A stretch of 64,000 bases of DNA from Quadrisphaera sp. RL12-1S (lineage in GTDB: Bacteria > Actinomycetota > Actinomycetes > Actinomycetales > Quadrisphaeraceae): the NCBI RefSeq assembly GCF_014270065.1, contig NZ_JACNME010000002.1, forward strand, positions 310,001 to 374,000. Direction: 5' to 3'. Position numbers and translations under genes: made by a program. Positions 1-64,000 of this stretch are shown here, one piece after another. The notes beneath the pieces were generated by a model. It saw only the letters and a program-made list of their open reading frames with translations, did no database searches and was not told the DNA's origin. Position 1 is the first letter of the stretch, and each line of letters opens with the position of its first letter.

Positions 1-860
1 GGCTCCCCGCTGCTGGTGGGGACGACGACGGCGCGCGCGCGTCCGTCCCCGTCCGGCGCCACGAGCACCGGCGGCGGGTGGCCGGCGCTGCTCCAGGTCA
101 GGTGGCGCGCGCCGCCGGGGGTCTGCGGCGGGTCGACCCGGGCCACCACGAGGGTGGCCAGCACGTCCAGCCCCAGAGCGTCGAGGGCCGCCTCGGTGCG
201 CGCGATGAGCGCCGACGGCTCCTGCCCGCCCTCCACGGCGTAGGCGCGCAGCACCGCGCGCACCTGGCCCATGGACGCGGCGGCGCGGATGTCGTGGCCC
301 GTGACGTCGCCGATGACCAGGGTGGTGGCGCCGGAGGCGTCCACGAGCGCGTCGTACCAGTCGCCGCCCACCTGGTCCCCGGAGCTCGCCGGGGTGTACC
401 GGCTGGCCAGCTGCAGGCCGCGCGGCTGGGGCAGGTGCGTGAGCATCGCGGACTGCAGCGTGCGGGCGGCCTGCCGGCGGTCCTGCAGCTGCGCCAGGTG
501 GGAGCGGCGCACGCCCGCCACCACGGCCACCACCGCGGTCGACAGCGCCACCACGCCGCAGCTGACCAGCGTGGTGAGCGGCGGGGTGCCGTCCACCAGG
601 CAGGTCCACAGCGCCACCAGGGTGGCCAGCAGTCCCACCGCCACGACGTGCCAGCGGGCTCCGCCGATGGCCGTGATCGTGGGCGCCAGGGCGAACGCAC
701 CCCCGATGTTCGCCGCGCCCGGGTCGCCGCTGAGCTCGCCGGAGACGAGGTCGGTCGCCGTCAGCCCGACGCACGCCGCCACCCCGAGCCACAGCCAGCG
801 CCGGGTGGGTCGCAGCAGCACGTGCTCGTCGTCCGCGCCTGCGCCGAAGCCCCCGCCCAT
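1..860 (-). CDS. Membrane-anchored SpoIIE/RsbU-type PP2C phosphatase (3' end outside window)
   Basis: Reading from the ATG at 860 leftwards gives 286 codons without a stop, so the gene runs off the left edge. The first ~125 residues hold several hydrophobic segments (GVAACVGLTA, VVAVGLLATLVALWTCL, VVALSTAVVAVVAGV) and are probably membrane-embedded. A PP2C-type (SpoIIE/RsbU) domain follows, with the metal-binding motifs GDQVGGDWYDA and LVIGDVTGHDIRAA and the later SSAGHPPPVL. Such enzymes dephosphorylate anti-sigma-factor antagonists in partner-switching stress signalling. No sensor PAS or GAF domain is visible, so the membrane part may be the sensor. The partner proteins are not in the window. 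Confidence 0.85.
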   Translation of the reverse strand, partial: MGGGFGAGADDEHVLLRPTRRWLWLGVAACVGLTATDLVSGELSGDPGAANIGGAFALAPTITAIGGARWHVVAVGLLATLVALWTCLVDGTPPLTTLVSCGVVALSTAVVAVVAGVRRSHLAQLQDRRQAARTLQSAMLTHLPQPRGLQLASRYTPASSGDQVGGDWYDALVDASGATTLVIGDVTGHDIRAAASMGQVRAVLRAYAVEGGQEPSALIARTEAALDALGLDVLATLVVARVDPPQTPGGARHLTWSSAGHPPPVLVAPDGDGRARAVVVPTSSGE

Positions 861-904
861 CCGCCCAGCGTGCCGCACGCGGCTGGGAGCGGTAGGCAGG
901 AGGC

Positions 905-1060
905 ATGAGCGAGAGCACCCACGAGAGCGGCGTCGGCAAGACCGGGGGGCTTCCCGGCGCCAACGCCGACCCGGCCGCCGCCGAGACCCCGGAGCGCGAG
1001 CTCGCCGAGCTGCAGGCCGGTGAGGTGTCCCCGCCGGAGCCGGGCAGCGCCGGCAGCTGA
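905..1060 (+). CDS. Small acidic hypothetical protein (51 aa)
   Basis: A short ORF starts at ATG 905 directly after AGGAGG (898-903), with only one base between, and ends at 1060. The product begins MSESTHESGVGKTGG and is rich in Ala, Glu, Pro and Gly, with no Cys and no hydrophobic segment; it is probably disordered and cytoplasmic. It lies in the gap between two leftward genes and is not part of an operon. I do not recognise a family. Codon third positions are GC-rich, as in real genes here, but the very short SD spacing weakens the call. Confidence 0.55.
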   Translation: MSESTHESGVGKTGGLPGANADPAAAETPERELAELQAGEVSPPEPGSAGS

Positions 1061-1100
1061 GCGCGGCTCGCCGGCTGCCGTCGTCGTCCTGGTCCTCGGG

Positions 1101-1592
1101 TCAGGACGACGACGGCACCGCGGCGACGGCCCGCTCCAGTTCCGCCACGTCGATCTTCCGCATGGTCATCATCGACTGCATCGCGGCCCGGGCGCGGTCG
1201 GGGTCCGGGTCGGCCATGAGCTCGGTCAGGCGCTGCGGGACCACCTGCCAGGAGAAGCCCCACGGGTCCTTGAGCCACCCGCACTCGCTCTCCTGGCCGC
1301 CGCCGGCGACGAGCCCGTCCCAGTAGTGGTCGGTCTCCGCCTGGTCGGCGCACAGGACCTGGATGCTCACCGCCTCGTTGGGCGTGAACGCCGGGCCGCC
1401 GTTCAGCCCCAGGAAGCGCCGCCCGTCGAGCGTGAACTCGACGGTGAGCACCGCCCCCTCGGGCGTGCTGGGGTTGTCGGCGGGGGAGCGGACCACCGCG
1501 TCGACCGAGCTGTTCGGGAACAGCTCGGTGTACCGGCGGGCGGCCTCCTCCGCGGCCCCGTCGAACCACAGGCACGTCACCATCTCGGGCAT
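1101..1592 (-). CDS. VOC-fold PhnB-like protein (3-demethylubiquinone methyltransferase-like domain)
   Basis: 163 residues starting at ATG 1592, with a GGAAGG-type SD about 8 nt upstream. The N-terminus MVTCLWFDGAAEEAARRYTE, the central GRRFLGLNGGPAFTPNEA and the C-terminal GWLKDPWGFSWQVVP are the signature of the PhnB/YjdN branch of the vicinal-oxygen-chelate superfamily. Despite the domain name, methyltransferase activity is not established for this branch, and substrate and reaction are unknown. It is monocistronic, and its upstream region faces the sirtuin gene. Confidence 0.85.
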   Translation of the reverse strand: MPEMVTCLWFDGAAEEAARRYTELFPNSSVDAVVRSPADNPSTPEGAVLTVEFTLDGRRFLGLNGGPAFTPNEAVSIQVLCADQAETDHYWDGLVAGGGQESECGWLKDPWGFSWQVVPQRLTELMADPDPDRARAAMQSMMTMRKIDVAELERAVAAVPSSS

Positions 1593-1662
1593 GGTCGTCG
1601 TCCTTCCTCTCGATCCTGTGGGGTGTGACCGTCCGGGCGCGCGGGAGTCATCGGTGCTGGCT

Positions 1663-1668
1663 TAGCGT
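1663..1668 (+). promoter_or_regulatory. Leaderless-type -10 box of the sirtuin gene
   Basis: TAGCGT lies exactly 6 nt before the GTG at 1675. This TANNNT-6/7 nt-start arrangement recurs across the window and is typical of actinobacterial leaderless transcripts. It supports the GTG start; no Shine-Dalgarno sequence is visible. Confidence 0.6.
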
Positions 1669-1674
1669 GATCCG

Positions 1675-2601
1675 GTGAGCGAGCTGCCCGCCAGTTCCGT
1701 CGCGGGGTCCGTCGAGGAGTCCGTCGAGGAGCTGGCCGCGCTGCTGTCCTCCGCCCGGGCCTCCGGGCGCGGTGTCATGGCGCTGACGGGGGCGGGCATG
1801 TCCACCGCGTCGGGCATCCCCGACTACCGCGGGCCGACGGGCTCCCAGCGCAAGGGCTCGCCCATGCGGTACGAGGAGTTCCTCCACGACCCCGAGGGCC
1901 GCCGGCGCTACTGGGCCCGCTCCTACGTGGGCTGGTGGCAGATCGCCACCGCCCGGCCCAACGCCGCGCACGCCGCGGTGGCCGACCTGCAGCGCTCCGG
2001 AGCGGTGGGCGCCGTGGTGACGCAGAACGTCGACGGGCTGCACCAGGCCGCCGGCAGCGAGCGCGTGCTCGAGCTGCACGGGACGCTGGCGCGGGTGGTG
2101 TGCCTCGGCTGCGGCGCGGTGGTGCCCCGCGCCCAGCTGGACCGGCGGCTGCGCGCGGCCAACCCCGGCTTCGCCGAGGCGGCCGAGGGCGTCGCCGACC
2201 AGCTGCGCGTGAACCCCGACGGCGACGTCGACCTCCCCGAGGACCTCGTGGCCTCGTTCGTGGTGGTGCTGTGCCCGGTGTGCGAGGTCGGGACGCTCAA
2301 GCCCGACGTCGTGTACTTCGGCGAGCCGGTGCCGAAGGACCGCGTGGAGCGCGCCTACGACCTGCTGGAGCTGGCTCCGGCGCTGCTGGTGCTCGGCTCG
2401 TCGCTGACGGTGATGAGCGGGTACCGGTTCGTGCGGGCGGCGGTGCGGCGGGGCCAGCCGGTGGCGGTGGTGACCGACGGCGCGACCCGCGCCGACGCCG
2501 ACGGCGTCCTCAAGGTGGCCGCCCCCGTGCAGGAGCTGCTGCCTCAGCTGGTGTCGCGCCTGGCCTCCGAGCCCGCCGACGCGCTCTCCGCGTCCCGCTG
2601 A
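1675..2601 (+). CDS. Sir2-family NAD-dependent protein deacylase
   Basis: 308 residues, GTG start. The NAD-binding GAGMSTASGIPDYRG motif is near residues 40-55, TQNVDGLHQAAG carries the catalytic neighbourhood, and ELHGTLARVVC contains the catalytic His. A four-Cys zinc module follows (VCLGCG and LCPVCEVG), then PDVVYFGEPVP and GSSLTVMSGY. All key residues are present, so it should remove acetyl or other acyl groups from lysines using NAD+. The ~55-residue insert between the two Cys pairs is longer than in E. coli CobB, as in many actinobacterial class II-like sirtuins. Monocistronic; the leaderless -10 box lies 6 nt upstream. Confidence 0.93.
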   Translation: MSELPASSVAGSVEESVEELAALLSSARASGRGVMALTGAGMSTASGIPDYRGPTGSQRKGSPMRYEEFLHDPEGRRRYWARSYVGWWQIATARPNAAHAAVADLQRSGAVGAVVTQNVDGLHQAAGSERVLELHGTLARVVCLGCGAVVPRAQLDRRLRAANPGFAEAAEGVADQLRVNPDGDVDLPEDLVASFVVVLCPVCEVGTLKPDVVYFGEPVPKDRVERAYDLLELAPALLVLGSSLTVMSGYRFVRAAVRRGQPVAVVTDGATRADADGVLKVAAPVQELLPQLVSRLASEPADALSASR

Positions 2602-2624
2602 CCCGCCCCCTGCCCCGCCTCCTG

Positions 2625-2684
2625 CCGCGACGATCAAGGAAGTGGCACACGCGCCGGCGTTGGCGACTTCCTTGATCGTCGCGG
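2625..2684. terminator. 19-bp perfect inverted repeat between convergent genes
   Basis: Arms 2625-2643 and 2666-2684 are perfectly complementary and carry the core GACGATCAAGGAAGT, around a 22-nt loop. It lies between the convergent sirtuin and acyl-CoA oxidase genes, so a bidirectional terminator is the likely role. There is no U-tract. The GATCAAGG core recurs at other gene ends in the window. Confidence 0.7.
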
Positions 2685-2698
2685 TGGAGGTGGGGGGT

Positions 2699-4837
2699 TC
2701 AGCTGGCGATGTGCGCGCCCAGCCAGCCCTGCGGCAGCCCGAAGGCGTCCACCACGCGGAGCGCGTGCGGCCGGACCTGCGCGCACAGCGCGTTCACCGC
2801 GGTGGTGAGCTCGCGGCTGCGGCCGGCGGTGACGAGCCCGCGCTCCAGGTACCAGGCGCGGTCGGCCTCCACCAGCGAGAGCACGTGCAGGTCGAGCAGG
2901 CGCGAGAGGAGCACCTTCGCGCGCTCGTCCTCGGCCCGGGCGATGGCCGCGTCGGCGGTCCGGGCCACCCACGCGTCGAGGTGCGCGCGGGCGGCGAGCA
3001 CGAGGTGGTCCTGCACCTCGTTCATCACCGTGAAGCCGCTCTCACCGGCCTGCGCGCGCTTGCGCATCCGCAGCGCCAGGCTCTCCAGCGTGCGGCGCTC
3101 GCGGTGCTCGAGCATCCGCAGCTGCCAGGCCCTGTCGAAGAGCTCGGAGTCGGCCTCCTCCGGGGCCGACCCGGCCTGCTTGGCCGCCCCGCGCTGGCGC
3201 AGCGCGCTGATGTCCGTGACCACCTCGCCGACGAAGCCGGCGACGGCGCGGGCGGGCGTGCGGCCGGCGTAGGCGTCCACCAGGGACGTCGTCACCGCCC
3301 GGGCCTGCCCGATCCTGCCGGCGCCCTTGAGGGCGTCGCGGTGCTCGGAGAGCAGGTGCTTGCCCAGCAGCTGCAGCAGGACGGTGTTGTCGCCCTCGAA
3401 GGTGGTGAAGACGTCGGTGTCGCCCTTGAGCTGCGCGATCCGGTTCTCCGAGAGGAACCCGGAGCCGCCGCAGGCCTCGCGCGCCTCCTGCAGCGAACGG
3501 GTCGCGTGCCAGGTGAGCAGCGCCTTCATGCCGGCGGCCTTCGCCTCCAGGGCCTTCTGCGGGCCGGGTGCGGGGGCGGCGCCCAGCAGCACGGGGTTGG
3601 TCACGCGGTGCAGCTCGGCCACCAGGTCGTCCTGGGCCAGGGCGTACACCGCGGAGGAGGCCAGCAGGGGCAGCAGCCGGCGCTGGTGGGTGCGGTAGTC
3701 CAGCAGCGTGACCTCCTCGCCCTTCGCACCACCCGCCTTGGGGAACTGCGCGCGCCGCTCGGCGTAGGTCACCGCGATGGCCAGCCCGGTCTTCGCGGCG
3801 GCCAGCGCCGCCGCGCCGATGCAGACGCGGCCCTTGACCAGGGCGCCGAGCGTGGTGAAGAAGCGGGCGTTGGGGTTGGAGATCGAGGAGGTGTACGTGC
3901 CGTCCTCGGCCACCTGGCCGTAGCGGTCCAGCAGGTTCTCCCGCGGGACCCGCACGTGGTCGAACATGATCCGGCCGTTGTCCACGCCGTTCAGGCCCAT
4001 CTTGCGGCCGCAGTCGGACAGGGTGACGCCGGGCAGGGCGCTGCCCGCCTCGTCGCGGATCGGCACGAGCACCGCGTGCACGCCGTGCGTCTCGCCCCGG
4101 GTGACGAGCTGGGCGTAGACCACGGCCATCCGCGCGTCGCGCGCGGCGTTGCCGATGTAGTCCTTGCGCGCCTCGGGGCCGGGGGAGTGGACCACGAACT
4201 CGCCCGTGGCCTCGTCGTAGGTGGCGGTGGTGCGCAGGTTGGCGACGTCGGAGCCGTGCCCGGTCTCGGTCATGGCGAAGCACCCGAGCAGGTCCAGCTC
4301 GACGGCGTCGCGCAGGTACCTCTCGTGGTGCTTCGCGGTCCCCAGGGCCTGGATCGAGCCCGCGAACAGGCCCCACTGCACGCCGGCCTTGATGGTCAGC
4401 GACAGGTCGGCGTGGCCGAGCATCTCGAAGTTCACCGTCTGCGCACCGACGCTGTCGCCGCCGATGCCGCCGGTGGCGCTGGCCGCGAAGCCGTAGCGGT
4501 GCTCGCCGGTGGGCACGACCTCCCGGAGCCGCTGCAGCGTCAGGGCGCGGTGCTCCTCGGTGGACAGGTGGTCCGTCGGCTCGCACCACGCGGCGGGGAT
4601 CGTGGCGCGAGCCCTGTCGCGCACGGGGGCCCAGCGCCCGTCCAGCACCTTCTGGACGGCGCGCGGGTCGGCGACCAGCTGCTCGGGGTCGACCGGCCAG
4701 ACGCGTCCGGCGGCGCCCTCGCCCTGGCCGTCGAGGCGGCTGGGGGCTCCGCCCGCGGTCTCGGCGACCCCGGCGGCGACAGCAGCGGCGTCGGTGCTGC
4801 TCGGGCCGGCCGCGCTCTGGGTGGTGGGGCTGCTCAT
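2699..4837 (-). CDS. Acyl-CoA oxidase / acyl-CoA dehydrogenase family flavoprotein
   Basis: 712 residues from ATG 4837, overlapping the TetR stop codon by ATGA. The flavin/substrate region FAMTETGHGSDVANLRTTA, the oxidase-type segment MGLNGVDNGRIMFDHVRVPR, and CGGSGFLSENRIAQLKGDTD followed by TTFEGDN (catalytic Glu region) place it in the long acyl-CoA oxidase branch rather than among the ~390-residue dehydrogenases. It would introduce the 2,3-double bond in acyl-CoA in beta-oxidation, as an FAD enzyme in the cytoplasm. It is translationally coupled to the TetR gene and faces the fadA2-fabG4-htdX set across a shared operator. In the comparable mycobacterial cluster the acyl-CoA dehydrogenase fadE5 occupies this place. 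Confidence 0.9.
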   Translation of the reverse strand: MSSPTTQSAAGPSSTDAAAVAAGVAETAGGAPSRLDGQGEGAAGRVWPVDPEQLVADPRAVQKVLDGRWAPVRDRARATIPAAWCEPTDHLSTEEHRALTLQRLREVVPTGEHRYGFAASATGGIGGDSVGAQTVNFEMLGHADLSLTIKAGVQWGLFAGSIQALGTAKHHERYLRDAVELDLLGCFAMTETGHGSDVANLRTTATYDEATGEFVVHSPGPEARKDYIGNAARDARMAVVYAQLVTRGETHGVHAVLVPIRDEAGSALPGVTLSDCGRKMGLNGVDNGRIMFDHVRVPRENLLDRYGQVAEDGTYTSSISNPNARFFTTLGALVKGRVCIGAAALAAAKTGLAIAVTYAERRAQFPKAGGAKGEEVTLLDYRTHQRRLLPLLASSAVYALAQDDLVAELHRVTNPVLLGAAPAPGPQKALEAKAAGMKALLTWHATRSLQEAREACGGSGFLSENRIAQLKGDTDVFTTFEGDNTVLLQLLGKHLLSEHRDALKGAGRIGQARAVTTSLVDAYAGRTPARAVAGFVGEVVTDISALRQRGAAKQAGSAPEEADSELFDRAWQLRMLEHRERRTLESLALRMRKRAQAGESGFTVMNEVQDHLVLAARAHLDAWVARTADAAIARAEDERAKVLLSRLLDLHVLSLVEADRAWYLERGLVTAGRSRELTTAVNALCAQVRPHALRVVDAFGLPQGWLGAHIAS

Positions 4838-5616
4838 GGCGTCTCCTCCAGGTGGTGCTGCGCCGCCCGGTCGGGGCGGTCGGTGGGCGGGGTCGTGAGG
4901 GGCGGTGTCGCGGAGGGCGGGGCCGTCACCACCGGCGCCCGGGACAGCCCGCCCCAGGCCAGGGCGGTCAGCTGCTCGGCCAGGACCGCCGCTGGAGTGC
5001 GCCGCCCGCCCTCGGGGACGGGAGTGCCCATCCAGTGGTCGGCCGCGGCGCGGACCATGCCCACCAGGCCGTGGGCCCAGGGCTCGGCGGTCCCGGCCTC
5101 CAGGCCGGCGGCCCGCAGCTGGCGGGCGATGGCGCGGGCGAACTCGGCGCTGACCGCCTGGGTGAGGCCGGCCAGGGGGTCCGCCGCGCTGGTCGCGGCC
5201 ACCGACCCGGCGCCGCGGGTGACGAACCAGTACACGTCGGGGTCGTGCTCGACGAGGCGCAGGTAGGTGGCGATGACGGCGCCGAGGGCCGCGCGCGGGC
5301 GCTCGTGCTGGGCGGCGGCGGCGGCCAGGTCGCGCAGGATGCGCCGGCTCACGCGGTCGGCGACGGCGAGGTAGAGCTGCTCCTTGTCGGCGAAGTGCCG
5401 GTAGAGCGCGGTCTTGCTGGTGCCGGCGGCGGCGGCGATCTCGTCGACCCCCACGCCCGGCCCGTGCTGGGTGATGGCGCGCAGCGCGGCCTGGACCAGC
5501 TCCTCGCGGCGGGCGCGGCGGTGCGCCTCCCAGCGGGTGCTGCGCCCGTCCTGCACGGGGGTGGCTGGTGCGGGGGCAGCACTCGCCGGCGCAGGCGTCG
5601 TCGCGGCGGGCGTCAC
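4834..5616 (-). CDS. TetR/AcrR-family regulator of the fatty-acid cluster
   Basis: 260 residues from GTG 5616. The N-terminal ~35 residues are Ala/Pro-rich; the HTH follows (LVQAALRAITQHG to AAGTSKTALYRHFADKEQLY, about residues 40-85) with the typical YRHFADKE helix. The C-terminal ligand domain is unassigned. Its own -10 box TACGCT (5623-5628, minus strand) is 6 nt before the GTG, so the message is probably leaderless. It sits divergent to the thiolase operon with a GGTACC-rich palindrome between them, which suggests it controls both directions, probably in response to an acyl-CoA. Confidence 0.9.
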   Translation of the reverse strand: MTPAATTPAPASAAPAPATPVQDGRSTRWEAHRRARREELVQAALRAITQHGPGVGVDEIAAAAGTSKTALYRHFADKEQLYLAVADRVSRRILRDLAAAAAQHERPRAALGAVIATYLRLVEHDPDVYWFVTRGAGSVAATSAADPLAGLTQAVSAEFARAIARQLRAAGLEAGTAEPWAHGLVGMVRAAADHWMGTPVPEGGRRTPAAVLAEQLTALAWGGLSRAPVVTAPPSATPPLTTPPTDRPDRAAQHHLEETP

Positions 5617-5622
5617 CGAGCG

Positions 5623-5689
5623 AGCGTAACCCGGTACCGCTGGTACCCGCTACCTCCAGTACCGGGTAGACCCCGTCTGCGGGTACCGT
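5623..5689. promoter_or_regulatory. Divergent promoter and GGTACC-box operator (tetR / fadA2)
   Basis: Leaderless -10 boxes point both ways: TACGCT on minus (5628-5623) and TACCGT on plus (5684-5689), each 6 nt from a GTG start. Between and over them lie an inverted repeat, ACCCGGTAC (5629-5637) with GTACCGGGT (5659-5667), and GGTACC boxes at 5633, 5642 and 5682. The rightmost box overlaps the fadA2 -10, consistent with repression by the adjacent TetR protein. Confidence 0.65.
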
Positions 5690-5695
5690 CGTGAG

Positions 5696-7066
5696 GTGGC
5701 CACCCCCAGCGCTCCCGCGACCGCCTCCAGCCCACGGGCGTCCCAGGCAGCGGGCCTGCGCGACGCCGTCGTCGTCGCCGCGGACCGCACCCCGTTCTCC
5801 CGCGCCGGGCGCGCCTACGCGCGCGCCTCCAGCCAGGACCTCCTGGCCGCCGCCCTCGACGGGCTCACCGCCCGCACCGGCCTGGCGGGCCAGCGCCTCG
5901 GCGCCGTCGTCGCCGGGTCGGTCCTGCGGCACAGCACCGACCTCAACCTCACCCGCGAGGCGCTGCTGTCCAGCGCGCTCGCCCCCACCACCCCCACCAC
6001 CGACCTGTCGATGGCGTGCGCTACCGGCCTGGAGGCCGCGGTCATCGTGGCCAACGCCATCCGCGTCGGGCAGATCGACTCCGGCATCGCCGGCGGCGCC
6101 GACTCCGCCAGCGACGCGCCCCTCGCGGTCGGTGACGACCTGCGCCGCACGGTGCTCGCCGCGCGCGCGGCCCGGTCGACGACGCAGCGCCTCCGGGCGC
6201 TCGCGGGCCTGCGCCCCAGCGCGGTGCGCATCGAGGCCCCCCGCAACGCCGAGCCCCGCACCGGCCTGTCGATGGGCGAGCACGCCGCGCTGACCGCGGC
6301 CGCCTGGGGCGTCAGCCGCGCCGCGCAGGACGGGCTGGCCGCCCGCAGCCACCAGGCCCTGGCACGGGCCTGGGACGAGGGCTTCTTCGACGACCTCGTC
6401 ACCAGCTGCCTGGGCCTGCGCCGCGACGACGTGCTGCGCCCCTCCACCACCGTGGAGGCCCTCGCCGCGCTCAAGCCCGTCTTCGGGCGCGACCTGCCCG
6501 CCGACCAGCCCGGTGCCGCCAGCATGACCGCCGGCAACTCCACCCCGCTGACCGACGGCGCCGCCGTCGTCCTGCTGGCCAGCCGCGAGTGGGCCGCAGA
6601 GCACCGCCTGCCGGTGCTGGCGAGGGTGGTCGACGCGGAGTCCGCCGCGGTCGACTTCGTCACCGGCACCGACGGCCTGCTCACCGCACCCGTCTACGCC
6701 ATGCCGCGGCTGCTGGACCGGATCGGCTGGACCCTGCAGAGCGCCGACGTCCTCGAGGTCCACGAGGCGTTCGCCTCGACCGTGCTCGCCACCCTGGCCG
6801 CGTGGGAGTCCGAGGACTTCTGCCGCGAGCGGCTCGGGCGCCCCGCGCTCGGTGCCGTCGACAGGACGCGCCTCAACCCCGTCGGCTCGTCGCTCGCCAC
6901 CGGCCACCCGTTCGCCGCGACCGGTGGGCGGGTGCTCGCCACCGCGGCCAAGCAGCTGCACCGGCTCGCCGCTCGTCGGGGCGCGGGCGAGAGCGCGCCG
7001 CGCGCGCTCATCTCCGTCTGCGCCGCCGGTGGGCAGGGCGTGGTCATGGCGCTGGAGGCGGCGTGA
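5696..7066 (+). CDS. fadA2: Acetyl-CoA C-acyltransferase (FadA2/FadI-type thiolase)
   Basis: 456 residues from GTG 5696. The acylated Cys is in SMACATGLEAAV (about residue 107), the His in LATGHPFAATGGR and the second Cys in SVCAAGGQG, so the thiolase triad is complete. The insert and the order of motifs resemble FadI/FadA2 thiolases. It would cleave 3-oxoacyl-CoA to acetyl-CoA or run the reverse condensation. It is coupled to the FabG gene by a GTGA overlap. Mycobacterium places fadA2 beside fabG4 and htdX, and the symbol rests on that synteny and on the motifs. Confidence 0.88.
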   Translation: MATPSAPATASSPRASQAAGLRDAVVVAADRTPFSRAGRAYARASSQDLLAAALDGLTARTGLAGQRLGAVVAGSVLRHSTDLNLTREALLSSALAPTTPTTDLSMACATGLEAAVIVANAIRVGQIDSGIAGGADSASDAPLAVGDDLRRTVLAARAARSTTQRLRALAGLRPSAVRIEAPRNAEPRTGLSMGEHAALTAAAWGVSRAAQDGLAARSHQALARAWDEGFFDDLVTSCLGLRRDDVLRPSTTVEALAALKPVFGRDLPADQPGAASMTAGNSTPLTDGAAVVLLASREWAAEHRLPVLARVVDAESAAVDFVTGTDGLLTAPVYAMPRLLDRIGWTLQSADVLEVHEAFASTVLATLAAWESEDFCRERLGRPALGAVDRTRLNPVGSSLATGHPFAATGGRVLATAAKQLHRLAARRGAGESAPRALISVCAAGGQGVVMALEAA

Positions 7067-8481
7067 GCGCGGGGCCCGCTCGGGGCGCGCAGGTGAGGGA
7101 CGTCTACGCCGAGCTCGTCCGCACCGCGCCCGGCGCCGCGGTCGCGCGGCGGCTCGGGCTGCCGCGCCCAGCGGTGCTGCGGCGCTCCGAGCCCGGTGCG
7201 CCGCTGCTGGGCGGCCCGGCGCTCGTGCTCGCCGCCGGGTCGGGGGCGTCGGTGTTCCGCACCCGCGAGGCCGGCGATGCGCTGGCCTCGCTGCTGGCGC
7301 GCGCCGGCGCTGACGCGCAGCTGGACCTCGCCGCCGTGCCCGAGGGGACGCGCCTCGGCGCGGTGGTCGTCGACGCCACCGGCGTCACCCGCACTCCCGA
7401 CCTCACCGCCCTCGGCCTGGCGCTGGGCCCTGCGGTGCGCCGCCTCGGGGCCAGCGCCCGGGTGCTGCTCGTGGGCCGGACCCCGGCCCACCTCGACGAC
7501 GTCGAGGCCGCCGCGGTCCAGCAGGGCCTCGAGGGCCTCGTGCGCACGGTCGGCAAGGAGCTGCGCGCCGGCGCCACGGCCGGCCTGCTGCGCCTGGCCC
7601 CCGATGCCGGCCCGGCGGAGCTCGACGGGCCGCTGCGCTTCCTGGTCTCAGCGCGGTCGGCGTTCGTGGACGGGCAGGTCGTGGACGTGGCGGCCGCGGT
7701 CCACGACGACGACGTGCGCCGCGCCGGCGAACAGCCGCTGAGCGGCGCCGTCGCCGTCGTCACCGGGGCCGCCCGCGGCATCGGGCGGGCCACGGCGCAG
7801 GTGCTGGCCCGGCAGGGCGCGCACGTGGTGGCGGTGGACGTGCCCGCCGCCAGCGGCGACCTCGCGCGCACCGCCAACGGCGTGCGCGGGCAGGCGCTCG
7901 CGCTCGACGTCACCGCACCCGACGCCCCGCACCGGCTGGTGGAGCACCTGCGGCGCGCGCTGGACGGGCCCGGGGCCGACCGGCTCGTCGTCGTCCACAA
8001 CGCCGGCATCACGCGGGACCGGCTGCTGGTCAACCTCGACGCCGCCCGCTGGGAGGCGGTGCTGGGCGTCAACCTCGCGGCGCCGCTGCGCCTGACCGAG
8101 GCGCTGCTCGACGCCGGGCTGCTGGGCGCGGGGGCGCGGGTGGTGGGGGTCTCCTCCACGTCCGGGCTGGCGGGCAACCGCGGGCAGGCCAACTACGCGG
8201 CGTCCAAGGCGGGCGTCGCGGGGATGGTCCGGGCGCTCGCGCCGCGCCTCGGGCAGGTCGGGGCCACGGCCAACGCGGTCGCGCCGGGCTTCATCGAGAC
8301 CGAGATGACCGCGAAGATCCCGCCGCTGCTGCGGCAGCTGGGTCGGCGCACCGCCAGCCTGCAGCAGGGCGGCCTGCCGGTGGACGTCGCCGAGGCGGTC
8401 GCGTGGCTCGCCGAGCCCGCCAGCGCCGGCGTCACCGGCCAGGTGGTCAGGGTCTGCGGCCAGGCGCTGGTGGGCGCGTGA
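7063..8481 (+). CDS. fabG4: High-molecular-weight 3-oxoacyl-ACP/CoA reductase (FabG4-like)
   Basis: 472 residues from GTG 7063, overlapping the thiolase stop. The N-terminal ~215 residues are a degenerate Rossmann-like domain without a clear cofactor motif. The C-terminal ~245 residues are a full SDR: TGAARGIGRA for the cofactor, HNAGITRD, the Ser of GVSSTSGLAG and YAASKAG with the catalytic Tyr/Lys. The two-domain layout is the hallmark of HMwFabG (mycobacterial FabG4), which reduces 3-oxoacyl thioesters, in that family with NADH. It sits between thiolase and dehydratase, so the operon can reduce what the thiolase makes. Confidence 0.9.
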   Translation: MSAGPARGAQVRDVYAELVRTAPGAAVARRLGLPRPAVLRRSEPGAPLLGGPALVLAAGSGASVFRTREAGDALASLLARAGADAQLDLAAVPEGTRLGAVVVDATGVTRTPDLTALGLALGPAVRRLGASARVLLVGRTPAHLDDVEAAAVQQGLEGLVRTVGKELRAGATAGLLRLAPDAGPAELDGPLRFLVSARSAFVDGQVVDVAAAVHDDDVRRAGEQPLSGAVAVVTGAARGIGRATAQVLARQGAHVVAVDVPAASGDLARTANGVRGQALALDVTAPDAPHRLVEHLRRALDGPGADRLVVVHNAGITRDRLLVNLDAARWEAVLGVNLAAPLRLTEALLDAGLLGAGARVVGVSSTSGLAGNRGQANYAASKAGVAGMVRALAPRLGQVGATANAVAPGFIETEMTAKIPPLLRQLGRRTASLQQGGLPVDVAEAVAWLAEPASAGVTGQVVRVCGQALVGA

Positions 8482-9446
8482 GCCGGGAGGAGTCCCAGCG
8501 GTCGGAGCCGTCGCTGGCGCCCGTCTACGCGCGGGCGGTGCTGAGCGCGCGCCGCAAGGGCGCGGCGCTGCGCGCCCGGGCGGCGGCGGGGGAGCCGCTG
8601 GTGCTCCCCGCCGGACCGGGCGGCGTTCCCGCGCAGGTCGTCCGCCCTGGAGCGTCGGTGGGGACGGACCGGGCCGCGGCGCTGGCCCGCGCCACGGGTG
8701 TGCCGCTGCGCCCGGTCCTTCCGGTGCTCGGTCCGCACCTGCTGGCCTTCGCCGCCCAGCTGGAGCTGCTCTCCGCCGAGGAGTTCCCGCTGCCGCTTCC
8801 CGGCCTGGTGCACGTCACGCAGGTGGTGCGCCAGCACCGGCCGCTCGCCCCGGGGGAGCGCGTGGACGTGCGCGTCGCGGTGCGCGGGCTCTCGCAGCAC
8901 CCGAAGGGCGCCGTGGTCGAGCTGGGCTCGGTGCTGACCAGCGCTCAGGGCGAGGTCGTGTGGGAGGGCACCAGCGGCTACCTGGCGCGCGGGGCCTCGG
9001 CGGCCGGGGCGGGCGCGACCGGCGTCGTCGTCGGCCTGGGCGACGGGCTGCCGGAGCCCGCCGTCAGGACGGCGGCGCGCTGGCGGGTGCCCGCCGACGC
9101 CGGGCGCCGCTACGCCGCCGTCAGCGGTGACGTGAACCCGATCCACCTCTCCGCGCTGGCCGCCAGGGCGTTCGGGTTCCGCGGCGCCATCGCGCACGGC
9201 CTGTGGACGCTGGCCCGCGCGGTGGGGCAGGTGGAGCCCCGGCTCGGGCCCGCCGTCGAGGTCCGCGCCCGGTGGGGCTCGCCGCTGCTGCTCGGCTCGC
9301 GCGCGACCCTGTGCGCCGAGCCCGTCGACGACGGTGCCGGTGCCGCCGGGGGCGGGTGGTCGCTGGCCGTCCGGTCGGGCGTCCCGCTGCCCGGCGACCG
9401 CGTGCACCTCACGGCCACCGCCGCCCCTCTGCGCCCCACCTCGTGA
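8478..9446 (+). CDS. htdX: MaoC-like (R)-3-hydroxyacyl-thioester dehydratase (HtdX-like)
   Basis: 322 residues from GTG 8478, overlapping the fabG4 stop by GTGA. The second half has the hydratase-2 motif YAAVSGDVNPIHLSALAARA followed by FRGAIAHGLW, with the catalytic Asp and His. The N-terminal half (GLVHVTQVVRQHRPLAPGE) is a second, non-catalytic hot-dog fold, giving the double hot-dog architecture of HtdX/MFE-2. It would interconvert 3-hydroxyacyl and trans-2-enoyl thioesters. Last gene of the operon, followed by a strong hairpin. Confidence 0.88.
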   Translation: MSREESQRSEPSLAPVYARAVLSARRKGAALRARAAAGEPLVLPAGPGGVPAQVVRPGASVGTDRAAALARATGVPLRPVLPVLGPHLLAFAAQLELLSAEEFPLPLPGLVHVTQVVRQHRPLAPGERVDVRVAVRGLSQHPKGAVVELGSVLTSAQGEVVWEGTSGYLARGASAAGAGATGVVVGLGDGLPEPAVRTAARWRVPADAGRRYAAVSGDVNPIHLSALAARAFGFRGAIAHGLWTLARAVGQVEPRLGPAVEVRARWGSPLLLGSRATLCAEPVDDGAGAAGGGWSLAVRSGVPLPGDRVHLTATAAPLRPTS

Positions 9447-9449
9447 TCC

Positions 9450-9488
9450 TGGGCGCTGGCCACCCTCGACCAGGGGGGCCAGCGCCCA
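9450..9488. terminator. Bidirectional hairpin terminator
   Basis: Perfect 12-bp arms TGGGCGCTGGCC (9450-9461) and GGCCAGCGCCCA (9477-9488) lie between the convergent htdX and Tudor-domain genes. No T-tract follows, as is common in very GC-rich genomes. Confidence 0.75.
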
Positions 9489-9509
9489 CGACCACCGACG
9501 GGGTGGGGG

Positions 9510-9725
9510 TCAGGCCTTGTCGAGGGCGTCCGGCTTGTGGACGGCCTCCTTGCCGGTCTTGTCGCTCTTGACCAGGTACTGCGGGTCGTCGTCGTCGGCC
9601 TTGACCGTGCGGCCCGCGGCCTCGGTGTCCTCGGTGATCTTCTTCTCCACCGTGCCCTCGACGGTGTTGCCGTGCGACGACCACTCGACGTCGTCGCCCT
9701 TGCGGAAGGTCTGCTCCTCAGCCAT
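9510..9725 (-). CDS. DUF2945 (hypervirulence-associated Tudor-like) small protein
   Basis: 71 residues from ATG 9725 (MAEEQTFRKGDDVEWSSHGN). The KGDDVEWSSHGNTVEGTV segment and the later DPQYLVKSDKTGKEAVHKPD match the DUF2945 pattern, a small SH3/Tudor-like barrel found across bacteria and fungi. Molecular function is unknown. It is monocistronic, and its stop faces a shared terminator. Confidence 0.85.
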   Translation of the reverse strand: MAEEQTFRKGDDVEWSSHGNTVEGTVEKKITEDTEAAGRTVKADDDDPQYLVKSDKTGKEAVHKPDALDKA

Positions 9726-9925
9726 GGGCCCTCCCTGCCCAGCGCCGGGCGGCTCACACGCGCCTCACCCGACCGGAGGCAGCACGGAGATCGTCATCTG
9801 ATGTTCTTCTGATGCATCACGGGGTCCCCGCTGTTGATCCGGCGCCGCGAGGGCCCTACGGTCGGGGTGTCCGGGACGTCCGCGCCAGCGGTGACGCGGG
9901 TGCCCGGCTCACCTCGGGAGCGTGC

Positions 9926-11140
9926 ATGAGCAGCAACCGCGCAGTGGCCTACAACGGCCACGGTGTCGACGTCATCGACATCGACTACCCGACGTTCGAG
10001 CTCAAGGACGGCCCGGGCGTCAACCCCGCCAACGTCGGCCGCCCCGTCCGGCACGGCGTCATCCTCAAGACGGTCTCCACCAACATCTGCGGCTCTGACC
10101 AGCACATGGTCCGCGGGCGCACCACCGCCCCCGAGGGCCTCGTGCTGGGCCACGAGATCACCGGCGAGGTGGTCGAGGTGGGGCCGGACGTGGAGTTCAT
10201 CAAGGTGGGCGACCTCGTCTCGGTGCCGTTCAACATCGCGTGCGGCCGGTGCCGCAACTGCAAGGAGCGCAAGACCGGCATCTGCCTCAACGTCAACCCC
10301 GACCGCCCGGGCTCGGCGTACGGGTACGTCGACATGGGCGGCTGGGTCGGCGGGCAGGCCGAGTACGTCCTCGTGCCCTACGCGGACTGGAACCTGCTGA
10401 AGTTCCCCGACAAGGACCAGGCGATGGAGAAGATCCTCGACCTGACCATGCTGTCGGACATCTTCCCGACCGGCTTCCACGGCTGCGTGACCGCGGGCGT
10501 CGGCGTCGGGTCGACCGTCTACATCGCCGGCGCCGGCCCGGTGGGCCTGGCCGCGGCGGCCGGGGCGCAGCTGCTCGGAGCCGCCGTCGTCATCGTCGGT
10601 GACCTCAACGAGGACCGCCTCGCGGCGGCGCGGGCGTTCGGGTGCGAGACCGTCGACGTGTCCAAGGGCGACCCCAAGGACCAGGTCGAGCAGATCCTCG
10701 GCGTGCCCGAGGTCGACTGCGGCGTCGACGCCGTGGGCTTCGAGGCGCGCGGCCACGGCTCCGGTGCGCAGCAGGAGGCGCCGGCGACGGTGCTCAACTC
10801 CCTCATGGAGCTGACCGCGGCCGGTGGCGCGATGGGCATCCCCGGCCTCTACGTCACCGGTGACCCGGGCGGTGTCGACGACGCCGCCAAGCGCGGTGCG
10901 CTCTCCCTCGACCTGGGCACCGGCTGGGCGAAGTCGCTGAGCTTCACCACCGGCCAGTGCCCGGTGATGAAGTACCACCGCGGCCTGATGATGGCGATCC
11001 TGCACGACCGGGTGCAGATCGCGAAGGCCGTCAACGCCACGCCGATCTCCCTGGAGGAGGCGCCCCAGGGCTACGCCGACTTCGACAAGGGCGCCGCCAA
11101 GAAGTACGTGCTCGACCCGCACGGGGTCATCAAGCGCTGA
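9926..11140 (+). CDS. fdhA: Glutathione-independent formaldehyde dehydrogenase (zinc MDR family)
   Basis: 404 residues from ATG 9926 (MSSNRAVAYNGHG), with a GGGAG SD. The catalytic zinc site is seen in STNICGSDQHMVRG and GLVLGHEITGEV; the structural zinc lobe has CGRCRNC and later C residues; AGAGPVGLAAAA binds NAD. Sequence and length match the Pseudomonas-type FdhA/formaldehyde dismutase group, in which NAD stays tightly bound and no thiol cofactor is needed. It oxidises formaldehyde to formate. The 5' region 9727-9925 holds TCTGATG twice (around 9796 and 9809). The formate made here could feed the formate dehydrogenase encoded 18 kb away. Confidence 0.93.
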   Translation: MSSNRAVAYNGHGVDVIDIDYPTFELKDGPGVNPANVGRPVRHGVILKTVSTNICGSDQHMVRGRTTAPEGLVLGHEITGEVVEVGPDVEFIKVGDLVSVPFNIACGRCRNCKERKTGICLNVNPDRPGSAYGYVDMGGWVGGQAEYVLVPYADWNLLKFPDKDQAMEKILDLTMLSDIFPTGFHGCVTAGVGVGSTVYIAGAGPVGLAAAAGAQLLGAAVVIVGDLNEDRLAAARAFGCETVDVSKGDPKDQVEQILGVPEVDCGVDAVGFEARGHGSGAQQEAPATVLNSLMELTAAGGAMGIPGLYVTGDPGGVDDAAKRGALSLDLGTGWAKSLSFTTGQCPVMKYHRGLMMAILHDRVQIAKAVNATPISLEEAPQGYADFDKGAAKKYVLDPHGVIKR

Positions 11141-11153
11141 CCCCGCCCCCCAT

Positions 11154-11206
11154 CCGTGATCATGGGCGATCGGCCACCCCAGGTGGCTGGGCGCCCATGA
11201 TCACGG
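11154..11206. terminator. 15-bp perfect palindromic terminator with GATCATGG core
   Basis: Arms 11154-11168 and 11192-11206 (core CCGTGATCATGGGCG) are perfectly complementary, and a nested GCCACC/GGTGGC stem lies inside. It sits between the convergent fdhA and aldo/keto reductase genes. It is one of the GATCA-core family seen at several gene ends here. Confidence 0.75.
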
Positions 11207-11222
11207 TGGGAGAGGGGGAGGG

Positions 11223-12221
<999 letters not shown>

Positions 12222-12245
12222 CACGGGTCTCCTGCGGATCGGGGG

Positions 12246-13277
12246 TCAGCGGCGGCGCAGCGAGGCGTCGGCCAGGGACGGCGGGACGTAGCCGGCGTCG
12301 GCGGTGGCCAGCGTGGTGCCCGGCGGCACGATCTCGTCGATGCGGTCCAGGACGTCGTCGGCCAGGACGACGTCGACGGCGCCGAGCTGGCTCTCCAGCT
12401 GCTCCATGGTGCGCGGCCCGATGATCGGGCTGGTCACGCCCGGGTGGCGCAGCACGAACGCCAGCGCCAGGTGCACCAGCGACAGGCCGGCCTCGTCGGC
12501 GAGGGTGGCGAGGGCGTCAGCGGCCTCGAGCTTGCGCTGGTTGTCCGGCAGCGACAGGTCGAAGCGCGCGGGGATGCGCTGGGCGCGGCTGGAGGTCGGG
12601 GCGGTGCTCGAGTCCATGCCCTTGCGGTAGCGCCCGGTGAGCCAGCCGCCGGCCAGCGGGCTCCACGGCAGCACGCCCATCCCGAACTGCTGGGCCACGG
12701 GCAGCACGTCGCGCTCGATGCCGCGCACGAGGATCGAGTACGGGGGCTGCTCGGTGACGTAGCGCGACAGCCCGCGCTCCTTGGCGACCCACTGCGCGTC
12801 CACCACCTCGTGGGCGGGGAACGTCGAGGACCCGAAGTAGCGGATCTTCCCCGCACGCTGAAGGTCCGTCAGCGCCGAGAGCGTCTCCTCGTGGTCGACC
12901 GCCGGGTCGGGCCGGTGGATCTGGTACAGGTCGATCCAGTCGGTCTGCAGCCGACGCAGGCTGTCCTCCACCTCCCGGACCAGCCAGCGCCGGGAGTTCC
13001 CCTGGCGGTTGGGCCCCTCACCCATCTGGCCGTGGGCCTTGGTGGCGAGCACCACCTCGTCGCGCCGGCCCAGCAGGGCCTTGCCGACGATCTCCTCGCT
13101 CTCGCCCTGCGCGTACACGTCAGCGGTGTCGACGAAGTTCACGCCGGCGTCGAGCGCGCGGTGGATGATCCGGATCGAGTCGTCGTGGTCGGGGTTGCCC
13201 CACGCGCCGAACATCATGGCGCCGAGGCAGAGGGGGCTGACCTGGACGCCGGTGCGTCCCAGAGTGCGGGTGTCCAC
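12246..13277 (-). CDS. Aldo/keto reductase
   Basis: 343 residues from GTG 13277 (MDTRTLGRTGVQVSPLCLGA). Catalytic residues are visible: Asp/Tyr in FVDTADVYAQGESEEIVG, Lys in VLATKAHGQM and His in LYQIHRPDP; SPIIGPRTMEQLESQL is the cofactor tail. A CAGCGT box 7 nt upstream supports the start. It is a separate subfamily from its neighbour (~35% alike by eye), so the pair is not a recent duplication. The two probably form one transcription unit. Confidence 0.9.
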   Translation of the reverse strand: MDTRTLGRTGVQVSPLCLGAMMFGAWGNPDHDDSIRIIHRALDAGVNFVDTADVYAQGESEEIVGKALLGRRDEVVLATKAHGQMGEGPNRQGNSRRWLVREVEDSLRRLQTDWIDLYQIHRPDPAVDHEETLSALTDLQRAGKIRYFGSSTFPAHEVVDAQWVAKERGLSRYVTEQPPYSILVRGIERDVLPVAQQFGMGVLPWSPLAGGWLTGRYRKGMDSSTAPTSSRAQRIPARFDLSLPDNQRKLEAADALATLADEAGLSLVHLALAFVLRHPGVTSPIIGPRTMEQLESQLGAVDVVLADDVLDRIDEIVPPGTTLATADAGYVPPSLADASLRRR

Positions 13278-13380
13278 ACCCGCCACGCTGCGCCTGCTCG
13301 CGCCGTCCCGCACCCCGGGGACCCGCGCCGGGGACGTGCGCCGGGGGAGTGCCCTGAGGACGCGCCCTGGGCTGGTGGGG

Positions 13381-13851
13381 CTAGGCGGCGTCCTGCAGCG
13401 GGTGGATGCGCAGCGCGACCTGCTCCGGCGGCGTCTTCCCGCGCTTGCGGGCCGCGGCCGCGCCGGCGCGCTGGCCCCCCAGCAGCAGCCGGCCGAGCAG
13501 CGGGTGCTTGATCTGCACCAGCAGCCGCAGGCGGCGGACCACGGCCGGGTCCACCACCACCTCCGCCAGGGCCTCCAGCTCGGTGGCGCCCGGCTCCGGC
13601 GTCCCGCGGCGGTCGCACGGCACCAGCAGCACCCGGCCGTTGTGCCGCAGGCGCTTGACCTTGCCGGCCTGCGCACCGGTGATGACCAGCAGGTCCCCGT
13701 CGCGGCCGCCGAGGGCGGACCTGTCGGCGACCACCCAGACCGGGGTGGGGACCGGCACGCCGGTGCGGCGGAAGGTGGTGAGGCGGACGTAGCTGTTGCG
13801 GCTCAGCGCGATGAGCTCCGCGGAGCCGGCTGCTTCGGCGTGGGTGGCCAC
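13381..13851 (-). CDS. PPOX-class split-barrel flavoprotein, probably F420- or FMN-dependent
   Basis: 156 residues from GTG 13851, with a leaderless TAGGCT box 6 nt upstream. The segments NSYVRLTTFRRTGVPVPTPVW, LLVITGAQAGKVKRLRHNG and VLLVPCDRRG are typical of small PPOX-class oxidoreductases of Actinobacteria, a branch with many F420-binding members. The substrate is unknown. It stands alone and divergent from the MFS transporter gene. Confidence 0.85.
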   Translation of the reverse strand: MATHAEAAGSAELIALSRNSYVRLTTFRRTGVPVPTPVWVVADRSALGGRDGDLLVITGAQAGKVKRLRHNGRVLLVPCDRRGTPEPGATELEALAEVVVDPAVVRRLRLLVQIKHPLLGRLLLGGQRAGAAAARKRGKTPPEQVALRIHPLQDAA

Positions 13852-13944
13852 GACGCCAGCCTAGGGCTGGGAGGATGGTCGTGGGACGACAGCGCAGCCG
13901 ACCCGGACCCTCGCCAGCACGCCAGACCGGAGGCCGCGCACGCC

Positions 13945-15297
13945 GTGGACGCACCCCAGCACGCCCCGACCCAGCCCGCAGGGAGCTCGGCGGGCCCGGC
14001 TCTGCTGGCGCTGGCCATCGGCGCCTTCGCCATCGGCTCCACCGAGTTCCTCATGATGGGGCTGCTGCCCCAGGTGGCCGCCGACCTTCGCGTGTCCGTG
14101 CCGGCGGTCGGCTACGCCATCTCCGCGTACGCGCTCGGCGTCGTCGTCGGAGCCCCGACCCTCACGGCGCTGTCCACGCGGTTCCCCCACCAGCGGGTGC
14201 TCGCGGGCCTCATGGCGCTGTTCGTGGTGGGGCACGCGGTGACGGCGCTGGCGCCCGGGTACGACGGGCTGCTCGTCGGGCGGTTCGTCACGGGGCTGTC
14301 GCACGGGTCGTTCTTCGGCGTCGCGGCGGTGGTGGCCAGCCGCCTCGCGCCGCCGGGCAAGGCCGCCAGCGCCATCAGCCGCGTCTTCACCGGCCTCACC
14401 GTGGCGCAGGTGCTGGGCGTGCCGTTCGGCACGCTGCTGGGCCAGCACCTCGGCTGGCGATGGGCGTTCGCCGCCATCGGCCTGCTCGGCGTGGTGACGG
14501 CGCTCGCGGTGCTGCGCTGGGTGCCGCTGCGGCGCGACACCGCCACCCCGCTGCGCCGGGAGATGGCCGACCTCGCCCGGCCGCAGGTGCTGCTGACCCT
14601 GGCCGCCACCGCCGTCGGCACCGGCGGGCTGTTCGCCGTGTACAGCTACGTCGCGCCGATCCTCACCGACCTCGCCGGCTTCTCCGCGGGCGCGGTGGCG
14701 TGGGTGCTCGTGGTCTACGGGCTCGGCACCGTGGCGGGGACGCTGCTCGGCGGCCGCACCGCGGACCGCTTCCCGGAGGCCTCGGTGGTGCTGGGGCTGC
14801 TCGGCCTGGGCCTGGCCTGCCTGCTGCTGCTCGCGCTGTCGGGGTCGCGGGCGGGCGCGCTGGTGGCCCTCGTGGTCTTCGCCGTCATGGCCTTCTTCGT
14901 GGGCCCGACGCTCATGAACCGCACCATCTCCGTGGCGCCCGGCTCGGGCCTCATGGCCTCGGCGTTCAACCAGGCGGCGTTCAACGCCGCCAACGCCCTC
15001 GGCGCCGCGGCCGGCGCGCAGGTGCTCACGGCGGGGTTCGGCCTGCGCGCCACCATGGTGGTGGGCGCCTGCCTCGCCATCGCCGGGTCGCTCGTGGCCC
15101 TCGTGGCGGTGGTGCTGCTGCACGGCGCGCCGCAGCCCGCCGCCCGGATCGCCGAGCTGGCCCGCGCCCGCGCGGCCCGCCGCGCCGCCGAGCACGAGCC
15201 GTCGCTGGTGCTGGAGGCGCTGCGCCTGGCGGGGGAGGCCGGCGCCACCTCGTGCGTGGCCGCGGTGCGCCTGTCCGAGCCCTGGCCCCGGGGCTGA
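13945..15297 (+). CDS. MFS drug/metabolite exporter (DHA1, AraJ/Cml-like)
   Basis: 450 residues from GTG 13945, with about 12 hydrophobic segments. The first membrane helix region AIGAFAIGSTEFLMMGLLPQ and the loop GRFVTGLSHGSFFGVAAVVA are characteristic of the AraJ/YdhP/chloramphenicol-efflux-like branch of the DHA1 family. It would export a small molecule by proton antiport. The C-terminal ~45 residues after the last helix are hydrophilic and cytoplasmic. Drug specificity cannot be read from sequence. The upstream PPOX gene is divergent. Confidence 0.88.
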   Translation: MDAPQHAPTQPAGSSAGPALLALAIGAFAIGSTEFLMMGLLPQVAADLRVSVPAVGYAISAYALGVVVGAPTLTALSTRFPHQRVLAGLMALFVVGHAVTALAPGYDGLLVGRFVTGLSHGSFFGVAAVVASRLAPPGKAASAISRVFTGLTVAQVLGVPFGTLLGQHLGWRWAFAAIGLLGVVTALAVLRWVPLRRDTATPLRREMADLARPQVLLTLAATAVGTGGLFAVYSYVAPILTDLAGFSAGAVAWVLVVYGLGTVAGTLLGGRTADRFPEASVVLGLLGLGLACLLLLALSGSRAGALVALVVFAVMAFFVGPTLMNRTISVAPGSGLMASAFNQAAFNAANALGAAAGAQVLTAGFGLRATMVVGACLAIAGSLVALVAVVLLHGAPQPAARIAELARARAARRAAEHEPSLVLEALRLAGEAGATSCVAAVRLSEPWPRG

Positions 15298-15333
15298 CTC
15301 GCTGGTCCGGGCGCGCCGGGTGAGGATCGGGCG

Positions 15334-16206
15334 GTGCCCGAGGGTGACACCGTCGCGCGGCTGGCGCAGCGCCTGCGCCCGCTGCTGGAGGGCCGCACCC
15401 TGGTGCACGGCCGCCTCAACGTGCCGGCGCACGCCACGGCCGACCTCGCCGGCGCCCTCGTCGTCGGCGTCGCCACCCACGGCAAGCACCTCCTGACACG
15501 GCTCGACCTCGCCGGAGAGGCCCTCACGCTCCACACGCACCTGCTCATGGACGGCGAGTGGGCGCTGCTGGGCCCCGGCAAGCGGCTGCCCGCGCGCCTG
15601 CTGCCCGACGTGCGCGTGCTGCTGGTCACCGACCAGCAGCGCACGGCCGCCGGGCTGCGGATGCCCGTGGTGGAGCTGCTGCGCACCGCCGACGAGGCCC
15701 GCGCCACCGGCCACCTCGGCCCCGACCTGCTCGACCCCGCCCTCGACGTCCCGGCCGCCGCCGCACGGCTGCTGGCAGACCCGGCCCGCCCGCTCGCCGC
15801 GGTCCTCCTCGACCAGCGCCTCGTGGCGGGGCTGGGCAACCTGTGGGCCAACGAGCTGTGCTTCCTCACCGGCCGCAGCCCCTGGACGCCGGTCGGCGAC
15901 CTCGGCGAGCCGGGGGTGGCGCGCCTGGTGGTGCGGGCCGCCCGCGCGCTGCGCGCCTCCGCCAGCGGCGCCACCGGCTACCAGGTGACCACCGGCAACA
16001 CCCGCCCCGGGCAGGAGCACTGGGTGGCCGGCCGCGCGGGGCAGGCGTGCCGGCGGTGCGGCACCCGTGTCGAGGTGGTCGCGGAGGCCGCCGGGGTACC
16101 GAAGGACGACGACGACGCCGCGGGCGTGCGGCGCCGCACGTGGTGGTGCCCCCACTGCCAGCCGGGCCCATCGCCGCTGACGCTGCCGCCGCGGAGCGGG
16201 CGTTGA
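15334..16206 (+). CDS. Fpg/Nei-family DNA glycosylase (Nei2-like)
   Basis: 290 residues from GTG 15334. The mature N-terminus PEGDT is the Nei signature: Pro acts as the Schiff-base nucleophile and Glu as the acid. THGKHLLTRL carries the DNA-contacting Lys, LDQRLVAGLGNLWANE the helix-two-turn-helix, and CRRCGT plus WWCPHC form the zinc finger. It removes oxidised pyrimidines and cuts the resulting AP site. It is the second uracil/oxidised-base repair gene in the window beside udgX. Confidence 0.92.
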   Translation: MPEGDTVARLAQRLRPLLEGRTLVHGRLNVPAHATADLAGALVVGVATHGKHLLTRLDLAGEALTLHTHLLMDGEWALLGPGKRLPARLLPDVRVLLVTDQQRTAAGLRMPVVELLRTADEARATGHLGPDLLDPALDVPAAAARLLADPARPLAAVLLDQRLVAGLGNLWANELCFLTGRSPWTPVGDLGEPGVARLVVRAARALRASASGATGYQVTTGNTRPGQEHWVAGRAGQACRRCGTRVEVVAEAAGVPKDDDDAAGVRRRTWWCPHCQPGPSPLTLPPRSGR

Positions 16207-16215
16207 GCTCCGCCG

Positions 16216-17205
16216 TCAGGAGGCGGGTCGCCGGGGTGGGTTGGCGATGACGAGGGACCCCACGACGGCGGCGGCGCCCACCAGGAGCGCAGGGCTCGGT
16301 GCCTGCCCCAACCACAGCCAACCGCCGGCGATGCCGAAGACCGGCACCGTGGACAGGAAAAGGCCTGCGCGCGACGGACCGAGGCGCCGCAGCCCCACGA
16401 GGTAGAGCCAGGTGGCCAGGGCGTACTGCACGAGACCCGTGGCGGCGGCCAGGGCGAGCACCGGCCAGCCCAGGTCTGGCACTCGCGCCAGCGCACCCGG
16501 CCCCTGGACCAGGAGCAGCGCCACCGCGGCGACCACCAGCCCCGCGAGCTGCTGCACCGACGCCTGGGTGGCCGTCGGCAGCACGGTCACGGCCCTCGCG
16601 CTCGCGATCGCCGACCCCGCCGCCAGCGCTGCTGCGCACAGCACCAGCAGGTCGCCGGAGGCGCTGCCTGCTCCGCCCTCGCGCAGCGACGCTCCACCGG
16701 TGACGAGCACCAGCCCCGCGGTCCCGAGGACCACGGCCGCCAGCAGGCGGCGCTCCGGGCGCTGCCGCAGCACCAGCCAGACCAGCACCACCGTGAGCAC
16801 CGGCTCGCTCGCATCGATGGTGGTGGCGCTCCCCGCCGTCGTCATGGCCAGCCCCGTGAGGCCGACGACGTAGGACAGCCCCGGCTCGAGCGCACCGGCG
16901 GTGGTGCTGGCCAGCGCGGCGCCCCGGCCGGCTCTGCGGAGCGCGTCCCACGGCGCTTCCCGCAGCGAGGCGAGCGCGAGTGCTGTGGTGCTGGCGCACA
17001 GCTGCAGCACCAGGAGGGTGGTGGCAGGGACCACGTCGAGCAGCCCGCGGCTGGCGACCGTGGACAGGCCCCAGCAGGCGGCGCTGCCCAGCACGGCGGC
17101 GGCCGCCCAGCCCGTTCCGGTCGTGCGCCTCCCGGGCTGGATCCGGCGCCGTGCGCCTCGTGGCGCCGCCCTGTCCGCCGAGCGGGCGCCTGCGGAGGCG
17201 TTCAC
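16216..17205 (-). CDS. EamA/DMT-family transporter
   Basis: 329 residues from GTG 17205, with ten hydrophobic segments in two EamA repeats (AACWGLSTVASRGLL in repeat 1; LGPSRAGLFLSTVPVFGIAGGW in repeat 2). The ~35-residue N-terminus is basic and cytoplasmic. It is coupled to the upstream MarR gene by a GTGA overlap, so a drug or metabolite exporter under MarR control is the natural reading. Substrate unknown. Confidence 0.9.
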   Translation of the reverse strand: MNASAGARSADRAAPRGARRRIQPGRRTTGTGWAAAAVLGSAACWGLSTVASRGLLDVVPATTLLVLQLCASTTALALASLREAPWDALRRAGRGAALASTTAGALEPGLSYVVGLTGLAMTTAGSATTIDASEPVLTVVLVWLVLRQRPERRLLAAVVLGTAGLVLVTGGASLREGGAGSASGDLLVLCAAALAAGSAIASARAVTVLPTATQASVQQLAGLVVAAVALLLVQGPGALARVPDLGWPVLALAAATGLVQYALATWLYLVGLRRLGPSRAGLFLSTVPVFGIAGGWLWLGQAPSPALLVGAAAVVGSLVIANPPRRPAS

Positions 17206-17753
17206 GCCCTTCCCGACCCGTCAGGTGCCTGCTGGTCGGAGGTCTCGAAGACCAGGCACCTCTGCTCGACGGGGCAGCCGAGCGGCACGCACACGTCGTC
17301 GTCGCAGAGCCTGCAGATGCGGGTCCCCGCGGCCGCGGAGGTGGTGACGGCTTCCAGCATGACCTCCAGCAGCGGGCCGAGCGCCGCGCGCTGCTCCTCG
17401 TCGAGCAGGGCTGTCACCGGGGTGAGCGCCCGTGCGCGCGCGTCGAGGGCGGACCGGCGGGCGGCCTCACCCGCGGCGGTCAGCTCCACGAGGACGGCTC
17501 GCGCGTCTCGCGCGGCTCCCGGGTGTCGGTCCACCAGCCCGGCCGCCGCGAGCCTGTCGATGGCGCGGACCGTCGCCGAGTGGGTCCGCCCGGTCGCCGC
17601 GGCGAGGTCGGTGATGCGCAGCGGTTCCTGGCCCACGAGGACGAGGACGGCGATGTCCTCGTGGTCGGGGCCGTCGCCGCGCGAGACGGCCTCCCACACG
17701 GCGTCACTGAGCCACAGCGACAGCGAGGCGAGCATGTTCTCGACCTTGTCCAC
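17202..17753 (-). CDS. MarR-family repressor with a Cys-rich C-terminal tail
   Basis: 183 residues from GTG 17753. I prefer this start to the ATG at 17789 because a CATACT -10 box lies exactly 6 nt upstream and the operator would otherwise be inside the gene. The winged helix covers LRITDLAAATGRTHSATVRA to LVDRHPGAARDARAVLVELT. The tail after residue ~150 holds the compact motif CRLCDDDVCVPLGCPVEQRC, five Cys within 20 residues, suggesting metal or thiol sensing. It is translationally coupled to the EamA transporter gene and probably represses both. Confidence 0.88.
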   Translation of the reverse strand: MDKVENMLASLSLWLSDAVWEAVSRGDGPDHEDIAVLVLVGQEPLRITDLAAATGRTHSATVRAIDRLAAAGLVDRHPGAARDARAVLVELTAAGEAARRSALDARARALTPVTALLDEEQRAALGPLLEVMLEAVTTSAAAGTRICRLCDDDVCVPLGCPVEQRCLVFETSDQQAPDGSGRA

Positions 17754-17759
17754 GGGAGA

Positions 17760-17778
17760 AGTATGCGCCATGCACATA
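17760..17778. promoter_or_regulatory. marR promoter and overlapping palindromic operator
   Basis: On the minus strand, CATACT (17765-17760) is the probable -10 box, 6 nt before GTG 17753. A 17-bp imperfect palindrome, TATGCGCCATGCACATA (17762-17778, 12 of 17 positions symmetric), overlaps it. Size and position fit MarR autorepression. Confidence 0.6.
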
Positions 17779-17826
17779 TCCGTTCGCATCCGTCCGCCCG
17801 GTGGGCCGCGCCCTAGGCTGGCGCGC

Positions 17827-18312
17827 GTGACGAGCGACGCGCCCCGCGAGGTGCTGACCTGGGACCTGTTCGGGACGGCCGTGCGCGAGCTCGCGCAGCA
17901 GGTGGCCGACAGCGGCTACGAGCCCGAGGTCGTGCTCGCCATCGCCCGCGGCGGCCTCGTGCCCGGCGGTGCCCTCGCGTACGCGCTCGGGGTCAAGAAC
18001 ACCGCCGTGATGAACGTGGAGTTCTACACCGGCGTCGACGAGCGGCTGCCCGTGCCCGTGGTGCTGCCGCCGGTGCTGCAGGCCGTGGACATCGCCGGCA
18101 GCCGCGTGCTCGTCGTCGACGACGTCGCCGACTCCGGCCGGACGCTGCGCATGGTGCTCGACTTCTGCGCCGGCCACGTCAGCGAGGTCCGCTCGGCGGT
18201 CATCTACGACAAGCCCCGCTCCATCGTCGCCTGCGAGTACGTGTGGAAGCGCACCGACCGCTGGATCGACTTCCCCTGGTCCGCCCAGGGCCCCGTCACC
18301 GCGGCGCGGTGA
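17827..18312 (+). CDS. Purine-type phosphoribosyltransferase
   Basis: 161 residues from GTG 17827, with TAGGCT 7 nt upstream (leaderless type). The PRPP-binding motif VLVVDDVADSGRTL is at about residues 97-110, and IARGGLVPGGALAY is the PPi loop. The C-terminal YVWKRTDRWIDFPWS resembles xanthine/guanine-type or Hpt1-like enzymes, which attach ribose-5-phosphate to a purine base. Its last 17 bp overlap the 3' end of selB on the other strand. Confidence 0.88.
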   Translation: MTSDAPREVLTWDLFGTAVRELAQQVADSGYEPEVVLAIARGGLVPGGALAYALGVKNTAVMNVEFYTGVDERLPVPVVLPPVLQAVDIAGSRVLVVDDVADSGRTLRMVLDFCAGHVSEVRSAVIYDKPRSIVACEYVWKRTDRWIDFPWSAQGPVTAAR

Positions 18313-20197
18313 GCGTCCGCGTCCCGTCGGCGTGGCGCCGCGTGGCGCCGCGCCGGTCCAGCAGCTCCAGCAGCGGGACGACGACGCGGCGCGTGGTGCC
18401 CAGCGCCCGCCGCGCCTCGCTGGCGGTGAAGGCCGCCGAGCGGTCTTCGAGCCCGGCCGCCAGCACCGCCGGCGCCGCCTGGGCGGCGCCGGCGGCCAGG
18501 TAGACGCCGTCGGCCACGCGCTCCAGCGCCCCGGCGCGCACCGCGGCCGCCAGCTCGCGGGGGCCCAGCCCCAGGTCGCGCAGGCGGTGCGCCTCCGGCG
18601 CCGCGTACGGCTCCCGGGCCAGGTCCGCCAGCACCGCTGTGACGGCCCGCTGCACCTGCGGCGGCAGCGCGGGCCCGGACGGGGCACCAGCGGCCACGAG
18701 CCGCCCCTCCCGCACGGCCACGGCCGGCCGCTCACCGCCGGCGCCGGCGCTGGACGCCGTGACCAGCGCCGTGACCAGGCCCGACGAGGCCAGCCCGAGC
18801 CGACGCCGCACCGCCTCCACCGGCGGACCCGGCTCCAGCGGGTGCTCCCGCAGGTGCGCCGCCAGCTCCCCGGCCAGCCGGCCCCTCAGCGCGTCGGCCA
18901 GGGAGGGGGCCAGCAGGTGGTCGCTGTCCGCCAGGACCCCCGGGGACGCGGCCAGGGCCTCCACCGCCGACCGCCGCAGCCCGAGCGCCCTCAGCTCGGC
19001 GCCGGTGGCCTGGCCGCGCCGGTCGAGCTCACCGGCCGGGTCGCCCGCCAGCACCGCGTGCTCGCCGATGCCGGCGAGCACCTGCGCGCGCTCGCGCGCC
19101 GCACCGCGGCGTGACAGCGCCGGGGGCGCGGGGTCGAGCACCAGCGCCGCCGCCAGCACCCGGTGGCCACCGGGGTCGCGGACCAGGCCGCGGTCCCCGG
19201 TGCGCAGCGGCAGCGGCGAGGCCAGCGACAGGCGGGCGTGGTGGGCGTCGAGGGGACGCAGGCGCACGGGCACCGCCGCCGTCCCGAGGTGCAGCACGAG
19301 GTGCTCCGGCCAGCGCACGTCGACGTCCGCGCCCGCGTCCCGGCCGGGGACGGGCAGCAGCCGGACGTCGGCGATCGTCGTCGTCGTGGTGGTGCCCGGG
19401 GCGCTGAGCGCGGTGCCGCGGCGCACGGCGTTCGCGGCGACCCCGCGCAGGTTCAGCGCCACGCGCGCCGGTCCGGTGGCGCTGCTGACCGGAGCGTCGA
19501 GGCTCTGCAGGCCGCGGACTCCCACGCGCTCGCCGTCCGGCAGGGCGAGCTCGTCACCGGCGCGCACCGTCCCGGCGGCCAGGGTGCCCGTGACGACGGT
19601 GCCGGCGCCGCGCAGGGAGAAGCTGCGGTCCACCCACAGGCGCACCGGCGCCGTCGGGTCCGGGCGGGGGGCCGAGGCCAGCACGCGCAGGAGGGCGCTG
19701 CGCAGCTGCGGCAGCCCCTCACCGGTGACGGCGCTGACCTCCACGCGCACCAGGTCCTCCAGGCCGGTGCCGGCGAGCTCGGTGGTGGCGCGGGCGAGCA
19801 CGCGGTCGCGCTGGGCCCTGTCGGCGAGGTCGGCGCGGGTGAGCACCAGCAGGCCGCGCCGCACACCGAGGGCGGCGAGGGCGTCGAGGTGCTCGCTGGT
19901 CTGCGGCATCCACCCGCCGTCGGCGGCCACGACGAGCAGCACGGCGGGCACCTGGCCGACGCCCGCCAGCATGGTCGGCACGAACTTCTCGTGGCCGGGG
20001 ACGTCGACGAACGCCACCTCGTCGTCGACGTCAGCCTCGGCGACGGTGCGATCCAGGCGGGTGTGCACGAAGCCGAGGTCGGTGGTCATGCCGCGCCGCT
20101 GCTCCTCGGCGAGGCGGTCGGGGTCGGTGCCCGTGAGGGCCCGCAGCAGGGCGGACTTGCCGTGGTCGACGTGCCCGGCGGTGGCGACGACGTGCAC
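18296..20197 (-). CDS. selB: Selenocysteine-specific elongation factor SelB
   Basis: 633 residues from GTG 20197, immediately after the selA stop. The GTPase domain has G1 GHVDHGKS (8-15), the switch RRGMTTDLGF, G3 DVPGHEKF (65-72) and G4 TRAD; two EF-Tu-like barrels follow (GTVVTGTLAAGTVRAGDEL). The C-terminal ~200 residues form the winged-helix array that binds the SECIS hairpin. SelB delivers Sec-tRNA to the ribosome at UGA codons followed by a bacterial SECIS. Its client in the window is the formate dehydrogenase alpha subunit. Its 3' end overlaps the convergent phosphoribosyltransferase gene. Confidence 0.96.
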   Translation of the reverse strand: MHVVATAGHVDHGKSALLRALTGTDPDRLAEEQRRGMTTDLGFVHTRLDRTVAEADVDDEVAFVDVPGHEKFVPTMLAGVGQVPAVLLVVAADGGWMPQTSEHLDALAALGVRRGLLVLTRADLADRAQRDRVLARATTELAGTGLEDLVRVEVSAVTGEGLPQLRSALLRVLASAPRPDPTAPVRLWVDRSFSLRGAGTVVTGTLAAGTVRAGDELALPDGERVGVRGLQSLDAPVSSATGPARVALNLRGVAANAVRRGTALSAPGTTTTTTIADVRLLPVPGRDAGADVDVRWPEHLVLHLGTAAVPVRLRPLDAHHARLSLASPLPLRTGDRGLVRDPGGHRVLAAALVLDPAPPALSRRGAARERAQVLAGIGEHAVLAGDPAGELDRRGQATGAELRALGLRRSAVEALAASPGVLADSDHLLAPSLADALRGRLAGELAAHLREHPLEPGPPVEAVRRRLGLASSGLVTALVTASSAGAGGERPAVAVREGRLVAAGAPSGPALPPQVQRAVTAVLADLAREPYAAPEAHRLRDLGLGPRELAAAVRAGALERVADGVYLAAGAAQAAPAVLAAGLEDRSAAFTASEARRALGTTRRVVVPLLELLDRRGATRRHADGTRTLTAPR

Positions 20198-21577
20198 TCA
20201 GTCGTTCCCGCGGGTGTGCGCCCCGGCGGCCCGGGCGACGGCGGCGGCGAGGTGCTCGTCGTGCTCGGGGGCGACGGAGCGGAGGTCGAGCAGGCAGCGC
20301 CCGGCCTCGACGCGGCAGACCACGGGGGTGCGGTCCGCACCACGAGGCTGGCGCAGCGGCTCGGCGAAGGCCTGCGGGAGGCTGAGGGCCACCGAGGGCA
20401 GGACGACGCCGGGGGCCCCGCCCCCGCCCACCACCGCCTCGCTGTCGACCACCTGCACGTCGAGGTCGGGGTCGGCCGTCCGCATGACGGCCGCGCAGCG
20501 GCGGGCCCGCTCGCGGAGCTGGTCGAGGTCGGCCTCCAGGGCGGCGACCACCGGGGGAGGCGGACCGGTGAGCGTGGCCTCCAGGGCCGCCAGGGTCAGC
20601 TTGTCGACGCGCAGGGCCCTGGCCAGGGGGTGGCGTCGCAGCCGCTCGACGAGGTCGGCGCGGCCCAGGACCAGCCCGGCCTGCGGACCGCCGAGCAGCT
20701 TGTCGCCGCTGGCGGTGACGAGGTCGGCGCCGGCCCGCAGCGCGGTGGCGGCGTCGGGCTCGTCGGGGAGGTCGCGGCGAGGGGAGAGCAGGCCGGAGCC
20801 GGTGTCGACCAGCAGCGGAGCCCGCCCGGCGCAGACCCGGGCCAGGTCGGCGGTGCTGGGGGCGGAGGTGAAGCCCTCCACGCGGAAGTTGGAGGGGTGC
20901 ACCTTCATCACCAGGCCCACCCGGCGGCCCTCGCGCGCGGCGGCCTCGAACGCCGCGGAGACGTCGGCGGCGGTGGTGCGGTTGGTGGTGCCGACCTCGC
21001 GCAGGCGCGCGCCGGTGGAGGCGACGAGCTCGTGCAGGCGGAAGCCGTCCCCGACCTCCACCATCTCCCCGCGGCTCATGACGACGTCGCGGTCGAGCCC
21101 GCCGCCGGCCAGCGCGGTGGCGGCGAGCACGAGCGCGGCGGCGCCGTTGTTGACCGCGTGCACCGCCTCGGCGTCGGGGACGGCGGCGGCCAGCGCGGCC
21201 GTCGCCCCCCGTCCGCGGCGGGCCCGACGTCCGGTGGCGAGGTCGAGCTCGACGTCGGTGGTGCCGGCGGCGTGCACCACGGCCTGCACCGCCGCCTGCG
21301 ACAGCGGTGCGCGGCCGAGGTTGGTGTGCAGGAGCACGCCGGTGGCGTTGACGACCGGCCGCAGCGAGGAGGCGGTGGGGGGCAGGTCGTCCAGGACGGC
21401 GGCCACGACGGCGTCCAGGTCCGGGGTGAGCGCACCGTCGCGCACCCGCTGCTGGGCCCGGCCGACGGCGGCGCGCACCAGCGGACGCCCCAGGCGGGTG
21501 GCCGCGTCGGCGACGGTGGGGGAGTCGAGCACCGCGTCGGTGCGCGGCACCCGCCGGCGGACGTCAGGACCTGTCAC
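20198..21577 (-). CDS. selA: L-seryl-tRNA(Sec) selenium transferase SelA
   Basis: 459 residues. I place the start at the second of two tandem GTG codons (21577), since TAGGGT ends 6 nt before it; the first GTG (21580) would add one residue. Landmarks are NATGVLLHTNLGRAPLS, VNNGAAALVLAA, VMKVHPSNFRVEGF and the PLP lysine in TASGDKLLGGPQAGL (about residue 293). It converts Ser-tRNA(Sec) to Sec-tRNA(Sec) with selenophosphate. selB follows without a gap, so the two are one operon. Confidence 0.96.
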   Translation of the reverse strand: MTGPDVRRRVPRTDAVLDSPTVADAATRLGRPLVRAAVGRAQQRVRDGALTPDLDAVVAAVLDDLPPTASSLRPVVNATGVLLHTNLGRAPLSQAAVQAVVHAAGTTDVELDLATGRRARRGRGATAALAAAVPDAEAVHAVNNGAAALVLAATALAGGGLDRDVVMSRGEMVEVGDGFRLHELVASTGARLREVGTTNRTTAADVSAAFEAAAREGRRVGLVMKVHPSNFRVEGFTSAPSTADLARVCAGRAPLLVDTGSGLLSPRRDLPDEPDAATALRAGADLVTASGDKLLGGPQAGLVLGRADLVERLRRHPLARALRVDKLTLAALEATLTGPPPPVVAALEADLDQLRERARRCAAVMRTADPDLDVQVVDSEAVVGGGGAPGVVLPSVALSLPQAFAEPLRQPRGADRTPVVCRVEAGRCLLDLRSVAPEHDEHLAAAVARAAGAHTRGND

Positions 21578-21586
21578 CACCTCACC

Positions 21587-22159
21587 CTAGGAAGGCGGGC
21601 CGGTGACCGCTCCCGCGGCGTGGACGACGGGGCTGCGCCGCTCGAGCAGCACGACGTCGCGCCACAGCCCGGCCATCGGCCCGTGGCCCATCAGCCCCAG
21701 CCTCTCCCGCACCCCGACGACCCGGAAGCCGGCGGAGGCGTGCAGCGCGAGGCTGGCGGTGTTCTCGGGGAAGACGCCTGACTGGACGGTCCAGACGCCA
21801 GCGGCCTCAGTGGAGGCGATGAGGCCGTCCAGCAGCAGGCGGCCCACGCCGCGCCCCTGCGCGGCGGGAGCCACGTAGACAGAGTGCTCGACCACGCCCG
21901 CGTACGCGCAGCGGTCGGAGACGGGGACGACGGCGGCCCAGCCCAGCACATGGCCCGCGGCGTCGACGGCGACCAGGCGGTGCTCGGCGGCCTTCGAGGT
22001 GTCGAAGCCCTCCCAGGTGGGCGGGGCGGACTCGAAGGTGGCGTGCCCGGTGGCGATGCCGGCGGCGTAGACGTCGCGGACCGCCGGCCAGTCCGCTGGG
22101 GCCAGGGGGCGCAGCGCGACCTCGGCGCGGACCGCTCCGGGGGTGGGATGGGCGCTCAC
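21587..22159 (-). CDS. arsN1: GNAT acetyltransferase, ArsN1 / phosphinothricin-acetyltransferase type
   Basis: 190 residues from GTG 22159. The family pattern is clear: IATGHATFESAPPTWEGFD, VEHSVYVAPAAQGRGVGRLL (acetyl-CoA loop) and HASAGFRVVGVRERLGLMG. This branch acetylates phosphinothricin-like amino acids; members in arsenic operons (ArsN1) acetylate the arsenic antibiotic arsinothricin. It follows arsR by 12 bp in a leftward operon, opposite acr3-arsC. The substrate is inferred from the neighbours, since the sequence alone would also fit Pat/Bar-like enzymes. Confidence 0.78.
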   Translation of the reverse strand: MSAHPTPGAVRAEVALRPLAPADWPAVRDVYAAGIATGHATFESAPPTWEGFDTSKAAEHRLVAVDAAGHVLGWAAVVPVSDRCAYAGVVEHSVYVAPAAQGRGVGRLLLDGLIASTEAAGVWTVQSGVFPENTASLALHASAGFRVVGVRERLGLMGHGPMAGLWRDVVLLERRSPVVHAAGAVTGPPS

Positions 22160-22171
22160 GGCCGGGGGTCC

Positions 22172-22549
22172 TCAGCAGGTGGTGAGCACGCCGGCCAGGG
22201 AGTCCAGCGCGCCGGGGACCAGGGAGTAGTAGGACCACACGCCGCGCTTGTCCCGGGTCAGCAGGCCCGCCTCGACGAGCACCCTGAGGTGGTGGCTGAC
22301 GGTGGGCTGGGACAGGGCCAGGGGCTCGGTGAGGTCGCAGACGCAGGCCTCGCCGCCCTCGTGCGCGGCGACCAGGCTCAGCAGCCGGAGCCGGGCCGGG
22401 TCGGCCAGGGCCTTCAGCGTGCGGGCCAGCGCCACGGCGTCCTCGGGGCCGAGCGGCTCGCGCACCAGGGGTGCGCAGCACGCCACGACCTCGCCCGGGT
22501 GCGCCGCGGCGCCGGGGGCGGCGGGGGAGGTCTGCACGTCGGTCGCCAT
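22172..22549 (-). CDS. arsR: ArsR-family arsenite-responsive repressor
   Basis: 125 residues from ATG 22549. The winged helix spans KALADPARLRLLSLV to LSQPTVSHHLRVLVEAGLL. Candidate As(III) ligands are the vicinal Cys24-Cys25 (VVACCAPL) and Cys69/Cys71 (ACVCDL); the protein also ends in Cys. The N-terminal CC pair resembles the site described for Corynebacterium glutamicum ArsR rather than the ELCVCDL-only site of E. coli. It should repress its own operon and the divergent acr3-arsC unit. Confidence 0.93.
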   Translation of the reverse strand: MATDVQTSPAAPGAAAHPGEVVACCAPLVREPLGPEDAVALARTLKALADPARLRLLSLVAAHEGGEACVCDLTEPLALSQPTVSHHLRVLVEAGLLTRDKRGVWSYYSLVPGALDSLAGVLTTC

Positions 22550-22570
22550 CCCGGGAGTGTGTCACCAGGC

Positions 22571-22635
22571 ATCGATGAGTGTCTATGTTGACGCCTCCAC
22601 CCGCCTGTGTCACGGTTCCATCGACACATGTCGAT
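22571..22635. promoter_or_regulatory. Two matching ArsR operator candidates in the arsR/acr3 intergenic region
   Basis: ATCGACACATGTCGAT (22620-22635) is a near-perfect 16-bp palindrome upstream of acr3. On the minus strand ATAGACACTCATCGAT (22586-22571) matches it at 12 of 16 positions and faces arsR. The centres are 49 bp apart. A TTGACG hexamer (22588-22593) lies between them and could be the acr3 -35 box. Confidence 0.6.
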
Positions 22636-22666
22636 CCCTGCTGCGCAGCGGGGTGGGAGGTCCCTC

Positions 22667-23818
22667 ATGAGCCCCGCCGTCCCAGCGGACGCCGGCACCG
22701 ACCCGGCCGGTGCCCCGGCCGACCCTCATTCCGGCCCTCAGGCCCCCGTCCTCGCGCGCCTGTCCGCGCTCGACAGGTTCCTGCCGCTGTGGATCGTCGC
22801 CGCCATGGCCCTCGGCCTGGCCCTCGGCCGGCTGCTGCCCGGCCTGGGGAAGGCCCTGTCAGCGGTGCAGGTCGGGTCGGTGAGCCTGCCGATCGCGGTG
22901 GGCCTGCTGGTGATGATGTACCCGGTGCTGGCCAAGGTCCGCTACACCCAGCTCGGCCGCGTCACCTCCGACCGGCGCCTGCTCGTCGCCTCCCTGGCCC
23001 TGAACTGGGTGGTCGGGCCGGCGCTGATGTTCGCCCTGGCCTGGCTGCTGCTCCCCGACTCCCCGGAGTTCCGCACCGGGCTGGTGGTCGTCGGCCTGGC
23101 GCGCTGCATCGCCATGGTCCTGATCTGGAACGACCTGGCCTGCGGGGACCGGGAGGCCGCCGCCGTGCTGGTGGCGATCAACTCCGTCTTCCAGATCGTC
23201 GCGTTCGCCGCCCTCGGCTGGTTCTACCTGCAGATCCTGCCGGCCTGGCTCGGGCTGCCCACCACCGGCGCGGACTTCTCCGTCGTCGCCATCGTGGTGA
23301 GCGTGCTGGTCTTCCTCGGCATCCCCCTGCTCGCCGGCTACCTCACCCGCACCCTCGGCGAGCGCGCCGGGGGACGGGACTGGTACGAGCAGCGCTTCCT
23401 GCCCCGGCTCGGCCCCTGGGCCCTGTACGGGCTCCTGTTCACGATCGTGCTGCTCTTCGCCCTGCAGGGCGACGCCATCACCTCCGCCCCCGGTGACGTG
23501 GCCCGGATCGCGCTGCCGCTGCTGGCCTACTTCGTGGTCATGTTCGGCGGCGCCTTCGCCCTCGGCCGCGTCATCGGGCTGGACTACGCCCGCACCACCA
23601 CGCTGTCCTTCACCGCCGCCGGCAACAACTTCGAGCTGGCCATCGCCGTCGCCATCGGCACCTTCGGCGCCACCTCGGGCCAGGCGCTGGCGGGAGTGGT
23701 CGGCCCGCTCATCGAGGTCCCGGTGCTGGTGGCGCTGGTCTACGTGGCGCTGTGGGCCGGTCGGCGCGCCTTCCCCGGTGACCCCACCGTCCCCGTCCCC
23801 CCGAGGAGCACCCCGTGA
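22667..23818 (+). CDS. acr3: Acr3-type arsenite efflux permease
   Basis: 383 residues from ATG 22667, with GGGAGG 6 nt upstream; the longer frame from 22607 has no such signal. Ten hydrophobic segments are visible. The conserved Acr3 features are RCIAMVLIWNDLACGD (with the essential Cys) and FTAAGNNFELAIAVAIGTFG. It exports As(III) using the proton gradient. arsC follows with a GTGA overlap. Confidence 0.95.
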   Translation: MSPAVPADAGTDPAGAPADPHSGPQAPVLARLSALDRFLPLWIVAAMALGLALGRLLPGLGKALSAVQVGSVSLPIAVGLLVMMYPVLAKVRYTQLGRVTSDRRLLVASLALNWVVGPALMFALAWLLLPDSPEFRTGLVVVGLARCIAMVLIWNDLACGDREAAAVLVAINSVFQIVAFAALGWFYLQILPAWLGLPTTGADFSVVAIVVSVLVFLGIPLLAGYLTRTLGERAGGRDWYEQRFLPRLGPWALYGLLFTIVLLFALQGDAITSAPGDVARIALPLLAYFVVMFGGAFALGRVIGLDYARTTTLSFTAAGNNFELAIAVAIGTFGATSGQALAGVVGPLIEVPVLVALVYVALWAGRRAFPGDPTVPVPPRSTP

Positions 23819-24231
23819 CCACCCCGCCCCACGTCCTGTTCGTGTGCGTCCGCAACGGCGGCAAGTCCCAGATGGCCGCCGGGCTCCTGCAGCACGCCGC
23901 GGCCCAGCGCGGCGTGGCGGTGCGGGTCTCCTCCGCCGGCACCCGGGCCGGGACCTCCCTCAACGCCCAGTCGGTGGCGAGCCTGGCCGAGGTGGGCGTG
24001 GACGTCTCGGCCGCCCGGACCCACCAGCTCACCGACGACGACGTGCGCGGGGCCGACCTCGTGGTCGTCCTCGGGAGCGAGGCGCACGTCGAGCCGGTCG
24101 GGGGGACCCCCGTCGAGGTGTGGCAGACCGACGAGCCCTCCGCCCGCGGGATCGAGGGGGTGGAGCGGATGCGCCTGGTGCGCGACGACATCGCCGCGCG
24201 CGTGGAGGACCTCCTCACCCGCCTGGGCTGA
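23815..24231 (+). CDS. arsC: Arsenate reductase, LMW-phosphatase fold, mycothiol-dependent type
   Basis: 138 residues from GTG 23815, overlapping the acr3 stop. The active-site loop is FVCVRNGGKSQMAAG: nucleophile Cys11, with Lys17 where most LMW phosphatases have Arg. The VRNGGKSQMAA form is that of the actinobacterial mycothiol/mycoredoxin-dependent ArsC enzymes, which lack the Cys triad of thioredoxin-dependent ArsC; no second catalytic Cys is present here, which agrees. It reduces As(V) to As(III) for Acr3 to export. Confidence 0.92.
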   Translation: MTTPPHVLFVCVRNGGKSQMAAGLLQHAAAQRGVAVRVSSAGTRAGTSLNAQSVASLAEVGVDVSAARTHQLTDDDVRGADLVVVLGSEAHVEPVGGTPVEVWQTDEPSARGIEGVERMRLVRDDIAARVEDLLTRLG

Positions 24232-24276
24232 ACCGCCCGGCGCCGCGTGCGCGCTGCGCCCGTGATCAGGGTGGGG

Positions 24277-24945
24277 ATGGTCGACGATGAGCGGGTGCCC
24301 GGCTCCACCCTCCTGCTCGTGCTCGACCTGGTCGGCGTGCTCGCCTTCGCCGTCGACGGCGCGCTGACCGCCTCCCGCACCGCGCGCCTGGACGTCATCG
24401 GGGTCATCACCCTGGGTGTCATCACCGCCCTCGGCGGCGGCATCATGCGTGACCTGCTCATCGGCAGGGTCCCTCCCGCCACCTTCTCCGACTGGCGCTA
24501 CCTCGCCGTCGCCGCCACGGGCGGGGTGCTCGTGTGCGTGTTCGGCCACCGCATGGGCCGTCGCCGCGTGGCCCGCACCCTCACCGTGCTCGACGCCGCC
24601 GGCCTGTCCCTGTTCGCGGTCACCGGCGCCGGCACGGCGCTCGCGGCGGGCCTGGGCCCGGTGCAGGCGATCCTCCTCGGCGGCCTGACCGCCGTCGGCG
24701 GCGGCACGCTGAGGGACCTGCTGACCGGCCGGTCGCCGCAGGTGCTCAGCTCGGGCCTGTACGCCGTGCCGGCGCTGCTCGGCGCCGCCGTCGTCGTCCT
24801 GAGCGCCCAGGTCACCCACACCGACGTGGTGGGGATCGGCTCGGTGTGGGCGGTGGTGGCGGCCGGGCTGTGCTTCGCGCTGCGCATGCTGGGCGTGGTC
24901 CGCCGGATCGACCTGCCCGGACCGCGCCAGCCACCCGTTCCCTGA
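24277..24945 (+). CDS. TRIC/UPF0126-family cation channel protein
   Basis: 222 residues from ATG 24277; an in-frame GTG at 24247 would add ten. Two repeats of three membrane segments each are visible, with the duplicated signatures LGGGIMRDLLIGRVPPATF and VGGGTLRDLLTGRSPQVLSS, the glycine-rich kinks of the UPF0126 (prokaryotic TRIC) fold. Members form homotrimeric monovalent-cation channels. It follows arsC by 45 bp and may be read through from it, but no arsenic role is implied. Confidence 0.9.
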   Translation: MVDDERVPGSTLLLVLDLVGVLAFAVDGALTASRTARLDVIGVITLGVITALGGGIMRDLLIGRVPPATFSDWRYLAVAATGGVLVCVFGHRMGRRRVARTLTVLDAAGLSLFAVTGAGTALAAGLGPVQAILLGGLTAVGGGTLRDLLTGRSPQVLSSGLYAVPALLGAAVVVLSAQVTHTDVVGIGSVWAVVAAGLCFALRMLGVVRRIDLPGPRQPPVP

Positions 24946-25104
24946 CCCGACCAGGTGGTGGAGCGCGCCGCGGACGACGACGCGGGGCCCGCGCCCCTCA
25001 AGACCGCCGCCTGCAGCCCGATCACCTCGGTGGGCCCGGCACCGGGCCCAGCACGCAGACGGCGCCCGCCAGCGGGCCGGCGCCGCCGACCGGGGGGGCG
25101 AGCG

Positions 25105-26712
25105 GTGGTCTCAGCAGTGCGCGGGGTCAGGGTCGGAACGAGGCTGTCGGTGGCGCTGGGCGTGGTGCTGGCGCTGCTCGTGGCGGTCGGAGCGGTGGGC
25201 CTGGTGGGCCTGCGCAGCCAGCAGCGCGCCGCGGACACCGCCCACGAGGTCAGCACGGTGGTCCGGTACGTGCAGGACGTGCGCTACTACGACGCCGACG
25301 TCACCGGCTGGCAGGTCACCTACGCCTTCGACACCTACCGGATCGGGGTGGACGCGGCGCTCAAGGACGACGCGCCCAACCGCGCCGGCTTCCTGGCGGA
25401 CAAGGCCTCGCTGCAGGCGCTGCTGGCCAAGGCGCCCACCGGGGCCATGACCGCTGACGAGCGCGCCCTCAACGACCAGCTCACCGCCAAGTGGCAGGCG
25501 TACTTCACCAGCGAGCAGCGCACGGTGGACCTGTACAGGAGCGGCGACCGGGTGGCCGCCGAGACCGAGATGCTCGACAACGGGTTCGGCATCTACGGCG
25601 AGGTGCTGACCCTCACGGCCGACCTCACCAAGTCCGTGGACGCCCGCGACGCCGCGGCCCAGGCGCTCGCGCAGAGCGAGGCCGCCAAGGCCCGCGCTCT
25701 CATCGTCGGCGCCCTGGGCGTCGCGGTGGCTGTGGTGGTCGCCCTGCTCGTGGTGCTCACCCGCAGCCTCACCGTGCCGCTGCGCCGCCTGCGCGCCGAC
25801 GTCGCCGCCCTCGCCGAGGGCGACCTCACCGCGGAGCCGGTCGTCGACGGTCGTGACGAGCTCACCGACGTGGCCGACGGGCTGCGCACGGCGGTCCACG
25901 CCACCCGCGCCACCGTGAGCGACCTGCGCGGCGGCGCCGACGCCGTGGCCGACCTGTCCCGCGAGCTCACCGCCGTGGCCGGCGAGCTCGCCACCACCAA
26001 CGCCGCCGCCGCCCGCTCCGGCCAGGAGGTGCGCACCGCCGCCGGAGAGGTGGCCGGCAACGTCACCACCCTGGCCGCCGGTGCCGCCGAGATGGGCAGC
26101 GCCATCCAGGCGATCGCGGAGGGCACCACCGCCGCCGCGGAGGTCTCCCGCCGGGCCGTCGAGACCGCGGACGCCACCAGCGCGTCGATGAGCGAGCTCA
26201 CCACGGCCAGCGAGGCCATCGCCACCGTGGTGAAGACCATCACCGCCATCGCCGAGCAGACCAACCTCCTGGCGCTCAACGCCACCATCGAGGCCGCCCG
26301 GGCCGGCGAGATGGGCAAGGGCTTCGCCGTGGTGGCCGGTGAGGTCAAGGACCTGGCCCGCCAGACCGCGGAGGCCACGCAGGACATCACCGGCAAGGTC
26401 GGCGCCATCCAGGTGGGCAGCCGCGCGGCGAGCGAGGCGATGGCGCAGATCAGCGAGGTCATCGCCACCATCGACAGCCACCAGACGACCATCGCCGCCG
26501 CGGTGGAGGAGCAGACCGCCACCACCGCCGAGATGGCGCGCAGCGCCGCCGAGGCGGCCGCCGGCACCCACGAGATCACCGGTGTGGTGGACGGCGTGGC
26601 GACCGCGGGGGAGGCGGGGGTGCGCAGCACCGAGCGCGTGTCGGCCACGGTGGACCGGCTCACCGCCACGGTGGAGCAGCTGCGCTCGTCAGCGGCGGCG
26701 TTCCGCCTCTGA
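25105..26712 (+). CDS. Methyl-accepting chemotaxis protein
   Basis: 535 residues from GTG 25105; the G-rich tract just upstream is a weak SD. TM1 is at about residues 10-32 ([20 protein letters not shown]), then a ~165-residue extracellular domain rich in helices (4HB-like), TM2 ([20 protein letters not shown]), a HAMP domain ([20 protein letters not shown]) and the signalling hairpin [35 protein letters not shown]. No CheB/CheR tether motif is present at the C-terminus. It would sense an external ligand and control CheA. No che or flagellar genes are in the window. Confidence 0.93.
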
Positions 26713-26750
26713 GGACGGGCGAGCGCGAGCACCGGAGGCACCGGAAGCAG

Positions 26751-26843
26751 CGGAGGCGGACGGGGATCGAACCCGCCAGACCGAGGTGCTCGGTCTCGTC
26801 GGCTTTGAAGGCCGCGACTCCCACCAGGTGAGCAGACGCCTCC
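26751..26843 (-). tRNA. selC: tRNA-Sec (UCA anticodon)
   Basis: A 93-nt cloverleaf on the minus strand, 5' end at 26843. The acceptor GGAGGCG pairs with CGCCTCC; the anticodon loop CTTCAAA puts UCA at 26806-26808; an 8-bp extra arm (AGACCGAG with CTCGGTCT) and the T-loop GGTTCGATCC follow. The long extra arm, extended acceptor/T domain and UCA anticodon identify selC. The discriminator is G and no CCA is encoded. It lies between the chemoreceptor gene and selD. Confidence 0.95.
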
Positions 26844-26880
26844 CCGGCCCCGCTCCCGCACCGGGCGGGCGCGTGGCCGT

Positions 26881-26921
26881 CCCAGCAGGCTAGGCGAGCC
26901 GGGCCTGCCTAGCCTGCTGGG
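26881..26921. promoter_or_regulatory. Palindrome carrying mirrored -10 boxes for selC and selD
   Basis: Arms 26881-26895 and 26907-26921 form a perfect 15-bp inverted repeat around 11 nt. Each arm contains TAGCCT. On plus (26910-26915) it is 6 nt before the selD GTG; on minus (26892-26887) it predicts a start near 26880, leaving a ~37-nt leader before selC. It reads as a symmetric divergent promoter; a regulatory mRNA hairpin is the alternative. Confidence 0.6.
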
Positions 26922-27998
26922 GTGAGCACCACCTCGCCCCTGGGGGCGACCCGCCGGCTGACCAGCTACGCGCACGGCGGGGGGTGCGCGTGCAAGATCC
27001 CGCCCGGTGAGCTGGAGGCCGCGGTCGCCGGGCTCCTCGGCCGGCAGCCGGCCGCCCCCGCCGTCGGCGGCGCGGAGCTGCTGGTCGGGCTCGACGACGG
27101 CGACGACGCGGCCGTCGTCGTCCTGCCCCCGTCGGTGGCGGGCGGGAAGGCGGTGGTCTCGACCACCGACTTCTTCACCCCCGTGGTGGACGACGCCTAC
27201 GACTGGGGCCGCATCGCCGCCACCAACGCCCTGTCCGACGTGTACGCCATGGGCGCCGACCCGCTGGTGGCGCTCAACCTGCTGTGCTGGCCGCGCACCG
27301 GTGACGCGCCGCTGCCGGTGGAGCTGGCCGCGGAGGTGCTGCGCGGCGGGCTCGACGTGGCCCGCGAGGCCGGGTGCTTCGTGGCCGGCGGGCACTCCGT
27401 GGACGACCCCGAGCCGAAGTACGGCATGGCGGTCACGGGCCTGGTGGACCCGGACCGGGTGCTGCGCAACGACGCCGGCGAGGCCGGGCAGCCGCTGACG
27501 CTCACCAAGCCGCTGGGCCTGGGCGTGCTCAACAACCGGCACAAGGCGACCGGGGAGGTCTTCGAGGAGGCCGTGGCCGCCATGACCACGCTCAACCGCG
27601 ACGCCGCCCGCGCGGCGCTGGCCGCCGGGGCGCGGGCCGCCACCGACGTCACGGGGTTCGGCCTGCTGGGGCACCTGTACAAGCTGGCGCGCGCGTCCGG
27701 GGTGACGGCGGTGGTCGACGCGGCCGCGGTGCCCTACCTGGCTGGGGTTCGCTCCTCGGTGGCGCAGGGGTTCGTGCCCGGGGGGTCGCGCCGCAACCTC
27801 GCCTGGGTGCAGCCCCACCTGGCCGTCGACGACGACGGCGGGCGGGTGGGCGAGGAGGAGCTGCTGCTGCTCGCCGACGCGCAGACCTCCGGCGGACTGC
27901 TCGTGGCGGCCGACCTCACGGCGGCCCTGCCGGGGTCGGCGCTCGTGGGGGAGCTGGTGCCGCGACGCGCGGACGGGGCCGTCGTCGTCGTGCGCTGA
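26922..27998 (+). CDS. selD: Selenide, water dikinase SelD
   Basis: 358 residues from GTG 26922. The catalytic segment HGGGCACKIPPGELE contains Cys22 and Lys25 (Cys, not Sec, at the active site); later motifs are TTDFFTPVVDDAYDWGRIAA, NALSDVYAMGADPL, GGHSVDD and TDVTGFGLLGHLYKLA. It makes selenophosphate from selenide and ATP, the Se donor for SelA. No SD is present; the GTG abuts a palindrome with a TAGCCT box, so a leaderless message is likely. Confidence 0.96.
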   Translation: MSTTSPLGATRRLTSYAHGGGCACKIPPGELEAAVAGLLGRQPAAPAVGGAELLVGLDDGDDAAVVVLPPSVAGGKAVVSTTDFFTPVVDDAYDWGRIAATNALSDVYAMGADPLVALNLLCWPRTGDAPLPVELAAEVLRGGLDVAREAGCFVAGGHSVDDPEPKYGMAVTGLVDPDRVLRNDAGEAGQPLTLTKPLGLGVLNNRHKATGEVFEEAVAAMTTLNRDAARAALAAGARAATDVTGFGLLGHLYKLARASGVTAVVDAAAVPYLAGVRSSVAQGFVPGGSRRNLAWVQPHLAVDDDGGRVGEEELLLLADAQTSGGLLVAADLTAALPGSALVGELVPRRADGAVVVVR

Positions 27999-28010
27999 CC
28001 ACCCCCCTGG

Positions 28011-28231
28011 CCGTGATCATGGACTTCCCGCGCACCCTCCCTCGTGATCATGGGCGTTGTGCGCGGTCCACGTGGTCGCGCTGCCAGGCTGCGCAGATGC
28101 CTCAGGCTCCCAGGCCGGAATTCGGCCAGGGGAGCCCGAGGCGGCGGGCGACGTTGACCTGGCGCCGCGCCTCCCTGTTCGGGAGGTCCATGATCACGGA
28201 CCGAAAGTGCTTCGGAAGTCCATGATCACGG
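28011..28231. repeat. 221-bp intergenic block bounded by 18-bp perfect inverted arms
   Basis: The terminal arms 28011-28028 and 28214-28231 are exact reverse complements with core CCGTGATCATGGACTTCC. Inner partial copies of GATCATGG/CCATGATC lie at 28043-28056 and 28185-28199. In the middle, 28100-28141 folds as a long hairpin around GGCCGGAATTCGGCC. It fills most of the 247-bp gap between convergent selD and the next gene and has no credible ORF. It may be a terminator array or a non-autonomous palindromic element. Confidence 0.6.
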
Positions 28232-28245
28232 ACGGGGTGATGGGG

Positions 28246-28785
28246 TCAGAGGCGGCGGGCGATGCCCGGCTCGACCTCGGAGCCGCGCTGCTGCTCGCCG
28301 GCGAACGAGCTGATCACCACGAGCGTGCCGGTCAGGGCCGGGATGACCCACTGCATGAGGTCGAGCTTGCCCTGCGCCTCGACCACCTCGGCCGGGGTGC
28401 GCCTGGAGGGCTTGGTGCCGCCCTTGACGCGCGGGTCGCCGGCGGAGTCGACCACCTTGCCGAGCGCCCGCGCGTAGGCGGTCGCGCCCAGCGCCGCCAC
28501 GGTCACGACGGTCTTGACGCTCGACATGGTCTTCACGCCGGGCTGGGCGGCGAGGCGCTCGCGGTTGCCGGCCAGCTGGCCCACCGAGCCGAGCAGGTGC
28601 GCGCCGATGGCGACGGCGTTGACGGGCGTCCAGCGGTTCCAGCCCGCGTTGGTGACGCGGCCGGCGTCCTTCTCGTCAGCCTCACCGGCCGCGGGGTTGA
28701 GGGCGACGGCGTTCGCGAGCGTGCCGCCGAACCAGGCGGCCAGGCCGACGTCGTGCAGGGAGCGGGACAGGGTGTTGCGTGCCAT
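28246..28785 (-). CDS. Hypothetical membrane protein (179 aa)
   Basis: Starts at ATG 28785 (MARNTLSRSLHDVGLAAWFG) with CGGAGG about 8 nt upstream. Segments around HDVGLAAWFGGTLANAVAL, VNAVAIGAHLLGSVGQL, VVTVAALGATAYARAL and the C-terminal MQWVIPALTGTLVVISSFAG are hydrophobic, giving about four membrane spans; the ~30-residue loop before the last span is charged. I recognise no named domain. It is the last leftward gene before the formate dehydrogenase block (85 bp apart) and could be co-transcribed with it. Confidence 0.75.
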   Translation of the reverse strand: MARNTLSRSLHDVGLAAWFGGTLANAVALNPAAGEADEKDAGRVTNAGWNRWTPVNAVAIGAHLLGSVGQLAGNRERLAAQPGVKTMSSVKTVVTVAALGATAYARALGKVVDSAGDPRVKGGTKPSRRTPAEVVEAQGKLDLMQWVIPALTGTLVVISSFAGEQQRGSEVEPGIARRL

Positions 28786-28869
28786 CGGGGTGCCTCCGGG
28801 AGGTCAGGCGGTCGGTGTCCGACCGGGTCCAAGTACCACCTACCCGGGGCCGGCGGGGTCACACCCGCA

Positions 28870-29997
28870 TCACGGGGCGGTCTTCGGGGCCAGGTGCGGG
28901 TCGGCGTCGCGGCCCTCGCGCCGAGCGTCGAGGCGCTCGCGCTGGGGCACCACCGTGTACTTCGGGTCGCGGGCGGAGATCATGCCCGCCTCGTACACCC
29001 CGAACCTCGTCAGCGCGGCACCGGCGTTGAGCAGGGCCCCGGCCACCACCGACACGACCTTGCGCGCACGCTGCCCGCCCTGGGTGCGGGGCCAGACCGG
29101 CAGGTCGCTGGCCAGCGCCCCCGCGGCGCCCCCGGCCATGGCGACCCGGCTCAGGCGCAGCAGCACGCCCGCGCGACCGGTGCGGTAGGCCTCGCCGATC
29201 ATCCCGACCCGCTGCTCCATGCGGTGGCTCAGCGCCAACTCCGCCACGGCTCCCGCGGCGCCCATGCGCCGCGCGGGCCCGGCCTCGGCCAGGGGCGCGG
29301 CGACCATCCCGATGCCCCCGGCGCTCGCGGCGCCGGACGCGGCGAACACGAACGGCAGCTCGGGGTAGACCGAGTGCCACGCGGGCACGGCGGTGTCGGC
29401 GATGAGGACGGCGGTGTAGGTGGCCAGCGGCGGCCCGAAGACGGCCGAGCCGATCCCGCCGACGCGCCCGGCCACCGGCAGCAGCACCGCGGCCAGGTGA
29501 CCGAGCCGCTGGCCGGCGAGCTTGCGCACCAGCGGCAGCACCACGCCCGACAGCTCGTGCACCGCCGCCAGGCCGGCCCCGGTGGAGAACGGCATGAGGA
29601 TCCACGAGCCCACGCTCAGGGGGGAGGTCCACTTGACCACCCGCAGCATGTTGAGGAACCGCGTGGGCATGCCGAGGTCGTCGATGAGGAGCACCACGGA
29701 CACGATCGACCCGCCCGAGGCCGCCAGCCGCGCGACCTTGGCCAGCGCGGGCCGCCCCGTCGCGTCGGCCAGCGCGCCCATCACCGACGCCGCACCGCAC
29801 ATGCCGCCCAGGTAGAGGTACCCCGGCACCTGCGGGACCTCCCACACCGGCGTGTGGATGACCTGCCGGCCGTAGTAGGACTGGAACTCGGCGTCGGGGA
29901 CGACGACGGACTCCGCCCCGCGACGCCGCCGCGGCCGGTCGCCGACGCCCCTCGTCGTCGCCCGGGGGGCGCCCTGCTCGCTGGGCTGCTCGCTCAC
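28870..29997 (-). CDS. NrfD/PsrC-type membrane anchor of the formate dehydrogenase
   Basis: 375 residues from GTG 29997, overlapping the FdhB stop by GTGA. About eight to nine hydrophobic segments follow a ~50-residue hydrophilic N-terminus; YYGRQVIHTPVWEVPQVPGY precedes the first helix, as in NrfD-family subunits. These proteins dock a ferredoxin-like subunit and exchange electrons with quinone. No haem-ligating His pattern of FdnI-type cytochrome b is evident, so the anchor differs from that of E. coli FDH-N. The extended C-terminal tail (PKYTVVPQRERLDARREGRD) is cytoplasmic. Confidence 0.87.
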   Translation of the reverse strand: MSEQPSEQGAPRATTRGVGDRPRRRRGAESVVVPDAEFQSYYGRQVIHTPVWEVPQVPGYLYLGGMCGAASVMGALADATGRPALAKVARLAASGGSIVSVVLLIDDLGMPTRFLNMLRVVKWTSPLSVGSWILMPFSTGAGLAAVHELSGVVLPLVRKLAGQRLGHLAAVLLPVAGRVGGIGSAVFGPPLATYTAVLIADTAVPAWHSVYPELPFVFAASGAASAGGIGMVAAPLAEAGPARRMGAAGAVAELALSHRMEQRVGMIGEAYRTGRAGVLLRLSRVAMAGGAAGALASDLPVWPRTQGGQRARKVVSVVAGALLNAGAALTRFGVYEAGMISARDPKYTVVPQRERLDARREGRDADPHLAPKTAP

Positions 29998-30968
29998 GGG
30001 CGCCGTCCCAGGAAGGACAGCGCCACCACGCCGAACAGCGCTCCCGCCGCGGCCGCGGCGTGCCGCCACATCGACGGCAGGGCCTGGGTGGTCACCACCG
30101 GGTCCGGCGGGAGGCCGTAGACCTCCGGGTCGTCCAGCAGCAGGAAGAACGCGCCGTCACCGCCGACCCCGTCGCCGGGGTCGCGCCCGTACAGCTGCGC
30201 CTTCGGCTCGCCCTTCGCCTGCAGCTCCGCCAGGCGCGCGTCGGCGCGCTCGCGCAGCTCGTCGAGCGGCCCGTACTGGATCGACTCGGTGGGGCACGCG
30301 GTGGCGCAGGCCGGCTGCTTGTCGGCGCCGATCCGGTCGTAGCAGAGCGTGCACTTGTGGGCGCGGCCGGTGGACTCGCGCTTGCCGATGACGCCGTAGG
30401 GGCAGGCGGAGACGCAGTAGCCGCAGCCGTTGCAGACGTCGTCCTGAACGACGACGGTGCCGAACTCCGTGCGGAACAGCGCCCCCGTCGGGCAGACGTC
30501 CAGGCAGGCGGCGTGGGTGCAGTGCTTGCAGACGTCGGAGCTCATGAGCCACCGGACGCCCTCGATGGAACCCGACGGGCCCTGCTCGCCGGCGCTCTCG
30601 TGCGGCGGGCGCGTGACCTCCGGCTCGAGGAAGCCCTCGGGCCTGATGCTCGGCATCCCCAGGCTCACCGCGGGCTTCGCGTTCTGGGGCTCCGTGGCCG
30701 CCGGGGCGGCCTGCTCGACGAACGCGACGTGCCGCCACGTGCTCGCCCCGAGCATCGTCGAGTTGTCGTAGGACCACCCCGTGAGGTCCATCTCGCCGGT
30801 GGCGGGGACCTCGTTCCACTCCTTGCACGCCACCTCGCAGGCCTTGCAGCCGATGCACACGGAGGTGTCGGTGAAGAACCCCATCCGCGGCGGGTGGTCC
30901 TCGCCGTACCCGGAGTGCGACGCCGGGTCGTAGGACTCCCCGGTGGAGCGGGGCGTGGTGCTCGTCAT
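29994..30968 (-). CDS. fdhB: Formate dehydrogenase iron-sulfur (beta) subunit
   Basis: 324 residues from ATG 30968, overlapping the alpha-subunit stop. Four [4Fe-4S] clusters can be assigned to CIGCKACEVACKEWN, CKHCTHAACLDVCPTG, CNGCGYCVSACPYG and CTLCYDRIGADKQPACATAC. The last ~25 residues (MWRHAAAAAGALFGVVALSF) form a membrane anchor, as in FdnH/FdoH. It carries electrons from the catalytic subunit to the NrfD-type subunit. Gene order is alpha-beta-gamma with start/stop overlaps. Confidence 0.95.
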   Translation of the reverse strand: MTSTTPRSTGESYDPASHSGYGEDHPPRMGFFTDTSVCIGCKACEVACKEWNEVPATGEMDLTGWSYDNSTMLGASTWRHVAFVEQAAPAATEPQNAKPAVSLGMPSIRPEGFLEPEVTRPPHESAGEQGPSGSIEGVRWLMSSDVCKHCTHAACLDVCPTGALFRTEFGTVVVQDDVCNGCGYCVSACPYGVIGKRESTGRAHKCTLCYDRIGADKQPACATACPTESIQYGPLDELRERADARLAELQAKGEPKAQLYGRDPGDGVGGDGAFFLLLDDPEVYGLPPDPVVTTQALPSMWRHAAAAAGALFGVVALSFLGRRP

Positions 30969-33900
30969 GCCGTGCCTTCCTTCGAACCGCCGCGCGGGGT
31001 CGGCACGTCGTCGTCGGTGGGCAGTCCCGCCGCGGCGCGGCGCTGCGCGACGAACTCCACCAGCGCGGGCCCGCGGGGCCGGCGTCCGGGGACGACGTCG
31101 CACGCGCCGACCTTGTCCTGGATGTGCGTGTTGGGGTCCAGGAGGATCTCCACCAGCTCGTTCGCGGCGTCGCCGCGGCTGATGCCGTTCGGACCCCAGT
31201 GCCACGGGATGCCCACCTGGTGCACCACCTGCACCTGGCCGCCGTCCTCGCCGCCGCCGGGCAGGCGCAGCGGGCGGAGGCGCGGGGTGACCATGACGCG
31301 CGCCTCGATGGCGGAGCGCGGCGTGACGACGGTCGCCCACCCCTGGTGCTCGAGCCCGCGCTCGCGCGCCAGCTCGGCGGAGACCTCGATGAACATCTCC
31401 GGCTGCAGCTCCGACAGGTACGGCAGCGTGCGGCTCATGCCGCCGGCGGTGTGGTGCTCGGTGAGGCGGTAGGTGGTGAAGACGAAGGGGTAGACGTCCG
31501 AGCGCGTCGGCACACCGCGGTTGCCGGGACGGGGGAACGCCCGCCGCGTGGGGTTGTAGACCTGGCCCGGGTGCAGCGGGTTGCCCACGGGCGACTCGGC
31601 GCCCTCGTAGTGCGTGGGCAGCGGGCCGTCCACGACGCCGGACGGCGCGAACAGCCACGCCTTGCCGTCGGCCTGCATGATGAACGGGTCTCGCCCGGCG
31701 ATCGCCTCGGGACCGCGCGCCCCGGCGGGCGGCACGTACGACGGCGGCTTGGTGGCCTCGAAGTCGGGCACGTCGTGCCCGACCCACTTCCGCTGCTCCT
31801 CGTCCCACCAGACGAGTGCCTTGCGCTCGCTCCACGGCCTGCCGTCCGGGTCGGCCGAGGCGCGGTTGTACAGCTGGCGCCGGTTGGCGGGCCACGCCCA
31901 GCCCCACTCCGCCGCCACCCAGTCCTGCTCGGACCCGGGCTTGCGGCGCGCGGTCTGGTTCACCTCGTCCGCGAAGGCGCCGCAGTAGATCCAGCAGCCC
32001 GAGCGCGTGGTCCCGTCGGACTTCAGCTCCGTGTAGGACGACAGGGCGCGGTCGACCACGGTGCCGTCGTCGTCGACGTGGGTCTCGGTGCCGCTGATCT
32101 CGCGCAGCACCGCCTCGCCGTCGGGCTCCCAGCTGAGCGGGTCCGACGCCGGGCCGAAGGCCTCCTCCTCCACCGGGTAGTCCCAGGTGAGGTCGAGCAG
32201 CGGCCTGTCGCGCGGGTCCGTGGAGGCCGCGAGCTTCTCCCGCAGGATCCGCCCGAGGTGCCAGTAGAACCACAGCTCGCTGCGCGACTCACCCGGCGGC
32301 GAGACCGCCTGGTGGCGCCACTGCAGCAGCCGCTGGGTCTGCGTGAACGTGCCGGCCTTCTCGACGTGGCTGGCCGCGGGCAGGAAGAAGACCTCGGTGC
32401 CGATGTCCTCGGTGCGCAGCTCACCGGTCTCGATCTCCGGCCCGTCCTTCCAGAACGTGGCCGACTCGATCATCTGCAGGTCGCGCACCACGAGCCACTT
32501 GAGGTTGGCCATGCCCAGGCGCTGCAGCCGGGCGTTCGCCGAGCCCACCGCCGGGTTCTGCCCCAGCAGGAAGTACCCGTCGACCTTCCCGTCCACCATG
32601 TCCATCACCGTGCGGTACGTGCCGTGGTCGCCGGAGATGCGCGGCAGGTAGTCGAAGGCGAAGTCGTTCTCGGGCTGCGCGGCGTCGCCCCACCACGACT
32701 TCAGCAGGCTGACCGAGTAGTCGCGGATGTTGCCCCAGAACCCGGCCAGGTCCTCCGACGTGGCCACGTAGGAGTCGACGTCGTCCTGACCGACCTTGGG
32801 CATCGGCAGGTAGCCCGACCACAGGTTGAACAGCGTCGGGATGTCGGTGGAGCCCTGGATGCTCGCGTGCCCGCGCAGCGCCAGGATCCCGCCGCCGGGG
32901 CGGCCGATGTTGCCCAGCAGCGTCTGCAGGATCGCCGAGGTGCGGATGTACTGCGCGCCCTGGGAGTGGTGGGTCCAGCCCACCGCGTACGCCAGCGCCG
33001 TGGTGCGCTCCCGCCCGGAGTTCTCCACCAGCGCCCGGGCGACCTGGAGGAACGCGTCCTGCGGGGTGCCGCAGATGCGCTCCACCATCTCCGGGGTGTA
33101 CCGGGCGAAGTGCCGCTTGAGGATCTGGAACACCGTGCGCGGGTGCTGCAGGGTCTCGTCGCGCTCGGGCTTGGACCCGATGGTCGCGCCGCCGCTGCCG
33201 TACTGGTCCGCACCCGCTGTCGCCCGGTGCTGAGCGCCGCCGTCGGACGCGTCGTCGTCGTGACGGTCGGACGGGGAGCCCACCGCCTGCGAGCGGTCCC
33301 CGGCGGCGGCCGCGTCCTGCGCGCCCTGGTAGGCCCAGCTGGCCGGGTCGTAGCTGCGGGTCTCCTCGTCCCAGCCGGAGAACAGCCCGGTGGGGTCGGT
33401 GGACAGCCCGTCCTCGCCGGGGTCCTCGGTGTCGCGGTAGTCCTCGCCGACGATCGAGGCGGCGTTGGTGTACGCCACCACGTAGTCGTGGAAGTACGCG
33501 TCGTTGGCGAGCACGTGGTTGACCAGGCCGCCCAGGAAGGCGATGTCCGTGCCCGCGCGCAGCGGCACGTGCAGGTCGGCCACGGCCGAGGTGCGCGTGA
33601 ACCGCGGGTCGACGTGGATGACCTTCGCGCCGCGGCGCTTGGCCTCCATCACCCACTGGAAGCCCACCGGGTGCGCCTCGGCCATGTTGCTGCCCTGGAT
33701 GAGGATGCAGTCAGCGTGGACGAGGTCCTGGAGGAAGGTGGTGGCCCCTCCGCGGCCGAACGAGGTCCCCAGACCGGGGACGGTGGAGGAGTGTCATATC
33801 CGGGCCTGGTTCTCGATCTGCACAGCGCCCAGGGCGGTGTACAGCTTCTTCATGAGGTAGTTCTCTTCGTTGTCGAGCGTCGCGCCGCCCAGGCTCGCGA

Positions 33901-34417
33901 AGCCCAGCGTCCGGCGGAGCTTGCGGCCCTTCTCGTCCAGCTCCTGCCAGCCGTCGCGGCGGGCCTGCAGGACGCGGTCGGCGATCATGTCCATCGCCGT
34001 CGCCAGCGGCAGGTCCTCCCAGTCGGTGCCGCCCGGGCGCCGGTAGCGCACCGTGGTGACGCGGGTGGGGGAGGTGACCAGGCTCTTGCTGGCGCTGCCC
34101 TTGGGGCACAGCCGGCCGCGGCTGATGGGGGAGTCGGGGTCGCCCTCGATCTGGACGACCTTCTCGTCCTTGACGTACACGTCCTGGCCGCAGCCCACCG
34201 CGCAGAAGGGGCAGACGCTCTTGACCACGCGGTCGGCGGTCTCGGTGCGGGCGGTGGTCGCGTCGGTGTGCGCCGTGCGGACCGCGGCGCCGTGAGCGGT
34301 CTTGTCGCTGCCCGTCACCTGGCGCAGCACGGGCCACAGCCCGGTCACGCGCTGTCCCAGCGAGCGCGCCCGTCCTTGCGGCGGAGTGCTCGCCCGACGT
34401 CCCTCGTCGATGGCCAC
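30965..34417 (-). CDS. fdhA: Selenocysteine-containing formate dehydrogenase alpha subunit (UGA at 33794-33796 read as Sec)
   Basis: 1150 residues from GTG 34417 with in-frame UGA as Sec208. The N-terminal [4Fe-4S] site is CPFCAVGCG (Cys69, 72, 76) plus Cys104 in RLCPKG. Sec208 sits in ENQARI-U-HSSTVPGLG, the invariant FDH active-site context, and ligates Mo/W-bisPGD. The C-terminal MopB domain includes PLHPGQVYNPTRRAFPRPG and GIPWHWGPNGISRGDAANEL. Without Sec decoding the frame would end after 207 residues and the remainder would look like a separate gene. No twin-arginine signal is visible, so the active site is probably cytoplasmic, unlike E. coli FDH-N. It oxidises formate to CO2. The symbol is shared by unrelated formaldehyde dehydrogenases. 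Confidence 0.95.
33765..33796 (-). promoter_or_regulatory. Bacterial SECIS hairpin following the UGA codon
   Basis: After UGA (33796-33794) come 12 nt, then a 6-bp stem GTCCCC/GGGGAC (33781-33776 and 33770-33765) with apical loop GGTCT. The loop begins 18 nt after UGA; E. coli fdhF has the same GGTCT loop at the same distance. Loop G and U are the SelB contacts in E. coli. The hairpin lies wholly within coding sequence. Confidence 0.88.
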
Positions 34418-34476
34418 GCGCACAGCAGAACACGCGTCCGCCCGCGCGGCAACGCCACCCCCCCCCACCTGACGCG

Positions 34477-34628
34477 CGACGATCAAGCACCACCGCGCCA
34501 CATCCCGACCGCGGCGACCCCGGGTGAGACGCTCAGGTCCTTGATCGTCGTGCTGAGTGGGCAGGCCCAGTTCCGGTGGGCAGGCTGACGTCCGGGTCAG
34601 GGCCTTGAAGCGGACGCCAGCCTGCCCA
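34477..34628. terminator. Two inverted repeats in the fdhA / ABC permease gap
   Basis: Gap 34418-34699 holds no credible gene. The pair CGACGATCAAG (34477-34487) with CTTGATCGTCG (34540-34550) repeats the core seen at 2625-2684. A second, stronger hairpin has 18-nt arms (34577-34594, 34611-34628; one mismatch). They lie downstream of the leftward ABC genes and upstream of fdhA, so they probably isolate the two units. Confidence 0.6.
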
Positions 34629-34699
34629 GCGGGTGCCAGCTTCCCGACCGGCCGCTGCGTGGTGGCGCGGAGGTGCTTGACCGTGGCTGGGGCTCGGGA

Positions 34700-35509
34700 T
34701 CAGCTGGTGATGTCCTTGCGCTCGAAGCCGACCACCGCGAGCACCCCGAACACCACGGTGAGGACCAGCGAGGTCGCCAGCCCGCGCACCATGTCGTCCC
34801 ACACCACGCCCGGCTGCAGCAGCGCCGTCCAGGCGCCGGCGTCGTAGGTGGGCAGCCACGTGCGCAGGTCACCGAGCGCCGTGATGGACGCCAGGATCGC
34901 CGAGAGGATGTTGGCCAGCACCGCCCCGCCCACCGCGCCCAGCGGGGCGTCGGTGCGGGTGCCCAGCCAGAACGCCAGCGCCCCCACCCAGGACAGCTGG
35001 ACGACGACGTACGCCGTGGCCAGTCCCAGCCGCCCCAGCGCCTCCCAGGCGCCCAGGGCGTCGCCCAGCGGGCTGGTCAGCGGGCCCCAGCCGTAGGCGA
35101 CCGCGCCGACCGCCAGGCACACGAGGATGAAGGCGACGATCCCCAGCGTCGCCGACGCCGACGCCACCACCGCCTTGACCGCCAGCAGACGCCGCCGCCC
35201 CACGGGCGCCGCGAGCAGGTAGCGCAGCGAGGACCAGCTGGCCTCGGCCGCCACGGTGTCACCCGCGAACAGCGCCACGAGGACGACGAAGAGGAAGCCC
35301 GAGGCCGCCAGCAGCGCGAACACCGCGAAGTTCACCGCGCTGGAGGTGGCCAGGTCAACGAAGGAGGTGCCGCCGCCGTCGTCGCTGCCCAGCGCGAACG
35401 CTCCGACCAGCAGCAGCGGCAGCGCCACCACCAGCACGCCCACCCAGCGGGTGCGCCGCCGCGAGAGCTGGCGCGCCACCTCCACGCGCAGCGGCAGCGC
35501 CCCGCTCAC
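34700..35509 (-). CDS. ABC-2-type transporter permease
   Basis: 269 residues from GTG 35509, overlapping the fusion gene's stop by GTGA. Six hydrophobic segments are seen: WVGVLVVALPLLLVGAFALG, AVFALLAASGFLFVVLVALF, ATLGIVAFILVCLAVGAVAY, TAYVVVQLSWVGALAFWLG, AVLANILSAILASI and LVLTVVFGVLAVVGF. The cytoplasmic loop SWSSLRYLLAAPVGRRRLLAVKAV is the typical coupling region of ABC-2 exporters. The ATPase is the C-terminal domain of the upstream gene. Substrate unknown. Confidence 0.9.
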   Translation of the reverse strand: MSGALPLRVEVARQLSRRRTRWVGVLVVALPLLLVGAFALGSDDGGGTSFVDLATSSAVNFAVFALLAASGFLFVVLVALFAGDTVAAEASWSSLRYLLAAPVGRRRLLAVKAVVASASATLGIVAFILVCLAVGAVAYGWGPLTSPLGDALGAWEALGRLGLATAYVVVQLSWVGALAFWLGTRTDAPLGAVGGAVLANILSAILASITALGDLRTWLPTYDAGAWTALLQPGVVWDDMVRGLATSLVLTVVFGVLAVVGFERKDITS

Positions 35510-38500
35510 GGGGCGGCCACCAGCTCGAGGAAGACCTCCTCCAGGTGCCGCTGCGGCACCACGAGGTCCACCTGCACGCCCTCGGCGACCAGCGCGGCCA
35601 CCAGGGGGCCGGTCCCGGACGCCCCGGGCGCCACGAGCACGCCGCCGTCGCGCGCGCCGAGCACGCGCCCGCCGTCGTCGTCGCGACCCAGCACCTCGCG
35701 CAGCACCGCCGCGGCCCGGTCCACCTGTCCCTCGCCCACCCTGACCAGCACCTCTCCCGACCCGGCCACCAGCTCCGCCACGGACCCCGCCGCCAGCACC
35801 TTCCCGCGCGCCATGACCACCGCGTGGCTGCAGGTGGCCTCGACCTCCGAGAGCAGGTGGGAGGACACGAGCACGGTGCGGCCGGTGGCGGCGTAGTCGC
35901 GCAGCACCTGGCGCATGGCGGTGATCTGCGGCGGGTCGAGGCCGTTGGTCGGCTCGTCGAGCACGAGCAGGTCGGGGAACCCGAGCATCGCCTGGGCGAT
36001 GCCGAGCCGCTGCCGCATGCCCTGGCTGTAGCCGCGCACGCGCCGGTGCACGGCGTCACCGAGCCCGGCGACCTCCAGGGCCTCCTCGAAGCGCGCGTCG
36101 GCCTCGGGTCGGCCGGTGGAGGCCCAGAACAGCCGCAGGTTGGCCATGCCCGACAGGTGCGGCAGGAAGCCCGGCCCCTCCACCAGCGCCCCCACCCGCG
36201 CCAGCACCGGCGACCCGGGCCGCACCCGCTGCCCCAGCACCTCCAGCGACCCGGCGCTCGGGCGCAGCAGCCCCATGAGCATGCGCAGCGTGGTGGTCTT
36301 GCCCGCGCCGTTGGGCCCGAGCAGGCCCACCACCTGCCCGCGGCGCACCGTGAACGACACCCCGTCCACCGCGCGGAACCCGTCGCCGTAGACCTTCTCC
36401 AGGTCCCTGACCTGCAGCACCACGTCGTCCGGTGCCGCCTGCGGCTCAGGGGCGGCAGCGGCGCCAGCAGCAGGAGGACGACGACGACGGCGGACCGCGT
36501 CGACCAGCGCCAGCGCCAGCGCCGCGAGCACCACACCGGCGAGGGTGAGCACGTGCGCCCAGGGGACGGCCACGGAGTCACCGGAGCGCTCGGCGGCCGC
36601 GGCGGGAGCGGCGGCCACCGACAGCTGCCCGCCGCCCGTGCCGCCCGTGCCGCCGGCCAGGCCGATCGCGTAGACGCGCGGGTCGGTGGGCACGGCGTAG
36701 GCGGAGTCGGTGGTGGCCACCACCAGGCGCAGCCGGTGCCCGGCCGCGACGTCGCGCACCACGGCGGGCAGCGTGACGTCCACGGAGGTGGGCCGCCCGG
36801 GCGTGGTGGACACCCGCACCGGCGCCACCAGCCCCGACGGCAGCGCGGAGCTGCCGTCGGGGCTGACGTCGGACAGGGAGGCGAAGAGCACGGCGTCGGT
36901 GGTGTTCGACGTCACCGACAGCCGCACCGACGAGGAGCCGAGCAGCGTCAGCGGCGCCGCCAGCGGCGCGGTCTCGAAGACGGCGGCCTGACCGGGCAGC
37001 ACCGCGGTGCTGAACCCGCCGCCGGCGGCCAGGCCCACCAGGGAGGCGACGTCGCCGATGCCCGGCAGCGCCGTCATCGCCGCCGGACGCCCGCCGGCGG
37101 GGGAGAGCACCACCTGCTGGCCCTGCTGGGCGCTCTGCTGGCCCTGCTGGGCGTCCTGCTGCTGGCCGGACCGGTCACCCGAGGGGCTCGCCGGTGACAG
37201 CGCCAGCTGCTGGCCCGTGCCCCCGAGCGCGGGCACGGCGTCGAGCGTGCGCTCCGCGGGCGCCGACCCGCCGCTGCCCCCGCTGCCACCACCCTGTCCG
37301 CCGCCGCCGCGGCCGCCGAAGAGGCTCTGCTGGGGCACCGCCACCGAGAACGCCGCTGTCGTCGAGCCGGTGGAGCTGGTCCGCTCGCCCTCACCGCCGG
37401 CCTGCGGGCGCAGGTGCTGGTCGAACCAGGTCTTCGCGCGGGACTCGAAGGCCGCGCCGTCGAAGCCGCCGTCGTGGCCGCCGCCCACCCAGGCCACCGA
37501 GACCGGGGCGCCCGAGCGCTGCGCGGCCTGGGCGTTGGCCAGGGAGTCGCCCAGGCCGAAGAGGGAGTCGCCCTCGCCCTGCACGAGCAGCACCGCGGCG
37601 CGGCTGGACGGCAGCACGGCGGCCGGTGCCGAGCGCGCCAGCTGCGCGCGGAGCCCGTCCGGCACCACGCCGGTCTCGGCGGCCTGCAGGTAGCCGCGGC
37701 ACAGGTCCGCGGCGAGGCGCCCGCACGCCGCCATCGACGCGTCGAGACCGCTGGCCGCGGAGCCGCTCGACGCGGAGCCGGTCGCCGAGGCACTCCCCGA
37801 GGCGCCGCCCGTCGTGCTCGAGCGGGCCCCCTGGAGGGCGCTGCCGGTGAGGCTGGTCAGCAGCTGCGAAGCCCATCCCGCCTTGAAGACCCCACCGGGC
37901 TGGCCCTGGGCGCCCTGCGGGTCGAGCGCCGAGGACAGGTCCGACCACGTGATGCCCGAGGCCACGGCGTCGACCCGCGGGTCCGTGCCCGCCAGCAGCA
38001 GGCCCACGGCGCCCCCGTAGGAGGCTCCGGCCACCCCGACGCGCGGGTCCCCGGGGCCGTCCTGCTCGACCTCGGGGCGCTGGGCGAGCAGGTCCACCAG
38101 GGCGCGGGCGTCGGCGACCTCGTAGTCGGGGTCGTCCAGGTGCACGGACCCGCCGGAGGCGCCGAACCCGCGCGCCGTGTACGCCAGAGCGACGTACCCC
38201 GCCTGCGCCAGCGAGCGGCCCTGCCCGGCGAGGTCGGCCTTGGAGCCTCCGAAGCCGTGCGCCAGGACCACGGCGGGCGCGGGTGAGGCCTGGCTGGCGG
38301 TGTCGGGCACGTAGAGCGTCGCGTCGAGGGAGACCTGCTGGCCGCCGGGCTCGGGGCCCACCGGCACCGAGAGCACGTCCTCGCGCACCCCCTCGGCGCT
38401 CGCGCTGCCGCTGGCGCGCGCGCTGCCGCTGGCGCTCGCGGAGGTGGCCGCCGCCGCGGGGGCGGTCACGGCGGAGGCGCCGAGCGCTCCCGCCAGCAGC

Positions 38501-38586
38501 CCGCCCACCGCGACCAGCGCCGCAGTCCGGGCGCGCACCTTCTCCAGGGGCCCGCGGACGCGGCCCCCGAGCGACGTTCGAGACAC
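35506..38586 (-). CDS. Secreted alpha/beta-hydrolase (S15/CocE-like) fused through a membrane helix to an ABC ATPase
   Basis: 1026 residues from GTG 38586; CATGCT lies 6 nt upstream, which favours this over starts at 38643 or 38709. Order: signal-type helix (residues ~18-47); S15-like hydrolase with AHGFGGSK (109-116) and nucleophile elbow GASYGG (Ser189), plus GGGHDGG for the His; Ser/Gly/Gln-rich linker; beta-sandwich resembling the X-Pro peptidase C-terminal domain; one membrane helix (~675-700) followed by RRRRR; ABC ATPase with GPNGAGKTTT, YSQGMRQRLGIAQ, LLVLDEPTNGLD and SSHLL. Topology is consistent: hydrolase outside, ATPase inside. The permease follows with a GTGA overlap. Substrate unknown; the hydrolase may process what the exporter moves. 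Confidence 0.85.
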   Translation of the reverse strand: MSRTSLGGRVRGPLEKVRARTAALVAVGGLLAGALGASAVTAPAAAATSASASGSARASGSASAEGVREDVLSVPVGPEPGGQQVSLDATLYVPDTASQASPAPAVVLAHGFGGSKADLAGQGRSLAQAGYVALAYTARGFGASGGSVHLDDPDYEVADARALVDLLAQRPEVEQDGPGDPRVGVAGASYGGAVGLLLAGTDPRVDAVASGITWSDLSSALDPQGAQGQPGGVFKAGWASQLLTSLTGSALQGARSSTTGGASGSASATGSASSGSAASGLDASMAACGRLAADLCRGYLQAAETGVVPDGLRAQLARSAPAAVLPSSRAAVLLVQGEGDSLFGLGDSLANAQAAQRSGAPVSVAWVGGGHDGGFDGAAFESRAKTWFDQHLRPQAGGEGERTSSTGSTTAAFSVAVPQQSLFGGRGGGGQGGGSGGSGGSAPAERTLDAVPALGGTGQQLALSPASPSGDRSGQQQDAQQGQQSAQQGQQVVLSPAGGRPAAMTALPGIGDVASLVGLAAGGGFSTAVLPGQAAVFETAPLAAPLTLLGSSSVRLSVTSNTTDAVLFASLSDVSPDGSSALPSGLVAPVRVSTTPGRPTSVDVTLPAVVRDVAAGHRLRLVVATTDSAYAVPTDPRVYAIGLAGGTGGTGGGQLSVAAAPAAAAERSGDSVAVPWAHVLTLAGVVLAALALALVDAVRRRRRPPAAGAAAAPEPQAAPDDVVLQVRDLEKVYGDGFRAVDGVSFTVRRGQVVGLLGPNGAGKTTTLRMLMGLLRPSAGSLEVLGQRVRPGSPVLARVGALVEGPGFLPHLSGMANLRLFWASTGRPEADARFEEALEVAGLGDAVHRRVRGYSQGMRQRLGIAQAMLGFPDLLVLDEPTNGLDPPQITAMRQVLRDYAATGRTVLVSSHLLSEVEATCSHAVVMARGKVLAAGSVAELVAGSGEVLVRVGEGQVDRAAAVLREVLGRDDDGGRVLGARDGGVLVAPGASGTGPLVAALVAEGVQVDLVVPQRHLEEVFLELVAAP

Positions 38587-38987
38587 CTCGTGAGCATGCC
38601 CTGCGATCGCGGGTGCGGCGCGCAGGGCCCGCCGGGCGCTCACCCGCCCGCCGGGCGGCGTCCGGGGCCCGCGGGTGGGCTGCGGGCCAGGTCGTCGCCA
38701 TGTGGTCACGCTGGGTCACTGGCTGTCACCGGATGCCTGTGACGTCTGCCACGTCCGGCCTGCTGCGGCCCCGGATCCGGCGCGGGGGGTGGCGGGTCGG
38801 TGCGATCACGGTCACGATGGGTCACCTGGCAGCACCGCCGGTCGGTCGACCGGGCGACAGGGGAACAACCGCTGGCGCGCAGGCGCTGTCCAGGCATCGG
38901 ACCCACCGTGGAGCCGGCGAGACCCGCCGGCCCTGCGGCAGTCCCACCGAACCCGCCGCTGGACCACCCGCTCCCAGGAGGCACGAC
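38587..38987. promoter_or_regulatory. Intergenic region with a near-identical 20-bp direct repeat
   Basis: No credible gene is visible here. GGTCACGCTGGGTCACTGGC (38704-38723) recurs as a 21-nt variant at 38810-38830, both containing GGTCACGnTGGGTCAC. The GTCAC half-sites are themselves directly repeated. They lie between the hydrolase-ABC gene (left) and the small peptide gene (right) and could bind a regulator of either. Confidence 0.45.
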
Positions 38988-39104
38988 ATGGCACCCACCA
39001 CCGCCACCACCACCCCGGCTGACGAGACCCGCACCGACGAGGCCGCGGTCGAGCAGCACCCGGACTGGACGCCGCTGGCCAACCCCCGCCGCGTCCGCAT
39101 CTGA
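38988..39104 (+). CDS. 38-residue peptide of unknown role
   Basis: ATG 38988 follows AGGAGG (38976-38981) at 6 nt, the best ribosome-binding site in this part of the window, and a strong hairpin lies ~80 bp after the stop. The product starts MAPTTATTTPADETRTDEAA and ends QHPDWTPLANPRRVRI, an acidic Thr/Ala leader followed by an aromatic, basic tail with no Cys. The bipartite look recalls a precursor peptide, but no modification gene is adjacent. It is divergent from the hydrolase-ABC operon. Confidence 0.6.
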   Translation: MAPTTATTTPADETRTDEAAVEQHPDWTPLANPRRVRI

Positions 39105-39184
39105 CACCCCCGCACACCCCCTGCGGCAGGTCCCACGACCGGCGGCAGGCGCCTCCACCGGCCCGGACGGGCCGGCGCTGACGA

Positions 39185-39216
39185 AGGGCCCCGAGCGCTG
39201 CTGCGCCCGGGGCCCT
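39185..39216. terminator. Hairpin terminator
   Basis: 14-nt arms 39185-39198 and 39203-39216 (one mismatch) around TGCT. It lies between the peptide gene and the convergent serA gene. Confidence 0.75.
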
Positions 39217-39241
39217 CGTCGTCGTCAGACCGCGCGGGGCG

Positions 39242-40468
39242 TCACGACAGCACCCGCAGGCGCACCGTCTCCGGCATCGCCTCCAGCTCGGCCAGCACCG
39301 CGGCCTCCACGGCGCTGCCGATGTCCGTCACCACGTAGCCCAGCTGGCCGCGGGTGGTGAGCGACTGCCCGACGATGTTCACGCCGTGGCGCGCCAGCAC
39401 CGAGTTGACCGTGGCGAGCACGCCGGGGACGTTCTGGTGCAGGTGGCCCAGCCGGGTGCCGTGGCCCGCGTCGGTGATGACCTGCGGCAGGTTCACCGCC
39501 AGCGACGTGCTGCCGTGCGCGGCGTAGTCGCGCAGCTTGCCCGCCACGAACCTGCCGATGTCCTCCTGGGCCTCCTCGGTGGAGCCGCCGACGTGCGGCG
39601 TGAGGATCGTGTTGGGCAGGCCGCGCAGCCGGGAGTCGAACGGGTCGCCGTTGCGGCGCGGCTCGTTGGCGAACACGTCGACCGCCGCACCGGCCAGGTG
39701 CCCCGAGACCAGGTGGTCGCGCAGGGCGCCGTGGTCCACCACGAAGCCGCGGGAGAGGTTGAGGAAGATCGCGCCGGGCTTCATGGCCGCGAACTGCTCG
39801 GCGCCGAACAGGCCCCCGTTGCCGGCGCGCCCGTCCACGTGGAGGGTCACGACGTCGGCGACGGCGAGCACCTCCTCCATGCTCGACAGGCGCACGGCGT
39901 TGCCCATCGCCAGCTTCTCGGCGGTGTCGTAGAACACCACGCGCATGCCGAGGGCCTCGGCCACCACGGACAGCTGGCTGCCGATGTTGCCGTAGCCGAC
40001 GATCCCCAGCGTCCGGCCGCGCACCTCGTGCGAGCCCGCTGCCGACTTCTGCCACACCCCGGCGTGCAGGGCGCTGTCGAACACCGTCAGCTGGCGGGTC
40101 AGCGCGATGACCTCCGCGATGACCAGCTCCACCACGGACCGGGTGTTGGAGAACGGGGCGTTGAACACCGCCACCCCGCGGGCGGCCGCCGCCTCGAGGT
40201 CGATCTGGTTGGTGCCGATGCAGAACGCCCCGATGGCCTCCAGGTCGGGGGCGGCGTCCAGCACGGCCTCGGTGACGTGGGTGGTGGAGCGGATGCCCAG
40301 CAGCTTCACGCCGGGCAGCGCCTGCACCAGCTCGGCCTCGGACAGCGCCCCGGGGCGCTGCTGCACCGAGACCCCGGCGCGCCCGAGGACGTCGACGGCG
40401 AGGGGGTGGATGTTCTCCAGCAGGAGCGCGCTGGCGGGGCTGCCGGGGCTGCCGGGGATGCTGCTCAC
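39242..40468 (-). CDS. serA: D-3-phosphoglycerate dehydrogenase
   Basis: 408 residues from GTG 40468, the length of the E. coli-type enzyme. The substrate domain has GIRSTTHVTEAVL and GAFCIGTNQIDL; GIVGYGNIGSQLSVVAEALG binds NAD; LNLSRGFVVDH and LTPHVGGSTEEAQEDIG carry the catalytic Arg/Glu/His set. The C-terminal ~75 residues are an ACT domain (LHQNVPGVLATVNSVLARHG), the serine-feedback site. First step of serine synthesis. A CAGGAT box lies 8 nt upstream of the GTG. Confidence 0.93.
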   Translation of the reverse strand: MSSIPGSPGSPASALLLENIHPLAVDVLGRAGVSVQQRPGALSEAELVQALPGVKLLGIRSTTHVTEAVLDAAPDLEAIGAFCIGTNQIDLEAAAARGVAVFNAPFSNTRSVVELVIAEVIALTRQLTVFDSALHAGVWQKSAAGSHEVRGRTLGIVGYGNIGSQLSVVAEALGMRVVFYDTAEKLAMGNAVRLSSMEEVLAVADVVTLHVDGRAGNGGLFGAEQFAAMKPGAIFLNLSRGFVVDHGALRDHLVSGHLAGAAVDVFANEPRRNGDPFDSRLRGLPNTILTPHVGGSTEEAQEDIGRFVAGKLRDYAAHGSTSLAVNLPQVITDAGHGTRLGHLHQNVPGVLATVNSVLARHGVNIVGQSLTTRGQLGYVVTDIGSAVEAAVLAELEAMPETVRLRVLS

Positions 40469-40534
40469 GGGCGTCCATCCTGCCGCACCGGCGCCGGCGC
40501 CCCGTCGGGGAGAGCGTCGGGGAGAGCATGGCGG

Positions 40535-41104
40535 GTGCCCACCCGCCTGCTGCTGCTCGCCGACACCCACGTGCCGGTCCGCGCCCGCGCCCTGCCGCCG
40601 CAGGTCCTCGCGGCCCTCGACGAGGCCGACCTCGTGGTGCACGCGGGTGACTGGGTGGGCGAGGCCGTGCTCGACGAGCTGGCGGCCCGCTGCGCGTCCG
40701 CCGGCGCCCGCCTGCTCGGCGTGGCCGGCAACAACGACGGTCCCGCGCTGCACGCCCGGCTGCCCGAGGTGGCCCACCACGACGTCGAGGGGCTGCGCCT
40801 CACCGTGGTCCACGAGACCGGGCCGGCCAGCGGGCGCGAGCGCCGCTGCGCCGCCGCCCACGGCAGCGGCGACCGCCCCGCCGACGTCCTCGTCTTCGGG
40901 CACAGCCACGTCCCCTGGGACTCCACCACCACCCGTCCCGACGGCGGCGCGCTGCGGCTGCTCAACCCCGGCTCGCCCACGGACCGCCGCCGCCAGCCGG
41001 CCTGCACCTACCTGACCGCCGTCGTGGACGGCCGCCGCCCGGACCCGCTGCACGACGTGGTCCTGCACGCCCTCCCGCTGCGTGGGGCACCCGGCGCCGG
41101 GTAG
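40535..41104 (+). CDS. YfcE/MJ0936-type metallophosphoesterase
   Basis: 189 residues from GTG 40535. Calcineurin-like metal motifs are in order: ADTHVP (10-15), VVHAGDWV, GNND, and the C-terminal FGHSHVPW with LLNPGSPTDRR. The family hydrolyses phosphodiesters in vitro, and the physiological substrate is unknown. It is divergent from serA with 66 bp between. Confidence 0.9.
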   Translation: MPTRLLLLADTHVPVRARALPPQVLAALDEADLVVHAGDWVGEAVLDELAARCASAGARLLGVAGNNDGPALHARLPEVAHHDVEGLRLTVVHETGPASGRERRCAAAHGSGDRPADVLVFGHSHVPWDSTTTRPDGGALRLLNPGSPTDRRRQPACTYLTAVVDGRRPDPLHDVVLHALPLRGAPGAG

Positions 41105-41113
41105 GGACAGCCC

Positions 41114-41608
41114 GTGGGAGCACCGGCCCGGCGCGGCGAGCGGACCAGCGCCGGGGCGCAGCCGTCCCAGCAGCCGTCCCAGCAGCCGTCCCAGCAGCCC
41201 GGGCGCGCCGAGCGGCTCGCGCTCGCGGTGGACCGGCAGGGCGGGTGCTGCCTGTGGTGCGGGCGCTCCTTCGGCCCGCTGGTGCGGGCCACCACCGACC
41301 ACCTGGTGCCGCGCGTCAAGGGCGGGCCGAGCTGGCCGGAGAACGAGGTGGCGGCGTGCTCGCGCTGCAACGGCCAGCGCGGCCACACCACGCCCGCCGA
41401 CTGGTACGCCGAGTGCCGCGGGCGCGGCTGGGAGCCGGACGCCGGTGCGCTGCGGGCGGCCCTGGACTCCCTCGACGCCGCCGTCACCGCCCGCGGCGGC
41501 CAGCGCCGCGCCCGCCCCTACCTGGCCGCCCAGCGCCGCCGGCTGGCCCGAGCGGCCCCCGTCGACGCGCCCCGCGGGGGTGCGGGCTGGCAGACTCCCC
41601 GACCGTGA
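41114..41608 (+). CDS. HNH endonuclease-domain protein
   Basis: 164 residues from GTG 41114, 9 bp after the phosphoesterase stop. The HNH/zinc core is CLWCGR - TTDHLVPRVKGGPSWPENEV - CSRCNGQRGH, with both CxxC pairs and the catalytic His. The N-terminus has QPSQ three times in tandem (11-bp-phased DNA repeat at about 41160-41200), likely a flexible tail prone to length change. Free-standing HNH proteins of this kind are common in actinobacterial chromosomes; role unknown. Confidence 0.85.
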   Translation: MGAPARRGERTSAGAQPSQQPSQQPSQQPGRAERLALAVDRQGGCCLWCGRSFGPLVRATTDHLVPRVKGGPSWPENEVAACSRCNGQRGHTTPADWYAECRGRGWEPDAGALRAALDSLDAAVTARGGQRRARPYLAAQRRRLARAAPVDAPRGGAGWQTPRP

Positions 41609-42840
41609 GCCCGGCACCCTCCCGCCCCGAGCACCGGCCGGAGCACGCCCGCACGCGCCACACCGCGGCCCGGGTTGAGGACCGCCTCAACAAGCTGCTC
41701 GCGGCGCACCTGCGGCGCCGCGGCTGGACGCCCCGGGTCCTGGGCTACGCCTCCTACGGCGGGCAGGGCTGGGTGCGCGTGCTGGGCCGCGTGCTGGCCA
41801 CCCGTCCGCCCGAGCACGACGAGGACGACGCGGGCGCGCCCGTCCCGCAGGGCCCGTACGACCCGGTGGCCCTGCGCGACTGGGTGGGCCCGTACGACCG
41901 CGACCAGCTGAAGGAGCGCGCGCTGACGGCGCTGCGCGGGTGGCGGGCGTTCATCTCCGCGCCGGTGGAGGGCACGGCCGTGTGGGTCACGGTGGGCGAG
42001 CGGGTGCACCGGCTGGTCTCCGAGCGCGGCGGCTACCTCGACGCGCGCCTGCCCTCGGACCTGCCGCCCGGCGTGCACGACGTCACCTTCTCCACCGCGC
42101 CGCCCGGTGAGGACGACGCCGACGAGCGCACCGGGTCCCCGTCCACCGCCCGGATCACGGTGATCGGCGACGACCAGCGCGACGGCGTGGTCTCCGACAT
42201 CGACGACACCGTCATGGTGACCTCGCTGCCGCGCCCGTTCATCGCGGCGTGGAACACCTTCGTGCTGCACGAGCAGGCGCGCAGCCCCGTGCCGGGCATG
42301 GCCGACCTGCTCACCGCGGCGGTCGAGGCCCACGAGGGCACCCCGGTGCTCTACCTGTCCACGGGGGCGTGGAACGCGGCGCCCACCATCACCCGCTTCA
42401 TGCTGCGCCACGGCTACCCGGCCGGTCCGCTGCTGCTCACCGACTGGGGACCCACCAACACCGGGTGGTTCCGCAGCGGGCAGGAGCACAAGCGCGCGGC
42501 GCTGCGGCGCCTGGCCGAGGAGCTGCCGCACGTGCGGTGGCTGCTGGTCGGCGACGACGGCCAGCACGACCCGGAGATCTACGGCGAGTTCGCCCGGGAG
42601 CAGCCGACGCACGTGCGCGCCGTGGCCATCCGCCAGCTGACGGCCGCCGAGCAGGTGCTCTCGCACGTGCTGCCGGTGCCGGTGTCGGGGTCGGCGCGCT
42701 CGGGGCTGGTCGCCGCGGTGCCCGAGGTCCGCGCGCCCGACGGCGTGGGCCTGGCCCACCAGCTGCGCCAGGCCGGCGTGCCGCTGGCCCGCCAGGTGTG
42801 GCTGCCCCCAGGCGAGACGGCCCCGACCTCCTCGTCCTGA
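41605..42840 (+). CDS. App1-family (DUF2183) phosphatidate phosphatase-like protein
   Basis: 411 residues from GTG 41605, overlapping the HNH stop. The catalytic DxDxT motif is in VVSDIDDTVMVTSLPRP, about residue 197; STGAWNAAPTITRF and LLVGDDGQHDPEIYGEFA complete the HAD-like App1 domain. Yeast App1 is a Mg-dependent phosphatidate phosphatase; bacterial members are mostly uncharacterised. The N-terminal ~190 residues form a beta-rich region found with this domain. There is no signal peptide. Confidence 0.88.
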   Translation: MSPAPSRPEHRPEHARTRHTAARVEDRLNKLLAAHLRRRGWTPRVLGYASYGGQGWVRVLGRVLATRPPEHDEDDAGAPVPQGPYDPVALRDWVGPYDRDQLKERALTALRGWRAFISAPVEGTAVWVTVGERVHRLVSERGGYLDARLPSDLPPGVHDVTFSTAPPGEDDADERTGSPSTARITVIGDDQRDGVVSDIDDTVMVTSLPRPFIAAWNTFVLHEQARSPVPGMADLLTAAVEAHEGTPVLYLSTGAWNAAPTITRFMLRHGYPAGPLLLTDWGPTNTGWFRSGQEHKRAALRRLAEELPHVRWLLVGDDGQHDPEIYGEFAREQPTHVRAVAIRQLTAAEQVLSHVLPVPVSGSARSGLVAAVPEVRAPDGVGLAHQLRQAGVPLARQVWLPPGETAPTSSS

Positions 42841-42846
42841 CTCCGG

Positions 42847-42882
42847 TCGTGATCATGGGCGGTCGACCACCACAGTGGTCGG
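42847..42882. repeat. GATCATGG-core element with CGACCAC/GTGGTCG hairpin
   Basis: CGTGATCATGGGCGG is followed by CGACCAC and GTGGTCG around a short loop, between the App1 and DUF1684 genes. It matches the left half of the elements at 11154 and 28011 but lacks the mirrored right half. Confidence 0.5.
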
Positions 42883-42883
42883 T

Positions 42884-43531
42884 GTGGGAACCGGATCGCT
42901 GAGCCTGCTCGACTACCGGCGGCGGGTGTCGCAGCTGTACGCCGACGTCCGGGAGGCGGCCGCGCGCCGCGGTCCCCGCGAGGCGCACGAGCTGTGGCGC
43001 ACCGCGCGCGACGAGCTGTACGCCAGCCACGTCGACTCCCCGCTCCTGCTCGACGACCCCCGCCGGCGCACCGGCCTGCCGGTGGCCCCCTACGACCCGG
43101 ACCTGCGCTTCACCGCACCCGTCGAGACCGCTGACCCGGACGAGCCCGGACACGAGCTGCGCGTCACCACGGGCACCGACGGCGAGGTCGTCTTCACGCG
43201 CCTCGGACGGGCCGCCACCCCGCTGGGGACCCTCGACCTGTGGTGGCTGTCCGGGTACGGCGGCGGCGTGTGGCTGCCCGTGCGGGACGGCTCCAGCGGC
43301 ACCAGCAGCTACGGCGGCGGCAGGTACCTGCTCGACACGGTCAAGGGCGCTGACCTCGGCGCGGTGGACGCCGACGACGACGAGCAGCGCCAGCAGGGCC
43401 AGCAGCGCCTCGTGCTCGACCTCAACTTCCTCTACAACCCCTCGTGCGCGTACGACCCGGAGTGGGCCTGCCCGCTCGCCCCGCCGGGGAACCGCCTCGA
43501 GGCGCCCGTCGAGGCGGGCGAACTGGTGTGA
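42884..43531 (+). CDS. DUF1684 protein
   Basis: 215 residues from GTG 42884, after the hairpin; an upstream in-frame GTG at 42875 lies inside it. The family signature is at the C-terminus: LDLNFLYNPSCAYDPEWACP followed by LAPPGNRL, with GRYLLDTVKGADLG before it. Many DUF1684 proteins are secreted or cytoplasmic with unknown function; no signal peptide is visible here. It ends at a strong nested terminator facing the disrupted udgX. Confidence 0.85.
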   Translation: MGTGSLSLLDYRRRVSQLYADVREAAARRGPREAHELWRTARDELYASHVDSPLLLDDPRRRTGLPVAPYDPDLRFTAPVETADPDEPGHELRVTTGTDGEVVFTRLGRAATPLGTLDLWWLSGYGGGVWLPVRDGSSGTSSYGGGRYLLDTVKGADLGAVDADDDEQRQQGQQRLVLDLNFLYNPSCAYDPEWACPLAPPGNRLEAPVEAGELV

Positions 43532-43543
43532 CCGGGTGGTGAG

Positions 43544-43612
43544 GTGCCCGCTGGGTGGCGTGGTGCCCGGGGACGCAGCCCCCACCCGGGCACCAGGGCA
43601 CCCAGCGGGCAC
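43544..43612. terminator. Long nested bidirectional terminator
   Basis: Outer arms 43544-43557 and 43599-43612 (14 bp, perfect) enclose inner arms TGGTGCCCGGG (43561-43571) and CCCGGGCACCA (43585-43595). It lies between DUF1684 and the udgX 3' fragment, where the intact udgX would have ended. Confidence 0.8.
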
Positions 43613-43634
43613 GGGGGCACCCACCCCGCTGCAT

Positions 43635-43985
43635 TCAGGAGCCGCTGACCAGCCCCGCCACCGCGCGCAGGTCGGCCACGAGGGCCGCGTAGGCGGCGTC
43701 GCGGGCGTCCTCGGGGGTGCGCAGCACCGCCGAGGGGTGGGTGGTGACGAAGAAGGTCTTGGTGCCCCGGGTCGTCTCGCGCTCGATGGGGTGGCCGCGG
43801 TCCTTGCCGATGCGGACCGCGGGCCCCAGCAGCGCCTTCGCGGCCGTCGCCCCCAGCAGGACGACGACGCGCGGGTCCACCAGGCGCAGCTCCTCGGCCA
43901 GCCACGGCTTGCAGGCGGTGATGTGCGCGGCCTCGGGGGTCGCGTGGATGCGGCGGTTCCCGCGCGGGGTGAAGCGGAAGTGCTT
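43635..43985 (-). pseudogene. udgX: Displaced native 3' part of udgX (uracil-DNA glycosylase)
   Basis: 116 codons reading KHFRFTPRGNRRIHATPEAA to the stop at 43635, matching the C-terminal half of UdgX including the RRIH loop and VTTHPSAVLRTPEDAR. The N-terminal half is absent because the element at 43978-55134 has been inserted exactly before the KHF codons. GC-rich codon use matches the chromosome. A GTG at 43988 could start a fragment lacking the catalytic GEQPGDQED motif and the FeS cysteines Cys41/Cys44, so it should be inactive. Downstream lies the original udgX terminator. Confidence 0.9.
43978..43985. other. attL core
   Basis: AAGTGCTT, the longest exact match between the element ends; on the udgX strand it reads AAGCACTT (codons KHF). 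Immediately inside, GCGGTG versus chromosomal GCCGTC differ at two bases, so similarity extends to 14 positions with two mismatches. Confidence 0.75.
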
Positions 43986-44043
43986 CACCGCATAGTTCTA
44001 GATAGGTGGACACGGCGGCGTGGGCGCTCTACCGTCCCCGTCC

Positions 44044-45492
44044 ATGAGCCCACGCAGCGCGTCTGCCCTGCCGACGACCCGTGCCGTGATCTACACGCGG
44101 GCATCGCTCGACGCCACGGGCGAGCGTGCGTCAGTGCTCAGGCAGGAGGAAGCGTGCCGCGGGCTCGCCCTCGCACGCGGCTGGACCGTGACGGAAGTGC
44201 TGACGGACAACTCGATTGGTGCACGTGGGGACCGCGAGCGTCCCGCGTGGCAAGCCGTGCTCGACCGCGTGGCAACGGGCGCCGCCGACGTCGTTGTGGC
44301 GTGGCACATGGACCGCTGTACGCGGAACATGGCCGACTTAGAGGAATTGATCTTACTCTGCAACGACACTGGCGTGGGCCTCGCTACCGCAACGGGCGAC
44401 ATCGACCTCACCACCGATACGGGTCGCATGGTTGCGCGCATTCTTGCGGCGGTCGCGGCGGCCGAGGTGGAGCGCAAGGCGGCCCGGCAGCGGCTGGCAA
44501 ATCAGGACCGTGCCACGCAGGGGAAGCCAAACACGGGCGGCGCCCGCGCGTTCGGGTACGCGGCCAACCATGTTGACGTGGTGCCCGAGGAGGCCGACGC
44601 GATTCGGTGGGGTGCTGAGCAAGCGCTCGCCGGCGCGAGCATGCGGTCGATAGCCGAGGAGTGGACCGCCCGCGGGCTCGGGTCGAGCCGGTGGAAAGAG
44701 ATGGGGGCGCGGCAGCAGTGGTCGGCGCGCGGAGTGCGCGGGGTGCTCACCTCGCCGCGCTACATCGGGGTGCGCGTCTACAACGGGGAGCGCATGGACG
44801 CGCCGGGCACGTGGCCGGCCATCCTTACGGCTGAGCAGCACGAGCAGTTGACGGCGCTGCTCAACGACGAGTCGCGAACCGCGGGGACCATCAAGTTGGG
44901 GCGCACCCCGTCTAACTTGCTCACGGCCATTGCGGAGTGTGGGTCGTGCGGCTGCACCGTGAACGCGTCAAAGTCCCGCGGCAGGGACGTGTACGTGTGC
45001 CGGTCGGAGTCGTGCACGTCGCGCGTGAAGGTGGAGCGCGCCCCGGCTGACGCGGCGGTGGCCGCTGCCGTCATCGCAAGGCTGACCATGCTCGCCGCCG
45101 GTACTGACCCGGCCGCCTCGGACGACGCGGACGCGGACGCGGCAGAGGCACGTAGGCGCGCGGCGGACGCACGGCAACGGAAGGCCGAGGCGGCGGCGCT
45201 GTTCGCGGAAGGGACCATCGACCGAGAGCAGTTGGGGACGATCAGCCGGCGCATGACCGCGGTTTTGGTGGAGTGCGAGGAGGTGACCCGGCGTGCACGG
45301 CGCTCTCCCGTCCTCGCGGACCTGCTAAGCGCACGCAACGTCGCGCACGCGTGGAGCGCTCTGCCGCTTGACCGGCAGCGCGCCGTGACGCAGGTGCTCT
45401 TCTCGGTGCAACTCCTGCGAGTGGGGGAGCGAGGGTGGGTTGCTGACTGGACTGCAGATGACGGGCTGAGCCTTGAGGCACTAGCCGCATAG
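44044..45492 (+). CDS. int: Large serine recombinase (integrase)
   Basis: 482 residues from ATG 44044; an in-frame GTG at 44020 is possible. The catalytic domain starts VIYTRASLDATGERASVLRQ with nucleophile Ser21, then VVAWHMDRCTRNMADLEELI and the long E helix AAVAAAEVERKAARQRLANQ. A recombinase domain (GARAFGYAANHVDVVPEEAD) and a zinc ribbon (CGSCGCTVN and VCRSESC) follow, with a coiled coil rich in Ala/Arg/Glu near 370-430. It stands next to attL and points inward, as expected for an integrase gene beside its attachment site. It should recombine attP with the udgX attB. Confidence 0.95.
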   Translation: MSPRSASALPTTRAVIYTRASLDATGERASVLRQEEACRGLALARGWTVTEVLTDNSIGARGDRERPAWQAVLDRVATGAADVVVAWHMDRCTRNMADLEELILLCNDTGVGLATATGDIDLTTDTGRMVARILAAVAAAEVERKAARQRLANQDRATQGKPNTGGARAFGYAANHVDVVPEEADAIRWGAEQALAGASMRSIAEEWTARGLGSSRWKEMGARQQWSARGVRGVLTSPRYIGVRVYNGERMDAPGTWPAILTAEQHEQLTALLNDESRTAGTIKLGRTPSNLLTAIAECGSCGCTVNASKSRGRDVYVCRSESCTSRVKVERAPADAAVAAAVIARLTMLAAGTDPAASDDADADAAEARRRAADARQRKAEAAALFAEGTIDREQLGTISRRMTAVLVECEEVTRRARRSPVLADLLSARNVAHAWSALPLDRQRAVTQVLFSVQLLRVGERGWVADWTADDGLSLEALAA

Positions 45493-45495
45493 CCT

Positions 45496-45675
45496 CTAGG
45501 CGGCGGCTGCAGGCACGGCGGTGGCCGTGAGAATCGTCTGCGCGGCGGGGCCCAGCGCGCGGCGCAGCGCTGCCTCTCGGGCCGGGCTGAGGGGCGGCGG
45601 CGCGGAGGCGAGGAGGCGCTGCAGCGCAGCAGCGATCAGGGAGTCCTCGGGCGCGGGTACGGACGTGGGTGTCAT
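45496..45675 (-). CDS. Hypothetical protein (59 aa)
   Basis: From ATG 45675 (MTPTSVPAPEDSLIAAALQR), ending 4 bp from the integrase stop in convergent orientation. The middle (LIAAALQRLLASAPPPLSPA) is helical, and the C-terminus is Ala/Thr-rich. Recombination directionality factors are often encoded this close to serine integrases, but nothing in the sequence proves that role. Longer versions starting up to 45789 are possible. Confidence 0.5.
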   Translation of the reverse strand: MTPTSVPAPEDSLIAAALQRLLASAPPPLSPAREAALRRALGPAAQTILTATAVPAAAA

Positions 45676-45972
45676 GCTCCGCACGTGGGGCGGTCGTGCG
45701 TCGGTTACCCGCGCCGTGTGGGCGATGCCGACGGCCGGCGGGCACGTCTGACGGACACTCTTGCTCCGCGAAATGCCGCGACGTCTCACATGCTGAGGCT
45801 GTGATGCACGTCATGGTCACAGCTCTGATCAGCACCGATGTCGGCGCCAAGACCGTCTGAGCGCGTGAGAACGGCTTCTAGTGGCTTCAGACGGCTGGCG
45901 CGGTGGAACGCCGCCCAACGTGTAGGTGACGGCGCAGCATGCGCCCATCGCCCACACCCGCGGAGGGACGCC

Positions 45973-46245
45973 GTGCCATCGACCACCACTGCGCGCTGCG
46001 ACGTCTGCCGCGAGCCGTTCGACCGGCTCGACGGGCTGCCGCACCCGCGGCGCACGTGCTCTGAGCCGTGCCGGCGCGCGCGGGACGCTGCCTACATGGC
46101 CGCGTGGCGCAGGGGCGTGAGCCTCGGTCCCATCGCGCCGGCCGTGGGCGCCGCAGCAGCGCTGCAGCGCCTCGCGGACAGCCTCAGCGACGACGACGTG
46201 CGCGCCCTCGTGGAGCGCGCCGCATCCGTCGCTCTGCGCGCCTAG
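45973..46245 (+). CDS. Small zinc-finger-like protein (90 aa)
   Basis: GTG 45973 follows GGAGGG (45962-45967) at 5 nt. CDVCREPFDRLDGLPHPRRT and CSEPCRRARDAAY place four Cys as CxxC-x17-CxxxC, probably a zinc site; the Arg-rich helix after it could bind nucleic acid. The C-terminal half is Ala-rich and helical (LQRLADSLSDDDVRALVERA). No family recognised. Divergent from the 59-residue ORF. Confidence 0.65.
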   Translation: MPSTTTARCDVCREPFDRLDGLPHPRRTCSEPCRRARDAAYMAAWRRGVSLGPIAPAVGAAAALQRLADSLSDDDVRALVERAASVALRA

Positions 46246-46655
46246 CGCGCCTCTCGTACCTCCCTCGCGCCCCGGTCGGCGTGAGGGCGCTGGTGCTCGC
46301 TCACGCCCGGTGCGGAGTAGGTCCCAGCACGCGGCGTGCCCTGACGCCGCGTTGCGGCTCCGGCGCCGCCGTCCTCTCCTACGCGAACGGCCTGGGACGG
46401 CGGTGCTGTCGAGCGTTTACCGACCCCCTCGTGTCGTCGCATGAGGGTGCGCTTCCGCGCCGCTGCCTGTTCCTGCTCGGGGGCGGCGGCGCGGTTGAGC
46501 CACCTGCCGCACGCGCGGCTGACGGTTCCGGGCTCGTCACCCGGTGGGCTGAGGGATTGGACCCCCCTGTCGTGGTTGGGGTGCGAGAGCCGGTGACCCG
46601 CATGGGTCGCCGGCTCTTGCTGTATCCGGCCCTGCCGCGCGAGGTGCGTCTGGCC
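46246..46655. other. Intergenic stretch without a convincing gene
   Basis: Several overlapping ORFs exist in different frames, but none has an SD, a domain or consistent codon bias. The only clear signal is a hairpin at 46586-46617 (14-nt arms, one G-T pair, loop GCAT) followed by TTGCTG, which may end transcription from the left. Confidence 0.45.
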
Positions 46656-46776
46656 CGTCATCGGCCTCTGTAGGTGGCTACCGAGTGCTATCTCTTGTTT
46701 CCTGCTATAAGAACACACACTCTTATACATGTAATAAGGGACGGGGAAGCGTAGCCACCTACAGAGGCCGATGACG
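46656..46776. repeat. 26-bp perfect inverted repeat around a 69-bp AT-rich core
   Basis: Arms 46656-46681 and 46751-46776 are exact reverse complements (start CGTCATCGGCCTCTGTAGG). The core 46682-46750 is the most AT-rich stretch of the window and contains a nested hairpin TATAAGA (46706-46712) / TCTTATA (46721-46727) with an ACACACAC loop, and ACATGT. This architecture suits a replication origin, a recombination or packaging site, or a protein-bound regulatory region. No ORF crosses it convincingly. Confidence 0.85.
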
Positions 46777-46867
46777 CACAGGACCCCCCTTGAGCCTCAC
46801 CTGAGACGGGAAAGCCCAGCCGCGCAGAAGGCGGGTAATCGCACCGGAACTGCCCCACGTACTAGGC

Positions 46868-47233
46868 ATGACCGTCATCGCGCTCCCCGTTCGCCGTGCG
46901 GCGGCTCCTGCCGTTGCCCTCGCCCCGGCCGTAGACGTTGTGCCGGCCGTGCGCCCCCGCCGCGATTGCGACTGCGGGCAGGCATCCTGCCTCTCGTATC
47001 AGGACGCTATTGATATCGCACACACCATCATTAGCATGTATGTCGCTTCCGACGATGTGGCAGCCGAGCGCATCCGCGCCAGCGTCGGCATCGACGACAG
47101 CCCGCGTCCCGAGGGCGCCGCGCTGCGCTGGTATCAGTCCTGGTCCGGCGACCTGTCCGACGTGCTGACTGAGCGCATGCATCCCGCGGCTCGCGCCGTG
47201 CTCGCTGACGAGCAAGTGCGCCGCTGCGCTTAA
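46868..47233 (+). CDS. Hypothetical protein (121 aa)
   Basis: From ATG 46868 (MTVIALPVRRAAAPAVALAP), 91 bp after the inverted repeat, ending before a strong terminator. The first ~35 residues are Ala/Val/Pro-rich; RRDCDCGQASCLSYQDAIDI holds three Cys; the remainder is helical (DVLTERMHPAARAVLADEQV). The mixed codon use resembles the other element genes. No SD is clear. I do not recognise a family. Confidence 0.65.
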   Translation: MTVIALPVRRAAAPAVALAPAVDVVPAVRPRRDCDCGQASCLSYQDAIDIAHTIISMYVASDDVAAERIRASVGIDDSPRPEGAALRWYQSWSGDLSDVLTERMHPAARAVLADEQVRRCA

Positions 47234-47310
47234 CCAAAGAACTTCCGACGCTGGCCTGTGGAGCCTGTCAGCGCCGGCGCGCCGTCCTCGGGTCGCTCCC
47301 GCCCGGCGCT

Positions 47311-47347
47311 GAATGGCCCGACCCCCGCTATGGGGGCCGGGCCATTC
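47311..47347 (+). terminator. Hairpin terminator inside the element
   Basis: 16-nt arms 47311-47326 and 47332-47347 (one mismatch) with loop GCTAT, followed by GTATATCT. It separates the 121-residue gene from the next one. Confidence 0.8.
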
Positions 47348-47388
47348 GTATATCTAGGCTCCGATACTGCGAAAGGCTCCCGATCATA

Positions 47389-48228
47389 ATGTCTACGAAT
47401 CGACGTGAGATCGTCCTGCAAGCCACGGTCGCCAGCGTGTTTGCGCTCGCTGCCGCTGAGGCTCCGACTACCTGGCCCTACGAGTACGTGCGCGTTGACC
47501 GGCAGGCGTTCTACACCAGCGTCATCAATCTTGTGTCGCCCCTGCTGTCCAAGCCGGCGTCGCTGCACGACGTCCTCACGGCGCTGCGCGTGCTTGAGCG
47601 TGAGGGCGTGGTCACCACGGTGTCCGCCCACGGCGGCAGCGGCACGCACCTGCGCGTCACCCTCGCGTCCCGCGACCCCGGCGCCTGGCACGACTTCACG
47701 CGCGAGGTGCTGCACCTCGGCACCCCTCGTGGCATCGACGGCGCCGAGGGTTACGCGCTGCACTCAGCACCTCACCTGCGCTCGCTAGCCGAGCAGTTCG
47801 GGGTAGTCGTCCCCGAGCAGCACGACGTGGCGACCATGCTGATGACCCGACGAGAGGCCACCACCGTGGCCGCGCGGGAGGCACAGGCGCAGGACCGAGC
47901 CTGCACGCGCTGCCGCGTCGTCCAGCCGGCGAGCGAGTTCCGCCCGCGCTGGGGCGGCGACCTCGGACCCCGGCGCAGCGACTGCAAGACCTGCGAGCGC
48001 ACGCGACGCGAGGAGTACGCGCAGGCCGCAGAGCAGGTGACCGCGCGCACGGGCAAGCGCTGCTACCGCTGCGGACACACCCTCCCCCTCGACATGTTCG
48101 CCCCGCGCACCGAGTCCGCGGACGGGCTGTCCTCCCGGTGCACCGAGTGCGACGCCCCGTCCGAGCCCGACACCGCCGGCCCATCGATGGGCACCCCGGC
48201 GTACGCCGCGCTCAGTACCCCCCGGTGA
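47389..48228 (+). CDS. Putative wHTH plus zinc-ribbon protein of the element (279 aa)
   Basis: From ATG 47389 after GAAAGG. Residues ~10-110 look like a winged-helix region (SLHDVLTALRVLEREGVVTT then GSGTHLRVTL). From ~165 there are two zinc-binding units with paired CxxC: ACTRCRVVQPASEFRPRWGG with CKTCER, then CYRCGHTLPLDMF with CTEC. The two-unit pattern (CxxC - PxxxF - CxxC) is common in phage and element proteins. It is the largest unassigned protein near the inverted repeat and could be its regulator or replication factor; function not known. Confidence 0.72.
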   Translation: MSTNRREIVLQATVASVFALAAAEAPTTWPYEYVRVDRQAFYTSVINLVSPLLSKPASLHDVLTALRVLEREGVVTTVSAHGGSGTHLRVTLASRDPGAWHDFTREVLHLGTPRGIDGAEGYALHSAPHLRSLAEQFGVVVPEQHDVATMLMTRREATTVAAREAQAQDRACTRCRVVQPASEFRPRWGGDLGPRRSDCKTCERTRREEYAQAAEQVTARTGKRCYRCGHTLPLDMFAPRTESADGLSSRCTECDAPSEPDTAGPSMGTPAYAALSTPR

Positions 48229-48421
48229 CGTGGTGGCAGGGCCGCTGCACGGGTTCCTGAGCCACCGGCACTGCTCACCCCTGCCCCGCACCTGCCCCCG
48301 CTGCCGACCCCGGCAGCGGAGTTCCTGGCCCCACCCGCGACCCACGTGACGCCCGCGTGCGCTGCCTTGCCGAGAAGCGCAGCGCACGCGCTGGCCGCGA
48401 CCACGAGAGGAACACCGACAA

Positions 48422-48691
48422 GTGAATGAGTGGGTCAACGGCTGTGCGCCGACGACCGCTGGCGAACTGCTCGTGCTCGACGACGCGTGGCGCGACGAAC
48501 TGGTGAACCACCGAGATCAGTGCCGATGCACCGCGGCTCGACCGAGGAACCGGCGTAATTCAGACGGGCGCTGCAACTACTCAGCCGCGGTCGTGGTGCC
48601 GGTGGACGGCGCCCACGACTACCGCGCCGTATCTGCATGGCAATCGCTCTGCTATTCGCACCATTACGGAATGTTGCACCCTGAAATGTAG
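48422..48691 (+). CDS. Small Cys/His protein, possibly HNH-like (89 aa)
   Basis: From GTG 48422 after GAGAGGAA. The C-terminal half VVVPVDGAHDYRAVSAWQSL-CYSHHYG resembles the end of phage HNH nucleases (H/D pair, then LCxxHH), and two Cys pairs (CRC, C-x7-C) precede it. The match is weak and the N-terminal HNH residues are not all identifiable. Its place just before the terminase-small-subunit-like gene is where HNH genes sit in cos-type phages, which gives some support. Confidence 0.45.
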   Translation: MNEWVNGCAPTTAGELLVLDDAWRDELVNHRDQCRCTAARPRNRRNSDGRCNYSAAVVVPVDGAHDYRAVSAWQSLCYSHHYGMLHPEM

Positions 48692-48908
48692 AACGATCTA
48701 GCAGCCGCTGACGCGGACGCCTCAGTCGTTTTTATCGACCTCGCCCCTGATAACGCAGCGTGACGAGTCGCTGGACCCCAGGGGGTGACCCCCTCACCGG
48801 TGGATCACCAGGGGTCGGAGAGGGGCTGCGGCTCCCACTCTGGATGCCCAGCATGCCGCTGTTTTGCCTAGTCTGATTACTCAGGGTTATAGCGAATGAG
48901 AGTAGGAT
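48692..48908. other. Intergenic, 217 bp, short repeats only
   Basis: No ORF with support. GACCCC and GGGGTC/GGGGTGA words recur (about 48775-48820) and could form a hairpin around CACCGGTG. The AT-rich tail (about 48855-48905) may hold the promoter of the next operon. Confidence 0.4.
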
Positions 48909-49316
48909 ATGACCGATACTGAGCCGGCCTCGCCGCCGACTTCCGAGCGGGACCCGCTGACCCCGCCGCTACCGTTGGAAGGCGCCGCGTTTGCGCTGTG
49001 GCAGGGGTTTATCGGGGACGCGGCCGATAATGACCTAGAGCCCGATTCCCGAGAACTCGCGCTGCTTTATCGAGCCTGTTCGGCGCTCACGCACGTGGAG
49101 CGCTTGCAGCGCGAGGTAGCGGCGCTGCCCTCGCTGGTGACCACGGGATCGGCCGGCCAGGTGGTGAGTCACCCCCTGCTCGCCACGCTCGCGGCCGCGG
49201 AAGCCACCGCCCTCGCCTCGCTGCGCGCCCTGGCCGTGAGCCCCGACGCGAGCGCTGCAGCCTCCGCGAAGGCCAGTAAGCGCTGGCACGGCCCCGCCGT
49301 GGTCAACCTGCGGTGA
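48909..49316 (+). CDS. Terminase small subunit-like (P27-type) protein
   Basis: 135 residues from ATG 48909. The pattern SRELALLYRACSALTHVERL, then VTTGSAGQVVSHPLLATLAA, then AATALASLRAL-like helices, matches the P27/phage small-terminase layout: an N-terminal helix pair, a G-x-x-G-Q-V-V-x-H/N-P-L turn, a long helix and a basic tail (KASKRWHG). In phages such proteins recognise DNA ends for packaging. No large terminase follows, so a satellite-like packaging role or a remnant is possible. Overlaps the next gene by GTGA. Confidence 0.6.
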   Translation: MTDTEPASPPTSERDPLTPPLPLEGAAFALWQGFIGDAADNDLEPDSRELALLYRACSALTHVERLQREVAALPSLVTTGSAGQVVSHPLLATLAAAEATALASLRALAVSPDASAAASAKASKRWHGPAVVNLR

Positions 49317-49693
49317 GGCCCCGCCGTCGTCCCCCGGCCCCGGCCCTGCCGCCGGCCACTGTCGCTGACGGGCTGCCGGCCCTGCACAGCGCCGAGTTCA
49401 TCGCCGCCGTGGACGCCGCGGTCACGGCGCAGAGCAACCCCCGCGTGCTGCCCCGGCCCTGGGAGGTGCTGCGCGATGCGTACACCGGCCGCACCGCTGA
49501 GCAGCACGCCGATGCGTTCGCGGCCGGTGAGCCGCCGTCAGAGGCGCTGCTCGCCCTCACGTTCTACGCGTCGGCCCGTGAGCGTTTGCACCGCGCTGAA
49601 GACCCCGCCGGCACGGCCGGCGCTTCCCCTGAGCGCGTGGCGTGGCGCTGGACCGCGTTCCGCCCCCCGTACGACGCCGAGAGGACCACATGA
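49313..49693 (+). CDS. Hypothetical phage-like protein (126 aa)
   Basis: From GTG 49313, overlapping the previous stop; ends with an ATGA overlap to the next gene. Pro/Arg-rich N-terminus, then a helical body (FIAAVDAAVTAQSNPRVLPR and EALLALTFYASARERLHRAE). No Cys and no membrane segment. Family not recognised. The chained overlaps mark it as part of one operon from 48909 to 50937. Confidence 0.65.
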   Translation: MRPRRRPPAPALPPATVADGLPALHSAEFIAAVDAAVTAQSNPRVLPRPWEVLRDAYTGRTAEQHADAFAAGEPPSEALLALTFYASARERLHRAEDPAGTAGASPERVAWRWTAFRPPYDAERTT

Positions 49694-49899
49694 GCACCCC
49701 ACCCACGCCGCAGGACATTGAGGGCGCCTACACCGAGGCTGCTTCCGCGGCCCGCGCGCTGACCGAGGCGCAGGCCGCGGTGGCGAATCTCGTGACCCTG
49801 CTGCCCGAACGACAGCGCAGCGCGGAGGCTGCAGAACTCCGTCTGACCGCGGCCCGAGCCCGCGTTCGCGACCTAGAGGCCCGTGCGGTGGCCGCGTGA
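49690..49899 (+). CDS. Small coiled-coil protein (69 aa)
   Basis: From ATG 49690 with an ATGA overlap. After MSTPPTPQDIEGAYTEAA it is one long amphipathic helix rich in Ala, Glu, Arg and Leu (EAAELRLTAARARVRDLEAR), likely a coiled coil. It overlaps the next ORF by GTGA. Function unknown. Confidence 0.65.
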   Translation: MSTPPTPQDIEGAYTEAASAARALTEAQAAVANLVTLLPERQRSAEAAELRLTAARARVRDLEARAVAA

Positions 49900-50006
49900 G
49901 CCACGACGTCGCCCGTGCCCTGTTATCCGAGATCGACGCGCTGCGCGAGGCCATAGAGCACCTCCGCGGACGCGTCGTCGCCCTGATTGGAAAGGAGGTC
50001 CCATGA
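49896..50006 (+). CDS. Very small helical protein (36 aa)
   Basis: From GTG 49896, overlapping the previous stop by GTGA, and its own TGA overlaps the next ATG. It reads MSHDVARALLSEIDALREAI then EHLRGRVVALIGKEVP, a single amphipathic helix with heptad Leu/Ile. Overlaps on both sides and matching codon use support it despite its size. Confidence 0.6.
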   Translation: MSHDVARALLSEIDALREAIEHLRGRVVALIGKEVP

Positions 50007-50152
50007 CCACCCCCGAGCCCTGGACGCCGCCGGCGTTCCTCAGCACCCCGCCGATTGAACAGCCGATGCAGCCCGTCGCCATCACGGACGGCCTGAGCCC
50101 GATGCAGCGAGCGATGGCCGAGGCGCATAACGCGCGCTTGACCAGCGCCTGA
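50003..50152 (+). CDS. Small Pro-rich protein (49 aa)
   Basis: From ATG 50003 with a strong AAGGAGG (49992-49998) 4 nt upstream, inside the previous ORF. MTTPEPWTPPAFLSTPPIEQ is Pro-rich, followed by a short helix (LSPMQRAMAEAHNARLTSA). Function unknown. Confidence 0.65.
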   Translation: MTTPEPWTPPAFLSTPPIEQPMQPVAITDGLSPMQRAMAEAHNARLTSA

Positions 50153-50184
50153 CCAGCTACCTCCCGCCAGGAGAAAGAGTTACT

Positions 50185-50937
50185 ATGCCCATGCAGTTCA
50201 CCGCCGAGTCCGTGCCCGCCCTAAGCGCGTCCCCGATTCCCGAGATCGCGCGGAGCGCCGAGGCGTATGAGCGCGCCCTGCGCGACTACCGCGCCGCGGG
50301 CGCTGACCGTGCGCGCTTCGCACAGACACTGCAGAACGCCGACCATGACGACGCGGTGGCGCTTGAGAGGGCGCTTACGGCTGGGCGCCCGGCCCCTGCG
50401 CCCATCGACCGGGACATGCTGGAAGTGCAGCGTGCTGAGGCCGCAGCACGCGAAGCCGCCACTTACCGGATTGCGCAGCGCGCATTTCACGCCGCCATCG
50501 CTGTGGCTCTTGATCACGCTGAGGCGTGGTCCGAGGCGCTTGACAGCGAGCACGAAGCCGCGCGCAGCGACCTTGCTGACGCGCTGAACAGCGTGCGCGC
50601 GGCCACACAGCGCCTCGACGAGATCGACGGCGCATCGGCCGCCGCGCACCACTTGCTCACCTCGCCCCACGATCTTCGGGGCAAGTTCCTCCGCGGCGGG
50701 GTGCGCTTTGGTTCCCACCTGACGTATCAGGACCGGGTGACCACGGCTGACGAACTGCTCGACGGCCTGTCGCGCTACCAGCAGCGCAGTCCCGGCCAGA
50801 AGATCGCAGACCAGCGCACCGAGCAAGGGCGCCCGCGGGCGTTGGCCTCCCCGGTGAGCCGTGCCTTTGAGGGTGGGGACCGCTGGCCTGACGCGAGGGT
50901 CGGTGGCTCGCTAGGCGGGCTGGTCCGCGGGTGGTGA
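50185..50937 (+). CDS. Hypothetical helical protein (250 aa)
   Basis: From ATG 50185, with AGGAG 11 nt upstream; ATG 50191 is an alternative with even longer spacing. Long Ala/Arg/Glu helices (EIARSAEAYERALRDYRAAG, DLADALNSVRAATQRLDEID) suggest a coiled coil, followed by a basic Gly-rich C-terminus. The length and helical content would suit a phage scaffold- or minor head-like protein, but there is no motif to show it. Last gene of the chained set. Confidence 0.65.
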   Translation: MPMQFTAESVPALSASPIPEIARSAEAYERALRDYRAAGADRARFAQTLQNADHDDAVALERALTAGRPAPAPIDRDMLEVQRAEAAAREAATYRIAQRAFHAAIAVALDHAEAWSEALDSEHEAARSDLADALNSVRAATQRLDEIDGASAAAHHLLTSPHDLRGKFLRGGVRFGSHLTYQDRVTTADELLDGLSRYQQRSPGQKIADQRTEQGRPRALASPVSRAFEGGDRWPDARVGGSLGGLVRGW

Positions 50938-51072
50938 TTACGCGAGGCGACGACACGAGACGCTGGCCCCCTGGACGGTCCAGCCGCTGGCGCTCTGCCA
51001 ACGACCGTCCCATCTGTGCCACACTCCGCACCCACTGACCGAGCATGTGAGGCGGGGCGGGAGCATGGATAC

Positions 51073-51816
51073 ATGGCCCTAGTCCGTGAGTACTCATCCA
51101 CGGCGGTTGTCGTCAAGTGCCCAGTGCCGCCAGGCATGCTCACAGCGGCCTGGGCTGCTCGCCACAACATCATTGATGCGTCACAGCTGCCCGATGTTGA
51201 GTATCAAGAGGTAAGCGCTGATGCGATCACCTGGCGAAGCGAGTGGCTGATTTTCACCGCGACCTCAGATTCGCTGCAATTGTTGACAGACAATGAAGCT
51301 CAGGTGGGGCCGCTGCGAGACGTTGCCATTGCCGTCCTGCGCAGCCTGCCCGACACTCCGGTCATCGCGCTGGGAATCAACTACGCCATACATTTCGCAG
51401 TCGGCGGTCGCGAGAATGCTCACAAATTGGCGGACACCATTGCCCCAAAGGATATCTGGGGTGATGCATTACCGCTCGGCGGCCTTCTGGGTCTCACTTT
51501 ACAGTCCAACAGACCAGGCTTGGATGCAGGCCGAGTAACTACTCGGATAGAGCCGTCAACCCTTATACCGCCTAATGGCTTTTTCGTCACCGTAAACGAT
51601 CATTATGACCTATGGAGACTCGAAGAGCCGATTCTAAGCCGAGATGACGTCCCCTCGGCGCCCGCGCCCCCTACAACCATCGAGGCACAGTGGGAATTGG
51701 GGCAGGGGGCGCGGGTCGTTGCCATAGAGGTGTTGGAGCGAGTTTGGAACGACTCCAACCGGCGAGCAACGGAGATATTTGAGAAGGCATATTCCTTCAC
51801 CGGGCAACGTCCATGA
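51073..51816 (+). CDS. Unknown cargo protein A (247 aa)
   Basis: From ATG 51073 (MALVREYSSTAVVVKCPVPP); an earlier in-frame ATG at 51016 lacks an SD. It appears as an alpha/beta protein: a beta-rich start, YQEVSADAITWRSEWLIFTA, a central helix (DVAIAVLRSLPDTPVIALGI then NYAIHF), and a C-terminal amphipathic helix (IEVLERVWNDSNRRATEIFE). No catalytic motif recognised. Codon and base use are clearly less GC-rich than the flanks. First gene of a three-gene operon (ATGA overlap with B), so probably a partner of the MBL-fold hydrolase. Confidence 0.72.
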   Translation: MALVREYSSTAVVVKCPVPPGMLTAAWAARHNIIDASQLPDVEYQEVSADAITWRSEWLIFTATSDSLQLLTDNEAQVGPLRDVAIAVLRSLPDTPVIALGINYAIHFAVGGRENAHKLADTIAPKDIWGDALPLGGLLGLTLQSNRPGLDAGRVTTRIEPSTLIPPNGFFVTVNDHYDLWRLEEPILSRDDVPSAPAPPTTIEAQWELGQGARVVAIEVLERVWNDSNRRATEIFEKAYSFTGQRP

Positions 51817-52376
51817 CAAACCTTCTGGCCGTCAAGGGCGATTCAACGCCGACAGTTGACAACTGGCGATCCGCCAACACGCAAGAAGGCGCCCCGGCAC
51901 CCACTTCTACGGAGCCCCGACTAGTTGATGGTGCTCGCCTTGACCCCGTTCCCCTACGGACGGAGCAACCACCGACGAACGGGCGCGACGAGCAGCAGTC
52001 ACCCAGGACTAAATCGTCGCCTCGACAGGTCGATACCAAGAGGGTGCGCGTCCGCAACCTTCGCCGCTGGGACGGCACGGTTGTCTCGGTGGACCGCACA
52101 AGCTTCACTGTGACTCTGAACCCCGTGGACCATGACGCGCCGATGCTTGATGTGGAATTTGCACTCGACATCCTCTCCGACGCGGAGCGCGCGAGCATCG
52201 CTGTTGGCTCAGCTGTGTACGTGACGTCGAGAAGCGTCCTCAATAATTCGGACCTACCGGAGCGCACGGTGGCGGTTCGATTGCGCCGCCTCTTTGCAAA
52301 GTCAACCGACGAGATTGAGCGTATCGACAAGAAGGCGCGCGCATTGAGAGAAAGACTTGACTCGCTGGCCGAGTGA
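51813..52376 (+). CDS. Unknown cargo protein B (187 aa)
   Basis: From ATG 51813 (ATGA overlap with A). The first ~75 residues are polar and probably disordered; 76-160 form a small beta-barrel (VRNLRRWDGTVVSVDRTSFT then VTLNPVD, VEFALDILSDAERASIAVGS then AVYV); the last 25 residues are a basic helix (DEIERIDKKARALRERLDSL). The beta-barrel looks OB- or SH3-like and could be an adaptor. No homologue recognised. It overlaps gene C by 20 bp. Confidence 0.7.
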   Translation: MTNLLAVKGDSTPTVDNWRSANTQEGAPAPTSTEPRLVDGARLDPVPLRTEQPPTNGRDEQQSPRTKSSPRQVDTKRVRVRNLRRWDGTVVSVDRTSFTVTLNPVDHDAPMLDVEFALDILSDAERASIAVGSAVYVTSRSVLNNSDLPERTVAVRLRRLFAKSTDEIERIDKKARALRERLDSLAE

Positions 52377-53442
52377 TCCGCCCGCGTCTACGGACGTTGA
52401 GGTATCACTTTTCGGCCCAGGGCGGGGCGAATGCTGCCTGGTGCACCTGGGTAGCGGCAGGTGGATGGTCGTTGATTCATGCATTGATCAGCGGACCGGT
52501 CGCGTCCCCGCACTTGATTACCTAGACGCCATCGGCGTGGATGCTGCAACGTCCGTCGATCTTGTCATTGGTACTCATGCACACCAAGATCACATAGCTG
52601 GCCTGGCGTCAGTCTATGAACGATGCGCCTCAGCTCGCTTCGTGATACCACAAGCGCTTAGGAATGATGATTACTTTGCGCTCTTGCAGGAAGAATCGGG
52701 CCCAATCGCCAGCCGTGGAACCTACAACGAGTACAGTCGCATTTTTGACATGGTGCGCCACCGTCCTCTTACTATTCCCCCATATATCAAGTTCGCCATA
52801 GCCGATCGATACCTACTGGAGAGGTCGGCGGGCGCACCGGCCGACGTACGTGTGCTGGCGCCCAGCGATGAGGCGGTCACGCGTGCAATCAAGGCCATTG
52901 CTGCCGTAAGGGTCGCGAACGACGCGGGACGCCCTCCACCAAGATCGAATGCGAACGAGACATCTATTGCGCTCTGGATTGATGCTGGCTCGACGCGCTT
53001 GCTCCTCGGAGGCGATGTCGAGCGCGGTCCCGCCAACTGCGGATGGGCTGCTGTAGTCGATGGCTTCACGCCGATAAGCCGGGCGGCCTACTTCAAGGTG
53101 CCGCACCATGGCTCCCCGAATGCCCACTTGGATGCGGTCTGGAACACCCTTTTGGAGCCGAACGTCATATCGACTTTAGCTCCGTTTCGCCTAGGTAAAA
53201 ACGCCCGACCTAATGCCACCGATAGACAGCGAATCAAAGAGGCATCGGGCGAAGCATATGCCACTGCTGCTACCAAGCGGCCAGCCTTGAGCAAGCAGGC
53301 GAAGGAAGAAGTTCTGCACTTCGGCAATCTCGCTCGCTCGGTCCACGACCCATACGGCGCGTGCGGGCAAGTACGTGCCCGCCACACGGCCGAGACCAAC
53401 CGCTGGACGGTCCAAACTTACGGCCAGGCATACAAGATGTGA
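52357..53442 (+). CDS. ComEC-like metallo-beta-lactamase-fold hydrolase (cargo protein C, 361 aa)
   Basis: Starts at TTG 52357 inside gene B; no ATG or GTG is available in frame before the domain. The MBL motif is VIGTHAHQDHIAG (His74, His76, Asp78, His79); LLLGGDVERG supplies Asp220 and KVPHHGSPNAH the His250/His251 pair, the PHHGS form typical of ComEC/Rec2 hydrolase domains. There are no membrane helices, so it is a soluble version. Likely a metal-dependent phosphodiesterase or nuclease acting on nucleic acid or nucleotide signals. Such soluble MBL proteins recur in mobile-element defence and conflict loci. The TTG start suggests output limited relative to B. Confidence 0.82.
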   Translation: MTRWPSDPPASTDVEVSLFGPGRGECCLVHLGSGRWMVVDSCIDQRTGRVPALDYLDAIGVDAATSVDLVIGTHAHQDHIAGLASVYERCASARFVIPQALRNDDYFALLQEESGPIASRGTYNEYSRIFDMVRHRPLTIPPYIKFAIADRYLLERSAGAPADVRVLAPSDEAVTRAIKAIAAVRVANDAGRPPPRSNANETSIALWIDAGSTRLLLGGDVERGPANCGWAAVVDGFTPISRAAYFKVPHHGSPNAHLDAVWNTLLEPNVISTLAPFRLGKNARPNATDRQRIKEASGEAYATAATKRPALSKQAKEEVLHFGNLARSVHDPYGACGQVRARHTAETNRWTVQTYGQAYKM

Positions 53443-53637
53443 GATCATGAAAAGCACGCGGTGTGTCGGTGCCGTCCACCTCATCGACAGGCCACACCTT
53501 CGCGCCGGCGCGGCGTACAGGCTGGAGAGCGACGCCCGAAGGGCCACGCCAGTGGGTTGTGGGAATCGTCCCCGTCACCACGCGGGCGCTGCCACCGTAG
53601 GCTCATGCGACCAGCCTCACATTGGGATGCGTGAGAT

Positions 53638-54048
53638 ATGCCCGGCAATCGGCCCTCAGCGTTCGGGCAGGATGAAGCACTCAACTTCCTCGTCCGTATG
53701 ATCGAAGACGAGCCCGATGAAGCGGTGATGCTCGTCATGGTGGTCAATGGCGCCATCCTCTCGGGGCGCCTGATCCCCCGGGAGGCATGGGCCTCGCGCA
53801 TCATTAACCCCGACGATCCGCAGTCTGAGCCGTGGGTGCGCCGGTTGCTCAAGATGCCGACAGCGCCCAGCGCTCTTGACGCCGACGATGGCTTTGACGG
53901 CGAGGCGGAAGTCAGTGGGCGTTTCGCTCACCTGGCCCAAGTCGAGTTCGTTCTAGGCAACTTCCGGTCGCAGATCGGGTCGATGCGTATCCGCACTGAT
54001 TCAGTGAGTGCCTGGACGACCGGCGAACTCCCACGCTCCCTCCGGTGA
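53638..54048 (+). CDS. Hypothetical protein (136 aa), weakly GvpU-like
   Basis: From ATG 53638. EALNFLVRMIEDEPDEAVML-VMVVNGAILSGRLIPREAW resembles the strand-turn-strand core (xVNGxLxSGxLI) seen in GvpU-type small proteins; the remainder has RFAHLAQVEFVLGNFRSQIG and a polar C-terminus. No gas-vesicle genes are near, so no such role is claimed. It is separated from the cargo operon by 195 bp without a gene and ends before a hairpin. Confidence 0.65.
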   Translation: MPGNRPSAFGQDEALNFLVRMIEDEPDEAVMLVMVVNGAILSGRLIPREAWASRIINPDDPQSEPWVRRLLKMPTAPSALDADDGFDGEAEVSGRFAHLAQVEFVLGNFRSQIGSMRIRTDSVSAWTTGELPRSLR

Positions 54049-54061
54049 GCAGCACAGCGCT

Positions 54062-54095
54062 CCCGGCCTCCTCCCATCAGGGGAGGGCGCCGGGG
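54062..54095 (+). terminator. Hairpin terminator
   Basis: CCCGGC/GCCGGG and CTCCC/GGGAG arms around ATCA, directly after the 136-residue gene and before the convergent small genes. Confidence 0.65.
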
Positions 54096-54120
54096 GTGCC
54101 GTCGTCGTTTCGGGGAATTA

Positions 54121-54459
54121 CTAGGGGGCGCTGAGCGTGTCGAGGTAAGCGTTCGCGCGCCGCAGGTCGTCTGCGGACGTCTCGCCGGCTTGCCAGTAAT
54201 GGCGGAGTTTCACAGGACGTGTCAGTAGATATCCGGTAGACAGGTTGCGTAGTGCTTGCACGAACGTGATGTGCGCGACCACCTGCGCCGGTAGCACCGT
54301 GGCACCGTCCTCGCCCAGAACGTGTACGTCGGCATGGACGACCTGCCGCGGCGTGGTGTCGTCCCCGACCTTGAGCCGGGCGACTCGCAACGGTCGAAAG
54401 ATCAGCAGGGCGTCTGCGTACTGGCTGACGTTAAAGACGCCAGCGGGTACAGCGGTCAT
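54121..54459 (-). CDS. Hypothetical protein (112 aa)
   Basis: From ATG 54459, overlapping the upstream 62-residue ORF by ATGA. MTAVPAGVFNVSQYADALLI and HADVHVLGEDGATVLPAQVV suggest a beta-rich small domain; the tail (GETSADDLRRANAYLDTLSA) is helical. No family recognised. The residue pattern resembles phage single-strand-binding or regulatory proteins only in a general way. Leftward operon of two. Confidence 0.65.
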   Translation of the reverse strand: MTAVPAGVFNVSQYADALLIFRPLRVARLKVGDDTTPRQVVHADVHVLGEDGATVLPAQVVAHITFVQALRNLSTGYLLTRPVKLRHYWQAGETSADDLRRANAYLDTLSAP

Positions 54460-54644
54460 GCCACAGCCCTGGCGGCTCGGCGCAGCGCTGCGCATGTCGC
54501 TGCCGTCTCCCCGAATGCCCACCGCGCCTCGGCTGCGGCGCTGAGCGCCATGAAGATCGCTTCTGCGGCAGCGTCCTCGACGAGGCGGCAGTCGTGGGCC
54601 GGTGAAGGCTCGACGGGGCGGTAGGCAACGTTGCCAATTGTCAT
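54456..54644 (-). CDS. Small hypothetical protein (62 aa)
   Basis: From ATG 54644 (MTIGNVAYRPVEPSPAHDCR), with GCAGG 8 nt upstream. The C-terminal ~40 residues are Ala-rich helices with two Cys overall. It shares an ATGA overlap with the 112-residue gene downstream, so the two are co-translated. Function unknown. Confidence 0.6.
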   Translation of the reverse strand: MTIGNVAYRPVEPSPAHDCRLVEDAAAEAIFMALSAAAEARWAFGETAATCAALRRAARAVA

Positions 54645-54785
54645 GGCACGTACCTGCTAAATCAGATGGGAGTCCCCCCTCGTCACCGCCTGGACCGGGG
54701 TGGCGGGCGCCTCGCTGTTGCGAGGTGCCACGGACGGTAGGCATGGCGTCGCAGGCGTGCAACCAAAACTTGGGGCTGTTCTCGG

Positions 54786-55464
54786 TTACTGCGGCAGCAG
54801 TTCACGCACGGCGCGCAGATCGTCCACTAATCCGGTGTACGCCGCCTCGCGTGCATCCTCGGGAGTCCGTAGCACCGCCGACGGGTGCGTCGTCACAAAG
54901 AACGTTCGCACCCCCCGCGACGTCTCACGCTCAATCGCGTGCCCCCGGGTCTGCGCCCACGCGCACCGACGGCCCTAGCAGCGCCTTTGCCGCAGTGGCG
55001 CCCAGAAGGACGATGACCTGCGGGTCAACTAGCCGCAGTTCCTCGGTCAGCCACGGGCGGCAAGCCGTGACGTGTGCGCCGGTCGGGGTGGCATGGATGC
55101 GTCGGTTGCCGCGTGCACTGAAATGAAAGTGCTTGACGGCGTTGGTCACGTAGACCTGGTCGCGGGCGAGCCCGGCCTCCTCCAGGGCCCGCTGCAGCAG
55201 CTGCCCGGCGGGACCGACGAAGGGGATGCCGCGCCGGTCCTCCTGGTCACCGGGCTGCTCGCCGACCAGCGCCACGGACGCGTGCGGGTTGCCCGCGGAG
55301 AACACCACCTGCGTAGCGGGCTCCCACAGCTCGCAGCCCTGACACGAGGGCGCCGCCGCGCGCAGCGCGTCCACACCGTCGGCGTGCTCCGGCACCCACT
55401 GCTGCGCCCCCGGCCGCTCCGGCCCAGCCGCCGGCCGCTCCCCGTCCGTCGTCGTCGCCGCCAT
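54786..55464 (-). pseudogene. udgX: Hybrid udgX (native 5' part plus element-borne 3' part) with a 1-base frameshift
   Basis: ATG 55464. Residues 1-110 are native: Cys41/Cys44 of the FeS cluster and GEQPGDQED (68-76). From Lys111, exactly at the attR core, the sequence is element-borne: KHFHFSARGNRRIHATP with the RRIH loop whose His forms the covalent uracil link in UdgX. At 54942-54949 (plus CCCCCGGG) one extra base shifts the frame and brings a stop ~5 codons later. Removing it restores RGHAIERETS to ELLPQ and a 225-residue protein ending at 54786. The two 3' parts are about 79% identical by eye. The break may be a true mutation or a homopolymer sequencing error. Overlaps the upstream SDR gene by one base. 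Confidence 0.88.
55127..55134. other. attR core
   Basis: AAGTGCTT (AAGCACTT on the udgX strand, codons 111-113). To its right is native udgX, to its left the replacement 3' end. The crossover dinucleotide cannot be fixed from sequence alone. Confidence 0.75.
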
Positions 55465-56573
55465 CAGACAGCGACCCTCCCGTGCAGCGCACCGCGCGGC
55501 GCGAGGGCGGGCGTCCCGGCGCCCTCGCCCGCGCGCATCCCGGACACGAGGCCGTCCAGGGCCGCCCGCGCCGTCGTCGTCGGCCTCCAGCCGAGAGCTG
55601 TGAGGCGGGAGCAGTCGAGCAGCGGCGCGCCCGCGGCGAGGTCCACCCACCCGGGGTCGGTGGGCTGCAGGCGGGCGCGCCAGGAGGCGTCGGCCGCCGA
55701 GCGCAGCAGGGAGACGGGGGCGGCCACGCGGCGGCGGGCGCCGAGGGCGGCGGCGATGTCGTCCGGGTCGAGCGCGTCGTCCGCGGCGACGTTGTAGGCG
55801 CCGCTCGCGCGCTGCGGGCCCGCGGCGAGCAGGTGCCACACGGCGTCGGCGAGGTCGTCGGCGTGCACCACCGGCACGACGAACGCGTCCGGCAGCGGCA
55901 GCACCGGCAGCACGCGGACGCGTCGTCGACCGGCGCCTCCCAGCAGGCCCGCGGGCAGCAGCGGGCCGCCGAAGTAGCGGGCGATCTCCGCCCCGGCCTC
56001 CCGCTGGAGCACCAGGCCGGGGCGCACCCGGGCGACCACCGGCGAGGAGCCGCCCGCCTCGAAGGCGTCGAGGAGGTCCTCCGCGGCCACCTTGTCGCGG
56101 CTGTACGCGGAGGTCGGCACCCCCGTGCGGGGCCAGCGCTCGTCCACCCGGTGCTTGTGCGCCGGGTCGGGCGCGGGCGCGTAGACGCCGACCGAGGAGG
56201 CGTGCACGAGGTGCGGCACGTGCGCCTCGCGGGCGGCGTCGAGCACCGCTCGCGTGCCCTCGACGTTGACCGCGCGCATCGCGGCGCGGTCAGCCGACGA
56301 CCTGCTCGGCTGGATCCGCCAGGCGAGGTGGACGACGGCGTCAGCGCCCTCCATCGCCTCGCGCAGCGCGCCGGCCGCCCACGAGGCCGCCAGGTCGATG
56401 CCGTGCCAGCGGACCGGCGCGGCGAGGGAGCGCTCCGCCTCGGGGTGCTGCGCGGGGGTGCGGCGCGCGACGCCGGAGACGCTCACCCCCTCGCGCGCGA
56501 GCCGCCGCAGCAGCGCGGTGCCGACGTTGCCCGTGGCGCCCGTGACCAGCACGCGCCGGGGGGAAGAGCCCAT
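55464..56573 (-). CDS. NAD-dependent epimerase/dehydratase (extended SDR)
   Basis: 369 residues from ATG 56573. The N-terminal VLVTGATGNVGTALLRRL is the extended-SDR cofactor motif; VVHLAW, the Ser in VHASSVGVYA and the YSRDK pair complete the active site. Substrate is unknown; the sequence resembles UDP-sugar epimerase-like oxidoreductases. The last ~80 residues are Ala-rich. Its stop overlaps the udgX start (TGATG), so udgX was the second gene of this operon before the insertion. Confidence 0.9.
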   Translation of the reverse strand: MGSSPRRVLVTGATGNVGTALLRRLAREGVSVSGVARRTPAQHPEAERSLAAPVRWHGIDLAASWAAGALREAMEGADAVVHLAWRIQPSRSSADRAAMRAVNVEGTRAVLDAAREAHVPHLVHASSVGVYAPAPDPAHKHRVDERWPRTGVPTSAYSRDKVAAEDLLDAFEAGGSSPVVARVRPGLVLQREAGAEIARYFGGPLLPAGLLGGAGRRRVRVLPVLPLPDAFVVPVVHADDLADAVWHLLAAGPQRASGAYNVAADDALDPDDIAAALGARRRVAAPVSLLRSAADASWRARLQPTDPGWVDLAAGAPLLDCSRLTALGWRPTTTARAALDGLVSGMRAGEGAGTPALAPRGALHGRVAV

Positions 56574-56632
56574 GCGGTCGAGCCGACCACGTCGACGGGC
56601 GGACCGCGACCCGGCGCCCTAGGTTCGGACAC

Positions 56633-56896
56633 ATGACCGAGAACGCGTCCTCCCACTCGCACTCCCAGACCGAGGCCGACCAGGCCGGCACCGGCTCCCA
56701 GACCGACCCGACCGCGGTCAAGGACCCCGAGACCTGGGTGACCGGCGACGAGCCCGCCACCGGTGCGCAGCTCAGCTACCTGCGCACCCTGGCCACCGAG
56801 GCCGGCGAGCAGGTCCCCGACGACCTCACCAAGGCGCACGCCTCGGAGATGATCGACGAGCTCAAGTCCCGCAGCGCCCGGGTCTCCGAGGGCTGA
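56633..56896 (+). CDS. DUF3072 protein (87 aa)
   Basis: From ATG 56633, with TAGGTT 7 nt upstream (leaderless type). The first ~30 residues are Ser/His/Gln/Thr-rich and disordered; VKDPETWVTGDEPATGAQLS followed by YLRTLATEAGE and a helical end is the DUF3072 signature. Function unknown. Divergent from the SDR gene. Confidence 0.85.
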   Translation: MTENASSHSHSQTEADQAGTGSQTDPTAVKDPETWVTGDEPATGAQLSYLRTLATEAGEQVPDDLTKAHASEMIDELKSRSARVSEG

Positions 56897-56918
56897 CGCG
56901 CGTGGCAGGCTCGCCGTC

Positions 56919-57845
56919 GTGACCTCGACGACGACGGCGCGCGCCCTGCGCGACACCGGCCTGCAGTGGCGCCCCGCGAAGGGCGACAGGTTCGTCATCC
57001 CCGACGTGGAGATGGACGACGTCGTCTTCGTGGTCTCGGACATGACCATCGAGGCGCACGACCTGCCCTCGGGGCAGGTGCTGGGCTTCAACGGCACCAC
57101 CGAGTGGGCCCTGGACAGCGTGGACGCCGCCGAGGTGCTGTGGCTGCCCCGCGAGGGGCAGCTGCGCGAGCACCTGGTGGCGGCGGGCGAGGCGATGGTG
57201 GCCCTGACGCCGTCCGGCCCGCTGTGGGCCGTCACCACCCGGCGGGGGTCCGGCGCCGAGGCCACCACCCTCGCCGAGGACGCCGAGGAGGCCTACGCCC
57301 TCGCCCTCCTGGCGCTGCGCGCCACCACCGCCCGCCAGCTGCTGCCCGTGGCGGCCGGCGGGCTCGCCGCGGTGCTCGCGCCCCTGCCCGCCGCCAGCTG
57401 GACGACGACGGCGCCGGGCGGCGCGCTGACCGTGGCCGACGTCGTCGCCGGGGCGGTCGGAGGGCTCGGCGCCGACCCCGCCACCGGCTGGCGCGAGGCG
57501 CTCGTGACGCTGCTCGAGGCGTGGACGCGCTCGCTGGAGGCCGGTGACGGCGAGGGCACCGCCGGCGCCGGCGACGCCGCCGCCGATGCCGCGCAGGTCG
57601 CCGAGGCCGGCGCGGACGGCGTGCTCGTGGACCTCGTCGGCGCCACCTGGGACGTGGCCGTGGCCACCGGGCTGCGGACCCCGGCGGCCGCGCTCGACCC
57701 CGCCGTCGTCGACCGGGCCCTCGCGCACGTCCGCTCCTGGCCCACCTCCGGCCCGCGCGAGGCCCCCGTCGAGGCGGCGGGGGAGCACGACGCGCTCGCG
57801 GAGCTGCTGGAGCTCACCGGCCGCCAGCCGGCCCCCACCCGCTGA
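56919..57845 (+). CDS. Conserved actinobacterial protein (308 aa; N-terminal CpaE-annotated family)
   Basis: From GTG 56919, with CAGGCT 7 nt upstream. Residues ~8-90 (TGLQWRPAKGDRFVIPDVEM then DDVVFVVSDM, FNGTTEWALDSVDAAEVLWL) belong to a small family often labelled pilus assembly protein CpaE in Actinobacteria, although no P-loop is present, so that label is doubtful. The C-terminal ~200 residues are Ala-rich helices without recognised domain. Cytoplasmic; function unknown. Confidence 0.78.
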   Translation: MTSTTTARALRDTGLQWRPAKGDRFVIPDVEMDDVVFVVSDMTIEAHDLPSGQVLGFNGTTEWALDSVDAAEVLWLPREGQLREHLVAAGEAMVALTPSGPLWAVTTRRGSGAEATTLAEDAEEAYALALLALRATTARQLLPVAAGGLAAVLAPLPAASWTTTAPGGALTVADVVAGAVGGLGADPATGWREALVTLLEAWTRSLEAGDGEGTAGAGDAAADAAQVAEAGADGVLVDLVGATWDVAVATGLRTPAAALDPAVVDRALAHVRSWPTSGPREAPVEAAGEHDALAELLELTGRQPAPTR

Positions 57846-57864
57846 CCGTCCACCCGCTACCCGC

Positions 57865-59148
57865 TCAGCCGGCCTCGGCGGCCTCCACGGTGAACCACCC
57901 GGGGCTGGAGACGTAGGCCTGCACGGCCATCCCGGCCGCGCCCCGGCCCCAGGCGGAGGAGTCGTCCGAGCGGACCACGAGGTCCACCGGGGAGGCCTCG
58001 GGGTCCCGGGCGGCGTGGACGCCCTCGGCCAGCGCCCCGCGGCCGACGGTCGCCACGGCGGCGGCGTCCCCGGTGAGCATGATCCGCTCGACCATGGTGA
58101 AGCCGGCGACGGCGGCCACGAGGGTCCCGAGGTGGCGGGCGGCGTCGTCGACCACGACCTGCGCCAGCGGGTCACCCGCTGACGCCTCCGCCAGCAGCTG
58201 CGCGGCCGTGGTCGGGTGGCCCAGCGCCAGCCCGCCCGCCGCCTCCAGGGCCCGCAGGGTGAGCAGGGAGGCGGCGCAGCCGCGGTGCCCGACCGGGCAG
58301 CGGGGGCCGGAGCTGTCCAGCGGCAGGTGGGTCAGCAGGTGCAGCCCCGAGTCGGGCGTCTCCACCACCGCGTCGTGCATGACGAGGCCGTACCCGATGC
58401 CGGTGCCGACGGCGAGCACCGCGAAGGAGCTGGTGCTGCGCCCTTCGCCGAACCAGTGCTCGGTCTGGGTGAAGGCGTGCATGCCGTTGCCGACGACGAC
58501 GCGCCGGCCGAGGCGCTCCTCCAGCGCCGAGGTGACGTCCACGGGACCCGACCACCCCAGCGGCAGGGCGCGGCGCACCACGCCGGAGGCGTCGACGTAG
58601 CCGTCGAGCGTGACGCCCACCTCGTCGACGGTGCTGACGCCACCCGTCCGGGCCGCCAGGGAGGTCACCAGCCGCGAGACGGCGTCGACCACGGTGGCGG
58701 GGGAGCGGTCGGCCAGCGGCACGTCCTGGCGGGCCACCACCTGGGCTCGCAGGTCGGTGAGGACGCCCCAGGCGGCGCCGGGGGCGACGTCCACCCCGAC
58801 GAACCGGTGCCGGTCCGCGGGCACGTCGAGCGGGCGGGTGGGGCGGCGCGTCTCGGGGTCCGCGGCGGGCGGGGCCTCGATGAGCAGGCCGCTGGCGATG
58901 AGCGGCTTGGACAGGCGGGTCAGGCTGCCGGCCGAGAGCCCGAGCCGGCGGGCGAGCTGGCTGCGGGGGAGCGGGCCGTGGCGGAGCACCTCGACGGCGA
59001 CGTCGTGGGCGGCTCCGGGTGCCCCGGCCGCGCTGGCCGCGACGTCGGACGCGTCCGGCGCGTCCGGGACGGGCGCGGTCAGGGGTTCCCGCGAGCTGCC
59101 GGGGGGTGCCGGGGGCGCCGGACGGGCGGCCCTGCTGTGACTGTCCAC
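57865..59148 (-). CDS. ROK-family transcriptional regulator
   Basis: 427 residues from GTG 59148, after GAGGAGG. A polar ~50-residue N-terminus precedes the winged helix (LPRSQLARRLGLSAGSLTRL). The ROK sugar-kinase-like domain follows: VGVDVAPGAAWGVLTDLRAQ, ALEERLGRRVVVGNGMHAFT, VGTGIGYGLV, and the zinc site GPRCPVGHRGCAASL. It is divergent from the sugar ABC operon and is the obvious candidate for its sugar-responsive control. Confidence 0.92.
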   Translation of the reverse strand: MDSHSRAARPAPPAPPGSSREPLTAPVPDAPDASDVAASAAGAPGAAHDVAVEVLRHGPLPRSQLARRLGLSAGSLTRLSKPLIASGLLIEAPPAADPETRRPTRPLDVPADRHRFVGVDVAPGAAWGVLTDLRAQVVARQDVPLADRSPATVVDAVSRLVTSLAARTGGVSTVDEVGVTLDGYVDASGVVRRALPLGWSGPVDVTSALEERLGRRVVVGNGMHAFTQTEHWFGEGRSTSSFAVLAVGTGIGYGLVMHDAVVETPDSGLHLLTHLPLDSSGPRCPVGHRGCAASLLTLRALEAAGGLALGHPTTAAQLLAEASAGDPLAQVVVDDAARHLGTLVAAVAGFTMVERIMLTGDAAAVATVGRGALAEGVHAARDPEASPVDLVVRSDDSSAWGRGAAGMAVQAYVSSPGWFTVEAAEAG

Positions 59149-59449
59149 GGACCTCCTCGTCCCTTCGCGGCGGGGACAAGGTGCCAGCGCGGACCGCGCC
59201 GGGTCAACCGCGCCCGAGGCACCGGTGGACACGGTCTGGACACGGGGAGGTCACGGGAAGGTCACGAACAGGCGGTTCCGCACCGAAACCCACAGACCCG
59301 AACACGCCGCGCCACGGCTCGTTCGGATCTGCGGTTGACGCGCCGGAGCATCTGGGGCAAAACTCTGCGCCTAGTGGCGGGCGTGAGCCCGCCGACGGGG
59401 CCCGCAGGTCGGTGCGGTGCCCTCCCCGGTGGACGAAGGAGCCCACGCA
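59149..59449. promoter_or_regulatory. ROK / sugar-importer divergent control region
   Basis: Contains an inverted repeat CCGAAC (59298-59303) / GTTCGG (59321-59326) and a promoter-like TTGACG (59335-59340), 17 bp before CAAAAC (59358-59363), on the side of the binding-protein gene. GGTCACG words repeat near 59250-59270. No ORF in this 301-bp gap is supported. Confidence 0.45.
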
Positions 59450-60775
59450 ATGCGCATCAGGTCACGTCAGGGTCGCGCCGTCGGCGCGCTGCTCACCGCC
59501 GGTCTGGTCACGGTCCTCACGGCCGGCTGCCTCAGCAGCGGCGGGAGCGGTGGCGGCACGGCCAGCGGCGGAGCCACCGCCGCGGCGGGCGGCACCGTGG
59601 AGATCATGTACGGCTTCACGGACTCGAGCTCGGACCAGTTCCAGGCGGAGATCAACAAGTTCGCCAGCGCGAATGGCATCAAGGTGAAGTTCTCGCCCAC
59701 GCCGGACTTCAACACCCTGATCTCCACCCGCGTCTCCGGCAACAACGCGCCGGACATCGCGATCTTCCCGCAGCCCGGCATCATGAAGTCGTTCCAGAAG
59801 CAGCTCGCGCCGCTGACGGACATCGTCGACAAGTCCAACCTCGACGCCATGGTCCCCGGCATCGTCGAGGCCGGGCAGGTGGACGGCACGCAGTACGCGC
59901 TGCCGATGAGCCTGAACGTCAAGTCGATCGTCTTCTACCCCAAGGGCCCGTTCGACCAGGCCGGCTACAAGGCGCCCGACACCCTGGACGGGCTGAAGCA
60001 GCTGACCAGCCAGATCAAGAGCTCGGGCACCGCTCCGTGGTGCTTCGGCATCGAGTCGGGCTCGGCCACCGGCTGGCCGGCCACCGACTGGATCGAGAAC
60101 CTGCTCCTCATCCAGTCCGGGGCCGACACCTACAACCAGTGGGTCCAGCACAAGATCCCCTTCAACGACCCCGCTGTCGTGAAGGCCGCGGACACCATGA
60201 ACGAGCTGCTGCTGACCGACGGCAACGTCTACGGCGGACGGTCCTCGATCGCGAGCACCAACTTCGCCACGGCGGCCAACCCGATGTTCGAGAACCCGCC
60301 CAAGTGCTTCATGTACCGCCAGGGCAACTTCGTGGCCCGCAGCGGCGGCTTCCCCGACACCGTGCTCCAGAACCTGGACAGCACCGTGGGCGTCTTCCCG
60401 ATGCCGGGCCTGACCGCCTCGGACAAGCCCGTCGAGGGCGGCGGTGACCTCGCGTCGGTCTTCAAGAAGTCCGACGGCGCCACCAAGCTCATGAACTACA
60501 TGGCGTCCGCCGACTTCGGCAAGGACTGGGCCAAGGCCAACGGGTTCATCTCGCCCCGCAAGGACTTCGACCAGTCCAACTACCCGAACGAGCTGACCAA
60601 GCAGATCGCGGACATCGCCTACAAGTCCACCTCGTTCGTGTTCGACGGATCCGACCAGATGCCCGGCGCCGTGGGCTCCGGCACCTTCTGGACCCAGATG
60701 ACCGCCTGGATCGCCGGCCAGGAGGACGAGAAGACCGCGCTCGCCAACATCGAGGCCAGCTGGCCCGCGAGCTGA
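59450..60775 (+). CDS. Sugar ABC transporter substrate-binding lipoprotein
   Basis: 441 residues from ATG 59450 with GAAGGA upstream. Signal peptide RQGRAVGALLTAGLVTVLTA with lipobox LTAGC (lipid Cys about residue 27), then a Gly/Ser linker. The mature domain has VEIMYGFTDSSSDQFQAEIN, NNAPDIAIFPQPGIMKSFQK and APWCFGIESGSATGWPATDW, a family-1 solute-binding fold for oligosaccharides or galactosides. Anchored outside the membrane, it hands substrate to the two permeases downstream. A perfect hairpin separates them and probably makes this subunit more abundant. Confidence 0.93.
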   Translation: MRIRSRQGRAVGALLTAGLVTVLTAGCLSSGGSGGGTASGGATAAAGGTVEIMYGFTDSSSDQFQAEINKFASANGIKVKFSPTPDFNTLISTRVSGNNAPDIAIFPQPGIMKSFQKQLAPLTDIVDKSNLDAMVPGIVEAGQVDGTQYALPMSLNVKSIVFYPKGPFDQAGYKAPDTLDGLKQLTSQIKSSGTAPWCFGIESGSATGWPATDWIENLLLIQSGADTYNQWVQHKIPFNDPAVVKAADTMNELLLTDGNVYGGRSSIASTNFATAANPMFENPPKCFMYRQGNFVARSGGFPDTVLQNLDSTVGVFPMPGLTASDKPVEGGGDLASVFKKSDGATKLMNYMASADFGKDWAKANGFISPRKDFDQSNYPNELTKQIADIAYKSTSFVFDGSDQMPGAVGSGTFWTQMTAWIAGQEDEKTALANIEASWPAS

Positions 60776-60794
60776 CGCTCCGACACCGCCCGCC

Positions 60795-60827
60795 GACGCC
60801 GGGCTCCTGCACCAGGAGCCCGGCGTC
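60795..60827 (+). terminator. 15-bp perfect hairpin between binding-protein and permease genes
   Basis: Arms 60795-60809 and 60813-60827 with loop CAC. It lies inside the operon, so it likely terminates partially or stabilises the upstream message. Confidence 0.75.
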
Positions 60828-60914
60828 GTCGGGTCTGAGGGGCCGGTGGCGCGCCACGCCCTGGCCCACCACACTCAGCCACCAGTCATCTGGCCGAGCG
60901 GACGTGGAGGTCCC

Positions 60915-61907
60915 GTGAGCCCGATCACCGTCACCATCTTGAACGCCCTCATCGCCGTCGTCGGCGGAGTCGCCGGCGCCGTCGTCCTGTTCTGGATCCT
61001 CAACAAGGTCACCGAGCTGCTGCCCAGCAAGCCGCAGGAGCTCATCAAGCCCTACGTCTTCATCCTCCCGGCCTTCGCGGCCCTGGGCCTGTACCTCGTC
61101 TACCCGTTCTTCCAGACGCTGGTGTACAGCTTCGCGAACAGCGACAGCACCGCGTTCATCGGCTTCAAGAACTACCAGGTGCTGCTGTCCTCGCCCAGCT
61201 TCCAGACCACGCTGTTCAACACGTTCCTCTGGATCCTCATCGTCCCGACGTTTGCGATCGTCTTCGGCCTGCTCATCGCCACGCTGGCGGACCGGCTCCG
61301 GCCCACCGGCGAGAAGCTCTCCAAGACGCTGATCTTCCTGCCGCTGGCCATCAGCGCCGTCGGCTCGGTCGCGATCTTCCGGCTGATCTACAACGCGGGC
61401 GCCGCGACCGGCGGCCAGACGGGCCTGCTCAACGCGATCGTCGTCGCCTTCGGCGGGGACCCCATCGCGTGGCTGCAGCAGTCCGGCTTCAAGCTCAACA
61501 GCCTGCTGCTCATGGTCATCCTCATCTGGACCCAGGCCGGCTTCGCGATGGTGCTGCTGTCCGCCGCCATCAAGGGCGTCCCCACGGACACCCTCGAGGC
61601 CGCCCGGATCGACGGTGCCGGCGAGGGGAAGATCTTCTTCTCCATCGTCATCCCGCAGATCCGCGGCACGCTCATCACGGTGTTCATCACCGTGCTCATC
61701 GGGGTGCTCAAGACCTTCGACGTGGTGTACGTGGCCACCAACGGCGGCTTCGGCACCAACATCATCGCCCTGAACTTCTTCCAGGAGCTGTACGTCAACC
61801 GCAACGCGGGGGCCGCGGCGGCCATCGTCGTCCTGCTGATGCTGGTGATCGTGCCGTTCCTCGTCTACCAGATCCGCCAGTTCCGGGCCGAGGAGGCAGC
61901 GCGATGA
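60915..61907 (+). CDS. Sugar ABC permease (MalF/UgpA type)
   Basis: 330 residues from GTG 60915 with GGAGG 4 nt upstream. Eight hydrophobic segments are visible, the first two (ITVTILNALIAVVGGVAGAV and YVFILPAFAALGLYLVYPFF) bracketing a short loop. The EAA loop that meets the ATPase is EAARIDGAGEGKIFFSIVIP. Unlike most MalF-like proteins it has an extra N-terminal helix. No ATPase gene is in the operon; a shared MsiK-type ATPase encoded elsewhere is typical of actinomycetes. Confidence 0.93.
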   Translation: MSPITVTILNALIAVVGGVAGAVVLFWILNKVTELLPSKPQELIKPYVFILPAFAALGLYLVYPFFQTLVYSFANSDSTAFIGFKNYQVLLSSPSFQTTLFNTFLWILIVPTFAIVFGLLIATLADRLRPTGEKLSKTLIFLPLAISAVGSVAIFRLIYNAGAATGGQTGLLNAIVVAFGGDPIAWLQQSGFKLNSLLLMVILIWTQAGFAMVLLSAAIKGVPTDTLEAARIDGAGEGKIFFSIVIPQIRGTLITVFITVLIGVLKTFDVVYVATNGGFGTNIIALNFFQELYVNRNAGAAAAIVVLLMLVIVPFLVYQIRQFRAEEAAR

Positions 61908-62860
61908 GCCAGTCCACCACCGTCCCCCCGGTGTCCAACCCCGGCCAGACCAAGGACCCGGGCCTGACCGCCATCCGGTCGCGCAAGCGCAAGGAGAGCG
62001 GCGGCCACGGCGAGGACTCCGGGGCCCCGGCGCCGCTGTGGGTGAAGATCGCCATCACGCTGCTGTGCCTGCTGTGGGTGCTGCCGGTGTTCGGCCTCGC
62101 GGTGACCTCGCTGCGCGAGCGCACCGACGCCGCCGCCAGCGGCTGGTGGACCGTGTTCACCGGTCCCTCGCAGCTCAGCCGCCTCACGGTGCAGAACTAC
62201 GTCGAGGTGTTCGACAAGGCGCCGATGGCGCAGGCCTTCGTCAACTCCCTGGCCATCTCCATCCCGGCCACGATCATCCCGATCCTCATCGCGGCGTTCG
62301 CGGCCTACGCGTTCACCTTCATGGAGTTCCCGTTCCGCAACCTCCTGCTGGTGCTCATCGTGGCGCTGCTCGTGGTGCCCAACCAGGTGGCGTTCGCGCC
62401 GCTGCTCAACATCTACGGGCAGCTGGGCCTCAACGGCCAGTTCATCGCCGTGTGGGGTGCGCACATCGGCTTCGGCATGGCGCTGGCGATCTACCTGATC
62501 CGCAACTACATGGCCACCCTGCCCAAGGAGGTCATCGAGTCCGCCAAGATCGACGGCGCCTCGCACTTCCAGACCTTCTGGAAGCTCATCATCCCGATGT
62601 CCACCCCGGCGCTGGCGTCGTTCGCGATCTTCCAGTTCCTCTGGGTGTGGAACGACCTGCTGGTGGCCCTGATCTTCATCGGCCCCGGTGACAACCAGCC
62701 GCTGACCATCGCGCTGGTCTCCCTCCTCGGCCAGCAGGGCCAGGGCGACCAGCTGCTCACCGCCGGCGCGTTCTTCACGATGATCCTGCCGATCCTCGTG
62801 TTCCTCTCGCTCCAGCGGTACTTCGTGCGCGGCCTCACGGCGGGCTCCGTCAAGGGCTGA
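61904..62860 (+). CDS. Sugar ABC permease (MalG/UgpE type)
   Basis: 318 residues from ATG 61904 (ATGA overlap with the first permease). A ~45-residue polar N-terminus is followed by six membrane segments; the EAA loop is LPKEVIESAKIDGASHFQTF, and the end SLQRYFVRGLTAGSVKG is the usual MalG-type C-terminus. It forms a heterodimer with the preceding permease. Confidence 0.94.
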   Translation: MSQSTTVPPVSNPGQTKDPGLTAIRSRKRKESGGHGEDSGAPAPLWVKIAITLLCLLWVLPVFGLAVTSLRERTDAAASGWWTVFTGPSQLSRLTVQNYVEVFDKAPMAQAFVNSLAISIPATIIPILIAAFAAYAFTFMEFPFRNLLLVLIVALLVVPNQVAFAPLLNIYGQLGLNGQFIAVWGAHIGFGMALAIYLIRNYMATLPKEVIESAKIDGASHFQTFWKLIIPMSTPALASFAIFQFLWVWNDLLVALIFIGPGDNQPLTIALVSLLGQQGQGDQLLTAGAFFTMILPILVFLSLQRYFVRGLTAGSVKG

Positions 62861-62878
62861 GCCGCCCCACCCCGCAGC

Positions 62879-62907
62879 GGCGCCGCACCGGTCTCCGGTG
62901 CGGCGCC
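62879..62907 (+). terminator. 13-bp perfect hairpin
   Basis: Arms 62879-62891 and 62895-62907 with loop TCT, between the second permease and the glycosidase gene. It may end part of the operon's transcription. Confidence 0.72.
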
Positions 62908-62965
62908 GCCGTCGTGACACCGTGCTGCCGACCGTCCCGTCCGCAGCCCCACCCGGAAGGACCCC

Positions 62966-64000
62966 GTGCCCGCTCACCCCAGCGCCGTCCTGCTGACCCG
63001 CCCCGACGCCGGACCCGAGGCCGCCGCCCTGGCGCTCGCCGTCCCTGCTGACGGCTCGCTGCCCCGCACCGTCTGGTGGGGCCCGGCCTCGCAGGTGGCC
63101 GGCGCCTCCGCCGACGACGTCGTGGCCGTGCGCCGGGGCCTGCTCGGCGTGCAGGGCCTGGCGGTGCTGCCCGAGCACTCCACCGGCCGCTACACCCGGC
63201 CCGCGCTGCGCGGTCACCGCCCGGCGCCGGCGTCCACGGACACCAGTGTGGAGGACCCGGCCTGGTCGACCGCCTTCCGCCTGGTCGACCTGCACCTCGA
63301 CGCCGACGACGCCGCCTCCGGCGCGGCGGTCAGCACGGCGCGCGTCGTCGTCGTCGCCGAGGACGCCGCGGCGGGCCTGGGCCTGCGCACCGAGCTGGAG
63401 GCGCTGGCGGGCGGGCTGCTGCGCGCTCGGCACACCCTCACCAACGCGGGGGCCTCGCCGTACGCCCTGGAGGGCCTGGAGGTGTTGGTCCCGCTGCCCG
63501 ACGAGGCCGCCGAGGTGCTGGACCACACCGGCGGCTGGCTGCACGAGCGGGTGCCGCAGCGCGCGCCCGTGCGCGACGGGCTGTGGCTGCGGGAGAACCG
63601 CACGGGCAAGACCGGGCACGACGCCGCGGGCGACGTCGTCGTCGGCGTCCCCGGCTTCTCCTTCGGCGAGGGCGAGGTGCGCAGCGCCGCCGTCGGCTGG
63701 AGCGGCAACACCGTGCAGCGCCTGGAGCGCTCGCCGTCCACCCAGACCACGCTCGGCGGGGGTGAGCTGCTGCTGCCCGGGGAGACCGCGCTGGCCCCGG
63801 GGGAGTCGTACACGACGCCGTGGCTGTACCTGGGCGCGTCCACCCGCGGGCTGGACGGGCTCGCGGCGGCGAACCACGCCTTCCTGCGCGCCGCCGGCGA
63901 GGCCACGGGGGCGGCGCCGCGGCGCCCGGTGCCGGTGACGCTCAACGTGTGGGAGGCGGTCTGGTTCGACCACGACCTGCCCCACCTGCTGCGCCTGGCC
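62966..64000 (+). CDS. GH36-type alpha-galactosidase (5' part; continues past the window)
   Basis: 345 codons from GTG 62966 with GGAAGG 5 nt upstream; no stop before the edge. The first ~310 residues are the N-terminal beta-supersandwich of GH36 enzymes (TVWWGPASQVAG, VLPEHSTGRYTRPALRGHRP, AWSTAFRLVDLHLDADDAAS). RRPVPVTLNVWEAVWFDHDL opens the catalytic barrel, a GH36 hallmark. The catalytic Asp residues lie beyond the edge. It would cleave alpha-galactosides brought in by the adjacent importer. Confidence 0.85.
   Translation, partial: MPAHPSAVLLTRPDAGPEAAALALAVPADGSLPRTVWWGPASQVAGASADDVVAVRRGLLGVQGLAVLPEHSTGRYTRPALRGHRPAPASTDTSVEDPAWSTAFRLVDLHLDADDAASGAAVSTARVVVVAEDAAAGLGLRTELEALAGGLLRARHTLTNAGASPYALEGLEVLVPLPDEAAEVLDHTGGWLHERVPQRAPVRDGLWLRENRTGKTGHDAAGDVVVGVPGFSFGEGEVRSAAVGWSGNTVQRLERSPSTQTTLGGGELLLPGETALAPGESYTTPWLYLGASTRGLDGLAAANHAFLRAAGEATGAAPRRPVPVTLNVWEAVWFDHDLPHLLRLA

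Follow-up and report, generated by a model that had tools for sequence, protein, structure and literature searches.

In the 64,000-bp stretch of Quadrisphaera sp. RL12-1S DNA analyzed here (the window), udgX is interrupted by an 11,149-bp element (43986-55134). The best explanation, and one we hold with high confidence, is that a serine-integrase element integrated inside udgX at an attB core and brought with it a captured 3' half that could spare the gene. The element's own large serine integrase would have inserted it at the core AAGCACTT within udgX, and the right attP arm would be the start of a udgX 3' half that was taken at an early date from the genus's udgX lineage. Integration would leave attL with the native 3' half, and at attR the native 5' half would gain a substitute 3' half; thus, the gene could survive integration. 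Directly visible in the sequences are an empty site in congeners, the two junctions, homology to the gene end, purifying selection on the carried half, and an architecture shared with elements at ricT that have related integrases. This integrase presumably performs the reaction, and excision would be expected to return the native gene.

The divided udgX and its insertion site

The native 3' end of udgX is stranded at the left end (43635-43985, minus strand), where it adjoins the integrase side of the element, matches PF03167, and is 86 to 97% identical in protein sequence to five congeners. At the right end, the 110 codons of the native 5' part (55464-55135, minus strand) are fused at codon 111 to a carried 3' end (55134-54786, minus strand) that is frameshifted and, as in a gene-restoring element, homologous through to the end of udgX. 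The whole chimera is 84 to 86% identical in protein sequence to the five congeners, and the 177-aa chimera scored over the cut-off against TIGR03914 (214 bits against 190). A preliminary description made from the sequence had this architecture and its coordinates right. It also called the two 3' ends four-fifths identical, which is true of the protein, because 84 of 104 positions (81%) are shared. In the DNA, a repeat search aligned them as ungapped direct repeats with 75% (200 nt) and 77% (99 nt) identity at spacings of 11,149 and 11,148 bp. A gapped local alignment that extended into the core-flanking arms matched 262 of 360 columns. UdgX proteins are marked by motif A (GEQPG), an R-loop (RRIH), and motif B [HPS(S/A)(L/V)(L/V)R] (PMC10359453). 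The native halves have GEQPG, GNRRIH, and HPSAVLR, and GNRRIH is encoded by both 3' ends, as had been described for the RRIH loop, while the chimera as assembled lacks HPSAVLR. The different codon use ascribed to the carried end was likewise confirmed, as its GC3 is 0.755 versus 1.00 in the native 3' end and 0.94 in the native 5' part; that of the integrase is 0.83.

An insertion next to a serine integrase had been proposed and is supported. The attL and attR junctions both lie within the same short core, AAGCACTT (43978-43985 and 55127-55134, both minus strand), 58 bp ahead of the integrase start. The core, AAG-CA-CTT, is a dyad in which CA is a candidate crossover dinucleotide, and it falls in the stretch of udgX that codes for AVKHF, directly after the conserved TNAV motif. 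The element-side arm of attL runs from the core to the integrase start (43986-44043), is the likely P arm of attP, and loses its likeness to udgX about 14 bp in. Duplication, or homologous recombination between the chromosomal gene and a foreign piece of udgX that the element carried, could have made the integrase a bystander, and the two 3' halves are indeed homologous. We consider such an origin highly improbable, however, as both junctions fall in a core of 8 bp (14 to 16 bp if scattered matches are counted) so near the integrase, and the same layout occurs at another gene, ricT, with related integrases. A core of that length is too short for ordinary homologous recombination.

The same locus was intact in relatives. 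In all five congeners, the flanks and both native parts of udgX were contiguous, synteny was kept, and udgX was a single uninterrupted gene; relatives without the integrase thus did not show the same split pieces. An intact empty site in relatives (5/5 congeners) and an element bounded by the split gene are what a gene-restoring element leaves. Moreover, the genome held no other full-length udgX from which both pieces could derive, only the two pieces and, on a different contig, a UDG with 36% identity.

Outside udgX, the element encodes a large serine integrase (44044-45492, plus strand) that is 482 aa long from an ATG at 44044, with a GTG at 44020 also possible. It is a single protein with Resolvase, Recombinase, and zinc-ribbon domains, the combination that marks large serine integrases. 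PF00239 (93.5 bits) and PF07508 (51.9 bits) scored over their cut-offs, PF13408 scored below its own (21.3 bits; cut-off, 25.3), and phrog_95 matched at 9.3e-90. No close relative of the integrase turned up when genome_contigs and viral_contigs were scanned with its single sequence, and plasmids gave none at 1e-30. In an alignment-based search, the best identity was 46% in genome_contigs (one 200-residue segment reached 53%) and 48% in viral_contigs; the best in phages was 46%. In the samples searched, no integrase above about 52% identity was found, and this, like the lack of a second udgX element in the samples searched for one, counts against the explanation above. Further right on the plus strand lie a phage-type zinc/HNH/endonuclease VII-like open reading frame (ORF) (47389-48228; phrog_5558, 5e-12; phrog_1035, 2e-11) and a possible small terminase subunit (48909-49316; PF05119, E value of 2e-4 and 22.1 bits against a cut-off of 24.7; phrog_83, E value of 0.23). 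A low-GC cargo block follows (51016-53442, plus strand; GC about 0.57 to 0.60), with two ORFs of unknown kind (51016-51816 and 51813-52376) and an MBL-fold protein (52357-53442; PF12706 and PF00753 over cut-off; LmuA, 1e-10; RTasMBL, 8e-10). A 62-aa ORF near the right end (54456-54644, minus strand) had no match in phages, Pfam, or NCBIfam; a recombination directionality factor might be expected at such a place, but this role is a guess. The element is probably a small phage satellite or a phage remnant. A PICI-like satellite would have an integrase and a packaging gene, lack capsid genes, and span about 10 to 15 kb; the element has an integrase, a small-terminase match below threshold, and no structural gene among the subset of ORFs scanned.

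History of the carried 3' end

The carried end differs from the native one by a single base in length at roughly 54945-54965, which is the change in repeat spacing from 11,149 to 11,148 bp. The site is a short C/G run. Because of this difference, the chimeric ORF ends at 54931 (stop codon, 54931-54933) after 177 aa and without motif B, and the remaining homology continues in another frame. The carried 3' part had been said to restore udgX, but in this assembly it does not, because the frameshift takes away motif B, and there is no open, functional recombinant gene. As the carried half is frameshifted in this genome, whether late in its history or through an assembly error, udgX is probably inactive for as long as the element stays in place.

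The carried end nonetheless bears the marks of a coding sequence. Over 106 codons, dN was 0.127 and dS was 1.18 (dN/dS of about 0.11), and purifying selection was evident both before (0.136/0.92) and after (0.116/1.76) the frameshift; the signal may in part be older than the capture. In a tree, the carried copy was nested in the udgX clade of the genus (98/97), which places the attP arm there as well and agrees with the earlier proposal that attP descended from a udgX homolog. As read from sequence, the carried end is an early capture that was retained as coding sequence and broken late (or by assembly error), because selection persists on both sides of the frameshift and the copy sits within the genus clade. 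The dN/dS values suggest that the chimera once worked. The element thus appears to work like, or to derive from, a restoring element, and as assembled it is not a working one.

The frameshift might instead be an assembly or sequencing error, in which case the chimera would today be whole and working; this would modify the explanation above rather than replace it. We regard an error as possible if somewhat doubtful: the change falls within a short run of C/G, the sequence past it still shows purifying selection, and the ricT chimeras tested are open (6/6), but the stretch bears no other sign of poor quality. Moreover, in one ricT element (L218) the shifted copy is the orphan and not the chimera, so such shifts do occur. 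Alternatively, the integrated element could switch udgX off and excision could restore it, with the carried end a relic or an att arm. Regulation of this sort fits a frameshifted chimera beside intact native halves, and gene-disrupting, excising serine-recombinase elements are known (comK/A118, in the available text of PMC4701971). It seems unlikely, however, as the carried half reaches the gene end and bears signs of purifying selection to either side of the frameshift, for which a mere att arm has no need, and the ricT chimeras tested are open. Elements of that kind would have no replacement sequence, and one is present here.

If the captured half serves both as coding sequence and as an attP arm, extra divergence might be expected next to the core. 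In the P' arm of udgX, 7 of 15 positions differed versus 36 of 157 (P = 0.048), and invariant residues were changed in 3 of 9 cases versus 7 of 80 (P = 0.06). The P' arm of L218 differed at 9 of 15 positions versus 30 of 159 (P = 0.001), and no P'-arm consensus was found among the other ricT chimeras. Extra divergence in the P' arm is only suggestive.

ricT elements and searches for similar loci

Related integrases of a separate clade sit at ricT in Micromonosporaceae, where L218, L205, and L361 each combine an orphan end, an integrase, and a chimeric ricT. In 6/6 ricT chimeras tested, the frame is open and GC3 falls at the junction; it changes by at most 0.06 in eight native genes.

How common the arrangement is was surveyed in two sets of loci. 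An orphan/chimera pair was found in 0/21 other serine-integrase loci, in a survey with a positive control that is blind to elements beyond about 40 kb and in which two loci had short flanks. Among the 80 loci from the alignment-based integrase search, 63 were surveyed and 17 were omitted, most of them because of short flanks, which does not apply to L249, L250, and L259. Of the 63, 10 were flagged. Two of these (L218 and L205) are real cases, L247 resembles a repeat within a contig, and L224, L237, L248, L253, L265, L266, and L267 were provisionally judged to be paralogs or inverted copies. The survey is blind to loci with an integrase and a full-length ricT that lack a recognizable orphan, four of which were found separately.

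A second udgX element was not found when the UdgX 3' end was searched for in 297 genomes of the order (41 with a match) and 394 of the class (126 with a match), samples that overlap; the split pieces were in G000 only. G057 (7% contamination) had two matches, one of which was examined. Eight regions were chosen because their open frames were short, they held a second copy, or their match was partial. In seven, the udgX 5' and 3' parts are neighbors; the other (L107) has no recognizable udgX 5' part. None of the eight had a match to the integrase. Finally, udgX was not found in phages (69-aa query) or in the integrase loci checked.

Relation to known elements

Gene-restoring integration is a known principle, and what is new here is a large serine integrase with about half of a protein gene carried. 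For tRNA and protein-gene targets, an attP with a substitute segment of the target gene is the usual rule in the available portions of PMC10111431 and PMC12884075. Such elements, as described there, likewise yield a recombinant gene whose 5' part is native and whose 3' part comes from the element; the udgX element differs in its large serine integrase, in replacing about half of the gene, and in a chimera frameshifted in this assembly. The ricT elements (L218, L205, L361, and others) share with it a related integrase, an orphan 3' end next to where the integrase begins, and a chimeric gene whose carried 3' end has lower GC3, but they differ in target gene, integrase clade, open chimeras, and a cargo of none to about 4 kb. 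After SCCmec and ECC insertion, rlmH remains readable. These elements use CcrAB large serine recombinases and target the 3' region of rlmH in the available text (PMC6222049), and they resemble the udgX element in a target toward the 3' side of a conserved gene, but the end that they replace is short rather than half a gene. The phiJoe and SCO2603-type elements are actinobacterial serine-integrase elements in a conserved ORF with very variable content, some with recombination genes only; they differ in inserting 74 bp from the ORF end, and the accessible text describes no carried replacement (PMC5311408). Serine-integrase prophages of Mycobacterium abscessus (PMC8092301) and streptococcal serine-integrase integrative and conjugative elements (PMC4701971), as far as those excerpts go, share a serine integrase, an attB within an ORF, and a short core, but lack a replacement 3' end and disrupt the gene. 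The preliminary description had called the arrangement unusual for a large serine integrase. The 0/21 survey and these two reports of disruption agree, but the udgX element is not alone, because related integrases have the same arrangement at ricT.

Perhaps, large serine integrases adopted a gene-sparing life, probably more than once. Although we put this generalization slightly short of an even call, a captured 3' half would act as both coding sequence and attP arm, a new half would go with a new target (udgX, or ricT in Micromonosporaceae), and the double duty would show itself as extra divergence just past the core. Because the attB and attP arms right of the core are homologous, such cases permit a direct test of one DNA stretch that serves both protein coding and att-site recognition. 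Moreover, att pairs in conserved genes are possible neutral integration sites for high-GC actinobacteria. The literature available to us treats serine-integrase elements as disruptors of protein genes, and replacement ends are most familiar from islands with tyrosine integrases. Carriage of about half a gene, at two genes and in two integrase clades, would demonstrate that sparing the host is also within reach of serine integrases.

The split udgX gene and its empty site

How the element sits in udgX can be read from direct repeats in the window, which covers 310001-374000 of contig 2; the genome is 4.62 Mb in size and assembled in 27 contigs. The preliminary description placed an element between two udgX halves, and indeed, two udgX 3' halves lie in the same orientation, about 11,149 bp apart. 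A gap of 58 bp separates the left, native half (43635-43985, minus strand) from the start codon (ATG) of a 482-aa serine integrase (44044-45492), and the right, carried half (55134-54786) is joined at codon 111 to the native 5' half (55464-55135). The 177-aa chimera scores 214 bits against TIGR03914, the NCBI UdgX model (cut-off, 190). Both junctions fall within the core AAGCACTT (43978-43985 and 55127-55134), which codes K-H-F directly behind the conserved TNAV stretch of udgX. A dyad core with a non-palindromic centre is expected of a serine integrase, and the core AAG-CA-CTT is of that kind, with CA as the putative crossover. All five congeners compared carry one unbroken udgX each, and in all five the sequence of window 36.0-43.99 kb adjoins that from 54.8 kb onward, the empty site that the preliminary description proposed to seek. 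Right-flank matches extend to 64 kb in three congeners and to 57-58 kb in two, in one of which the match runs out at a contig end. Duplication from a full-length udgX elsewhere had also been raised, and the source genome contains no second full-length udgX, its other match being a UDG with 36% identity.

The carried 3' end differs from the natives by one base in length. The chimeric frame stops at 54931, with GNRRIH before the stop and HPSAVLR beyond it. In M. smegmatis UdgX, the first His of HPSAVLR contacts uracil and its Arg contacts DNA, according to sections of PMC10359453, the source of the motif names used here. Because the chimera stops short of HPSAVLR, udgX, as assembled, is unlikely to be active as long as the element remains inserted. 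The frameshift may have arisen by genuine mutation at a late stage, or it may be an error. The earlier observation is correct and its interpretation partly so: capture of a udgX 3' end holds, while restoration would be ancestral and either broken here or masked by error.

The carried half was compared with the native half at 106 codons, 60 of them ahead of the frameshift and 46 behind it, each stretch in its own frame. It gave a dN of 0.127 and a dS of 1.18, with 14, 10, and 56 differences at codon positions 1, 2, and 3. Values were 0.136 and 0.92 before the frameshift and 0.116 and 1.76 after it, and the low dN relative to dS after the frameshift indicates that this stretch was also conserved as protein. 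In a tree of UdgX C termini (60 rows, 114 columns, many forks unresolved), the carried half was placed inside the clade formed by the genus (7 rows, 98/97), and its terminal branch measured 0.19. Its GC3 is 0.755 versus 1.00 for the native half. The simplest reading of these sequences is an old capture from the lineage of the genus followed by long coding life on a lower-GC element, and part of the selection signal may be older than the capture.

Cargo of the element and its surroundings

The element suggests a phage satellite or remnant, because it holds a phage-type zinc/HNH-like ORF, a small-terminase match marginally below cut-off, an MBL-fold protein, and other ORFs without known family. 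No capsid gene was found among the element ORFs scanned, which were part of the total. The MBL-fold protein (52357-53442) is low-GC cargo with weak similarity to the LmuA, RTasMBL, and Avs1a models (defence-system hydrolases); two ORFs without family adjoin it, and together they are possibly a defence or effector module. The element also contains an inverted repeat (46637-46795; 45-nt arms, 82% complementary, 69 nt between). The sole tRNA gene found in the window is tRNA-Sec (26750-26843, minus strand). A second, marginal Recombinase-domain match (21.8 bits versus a cut-off of 21.1) lies in an 835-aa open frame on contig 4 of the same genome (460124-460375).

Recurrence at ricT

The integrases closest to that of the window, some of them from Streptomyces phages, are 42-48% identical across most of their length, the highest identity in the tree alignment being 52% over 361 columns. 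No orphan/carried pair was detected in 21 loci of related integrases, and the window itself was recovered as a positive control. One congener encodes another serine integrase (G004:C2:313627-314979; 35% identical), with no such pair seen at its locus. A wider survey of 63 of 80 integrase loci flagged 10, of which 2 were real: L218 (Dactylosporangium vinaceum) and L205 (Actinoplanes regularis). In L218 (9708-12462), a 480-aa integrase is flanked on one side by an orphan 3' end, which has a frameshift of its own, and on the other by a full-length, chimeric RicT/YaaT-family gene (NF041131, 230 bits). ricT is unbroken in each of five aligned relatives (of 30 loci fetched), and a search of 200 genomes of the family to which the L218 genome belongs detected the integrase in 8, the L218 genome included. 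L205 (9698-16249) has the same layout with about 4 kb of cargo. L361 likewise has orphan, integrase, and chimera, its integrase match being limited to the first 311 residues, and across these three elements cargo ranges from almost none to about 4 kb. L363 and the viral contig L286 have orphan and integrase; L358, L359, L360, and L362, and likewise L207, L211, L216, and L227, have the integrase and a full-length ricT with no recognisable orphan; and L364 (integrase about 40%) has no ricT. These lists are not additive, because match values indicate that several of the loci are one genome encountered twice (e.g., L205/L363).

Six of six ricT chimeras tested (L357 to L362) have a frame free of stops, and GC3 falls across the junction in each (in order, 1.00 to 0.85, 0.91 to 0.52, 0.93 to 0.80, 0.90 to 0.78, 0.93 to 0.69, and 0.93 to 0.67). 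The same test on eight native ricT genes gave changes of at most 0.06. For L358, L359, L360, and L362, the GC3 step is the sole sign of an element-borne 3' end. In an integrase tree of 45 rows, the ricT integrases form one clade of 7 rows (100/100), of which five carried the ricT label and L211 and L286 were placed at ricT later. This clade stands apart from the group of the window's integrase (ten rows, 95/91). From these sequences, the habit likely arose separately at udgX and ricT, and one old origin for both would be the less probable history.

Proposed mechanism and relation to known integration

The sequences directly establish the empty site, the junctions, the carried half, the selection on it, and the recurrence. 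Recombination would have been carried out by the element's integrase, with the beginning of that half acting as one attP arm, and the chimera would have been functional in the past. The attB and attP arms to the right of the core are homologous, and the integrase would therefore need substitutions to distinguish them. The two udgX 3' halves diverge most strongly in the 15 bases that directly follow the core (7/15 versus 36/157 elsewhere), where RFTP, invariant in six natives, becomes HFSA in the carried half; in L218 ricT, the first 15 bases differ at 9/15 versus 30/159. An arm sequence common to the ricT chimeras was sought, and none was shared. We hypothesize that divergence behind the core lets the integrase tell attB from attP.

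Excerpts of published work report that attP usually brings a replacement of a tRNA or protein target (PMC10111431) and that many islands restore the gene entered (PMC12884075). Similar excerpts describe M. abscessus serine-integrase prophages that integrate within and disrupt ORFs (PMC8092301), 29 streptococcal serine-integrase ICEs whose every insertion disrupts genes (PMC4701971), CcrAB elements that target the 3' region of rlmH (PMC6222049), and phiJoe-type elements that insert 74 bp from an ORF end (PMC5311408). A literature search in which subscription papers were thinly covered did not yield a report of a large serine integrase that restores half of a gene, nor one of integration into udgX, and an earlier report of either is possible. 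We conclude that the udgX element is a new form of gene-sparing integration, paralleled at ricT.
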